DNA of 20,167 nucleotides from positions 1 to 20,167 of IMG/VR virus record IMGVR_UViG_3300007960_000275; one strand, 5' to 3'. Position numbers and translations under genes: made by a program. The notes under the pieces were generated by a model. The model did not search any database. It saw only the letters and a program-made list of their open reading frames with translations, and had not been told where the DNA came from. Positions within the stretch are counted from its first letter, which is position 1; every line of letters begins with the position of its first letter. This DNA is from a virus. This document shows, one piece after another, positions 1 to 20,167 of the stretch.

Positions 1-3000
1 AGATCTCCCTGCTCATACCATGCAAATTTAAATTTAGAAGTGTCTAACCAAATTTGCCCAACATTTGTCTGTGTCCATGTGTTATAATCTGCAGGATCAT
101 AAGGTGTTTTGTAAGAAATGTTCTGTTCAACTCGACCAAATAGTTTACCTTTGGCTGGGTCTATGTGTTCCAATCTGCTGATCAAAGATGATGTTTTCCT
201 ATTGATGATCTGAACTGTTTTTGTTTGCTCCGTGTCAATTAAATTTGGCTGGGTTTGTAGCAATTCCCATCCGCTGGCATCTGTAGATTTTTTCTTAAAC
301 CAATACACCTGGCCTGCACCTAAATAGGTAGAATCACCCGAACCTGTAACACTTTGTCCTGGTGCTCCCACAAAAATTGACCTGTTGTATGAGGCCATGG
401 CATTGCCAAACTTGTCATTGGTTGATAGATCGCCGGGTTGTATCTCAGATTCAAACACAAATTTTGTATCTAATTTAGAAAATACGAAAGCTGCCCCTGT
501 GCTGTACACAGTGCTAACAAAAGATGTTGCTTTGCCGTCGAAGGTTGTTTCAGCAGTGACTGTCGAACCATCTGAAAGAAATTTATCAAATGTTGTTTTT
601 TGTTTTGGACCAAAATTCTGCGAATGGATCATCAATCTCTTGCCGTCTATGGCAACATGTTGTCCAAACTTGCTGTTTGCTCTATAAGATGGTTGATTGA
701 TTGTTTGATGTAACTTGTATTGTGATATTACAATCCTATCTCCTTGTGAAGGAGCAGTGTTAAAAGTTATCACATTGCCGGATACTGTGTAATTGTATAA
801 AGTATTTCCATTGATAGTGACTGCGATAGAATCAGAATCCAAAGCAAAAGTGGAAGTGAATGCAGATGTAGATCCGTCTCCTGTGTGAGACGAAGAATTT
901 AATTTATAAAAATAAACTGCTCCCTGAGGATTATCACCAACTATGGTGTTGGGAGATCCTATCACTAAATCCTTGTCTGTTGAACTGATGTCTAATGAAT
1001 ATCCAAAATTTGCACCTTGATTGTTAGGACTTGCTATCTCTTGCACTTGATAATAATTAGAGTCATCGTTTAATCTGAACACATACACAGAACCAGAATC
1101 TGTCGCACTGTCACCAAACGATGACGAATCAAGATCATAATACGGTGAGCTCACTGTTAGTGTCGAAGCATCACCAGTCACAGCAATTGAAAATCCAAAC
1201 TTATCAATCGATTGAGATGATGTTCCCGGTGTCAGTGTCTGACTGTAAATGTATTGACCATTTGTTTTTTTGAACACATAAACTTTTCCTGGATGCATGC
1301 CTGAATCAGATGATAATGTAGTGCTGGATGGTGCTCCAACATACAGATAAGTTCCATCAGTGGAGCATGCAGTGGACCATCCAAAGTACTCATCGCTATC
1401 TAATGTCGGCGATGCAACTGATTGTGAAATTCCAAAACTGCCAAACTGATCTTTGGTCATTACATGCACCAATCCTTGATTGGTTTCTGTGGTTGTGCCT
1501 ACCACTGATGTGATAGAAACCACACTTGAAGAGTCTTCTAACCAAATATTTTCAGTTGTAAAGACTCCACTTATGACTTTCACATACAGCACATTATTTG
1601 TGGTGTCGCTGATTAAAATTCTTCCTGTGGCTTCGCTGTCTGTGCCATATATCAATTGACCAGGTGCAAACTGTGTGTATGCAGATGAAAGATTCAATCT
1701 CATTATATCTTTGGAATACGGTGATCCAGAGAAAATAGTGTTGCCATCGCCAACTATTGCCACGCTGGTTCCATTTTTATCCGATGAGTCAGAGTTTAGA
1801 TATGTGTACACTATCTCATTTTTTAACCTAAAGGTATCAGTATCAGAATTCCTTGTGTAAACCACTGTTGCATTTTCGTTGGGAGAACCAATTGCCAACA
1901 CAGTTCCGTTGTCTGAATTTATTTTTACTGCTGTTCCAAAATTTGTGTTCTCAGCAGTTGAAATTAAACTTCTATACTTTTGTTGTGTCTTAAAAACAGA
2001 GTCATTGTTAATTTGATAAATTTTCCATAATCCAGAGTTTGTAGTGTATCCGTTGTCAACAAAAACAGTATCTCCTGTTTGAAATCCATTTATCGGAGTA
2101 ACATTAAGAATATCATCAACTGTCGATAATCTTACAGAAGTCAACTTCATAATTGTGCCGTTTTGTTTGGTACTATCAAAAGATTGGTTGAAAGGCACAC
2201 TAAATTTGTACAATCCATCTGTGCTGTCGGGAGAATCTGTCACTTTGTATATTCCGTCAATGGCATTGTTGAAATTTTTCACCACTATGTAATCACCCGC
2301 CACAAGTCCATGTGGATTGTAGGTTGTGAATTGTAATATGCCATCTCTGGCTTCGTATAGATCGATATAATTGTCTATGGTAGTTGCTCTGTACACTTGC
2401 CAGTCAAAGGTAAATGTGTTAGCCAACCAAATTCTGTCACCTTCGAACATGTTGGCGACATCAAGTGATAATAATTCTTGCTCGTCAAATGCATTAAATT
2501 TTACCAACTGTGGTTGCACATAACCAGCCATTGGATACTTGAATAGGTAGTTTGGAGTATTCAATGTGTCATAGGCAAAATTAGAAAACACTGGAAGGTT
2601 CAATTCGTATGGTCTATCTTGCAACTCAGATGCAGAAACATTAATAATATTTTGAGTGTCATCTTCTACAGCTTGTGTTATCTTGTATATTTGTTGTTGC
2701 TGTCTATGTTTGTTGTCATCTAAGGCAAATAGGTAATTTTTATCTGTTCTATAGGAACCATATTCACCAATTCTAAATGCATTTTCCTCAAAAACTTTAT
2801 ATTCCACTGCATCCTGAACAGTTGTCGGTGATTTGAATCTTTGAATAGGTTTTGTGGTGCCTTTGTCTTTGATCATTCCTTGATAGAATTTGTATTGGGT
2901 AAGTTCATCCAATCCCAAGTTTTCCCAATATGGTCTGCTTTGGAAACCAATCAAATGCTGTGCATATTTTTGCTGTTCTGCATCAAAGTTTTCTGTATCA

Positions 3001-6000
3001 AGTGAATAAAAATCTCTGAATGATTCTGCTTTGGCATCCCAGTTTGGCAATAGATCTTTTTGGGGTTGATTTGTTTTGAGTCTATAATTTGCATTGTTGA
3101 AATTTTCTCCCGAATTATGATTTCTCAGTGCCACATATGTGTTACCTTGATGGGTAACGACATCGCCTTTTTTGTAATCCTTGTACGCTGTCCAAGAATA
3201 AATTTTAGCAGTGTCTATGATGTAACCTGGAGAGTAAATATCACCGTTCCAATTTGCTGTCTTCCATCCAACTAATTTGACACGGTCCTGTCTTACTCCC
3301 ATCAAGTCATCATAGATAACATCCTGAAATGATGTTTTGTTGTCTAAAATCAACACATGTTCTTTTTGAATTGCTCTGATATCAGCATTATAAATTCCGT
3401 CTTGATCAGGGTTGGTTTCGATAATAAACTGACCATTGGTCCTGTTGGTCGAAAGACTGGTTGGTTGGATAGGAAATCCGTCCTGTTGCAACACGGTATA
3501 AAAATTATCTCCTCCTATCAAATCGTCTCCAGTAGAATTTTCTTTTTCAAACTTTAACTTTGCCGAAGCAGGCGATAATGTTATTACAGCAGAATTTTCC
3601 CAATCCTGTGTGCTCCAAAATAAAAATTCTTTGACCGAAAGATCCCAATTGATAGGAACATTCAATTCTGTAGAAAATTCATCAAAAATAAATCCTTTGG
3701 ATTCTAAGTAACGATTGTATCCATACAAGAAATTGGCAACCTCTTGGGTTGATCTTAGTTCAGTTCCATAGGTTATTTTAGATACATTTTGTAGATAATC
3801 TTTGTACTTGTTGACTCTTACTCCTCCTTTGAGAGGAAGGCTTGCACCAATCTTGCTCCAATTGTTTTCATCAAAAGTTTGCACACTGGCAATATTTTTT
3901 TGGGCTCTGTAAAAGAATCCCGCATTTTTGACTATAGAACCAGATGCATAAAATCCATTTGGCTTCCAGTCAACATATGACTCTGTGGTAGCTCCGACTA
4001 CAATTACATCACTGTTGTTGTTGATCCTTGGAGCATGATAAGAAAACGATCTATCAAAATTATTATATCCACTGATCTTGTAACCGTTGGTTGATTTTTC
4101 AACAATCACACCAGAATAATTCACAGTGTCTATTGGCGAGCTTTTGAACAAATACAAATTGAAATTCTCTTTGGGAATGTAAACGCTTTTATTAGTTGAT
4201 GAAGGACTGTAACTGCCAACTATCACATTCATGTTGTCTTTGTTGCTGAATCCTCCCAATTTGTAAGCCAACTGCACATTTAAGTTGGACAGTCTATTGG
4301 CGATGTATTCTATACCGTAACCCAATCCTTTGACATAGTCATAGATCAAATTGATGTAACCAGATGTCAGGGTTGATCCAGTTGGTAGAGCATAATTTGT
4401 TATGGTATCTCTGTACTTGCCGTCATAGACATATTGACCAATTGCGTTTTTATTAATTCTGGATGTGTCAAAATATATGCCGGCGTACTGTCCCGGTCTG
4501 GCTAAGAATTTTGCAATCTGCAGGGCAAATCTAAACGATGACGATTTCCTCCATGCAGTTTCAGGAGGTCCCCAATCACCAAACACCCATGAAGATGATT
4601 GCAACTGTTCGGAACTGGTGCCTCCTTTGATTATGCCTGCATTTGCTGGATCCAACAATCTGCCCGCATCGTCAACAGGAATATTATTCAACACCCCATT
4701 ACGAGCATATCTTCTGTAGTAACCTTTGCGTGGACCTTGTGGAATGTAACCCTGCGACACGTGGTTCCACAATAAGGTATTACCACCGGTGTATGGTGCT
4801 GGTCCATATTCGCTGTCCCACCAGTCGGGTTTTTGAGAAAACTCAAACATTTCCCAAGGTGCTGTGTGTGGCCTATCTGTGTCAAACCATAAATGGTATA
4901 TCCTTCTCCAGAAACCTATCAATTGTGAGTCGTCGAATTTGGCTTTATAACCTGTCCATTTGTAGGTCCACGGATTGCCGGAATCGTAGGTCGAATTAGT
5001 AGAATAGTCTATGGCGTTCACACCCGACCAAGTGTAGAATTCCCTCGCTATCAAAGAATCATACTGATCTGTGCTATAATCATTGAGTCTGTAAAACCCA
5101 GGTTCTAAATTTATTATATCGTCCTTGTACTCTGCCTTGATGTTGTTGAAGATCCTTTTTTCAAATTCCAACAATATGTCATCTCTAAAATCATTGTATG
5201 CCACAGTGATGGCACCATCATGACCTTCTATGACGTATATGCCTTGAGTGGTGGAATCTTCGGATTGATAAGTGTCATCTAAGAATTTTCTTGGAGCGTA
5301 TTTAGGAGCTAATCCCAATTTAGCGGGAGTCGACGGAATGTATGATCCTTGCGTTGACACATATTCGTCTATGAGTATGACATCATTTACTGCCAAAGAT
5401 TTTAAAATTTTTATTCCTATCAGTGCTGTAGAATCTTCTAAGTTTGTGAAAATGTAATCAATGCCATGCAATAATTGGACATTGTTTAGATAAACGTACA
5501 CCGACTTCTCAGATAATTGGATTAAATCAAAAGAATCTGTGATAGGATATGAAGTTATGTTGATGTCAGCAACTTTGTAAGATAAGGTGTTCTTGTTTGT
5601 GCCATACGCCAGCATGTCTGATCCAAAATAAGGCATCGAACTGTTTTTGTTTGAATTGATATGTCCCAACAAGATATCTAACTGTTCTGCAATCGTTCCG
5701 TTGAGATTAGAAGTGTCGCACAGAGTGATGATAGATTTTTTTACTTTTTCATAATCGTTAGAAGCAGTTCTCAGTGCGGAAGGTAAATCAATCACCGGAT
5801 CTCTCACCAACACCGAAGCCAATGGCAAGTTAGAAGAATGCTGTAAAAATTTTGTGGTGTAAGCAAACACATTATCTAAATCTCTACTGTTGTTAATTCC
5901 GGCAGGACTTCCAGAAAAGGATGGATGATTTTGGACTCCTGTTTTATAGTGAGCAGATATATCTCCGTGTGTGAAGGAAATAATATTTTTGTTCAATGGA

Positions 6001-8225
6001 TTGCTGACTGCTGTCACAGGCACTTCCCAGAAGCCGTCGTTTGTTGGAAAATCTCTGTCAGAATATGATTTTATGGTTACCTGTGCTCCTTCTTCCTGTC
6101 GTTTGTTCAATCTAATGATTAAATTCTTGTTTGTCAGTTTCCTTGTGTAGTCACTGGTAAGTTCTCCGTTTATAAAAACTTGTAGTGTCACGTCTGTGAG
6201 CAGTGCTGAATTCCTCCAAGCTTTTATTTCAAAATCTGTTTGATTTTTCTTTGCTGTGTACTCTTCGATTCTCTGCTGTGGATGTTGGATTATGTTTTTT
6301 TTCCAGTTGTTGATCAACGAATAACCTGTGCGTTGGTTGACTTTTAAAAAATATTGCCTTAAATTGAAAGTTTCTAATCCTCCCGAACTAATATTTTGGA
6401 ATGTGCCATTATTGTATGTGTCATTCAACTGAATGTCGGACAACAATCCAAACCTTTGGTATATCACATTGGTTCCGTAAACTGTGTCGGGCGTTCCTTG
6501 GGTGGCATCAGTGGCCACTTCGAAAATAGTGGACCCTTTGAAAGTGGTAGAAAGAAACAAATCATTGTTGGCCAAACTGTTTGCATCACTGTCAAACAAA
6601 TCAAACAGTGGCTTTTGTTGCAGTTTTGTTTTGGCTTGACTGGCCACCCATGATCCGTTGTGATAATGATAAGTTTTTCCTTTTTGTGTTGCTCCCTTTT
6701 TCACAAATATGCTCTGGCCTTCTTGCACAGTGGTCGAGTCGTCATCAAAAGAAATCCTTAGACTGCTGTCCCCAAGGGTCACGAACCGTACAGTGAAAAT
6801 TTTATTTTTTTGTTCAGCGTCGTTGGTGAACACAATGGTCGAGCCTTCGGTCACTGTGGTCTTATCTATGCTCAATCCCAATGATCCCTGCAGGGTACTG
6901 AATGCATCAGTCGTCTTTGTGTCAACAAAATCAACTCCCCTGCCGGTAGTACCATGATTGTATAATTGCAGGCCCGGAACAAATTCAATGATAGGTCTTT
7001 TGGCTCTCTGAGACTCTAACAATTCTGTCTGCAAATTGTTTTTCAAATTTGCTGTTTCGATCACAGATCTATGGAACCATCTGTTTCCTCTGGACCATGC
7101 ATTTAAATCTTGAGATGCACGATTGATGGTCCAATAGTCAGGAAATTCTATTATGCCAATTGTTTCTCCCCAGCCTTTGGAATCCCAACCAGTTGTTCCA
7201 TTGTAATCCCATGGCTCGACTTCGCTGATTCCATACAATTCATACACTAATAGATTTTTTTGGTCGACTAACATGATGCTTCTGCCAACATTCTCTACGT
7301 AGAATGTTTGCGGCCTGTCAGCAACTGGATCTCCTTGGAAAACAATTTTTTGTCCAGAAGAATATGTCAATCCAAGACTGTCAGTGAACTCGTTTACACC
7401 AACAAGATTTTCATTTATGTCGAAACTTTCGTTGGCGAGATCTTTGATGATAAATCTGCCTTGCATGCCTTGATGGAATTCGCATTGATAGTACAACACA
7501 GTTTCTGGTATTGTGGACGAATCCGATGTGGGGATGTGTAAAGTCACAGTGCCAGAAGTGGCTCCATTATTTGTCACATAGTCTGTGTTTGCTGTGCTGT
7601 CGCGACCAGTTCCATAGTCTGTTTTTATCCAGAAATTCATGCCTGGCGCATCTATCACAAAATTATATGTGTTGCCCCTGTAAATTGTGATATCAGGATT
7701 GGTGGTTGTTTTGTTGTTGAATTTCCATCCAGACAGGCCTTCATTAGTAACATTGATTGTTATGATGCTTCCGGGATTGTCGATGTTGGACTGCACAGAA
7801 AGGGGACCATTTGGTATCCAAAAGTACTCTCTAAAGTTCACCAATTTGTCTGGGTCAACCGGTGGTGCGTATGAATAAAAATCGCTCTGCCATAATTTGT
7901 CATGTCTGAACTTGTCTCCTCCACGGGCGCCAACTTCATTCACAACATCAATGTATGGTGCAATAAAATCCACATTAGAGCCATCCGACTTATATGTGGT
8001 TGCGGGCTCCAGTTGATAGTTTTGTCTATCTGCACTCTGCTCTTCCAAGTAGACATCATTCTTCCTGAAAGAACTCTGATATTTTTGTCCCACAAAAGCA
8101 TTGATCTTATCCAAAGTGGATGGTTCGATGTATTGATCAAGGGTAGAAGATAAGAATTTTTTATTTTTTTCAGTTTGAAAAACTTGTGGCAGTAACTTGT
8201 GTGAAGGTCGAGTCGATTTGGCCAT
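1..8225 (-). CDS. Giant modular virion structural protein in the gp7 position, partial (C-terminus beyond the left edge)
   Basis: One frame stays open from ATG at 8225-8223 to base 1, giving at least 2,741 residues with no stop in the window. The start is fixed by a TAATG junction with the gp6 stop. It directly follows gp6, where T4 carries gp7 (1,032 residues), so a baseplate or tail-periphery role is likely, but I see no clear gp7 sequence match. Modules in order: an N-terminal region (1-160) with LLPQVFQTEKNKKFLSS; a cupredoxin-like module (about 165-262); a TYHYHNGSW segment near 519; a Trp-rich block with FDTDRPHTAPWEM at 1114-1124; two short carbohydrate-binding-like modules (1420-1456 and 1678-1714); seven FG-GAP-like repeats (about 2085-2660); and a tail with GKLFGR and GQIWLDT. 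The Trp-rich and C-terminal blocks recall large cyanophage structural proteins (from memory, not checked). It is probably a fibre-like or receptor-contacting baseplate component. Coding is certain; the exact role is not. Confidence 0.9.
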   Translation of the reverse strand, partial: MAKSTRPSHKLLPQVFQTEKNKKFLSSTLDQYIEPSTLDKINAFVGQKYQSSFRKNDVYLEEQSADRQNYQLEPATTYKSDGSNVDFIAPYIDVVNEVGARGGDKFRHDKLWQSDFYSYAPPVDPDKLVNFREYFWIPNGPLSVQSNIDNPGSIITINVTNEGLSGWKFNNKTTTNPDITIYRGNTYNFVIDAPGMNFWIKTDYGTGRDSTANTDYVTNNGATSGTVTLHIPTSDSSTIPETVLYYQCEFHQGMQGRFIIKDLANESFDINENLVGVNEFTDSLGLTYSSGQKIVFQGDPVADRPQTFYVENVGRSIMLVDQKNLLVYELYGISEVEPWDYNGTTGWDSKGWGETIGIIEFPDYWTINRASQDLNAWSRGNRWFHRSVIETANLKNNLQTELLESQRAKRPIIEFVPGLQLYNHGTTGRGVDFVDTKTTDAFSTLQGSLGLSIDKTTVTEGSTIVFTNDAEQKNKIFTVRFVTLGDSSLRISFDDDSTTVQEGQSIFVKKGATQKGKTYHYHNGSWVASQAKTKLQQKPLFDLFDSDANSLANNDLFLSTTFKGSTIFEVATDATQGTPDTVYGTNVIYQRFGLLSDIQLNDTYNNGTFQNISSGGLETFNLRQYFLKVNQRTGYSLINNWKKNIIQHPQQRIEEYTAKKNQTDFEIKAWRNSALLTDVTLQVFINGELTSDYTRKLTNKNLIIRLNKRQEEGAQVTIKSYSDRDFPTNDGFWEVPVTAVSNPLNKNIISFTHGDISAHYKTGVQNHPSFSGSPAGINNSRDLDNVFAYTTKFLQHSSNLPLASVLVRDPVIDLPSALRTASNDYEKVKKSIITLCDTSNLNGTIAEQLDILLGHINSNKNSSMPYFGSDMLAYGTNKNTLSYKVADINITSYPITDSFDLIQLSEKSVYVYLNNVQLLHGIDYIFTNLEDSTALIGIKILKSLAVNDVILIDEYVSTQGSYIPSTPAKLGLAPKYAPRKFLDDTYQSEDSTTQGIYVIEGHDGAITVAYNDFRDDILLEFEKRIFNNIKAEYKDDIINLEPGFYRLNDYSTDQYDSLIAREFYTWSGVNAIDYSTNSTYDSGNPWTYKWTGYKAKFDDSQLIGFWRRIYHLWFDTDRPHTAPWEMFEFSQKPDWWDSEYGPAPYTGGNTLLWNHVSQGYIPQGPRKGYYRRYARNGVLNNIPVDDAGRLLDPANAGIIKGGTSSEQLQSSSWVFGDWGPPETAWRKSSSFRFALQIAKFLARPGQYAGIYFDTSRINKNAIGQYVYDGKYRDTITNYALPTGSTLTSGYINLIYDYVKGLGYGIEYIANRLSNLNVQLAYKLGGFSNKDNMNVIVGSYSPSSTNKSVYIPKENFNLYLFKSSPIDTVNYSGVIVEKSTNGYKISGYNNFDRSFSYHAPRINNNSDVIVVGATTESYVDWKPNGFYASGSIVKNAGFFYRAQKNIASVQTFDENNWSKIGASLPLKGGVRVNKYKDYLQNVSKITYGTELRSTQEVANFLYGYNRYLESKGFIFDEFSTELNVPINWDLSVKEFLFWSTQDWENSAVITLSPASAKLKFEKENSTGDDLIGGDNFYTVLQQDGFPIQPTSLSTNRTNGQFIIETNPDQDGIYNADIRAIQKEHVLILDNKTSFQDVIYDDLMGVRQDRVKLVGWKTANWNGDIYSPGYIIDTAKIYSWTAYKDYKKGDVVTHQGNTYVALRNHNSGENFNNANYRLKTNQPQKDLLPNWDAKAESFRDFYSLDTENFDAEQQKYAQHLIGFQSRPYWENLGLDELTQYKFYQGMIKDKGTTKPIQRFKSPTTVQDAVEYKVFEENAFRIGEYGSYRTDKNYLFALDDNKHRQQQQIYKITQAVEDDTQNIINVSASELQDRPYELNLPVFSNFAYDTLNTPNYLFKYPMAGYVQPQLVKFNAFDEQELLSLDVANMFEGDRIWLANTFTFDWQVYRATTIDNYIDLYEARDGILQFTTYNPHGLVAGDYIVVKNFNNAIDGIYKVTDSPDSTDGLYKFSVPFNQSFDSTKQNGTIMKLTSVRLSTVDDILNVTPINGFQTGDTVFVDNGYTTNSGLWKIYQINNDSVFKTQQKYRSLISTAENTNFGTAVKINSDNGTVLAIGSPNENATVVYTRNSDTDTFRLKNEIVYTYLNSDSSDKNGTSVAIVGDGNTIFSGSPYSKDIMRLNLSSAYTQFAPGQLIYGTDSEATGRILISDTTNNVLYVKVISGVFTTENIWLEDSSSVVSITSVVGTTTETNQGLVHVMTKDQFGSFGISQSVASPTLDSDEYFGWSTACSTDGTYLYVGAPSSTTLSSDSGMHPGKVYVFKKTNGQYIYSQTLTPGTSSQSIDKFGFSIAVTGDASTLTVSSPYYDLDSSSFGDSATDSGSVYVFRLNDDSNYYQVQEIASPNNQGANFGYSLDISSTDKDLVIGSPNTIVGDNPQGAVYFYKLNSSSHTGDGSTSAFTSTFALDSDSIAVTINGNTLYNYTVSGNVITFNTAPSQGDRIVISQYKLHQTINQPSYRANSKFGQHVAIDGKRLMIHSQNFGPKQKTTFDKFLSDGSTVTAETTFDGKATSFVSTVYSTGAAFVFSKLDTKFVFESEIQPGDLSTNDKFGNAMASYNRSIFVGAPGQSVTGSGDSTYLGAGQVYWFKKKSTDASGWELLQTQPNLIDTEQTKTVQIINRKTSSLISRLEHIDPAKGKLFGRVEQNISYKTPYDPADYNTWTQTNVGQIWLDTSKFKFAWYEQGD
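380..1970 (-). repeat. Seven FG-GAP-like repeats (predicted seven-bladed beta-propeller) with two inserted modules
   Basis: Seven protein-level repeats of the form (D/N)-x-FG-x-(S/A)-(V/I/M)-A...DG..L.(V/I)G(A/S)P begin at FG or equivalent codons at 1940, 1775 (NG instead of FG), 1385, 1199, 1007, 668 and 410. These are residues 2096, 2151, 2281, 2343, 2407, 2520 and 2606. Most repeats are followed by a (V/A)(Y/F)(V/W)F-type strand. The period is 55-64 residues where undisturbed. Longer gaps hold extra modules: FAPGQLIYGTDSEATGR after repeat 2, and a GDGSTSAF...INGNTL...FNTAPSQGD segment, typical of phage fibre decorations, after repeat 5. FG-GAP repeats form beta-propellers in integrin alpha chains and bacterial surface proteins. 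A ligand- or receptor-binding role is inferred. Confidence 0.75.
7440..7733 (-). other. Cupredoxin-like module inside the giant structural protein
   Basis: Residues about 165-262 of the giant protein read as a cupredoxin-type beta-sandwich. They open with beta-strand-like segments (ITINV, WKFNN, YNFVIDAPG) and end in LYYQCEFHQGMQG. The C-terminal motif places Cys248, His251 and Met254 as C-x2-H-x2-M, the ligand-loop spacing of amicyanin-type blue copper proteins. In related phage and marine bacterial domains, as I remember them, the first ligand lies in an APGHPFWIKT-like motif. Here that segment is APGMNFWIKT, so His is replaced by Met196. Three of four canonical type-1 copper ligands are therefore present. 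The fold is well supported by pattern; copper binding is uncertain. Confidence 0.65.
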
Positions 8226-11200
8226 TAGTAGTAACCCCCAGAACTGCTAGAACTACTAGAAGTTGCTGTGGATGTTACTGTCGCTGTATTATTAGTCGAT
8301 GCTGTGTCACTGGAAACTACAACTGTGCCTGTGGCTTTAATTTTTTCAGCTGTAATCGATGTGATCATTTCAACATTATCCACAGTAGCCGATGATATTA
8401 AAATTTCATTTTCAGAAGAATTTATTTGGAACAATGATCCGAATCCGCTGGATGCTTGAGCCGGTACTATCACAACACTCAAAACATCAGGAGTCAGAGA
8501 GTTGTGCAAAAATGCCGCTAACTCTGAAAAGTAAAATGTATCTCCGAAATCCCATAACCCCAAACTGAAGTAAGTGTTGATGGATTCTACCACTGACGAC
8601 TTCAGTTGATTATCGCTCACGTTGGTAGCAGGATTCTTGACAATCTTGAACGTGGCTTGCAATTCTGGTTCAGCACCTGGACCAAACACCAATTTGTAAT
8701 TTCCTGGGTTAAAAATTATTTCATCAGACACGCTTTTGAGTTGATTGAGGCTTGGACCATAAGTTTCGTTCAGTGTTGCTATGGTCGGTGGAACAGGCTT
8801 GGCTGTTGATTGATTCTTTTTTAACCAAGTTCTGAACTCTTGATCGTAAGTTTTTGTCATCACATACACGTCTATCATGTTAGAAACAGCAGGATCTATC
8901 CTTCTTGATCTTGGAGCACCATGATTGTATCTATAATACAATGAATCTCTTCCAATATAAGATGTGTAACCTGTTAATGCAACTAATAAACCAGAAGTGC
9001 TATTGTAAGATTTGAATGTGTTGGTAGAGTAAAAATAAAATTTTTGTCCGTTCGCATACACAGACAGATCGGAGATGTCTCCTTCCACTCGAGACACCAC
9101 AAATTCACTGTTCAACACAGGATCTTGTTCTTCAAAGCCATTTCTCGTTACAGTTTGGAAAAACACATATTTAAAAGTAGGCGATGTTAGTTCACCAACC
9201 ACCGTGTCGAACAAATCAGGATCATCAACCACACCATCATCATCAGAATCAAAGAATCCAACTTTCATTTTTCTTGTGTCATAGTATCCATCAACACCTT
9301 GGAAATTTTTGACAATCTGCCAATCATAATTTCTTTGTAACAAAGAAGTTAAATCAGGTCCGGTGTTAGTAGATAACAATTGAATTTTATCTTTGATGGT
9401 CTTACCTGTGGTAGGATCGTAAATTTTTACAGATTCATCAAAATAAAACTTATTCCGTGATTTAGATTGGAACACATAATCAGTCGAACGATAATAAACT
9501 GTGTAGGAAACTCCATTGGTCGTGAATCTAATCATCCAAGACGCATCTGCCTGGGTATTTGTTGTGGAGCCTTGGTTAGATAGACTGAACGTCCCTGTGT
9601 TAAGATTGTCTTCATCTATCACTGACCAAGTTGCTGTCAAATAGTTGTATGATAATCCAAAATTCCTATAATTTTTAACATTATCAATGATGGATGTAGA
9701 CAGAGTGGTGGTGACCGATGTAACAAATTTTGGGATTATTTCAGATAATTCACTGGTCGAAGGCAAATTGTCATTTAATTGTATAGGCCCTGTGCCATCA
9801 CCTAAATTTCCCTGGCCCACATTTGATCCATCGCCTTCTACAGAAACAATTTTGCTCCACCAATTTTCTTTGGAGTTGGGATGATCTGCTGTTCCCAACA
9901 TAAGTGTACCATTGTTCATGAAATGGTAACCCGATGGTGGTGTGAACTTGACCAAGGCATCTTTAGTGATGTATTTTAAATTTGAACTGCTTTGTGCACC
10001 TACTGACACAGGAGTTGACCCTTCAAGGAAATAACCTGTGCAAGAATTAGTTGATATGGTTGATCTATTCCATGTTTTGTTGGGAGATGTCAGTGATGGA
10101 TAATTTTTATAATAAAAGTGTCTAAACGACGCAGACTTCATCACATCAGTGAGAGTGGTGTTTATCATCTGCTGGATGTCATTGTTGTTGCTGAATTGGA
10201 AATCAAAAGTTTGATTTCTTTCATCTCTGTATAAAATTCCATCATCCGCAAAAATATCTGTCTGCGAATAAACCCCGGTGGGGTCTATGACATCTAAAAA
10301 TCTTGACACACCGGAACTGGTTCTCACTTGTGATTTGGCCCTTGCTATAGAAGGGTTCTCTGTCAACGGAACAATTTGATAATCTTCGGGAGTGATCATT
10401 CTATTGTTGGTGTAGTATGACTGAGGTGCTAAAGTTTTGATCTCTTGTATGCTCTGTGATCTTGATGCATTGGTCACTGTGTTCTGTAACGATGCATTGA
10501 TGGTCAATGTGTTGGTTTGCCCTGATCTTGAAACGTAATCCACATCGATGCTGATGTTGGACATGGAAGTTTTTTGTATAGAATATGTAAGATTGTTGCT
10601 GGCTCTGAACACGCATCTAAAGTTTCCCTTAGGCAGATTACCATACACGCCGTCTGAGAATACAAGACTGACCTGATCGTTGGGTCTTGTAATCACTGCG
10701 TATTGATTGTTGATGTTCTGAGATAGTGAATTGTAAATCACATTGTTGCCGGTTATTGCAGGAACCTTGGTCCATCTGTTTTCTATGATGCCATTTTCAT
10801 CCAATCCAAACAACCAAACGTCTGAATTGTTGATGTTGGCTTGATCAATTGCTACCACTGTGTTAGGTGAAGCATTAGTAACTGTGAAATCTTGGAATCC
10901 AACCGAACCTTGTTTGAAGTGCAGGAAGTAACCTGTGTTGGCAGAGCCAAATCCCTGTGAATCATTTTTGTACACGAAAGAAAGACCGTTGCCAGGAATA
11001 GGCGATTCTTCATAGATAAATTTTTCGTTTAGGAAACTGCAAGGCACAACTTCAAAAGGCATGTTGACACCTCCAATGTTTCGATTGAATCCATACAGTG
11101 GTTCTGAGATATTAGCAGAGTTAAATCTGTACATCTCTGTGGGGATTCCTAATATGGTTTCGCTGGCTTGAGGCTTGCCTATGAATTGCTCCCTGCTGAG

Positions 11201-11689
11201 AGCCGCATTCATTACTGAATTGAACTGTTCCTGCCAATTAGCGTTTGTTATATCATTCCATAAAATTGGAGTGCTGGCGAGATTCTGTCCATTGGCATCA
11301 AACACAGATTCTGTTGTGATGACGGAATCTATTTTTAAAAAACCTGAAGCATTTATATTTCTTTTTGGTTGATATGAAATAAGTCTTGCTAAACGTAGCA
11401 CAGATTCCTTACGTTCTGCAAGATCGATGAAATTTTCTCTGGCATTAAGGTCAACTCTGTATGAAATCGACTGGCCAACATAGGCTATCAAATCGATAAG
11501 AGCTACAAACTCGGAAGAGTCGATGTAATCATTGAATGATTCTGGATAGTTGATCTGTAGATAGTCTATTAGAGTGCGTCTGATGGTGTCAAAATCGTAT
11601 GATTTGAAATCAGTTTCACTGAAAGTTCTGTATATCTTCTGCCAAGCAGTGGAAGATAATAAAGTGTTTTGTCTTGTGTCTACAGCCAT
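8225..11689 (-). CDS. 6: Baseplate wedge protein gp6, enlarged
   Basis: The 1,154-residue product begins MAVDTRQNTLLSSTAWQKIY. Its N-terminal 200 residues (DFDTIRRTLIDYLQINYPE, FVALIDLIAYVGQSISYRVD, NFIDLAERKESVLRLARLI) are the recognisable gp6 core of T4-like phages, related to the baseplate J family. Gp6 forms the ring of wedge dimers that joins the baseplate wedges around the hub. T4 gp6 has 660 residues, so this one carries several hundred extra, mostly between about 400 and 1000. One insertion holds an EF-hand-like loop, D814-x-D-x-D-G-x-x-D822-x-x-D825. The C-terminus is a low-complexity Thr/Ser tail ending SSSSSSSGGYY. The gene follows gp25 by 46 bases and overlaps the next start as TAATG. 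A late-like box sits six bases before the ATG. No clear Shine-Dalgarno site is visible. Confidence 0.93.
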   Translation of the reverse strand: MAVDTRQNTLLSSTAWQKIYRTFSETDFKSYDFDTIRRTLIDYLQINYPESFNDYIDSSEFVALIDLIAYVGQSISYRVDLNARENFIDLAERKESVLRLARLISYQPKRNINASGFLKIDSVITTESVFDANGQNLASTPILWNDITNANWQEQFNSVMNAALSREQFIGKPQASETILGIPTEMYRFNSANISEPLYGFNRNIGGVNMPFEVVPCSFLNEKFIYEESPIPGNGLSFVYKNDSQGFGSANTGYFLHFKQGSVGFQDFTVTNASPNTVVAIDQANINNSDVWLFGLDENGIIENRWTKVPAITGNNVIYNSLSQNINNQYAVITRPNDQVSLVFSDGVYGNLPKGNFRCVFRASNNLTYSIQKTSMSNISIDVDYVSRSGQTNTLTINASLQNTVTNASRSQSIQEIKTLAPQSYYTNNRMITPEDYQIVPLTENPSIARAKSQVRTSSGVSRFLDVIDPTGVYSQTDIFADDGILYRDERNQTFDFQFSNNNDIQQMINTTLTDVMKSASFRHFYYKNYPSLTSPNKTWNRSTISTNSCTGYFLEGSTPVSVGAQSSSNLKYITKDALVKFTPPSGYHFMNNGTLMLGTADHPNSKENWWSKIVSVEGDGSNVGQGNLGDGTGPIQLNDNLPSTSELSEIIPKFVTSVTTTLSTSIIDNVKNYRNFGLSYNYLTATWSVIDEDNLNTGTFSLSNQGSTTNTQADASWMIRFTTNGVSYTVYYRSTDYVFQSKSRNKFYFDESVKIYDPTTGKTIKDKIQLLSTNTGPDLTSLLQRNYDWQIVKNFQGVDGYYDTRKMKVGFFDSDDDGVVDDPDLFDTVVGELTSPTFKYVFFQTVTRNGFEEQDPVLNSEFVVSRVEGDISDLSVYANGQKFYFYSTNTFKSYNSTSGLLVALTGYTSYIGRDSLYYRYNHGAPRSRRIDPAVSNMIDVYVMTKTYDQEFRTWLKKNQSTAKPVPPTIATLNETYGPSLNQLKSVSDEIIFNPGNYKLVFGPGAEPELQATFKIVKNPATNVSDNQLKSSVVESINTYFSLGLWDFGDTFYFSELAAFLHNSLTPDVLSVVIVPAQASSGFGSLFQINSSENEILISSATVDNVEMITSITAEKIKATGTVVVSSDTASTNNTATVTSTATSSSSSSSGGYY

Positions 11690-11695
11690 CGTTAA

Positions 11696-11703
11696 TATTT
11701 ATT
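11696..11703 (-). promoter_or_regulatory. Possible phage late promoter before gp6 (AATAAATA)
   Basis: Read on the minus strand, CAATAAATATTAACG immediately precedes the gp6 ATG. AATAAATA differs by one base from the T4 late promoter TATAAATA, and the same CAATAAATAT core precedes gp48. By T4 geometry, transcription would start only about one base before the ATG, giving an essentially leaderless message. A weak sigma70-like pair (TTGATA at 11739-11734 and CATTAT 18 bases later) also lies in this gap. The late assignment is inference. Confidence 0.4.
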
Positions 11704-11732
11704 GTAGAAATAATGTAAGCACTTTATTCTAC
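11704..11732. other. Inverted repeat / possible RNA hairpin between gp25 and gp6
   Basis: GTAGAAATAA (11704-11713) can pair with TTATTCTAC (11724-11732): a 9-bp stem with one bulged A and a 10-base loop. It fills most of the 46-base spacer between the gp25 stop and the gp6 start. It is AT-rich and is not followed by a T-run on the minus strand, so it is not a convincing intrinsic terminator. It might protect or separate the gp25 and gp6 messages. Confidence 0.3.
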
Positions 11733-11735
11733 CTA

Positions 11736-12188
11736 TCAAGCAGGGTATAATTGAGAAGATTGCGTCATCAATCCTTGGTTTTGATCAAACAACAGGTTCA
11801 TCTGTTCAGCCACACCGTAGGCTACATACACCACTCCAATGGTAACTTGTATGCCATGCTCGTAGTCATCTATCTGCAGGCTGTCTAATATCACACGTGG
11901 ATCATAATTTATCACGTTCTGCACATCCTGTACGATGGCTTCTCTGGTCTGGTCGTCCAATGGATCGAAAATGTACTGCCATATGTTGGTGCCGAACTCC
12001 GGATTTTCCAACTTCTCGCCCTTGCGGATGTTGAAATGATTGAAAAGATCCTGTTTTACTAACTCAAAATCATACAGTTTGGTGTCTTTGAAGTTGTTGC
12101 CCTGTGTGGAGAAACCCTTGAACAGCTGTGTCCTTGCGGAAGTGTTCTTCTGCACTGTTGATTTGGATTTGTAAGTTACTGTGGACAT
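11736..12188 (-). CDS. 25: Baseplate wedge protein gp25 (gpW/gp25 family)
   Basis: The product has 150 residues, close to T4 gp25 (132). The family signature lies at residues 52-77: FNIRKGEKLENPEFGTNIW followed by YIFDP, and then EAIVQDVQNVINYDPRV. Gp25 is a small wedge component that contacts gp6 and the sheath end and is related to T6SS TssE. The N-terminal 30 residues are polar and Lys/Thr-rich. Its ATG lies 8 bases after the TAA of the PAAR gene, in an A/T-only spacer with no Shine-Dalgarno site. It ends TGA, 46 bases before gp6. The position between spike tip and gp6 matches T4-like baseplate clusters in marine phages. Confidence 0.93.
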   Translation of the reverse strand: MSTVTYKSKSTVQKNTSARTQLFKGFSTQGNNFKDTKLYDFELVKQDLFNHFNIRKGEKLENPEFGTNIWQYIFDPLDDQTREAIVQDVQNVINYDPRVILDSLQIDDYEHGIQVTIGVVYVAYGVAEQMNLLFDQNQGLMTQSSQLYPA

Positions 12189-12196
12189 ATTATTAT

Positions 12197-12496
12197 TTAA
12201 CCTGCATAAACTGTGGCCGCACTGCCTGTAATAGATCCGGCATCACAACCATCGCCTTTTCTTGCACACAACACACCTTCCACATACACAGAACTGCTGG
12301 ATCCTGTGATGGCAGCCACGTGTGCCACACAATCTTCACCAGAGGGCACCAAGTGACTCACAGTCAGATCTCCTAATCTGCACCATAACAATCCTTCTGC
12401 ATACACTGTGCTTTGTCCAGGAGTGGCCAATGTGGTTGTGCCATCACAGCCATGTCCTGTAGCAACTGCGTCGGTCTGTCTGGCAGCCAATGCCAT
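12197..12496 (-). CDS. 5.4: PAAR-domain spike tip protein (gp5.4-like)
   Basis: The 99-residue protein is Gly-, Ala- and Cys-rich with the repeating PAAR pattern: TGHGCDG (14-19), STVYAEGLLWCRLGD (29-43), SSVYVEGVLCARKGDGC (68-84) and GSAATVYAG at the end. PAAR proteins form a pointed cone on the gp5 or VgrG needle and bind a metal near the tip. Candidate ligands are His15, His48, Cys56 or His59, and Cys84. T4 gp5.4 has 97 residues. The ATG overlaps the gp5 stop as TAATG (12494-12498), so the tip is probably made by translational coupling with its spike partner. The domain call is strong; the precise ligands are a guess from spacing. Confidence 0.93.
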   Translation of the reverse strand: MALAARQTDAVATGHGCDGTTTLATPGQSTVYAEGLLWCRLGDLTVSHLVPSGEDCVAHVAAITGSSSSVYVEGVLCARKGDGCDAGSITGSAATVYAG

Positions 12497-14022
12497 TATG
12501 CTATTCCCCTTTGGTCTGTTCTTTCTACGTCAGTTAATTCAGGAGTTGTTTTGTCTTGCCTTTTGTTTTCATGCTCAGCATATGGTTCCTGTGTGGGCAC
12601 TCTCTTCATTATAGAATAAGTGCTGTTTACTCCGGCATTGGAATAAGTGTTCAACTCAGACAACACACTTGATGCAACTTTGCCAGATGTGTTCATGTGT
12701 ATTTCATTCCCAGTGTTTGCCAGGAAGTCATTGTTGCTCCATAGTTTTACATCATTGCCGGCTTTGATCAATCCGTCCGATCCTATGTATAATTCTGTGT
12801 TGGTGTTTGATTCAATTCTTACTCTGCCGGTGGTGATCGAGTCCAAAGAATTGACCAAGTTGCTGGAATTGTTTTGTCCTGTCGCCTTGATGTTGACATT
12901 CCTGCCTGCTTCAAGGTTAAGATCTCTTTCCGCCCTAAGATTGAAATCGTTTTCTGTGTGAATGGATACAGAATCTTTGGCATATATGTCGATCTTACCG
13001 TCTTTGGTGAATTCAATCCAAGCAGTGCCTTCGGTGTTTGTGATGTAGACCAAACCTTCTGTGTTGTGCAATAAAAGTTGAGCACCACTCCTTGTTCTCA
13101 ATCTTATGAGTTCATTCGTTATAGGTTGTGTGATCGTTTTGTTAACTTTCTTAGCGGGAGTTCCGTCATCCATCACAAACTGATGTCCTCCAAGGCGTGA
13201 GTGGGCCACCTTACCTATGGTGTTGCCAGGATTGGGTCCGCCGCCACTAAAAATTTTTCCATGTCTGTTGATGGACTCCCTGGGTGGTGTTTGCTGTCCT
13301 TCGAAGTCTATGGGCCCCGGTGTCGATATGCCAAACACCTGCGATGGCGTTTCGCGTCGTGCAGAAGATGATGTGCCTCCACGCACATTATCATTGTGCA
13401 AACCTTGACTGATCAATGTATCGGCCATGTAAGGATTTACGGGCCTTACTTTGTACACCTCATCTCTGTCAGGATCTTTGTTGCCCCTGCTTACAAGGTC
13501 AGTCTCTGCTCTTTTTTGAGCTTCAGCCACCGGTGCAGACTCCATGCCAAACTCAACGTAGTACCTGTCGTTTTCGTATGATGTCCCCACGTATTTGTTG
13601 GGTTGGCTGTTTGCCACTCCAGGAGTCATATGATTCATGTACTCTTCGAACACACATCCCATCCAATATCCCCTATTGATGTCACCGTTGGCGAACATCA
13701 CTAAAACTTTGGTGTCTATGTCGGGCGGAACCATCCAGAATCCATAAGATTTTTGGGTGTTGCCGTACTCTCGATTGCCTTCTGTGGTTTCGCTCAGTGG
13801 TGTTTGACCAGCGAACGGAGAACAGTATGAAACCAATATGGTTGCCGCGCCCAACGTCTTGGAAACTTCATCGTAGGTGCCGTGCAGTTCAGGTATGTGC
13901 ACCGCCAGACGCCCCATCCTGTTGACGTCTGTGGCACTCTTGACGTATGCCACATATGGGCCTGGAAATGTTTTGATCTTATTGCTGAGATCTATTACAG
14001 ATGATCTTTTATTGACTGGCAT
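12496..14022 (-). CDS. 5: gp5-like baseplate spike (OB-fold plus beta-helix, no lysozyme domain seen)
   Basis: The product has 508 residues. Residues about 18-150 form an OB-fold-like N-terminal domain (GPYVAYVKSATDVNRMGRL, YGFWMVPPDIDTKVLVMFANG, RGYWMGCVFEEYMNHM). About 300-470 is the triple-stranded beta-helix of gp5/VgrG needles, with short repeats such as GKIDIYAKDSVSIHTE, FNLRAERDLNLEAG and NVNIKATG. T4 gp5 (575 residues) has a lysozyme domain between these parts. Here the linker (150-300) is Pro/Gly/Arg-rich (TPSQVFGISTPGPIDFEG, GGGPNPGN) and shows no T4-lysozyme catalytic pattern. The gene starts at a TAATG overlap with the hub gene and ends in a TAATG overlap with the PAAR tip, giving hub-spike-tip order. 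Confidence 0.9.
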   Translation of the reverse strand: MPVNKRSSVIDLSNKIKTFPGPYVAYVKSATDVNRMGRLAVHIPELHGTYDEVSKTLGAATILVSYCSPFAGQTPLSETTEGNREYGNTQKSYGFWMVPPDIDTKVLVMFANGDINRGYWMGCVFEEYMNHMTPGVANSQPNKYVGTSYENDRYYVEFGMESAPVAEAQKRAETDLVSRGNKDPDRDEVYKVRPVNPYMADTLISQGLHNDNVRGGTSSSARRETPSQVFGISTPGPIDFEGQQTPPRESINRHGKIFSGGGPNPGNTIGKVAHSRLGGHQFVMDDGTPAKKVNKTITQPITNELIRLRTRSGAQLLLHNTEGLVYITNTEGTAWIEFTKDGKIDIYAKDSVSIHTENDFNLRAERDLNLEAGRNVNIKATGQNNSSNLVNSLDSITTGRVRIESNTNTELYIGSDGLIKAGNDVKLWSNNDFLANTGNEIHMNTSGKVASSVLSELNTYSNAGVNSTYSIMKRVPTQEPYAEHENKRQDKTTPELTDVERTDQRGIA

Positions 14023-16640
14023 TACAATCCACCTATTATGTAGCCTCTCTCACCCGCGAGTTGACCAGCTTGTGGAGAGGTGCCTAAATTTTCCTGTAAT
14101 CTGTTCCTTTGGCTTTCACCCAAATATTTGTCCAATCCTGAAGACTTGTTGCCAGTAAACTCGATATTAATTTTAGGAGTAATCCATAAAGGATCATCCG
14201 GACCCATCGAGTTCAAACTTTGCCCCACAGTTGATTTTTTGACGATGCCAACTGCTCCACCTGTACCACCATTTGACACTGCTTCGTTTACAGGCATTTT
14301 TATCACGTTACCCGACTCCAACCATTGAGTGCCACCTCCATAAAAGCCGTCTCCGGCCATGCTTATTATTTCTACTGTAGGGTAATATCCTTCAACATCG
14401 CCCGATGCACCAACACCTTCCAACGGAGGTAGGTCTTGAATTTTTATGATAGATTCATTTGTGAGAGATGATTTTTCTTTTTTGGTTTCAGTGCTTTGAT
14501 TCTTGACTCGATATCCAGATAAAATCGATGTGTATACGCCAGATTCAAATCTGTGTTCACACATGTAAACTCTATAGTAACCTTGGAATCCTTGTATGTC
14601 TTGTAAATTTTTAAACACGCCGGATTCATCATCTAAATCAACAGGTTGTTTGACGTTGATTTTGATTATCAATTGTCCTTCGTCTGTGGCAACAGCTCCT
14701 TGTGCATCTGTGTTTGGAGTGCTGGTGAATGTATTTTGGAAAGATCTATTGCTGACAGTTTTTTGTGGTATCCAGTAGGGATCACCCAATATCTCAATGT
14801 TTGTCACAACCAAGTCTGCTTTTGGATTTTGTATCAGGTCTTGGAATGACTGCACTATTTGGCCATTGCTGTCATTAAGACCTTCTATCAAACTCTGCTC
14901 GCCTATGTTTTGCACTTCATTAGAAGTTGGTGTTATGGTTGACTTTTTGGTCTGATCTCCCAAGTCTATGTCCTGACCAGATCCACCATTGGCATTGTCT
15001 GTGAGATTGTTGTAGGAACCATCATCTGCGAAATAAGGAATAACCTGATAGTACGAAAATTGATAATTTAGGTTAAAGTTCAAGACATCTTTGTTGGACC
15101 CGGTGAATGTGTAATTGTAAGTCCTCGACGGAGTCAAGTAACTGCTGACGTCCAGAGATCCGTCCATCAAATCAGCGGAATATTCTTGTGATCTCAGCAC
15201 ATAAATGAAAGTGTATTGGTCCCTTCCATTGCCATTGTCCTCTCCGATCTCTAACTGGGTTTCGAGGCGCAGTGTTTTGAGCATCAGAGTCTTTGGTTTG
15301 TTTCCTTCGAACTGATCTCTGTAATACCTACTCTCTTTGACCACAGCTTCTATGAATGACTGTATTTTTGTTCCTTTGTTAACTGTAACCACCCTTGCAT
15401 ATCCAGGAGGTGCTTGATTTATTCCCAAATTAGAGACAGCAAACATCTTAACCAATGATGATGATTCCGAGTAGTTAATAGGTGATGACAAAATATCTTT
15501 CATACTACCTGATCGATCAAGGACGTACTGATCCGTCTTGCCTGTCTTAAATTTTATATTGTTGCTGGTTTGCAAACTGGATAATTCTTCAGAATATCTC
15601 AATAAAAAATCTTCTATTAGATCTCCCACAGTGTCGCCGGCGCAAGTCACAGTGGCTTGCAGTGTTTGATACAAATCTGTCAAAGGCAGAGAAGTTCCTG
15701 GTCTTGCAGTGCATTGGTATGTTGTTACACCCGCATCTATGTTCATTTTAACATCATAGATGTGTATGGGTATATCCCTGCTGGTGAAAGGAATGTTAGA
15801 TGTGGGTTGCTGATCATCATTGTATCCTTTGAACTCTATTCTTAAATTGTAAACAGCGTTGAGGTGGTCTTTGTACCCTTGGATCCTCGCGGCTTGTATC
15901 AAAGCATCAATGAATGATGTTCCAAAAGGTTCTGTTACATCAAATAAAATTTGAAACACAGATCCTGATGCCGCTTGTTCGCTTGGAGCAACACTGTTTC
16001 TAAGGACCAGATTGTCTATGTAATAATCAACGCTCAAAGGTCCTGATTTTGCTTGGACGCCCTTACCGCCGCTCTGAAGGATGATGGTTTCTGTTCCTGC
16101 AAGACCTGTATTGAATGCTTGTTTGCTGAGACATGACAAAGTTATGACATAGTTTGTGGGTTCGTAATCAAACAATATGTTAGAATTTGGAAGGGGAGTG
16201 TTTGCACTTGTCGAAGTGTTGGCTGTGGAATTGCCTCCATATCCTCCTAAATCTGTATTTTGGCTGAAAGGATGAGAATATCCGTTTCCTAAGCTGTCCG
16301 AGACATCATTGTTAGCACCAATGAGACTGTCCTGCATGGGTTGTTTGTTAAGAGAAAAAGGATGGGAGGTGTCTCCAAGATCTTTTTTGTAAAATTGAAT
16401 TTGCTCTTGATCAGACAATCCCATCACAGAATTAGCCACATTAGCGTTCCTGCTACCGTCTTCATTGATAGTAGTGTTTCCTTTGCTGATATTAGGATGA
16501 ACACCAGGAGATTTTGTCTGAGACTTGAATGCTTTGGCATAACCAAAGCCACTTAAATCATAAGGCAATTTGTAACTATCTTCTAATCTCTTGTTGTTGA
16601 CTACATCACTGTATGTGGTTAGATTGGTTCTGGTTCCCAT
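14022..16640 (-). CDS. Baseplate hub structural protein in the gp27 position
   Basis: The product has 872 residues and lies between gp53 and gp5. Residues 1-150 are polar and low in hydrophobics. About 155-340 (YEPTNYVITLSCLSKQAFN, YIDNLVLRNSV, VFQILFDVTEPFGTSF, IPIHIYDVKMNIDAGVTTY) look like a beta-rich tube domain. About 430-540 holds a KGTKIQSFIEAVVKESRYY helix. About 640-715 (KINVKQPVDLDDESGV, YYRVYMCEHRFESGVYTSI) resembles the closing strands of gp27/gpD-type hub proteins. T4 gp27 is 391 residues, so this protein is about twice that size. The hub role rests mainly on position next to gp5 and on this C-terminal pattern. The start is TAA-C-ATG after gp53. No membrane segment or catalytic motif is visible. 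Confidence 0.7.
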   Translation of the reverse strand: MGTRTNLTTYSDVVNNKRLEDSYKLPYDLSGFGYAKAFKSQTKSPGVHPNISKGNTTINEDGSRNANVANSVMGLSDQEQIQFYKKDLGDTSHPFSLNKQPMQDSLIGANNDVSDSLGNGYSHPFSQNTDLGGYGGNSTANTSTSANTPLPNSNILFDYEPTNYVITLSCLSKQAFNTGLAGTETIILQSGGKGVQAKSGPLSVDYYIDNLVLRNSVAPSEQAASGSVFQILFDVTEPFGTSFIDALIQAARIQGYKDHLNAVYNLRIEFKGYNDDQQPTSNIPFTSRDIPIHIYDVKMNIDAGVTTYQCTARPGTSLPLTDLYQTLQATVTCAGDTVGDLIEDFLLRYSEELSSLQTSNNIKFKTGKTDQYVLDRSGSMKDILSSPINYSESSSLVKMFAVSNLGINQAPPGYARVVTVNKGTKIQSFIEAVVKESRYYRDQFEGNKPKTLMLKTLRLETQLEIGEDNGNGRDQYTFIYVLRSQEYSADLMDGSLDVSSYLTPSRTYNYTFTGSNKDVLNFNLNYQFSYYQVIPYFADDGSYNNLTDNANGGSGQDIDLGDQTKKSTITPTSNEVQNIGEQSLIEGLNDSNGQIVQSFQDLIQNPKADLVVTNIEILGDPYWIPQKTVSNRSFQNTFTSTPNTDAQGAVATDEGQLIIKINVKQPVDLDDESGVFKNLQDIQGFQGYYRVYMCEHRFESGVYTSILSGYRVKNQSTETKKEKSSLTNESIIKIQDLPPLEGVGASGDVEGYYPTVEIISMAGDGFYGGGTQWLESGNVIKMPVNEAVSNGGTGGAVGIVKKSTVGQSLNSMGPDDPLWITPKINIEFTGNKSSGLDKYLGESQRNRLQENLGTSPQAGQLAGERGYIIGGL

Positions 16641-16641
16641 G

Positions 16642-16941
16642 TTACACGCCTAAGTATTTTTCTAATGTTGATTTTTTTGGTATCCTTATAATCGCACCAG
16701 ATTTGAATGCCCATATAGGATCTGTGATGACATCCATGTTTCTGTGCATGAACACCCACCACAATTTAGCGTCACCGTAAAGATCATGGGCTAAAAGGTC
16801 GGGACGATTTTCATACCAAGAGTCTATCTCATATTCTATGTCATCTACCTCAAAAGCAAACATCCTTTTGTTTAAGATGGAAAGAGATTCTACTCCTTGA
16901 CCAGTCTTAGAATAAGGTGATGTGTTTTTATAATCTATCAT
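16642..16941 (-). CDS. 53: Baseplate wedge protein gp53
   Basis: The 99-residue protein carries the gp53 signature: IDSWYENRPDLLAHDLYGD (residues 40-58), LWWVFMHRNMDVITDPIW (60-77), then a LysM-like SGAIIRIPKK close. In T4, gp53 (196 residues) joins wedges to each other and to the hub. The version here is half that length and looks like only the conserved core. Its ATG overlaps the gp48 stop as TAATG, and its stop is one base before the hub ATG. Family assignment is confident despite the small size. Confidence 0.88.
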   Translation of the reverse strand: MIDYKNTSPYSKTGQGVESLSILNKRMFAFEVDDIEYEIDSWYENRPDLLAHDLYGDAKLWWVFMHRNMDVITDPIWAFKSGAIIRIPKKSTLEKYLGV

Positions 16942-17864
16942 TAAATGAATCCATCTTTAGCTAAATTGCCTGCGGCAAAATCTTTAAGGTTAAACGCATT
17001 GGAAATCTTGTTGCGTGAGTACACTGGTACACACTGCACCGTGATCATAGAATCAGTTGGCACATAAGTGATGCCGTCAACTTCGACCTGGGAAGCTATG
17101 GGTCCGTATTTTTTAATTCCGTAGCTTAGATTAGAACCATACCCGGGTGTTTTTGCGATAGGAGCCAGTTCTTCGATTTTAATTTCTCCACCTTCTACTA
17201 AAGTTTCTGTTTTTGTGGAAGTGACGCTGACAGGAATGTAGTCCACATCTGCTCTGAGATCCACTGTGAAATTTGTTATGATAACAGGTACGTTTTGGAA
17301 CACATGCTCACCATAACCGTTCAATTTACAAACTGGTGGAGGGTTGCCTTGATTGTCACCTCTACCATAATACATTTTGGTCACTGTTCTTAGAAAGTGT
17401 ATAGTAGCCAACCAGTTTTGTCCATCAGTCTTGTTCATCACAGGAAAATTACCATTGATAGTCATAGAATCTACTTGTGAATTCTGATAAGCATAATAGG
17501 GATAGTTGTTGTGCAACACAGCACGAGAATCATATGATGCAGAGTGAGACATGAACACAGCAGGAGTTGTAGGAAATCTTACTCCCTTGTAGGGTTTGTC
17601 GGTCATAACTTTTAAAATTTTAGAGTCTGCCATCAGTGTATCAAACTGTGGACAACCTATGGTAACTGCCCAATCTGTTGTGCCGGATGATATAGATGCT
17701 TGCTGTGGCAGTGCAGATTCGGTCCTACCAAATATGCCTCCCAACGGAAGGCCCGCCGCTGCCAATCTGCTGCCTATGGTTTGCCCGATGCCTGTCACAG
17801 AACCAATCTTGCCGACCCCTTTTTTAAGATATTCTCCGCCCTTGTTAAAAAAATTTGTGATCAT
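16941..17864 (-). CDS. 48: Baseplate tail-tube cap / initiator (gp48-type, possibly gp54)
   Basis: The product has 307 residues. The N-terminal 45 residues are Gly/Lys-rich and amphipathic (YLKKGVGKIGSVTGIGQTIG). The body has tube-protein features: VDSMTINGNFPVM (about 132-144), WLATIHFLRTVTKMYYGRGD, PPPVCKLNGYGEHVFQNVPV, TNFTVDLRADVDYIPV. It ends in VQCVPVYSRNKISNAF and KDGFI. This pattern matches the gp48/gp54 proteins that sit on the hub and nucleate the tail tube. I cannot separate gp48 from gp54 by sight. It is the first gene of the leftward baseplate operon, starting 8 bases after a late-like AATAAATA box, with no visible Shine-Dalgarno site. Confidence 0.82.
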   Translation of the reverse strand: MITNFFNKGGEYLKKGVGKIGSVTGIGQTIGSRLAAAGLPLGGIFGRTESALPQQASISSGTTDWAVTIGCPQFDTLMADSKILKVMTDKPYKGVRFPTTPAVFMSHSASYDSRAVLHNNYPYYAYQNSQVDSMTINGNFPVMNKTDGQNWLATIHFLRTVTKMYYGRGDNQGNPPPVCKLNGYGEHVFQNVPVIITNFTVDLRADVDYIPVSVTSTKTETLVEGGEIKIEELAPIAKTPGYGSNLSYGIKKYGPIASQVEVDGITYVPTDSMITVQCVPVYSRNKISNAFNLKDFAAGNLAKDGFI

Positions 17865-17872
17865 ATTGTAGA

Positions 17873-17880
17873 TATTTATT
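17873..17880 (-). promoter_or_regulatory. Possible phage late promoter for the baseplate operon (AATAAATA)
   Basis: On the minus strand GCAATAAATATC lies just before gp48. AATAAATA is one base off the T4 late box TATAAATA, which gp55-type sigma factors recognise without a -35 element. The next 8 bases lead into the gp48 ATG. By T4 spacing the transcript would have about a three-base leader. A palindromic TATAAT also occurs on this strand at 17905-17900, but I see no matching -35 for it. A near-identical box precedes gp6. Confidence 0.5.
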
Positions 17881-17907
17881 GCAAAAATTAACTACATATA
17901 TTATAAT
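17879..17907 (+). promoter_or_regulatory. Sigma70-type promoter for gp55
   Basis: TTGCAA (17879-17884) and a perfect TATAAT (17902-17907) are separated by exactly 17 bases. Predicted transcription starts near 17914, about 26 bases before the gp55 ATG. The -35 hexamer matches 4 of 6 consensus bases. This arrangement suits host-polymerase expression of gp55 before late genes turn on. The -35 overlaps the opposite-strand late-like box (17873-17880) by two bases, so the two could exclude each other. Confidence 0.6.
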
Positions 17908-17939
17908 TTGTATATGATAACAAACACATCCTGCAATTT

Positions 17940-18719
17940 ATGGCCACAAAATATCTAAACAACAGGGATATGCTCAAGCAGATACACCTGAGCAAAGCCA
18001 CCTACAGTGCGTATCTATCAGAAGAGTACAGAGATTACGACATCATTGTGCCTTCCGTAGAAAAAATCAACATCCGTTCTGTTGCACAGGGCAAGAGAGA
18101 ACGGGCAAAGCGACTGGAACGAGAAACCGGTGAAAAACATGACGCCAAAAAGATAGAAAAATCCGACATAGTGTTTCGTGTGATGACATTCGATCATGTT
18201 CCAAATTCTAAGAGAAAAACCAATCCAAAAAACATTTCAGAATCAAAAGCCAAAGTAAACTTTCCCCCCTATCAGCATTGGAAATATGACGAGAAAGACA
18301 AGCTGATGTGTGTGGCGAAATCTCATTGGAAGGGTGGGCTGTCAAACGGGCATTTTTCTGCGGATCACGGCAAGATGACCAACACACTGGCCAAGATGTT
18401 TATACTGTTGACTCAAAGATACGGAACCAGAGGCAACTGGCGTGGCTACACCTACAACGACGAAATGCAAGGTCAGGCACTCATGCAGTTGTCACAGATA
18501 GGTTTGCAGTTCGACGAATCCAAGTCCGACAATCCTTTTGCTTACTACACAGCTGCCATCACCAATTCATTCACAAGAATACTAAATGTTGAAAAGAAAA
18601 ATCAATCACTAAGAGATGACATCTTGCAAGAAAACGGCATGATGCCATCACACACCAGACAGATCGAATGGGAGATTCAACAAAAGGCCGAAAAAGATCT
18701 GATCGATCGCGACAAATAG
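17940..18719 (+). CDS. 55: Late-transcription RNA polymerase sigma factor gp55
   Basis: The product has 259 residues. The conserved gp55 core lies at about 130-235: LAKMFILLTQRYG, GNWRGYTYNDEMQGQALMQL, FDESKSDNPFAYYTAAITN, SFTRILNVEKKNQSLRDDIL and PSHTRQIEWE. This corresponds to sigma region 2 of the T4 protein, which binds host core polymerase and directs it to late promoters. T4 gp55 is 185 residues; here a basic N-terminal extension of about 120 residues is added, with SKATYSAYLSEEYRDYDII near 18-36 and a Lys/Arg-rich stretch at 70-105. T4 gp55 ends in a hydrophobic sliding-clamp-binding tail; this protein ends KAEKDLIDRDK with no such tail. It is divergent from the baseplate operon and has its own sigma70-type promoter. 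The next gene starts two bases after its stop. Confidence 0.9.
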   Translation: MATKYLNNRDMLKQIHLSKATYSAYLSEEYRDYDIIVPSVEKINIRSVAQGKRERAKRLERETGEKHDAKKIEKSDIVFRVMTFDHVPNSKRKTNPKNISESKAKVNFPPYQHWKYDEKDKLMCVAKSHWKGGLSNGHFSADHGKMTNTLAKMFILLTQRYGTRGNWRGYTYNDEMQGQALMQLSQIGLQFDESKSDNPFAYYTAAITNSFTRILNVEKKNQSLRDDILQENGMMPSHTRQIEWEIQQKAEKDLIDRDK

Positions 18720-18721
18720 AC

Positions 18722-19696
18722 ATGCTGTCAAACTTCAGCACAGACATGGGTCTGCATTGGACTCCTGGAGCGGGTGGAAATTTTTTAGCCAGTTTATTGT
18801 ATCCTAAACTTTTTACTTCACAAGCATCCAACGAATTCAAAGCCTTTTCACACACAAAAAATTACATTGCATCATTAGGTACAACACAGATAGAGTTTGA
18901 TTCCATCGACGAGCTAATAGATCAAAATGAAAACATGCACTATCCTATTTTTGGATTCCATAAGTTGCCAGTAAAATTTATAGAAAGCGGACAGTTGGAT
19001 CCTTTTATTAAAACAAAAACATTTTTGTCAATAGATTGCACACCCAATGATGTAAGATTTTGCACTACTTTAAACTTTGCTAAAAAATATACATATTCTG
19101 CATTTAAAGATTTACACTATGCATTTGATGTGATTAGGACATTATCTCAGAACTGCAACTGGCATCCTAACAACATCGAAAACTTGTATGATTATTTTCA
19201 AAAAACTTTTGTGGAATGTTTCCAAACAGAAAAAGATATCATGCATGATTTCTTTGAAAAGTTTGCACCTTCTTACACTGTTGCAGGCAACCAAGATCAC
19301 GACGAGTTTCATGTATCTGTGACAACAGGATGTCTGATGTTCCTATCTAAGTGTTTGTCTGAAAAAACACATCCAACCCCTCCTGCATTTAGAACATTTA
19401 TCATGAACGAGATAGCTAATCAGGATGACATGCTTGACCTACGATCAGATAATATACAATTAGATGATTCTAAAACTTCATTGGAAATAATTAGGATACC
19501 ATACCAAGATTTTTTCTTTAAATCCCAGTTTCCAGAATCAATACAAAAGTTTATACCAAAAATAGATTCCAAAAAAATTAAAAAATACAGCATGAATAAC
19601 ATTTCTTTAGTTGAAAGTTTTACCCAAAATTTACAAATCACCAGAGACTACAAAATTTACATCGAGACAGCCAAAGAAATGATTTCGGGAATATAA
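18722..19696 (+). CDS. Unrecognised protein with a PGAGGNFL loop; weakly sulfotransferase-like
   Basis: I chose ATG at 18722 (324 residues), two bases after the gp55 stop. An upstream in-frame ATG at 18668 would overlap gp55 by 52 bases and add a Lys/Arg-rich head that looks like out-of-frame gp55 sequence. ATG at 18746 is also possible, because the conserved-looking part begins there (GLHWTPGAGGNFLASLLYP). The Gly-rich loop after a short strand recalls a nucleotide- or PAPS-binding loop. Near the C-terminus, IIRIPYQDFFF followed by ESIQKFI resembles the Y-x-D-L-F segment of sulfotransferases. No membrane segment is visible. Many phages carry an unnamed gene between gp55 and gp47. The function is unknown; the sulfotransferase idea is a weak guess. 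Confidence 0.72.
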   Translation: MLSNFSTDMGLHWTPGAGGNFLASLLYPKLFTSQASNEFKAFSHTKNYIASLGTTQIEFDSIDELIDQNENMHYPIFGFHKLPVKFIESGQLDPFIKTKTFLSIDCTPNDVRFCTTLNFAKKYTYSAFKDLHYAFDVIRTLSQNCNWHPNNIENLYDYFQKTFVECFQTEKDIMHDFFEKFAPSYTVAGNQDHDEFHVSVTTGCLMFLSKCLSEKTHPTPPAFRTFIMNEIANQDDMLDLRSDNIQLDDSKTSLEIIRIPYQDFFFKSQFPESIQKFIPKIDSKKIKKYSMNNISLVESFTQNLQITRDYKIYIETAKEMISGI

Positions 19697-19745
19697 CCGA
19701 ACAAATTAATAGACAAATACTTTTTTTTATTATACACTTAATACA
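19697..19745 (+). promoter_or_regulatory. Spacer before gp47 with possible weak promoter
   Basis: The 49-base gap is almost entirely A/T and includes an eight-T run (19721-19728). TAGACA (19710-19715) followed 17 bases later by TACACT (19733-19738), or 15 bases later by TATACA (19731-19736), could act as a poor sigma70 promoter. Either choice would start transcription within a few bases of the gp47 ATG. The T-run has no GC stem before it, so I do not call a terminator. No Shine-Dalgarno site is visible. Confidence 0.25.
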
Positions 19746-20167
19746 ATGCAAACATTTAAACGTGCGGCAGTGTTTGGAGATATACACTTTGGAAACAAAG
19801 GAAACTCTCGTCAGTTCAACGAGGACTGCGATAGATATGTTGATTGGTTCATTCAACATGCTCAATCACAAGGTTGCGAAACTTGTATATTCTTAGGAGA
19901 CTGGCATCATCAACGAGCCACTATCAATATCACCACACTGCAACATTCTTTAAAAAATTTAGAAAAGATATCTAACTCATTTGAAAACAATCATTTCATC
20001 GTAGGCAATCACGACTTGTATTACAAAGACTCACGTTCTGTAAATTCAATAGAATTTGCCAAACACATCAAAAATTTAAACCTAATTCTGGAACCATACC
20101 ACACAGAGGATTGTGCGTTTATCCCGTGGTTGGTGTCAGAGGAATGGAAGCAACTCAAGGATATGCC
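19746..20167 (+). CDS. 47: Recombination endonuclease subunit gp47 (SbcD/Mre11-like), partial (3' end beyond the window)
   Basis: The first 140 codons of a calcineurin-type metallophosphoesterase are present. Metal-binding motifs are in the expected order and spacing: GDIHFG (residues 11-16; Asp12, His14), GDWHH (51-55; Asp52, His54 or His55) and GNHD (87-90; Asn88, His89). T4 gp47 pairs with the gp46 ATPase to process DNA ends for recombination-dependent replication. gp47 next to gp55 is a usual neighbourhood in T4-like phages, and gp46 would be expected just downstream, outside the window. The ATG at 19746 is the only start that leaves the first strand (RAAVFGDIH) complete. The final portion seen (FIPWLVSEEWKQL) matches the family continuing normally. 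Confidence 0.93.
   Translation, partial: MQTFKRAAVFGDIHFGNKGNSRQFNEDCDRYVDWFIQHAQSQGCETCIFLGDWHHQRATINITTLQHSLKNLEKISNSFENNHFIVGNHDLYYKDSRSVNSIEFAKHIKNLNLILEPYHTEDCAFIPWLVSEEWKQLKDM

Follow-up and report, generated by a model that had tools for sequence, protein, structure and literature searches.

The virus record IMGVR_UViG_3300007960_000275 of IMG/VR, whose 20,167 bases make up the window analyzed here, encodes beside its baseplate genes a giant protein in which an earlier note had recognized a cupredoxin-like domain with three of the four copper ligands. This locus raises the question of what such a domain is, where it comes from, and whether it could still hold copper. The minus strand of the window carries a T4-like baseplate cluster made up of gp53-like, gp5-like, PAAR, gp25, gp6, and giant protein genes (Table 1), the gp53-like gene encoding a wedge protein. 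The plus strand carries a gp55-like late sigma factor gene and the first part of a gp47/SbcD-like nuclease gene. A 342-aa open frame on this strand, overlapping the late sigma factor gene at its end, matched no PHROG or Pfam family.

Table 1. Coordinates of the features discussed, as positions of the window
Feature	Position	Strand	Remarks
Giant gp6-adjacent virion structural protein	3..8225	-	2741 aa in window, open at window end
FG-GAP repeats in giant protein	1077-1211	-	best at residues 2339-2383
CBM5/12 carbohydrate-binding module in giant protein	3096-3194	-	residues 1678-1710
Cupredoxin-fold domain (predicted)	7434..7787	-	residues ~147-264
Met254	7464..7466	-	axial-ligand position just ahead of last strand
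His251	7473..7475	-	second His, in C-x2-H-x2-M loop
Cys248	7482..7484	-	end of penultimate strand; candidate copper thiolate ligand
Met196 (ATG)	7638..7640	-	loop that in most relatives bears the first His ligand (G-H-P-F-[YW]-I-K-T)
gp6-like baseplate wedge protein	8225..11689	-	directly upstream of giant protein
gp25-like baseplate wedge protein	11736..12188	-	
PAAR tip protein	12197-12496	-	
gp5-like hub/spike protein	12496-14022	-	
342-aa open frame	18668-19696	+	overlaps end of late sigma factor gene

The giant protein matched the profile of PHROG 10938 over its whole length (E 2.6e-261), and its homologues lie directly after gp6 in jumbo phages with several different hosts (PBECO4, PA5oct, Atu_ph07, Phosso, and XacN1). 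This match and its place after gp25-gp6 make it a member of PHROG 10938, a family of giant virion proteins that follow gp6 in jumbo and T4-like phages, and the gp25-gp6-giant protein synteny bears out the baseplate linkage proposed in the earlier note. The PA5oct homologue, whose record carries the note ESI-MS/MS, is part of the virion, going by that annotation. Like the T4 gp7 gene, the giant gene stands directly after gp6, and a profile comparison of T4 gp7 with the first 300 residues of the giant protein gave no match. In a relative 87% identical to it over the N-terminus, the open frame runs to 4268 aa. The orthologue in L004 contains an in-frame TAA about 61 codons in (L004:10160-10240), beyond which homology continues; this stop could be a sequence error or mark a broken gene.

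The segment initially delimited, positions 7440-7733, is residues 165-262 of the open frame 3-8225 on the minus strand; its coordinates are right for that strand, but the plus strand holds a stop there. Translation confirmed APGMNFWIKT with Met196, and YYQCEFHQGM with Cys248, His251, and Met254, and the domain limits proved somewhat broader than those first given (Table 1). The structure prediction and fold search that the earlier note had asked for both returned a cupredoxin. An AlphaFold2 model of residues 145-266, built with 96 aligned sequences (and numbered so that model residue n corresponds to protein residue n+144), had a mean pLDDT of 89.2 and a pTM of 0.83 and formed a Greek-key beta-sandwich like that of solved cupredoxins. 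Met196 lies in the loop between model strands 42-48 and 54-57, Cys248 right after strand 99-103, and Met254 right ahead of strand 111-117. In this model, Met196 and C248-x2-H251-x2-M254 occupy the four canonical cupredoxin ligand positions. Foldseek retrieved 196 PDB chains at E<=0.001, and among the best 50 of these 196 all 50 were cupredoxin proteins, including rusticyanin, two-domain laccases, and other multicopper oxidases. VIA-align superposed the domain model on rusticyanin with a Z of 10.3 (rmsd 2.2, 95 residues) and gave a Z of ∼10 for two-domain laccases and for the N-terminal part of a three-domain copper nitrite reductase. A 420-residue context model (residues 1-420) contained the same cupredoxin region, at 151-267, with the same structural matches.

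C-x2-H-x2-M is the spacing of amicyanin, and it is present here at residues 248, 251, and 254. The full type-1 set of His, Cys, and His, with Met as axial ligand, is incomplete because Met196 replaces the first His, so that three of the four ligands are present, as had been claimed. In the family profile, Tyr-x-Cys aligned, with weak significance, to Tyr-His-Cys of copper nitrite reductase. A Pfam search with the window domain alone matched no copper-family model, and when this domain or its nearest relatives were used as queries against Pfam and PDB sequences, copper-family matches were at best weak. Among 96 relatives, Copper-bind matched 12 (best E 2.7e-4) and Cupredoxin_1 matched 5 (best E 6.7e-3), both weakly; PF25489 (At5g54830-like domain) matched 50 (best E 4e-8) but not the window's own domain. 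The cupredoxin assignment comes from the fold and the wider family. No further cupredoxin copies were found in the window or its two nearest kin, all of them fragment records.

Alignment with jumbo phage homologues placed the domain between conserved flanks, YFWIPNGP before it and SSGQKIVF...VENVGRSIMLV after it. PA5oct and SCTP-2 lack the cupredoxin domain, their flanks being joined by a short linker; the segment in its place in Phosso and Atu_ph07 is different and shorter. On this comparison of sequences, the domain is an extra module close to the giant protein's N-terminus, found in a marine lineage. In a distant orthologue (L010:10001-11023) all four ligands are missing, and an extra CBM5/12-like segment (YSKGQYVVYNSKLWKAL...) sits within one of the loops of the cupredoxin domain.

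We then surveyed the ligand positions across relatives. Searches of viral contigs yielded 107 relatives of the domain and 583 relatives of the N-terminus, the best 80 of which were kept; the census set held 132 distinct full-length domains, mostly from viral contigs and biased toward the window's relatives. His-Cys-His-Met occupied the ligand columns in 93 of these 132 domains. The first-ligand position was His in 94, Phe in 21, and Met, Tyr, or Leu in 5 each, so that position 196 is usually His in homologues. Among the giant-protein orthologues sampled, 72 were complete, 8 lacked only the first His, and 29 lacked more, and cupredoxin domains in other phage proteins were complete in 20 of 21 cases. 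Eight of nine isolates checked had complete ligands (P-SSM2, Bellamy, P-SCSP2, P-GSP1, MA01, S-H9-1, ACG-2014j, and actinophage DSL-LC01), the ninth being S-B43. The tail fibre gene of P-SSM2 (L016 7569-10724), with its complete-ligand domain, stands three genes upstream of piuC.

A phage tail-fibre homologue of the domain, used as the query against bacterial genomes, retrieved 22 loci at 48-65% identity (Acidobacteria, PS1, OCS116, Neomarinimicrobiota, Muricauda, and others). All readable bacterial domains had complete ligands except one with Gln for Met, and several of the proteins start like signal peptides or lipoproteins. The PS1, OCS116, and related alphaproteobacterial loci (L187-L205) encode ∼430-aa proteins with two tandem cupredoxin domains, both with complete ligands, the first being longer and divergent (NHPLSIS...YYYCLFHGGM). 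Given its wide spread, the complete site probably represents the family's ancestral state.

Ligand changes were mapped on a tree of the flanking sequences alone, with the domain left out. Six changes between complete and incomplete sites were required, and five in a smaller tree. The clade of the window comprises seven members, and a single loss in it has moderate support (SH-aLRT 85). None of them has the first His, position 196 being M, M, Y, F, F, F, and L; C-H-M is kept in six, and the seventh reads L-C-Y-L. In other clades without the first His, position 196 is again F, L, M, or Y, the Cys has changed mostly to A or S, and the His mostly to Q, D, or N. Independent-pair tests of joint ligand loss had too few pairs for significance, and nearly all pairs went in the same direction. 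Since hydrophobic residues fill the site, these replacements suggest that the metal was lost rather than that a new ligand was gained.

The domain as a whole is tightly constrained. Compared with L002, dN of the domain was 0.08 and dN of the two flanks 0.085 and 0.12, with synonymous sites saturated; compared with L004, dN/dS of the domain was ∼0.07. The domain is under strong purifying selection, like its flanks, and thus the window domain is not a decaying relic; the suggestion of a structural relic, taken as decay, is not supported.

We consider it probable, from the computed fold, family, ligand census, losses on the tree, and purifying selection, that this is an ancestrally copper-type cupredoxin module that lost its first His here and kept its sandwich as a structural or contact module. 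The family is widespread among marine phages, on their tail and baseplate proteins, and among marine bacteria, on proteins that they secrete. It usually has the full type-1 set, H...C-x2-H-x2-M, and in the window lineage hydrophobic residues, Met in our case, have replaced the first His. A normal blue-copper site should be unable to form without this His, so that the window domain has probably lost normal copper binding. Selection keeps the beta-sandwich, most likely for a structural or contact role on the baseplate exterior, a surface role proposed from gene position and domain types. The CBM5/12 module and the FG-GAP repeats of the giant protein fit a surface role, without proving it.

Copper in the four-ligand relatives would be plausible. 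More tentatively, and with rather less confidence than in the loss just described, the baseplate and tail-fibre proteins of marine phage virions might broadly bear true type-1 copper centres, which could act as a redox or copper-dependent host-contact switch or exploit host copper traffic; the window lineage would then be part-way through loss.

Might the site instead work in an altered form? Met196, Cys248, His251, and Met254 could form a site for Cu(I) or a different soft metal, much as Met/His-rich copper chaperones of cupredoxin-like fold do. All four count as soft or borderline ligands and lie in the right loops, Met is able to ligate Cu(I), and M-C-H-M, plausible for a soft metal, is common to the window and L002 (87-89% identity) and arose separately in L088. 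The closest sister lineages nevertheless have F, Y, or L at position 196, one of them reading L-C-Y-L, and C, H, and M are retained in the window's clade no better than background, since 65 of the 113 columns of the domain are equally conserved. We therefore regard such a Cu(I) site as possible and less likely than loss of the site, and in itself improbable. As for the earlier proposal that the domain binds copper in altered form or another metal, the M-C-H-M residues are in place, but the case for a special Met-for-His site is weakened by sisters with F, Y, L, or K at position 196.

The domain could also be a functionless remnant in decay, given that ligands were lost repeatedly and, in some lineages, wholly; this we judge very unlikely, as the domain is still recognizable in ligand-poor clades and purifying selection as strong as on the flanks largely refutes it. 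Least credible of all is an unrelated beta-sandwich, Ig-like or carbohydrate-binding, with C-x2-H-x2-M by chance, for although such folds are common in tail proteins and the window domain alone lacks a Pfam copper-family match, this reading is largely refuted by the motif odds (one occurrence against ∼0.0002 expected from the 3 Cys, 33 His, and 18 Met among the 2741 residues of the giant protein), by top structural matches that are all cupredoxins (best 50 of 196 listed), and by the full ligand set in homologous columns of most relatives.

The module that lost its first His can be set beside known systems. Amicyanin, plastocyanin, and rusticyanin resemble the window domain in predicted fold and ligand-loop topology, and amicyanin also in C-x2-H-x2-M spacing; blue copper cupredoxins are small electron carriers with the first His, whereas the window domain is a module of a giant virion protein with Met. 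Tail fibres and connectors of cyanophages (P-SSM2 PSSM2_028, Bellamy gp29, the S-H34/MA01 connector, P-SCSP2, and P-GSP1) contain a homologous domain at 31-43% identity, but in other tail proteins, and those checked read H-C-H-M (F-A-V-M in S-B43). The C-terminal part of PHROG 677 (positions ∼302-410) also matches the cupredoxin domain (window residues 172-262), and a match to this family may give a protein the name "baseplate wedge tail fiber connector" on account of that domain alone. The secreted bacterial proteins (Acidobacteria, PS1, OCS116, Muricauda, and Neomarinimicrobiota) belong to the same domain family, with complete ligands in nearly all of them, but they are cellular and not virion parts, several being signal-peptide-like, short, or with tandem domains.

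A copper-type fold on a virion had been called unusual. The domain turned out to be common on marine phage tail proteins, and it is visible in predicted viral structures, but no cupredoxin or copper-binding domain in phage virions is described in the literature searched, which left out most subscription papers. Cupredoxins themselves are well known; that the tails of many marine phages carry complete type-1-copper-like domains was not found in that literature. The Ferrojan horse papers have proposed iron on phage tail fibres. If the four-ligand relatives bind copper, the tail proteins of common marine phages would be metalloproteins of a class undescribed for virions in the literature searched, which would matter for copper in seawater and for the idea, proposed for iron, of phages exploiting the metal uptake of their hosts. 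Because the site was lost repeatedly within one protein lineage, natural knock-outs exist, and comparing window-type with four-ligand domains would tell whether the copper or only the sandwich matters.
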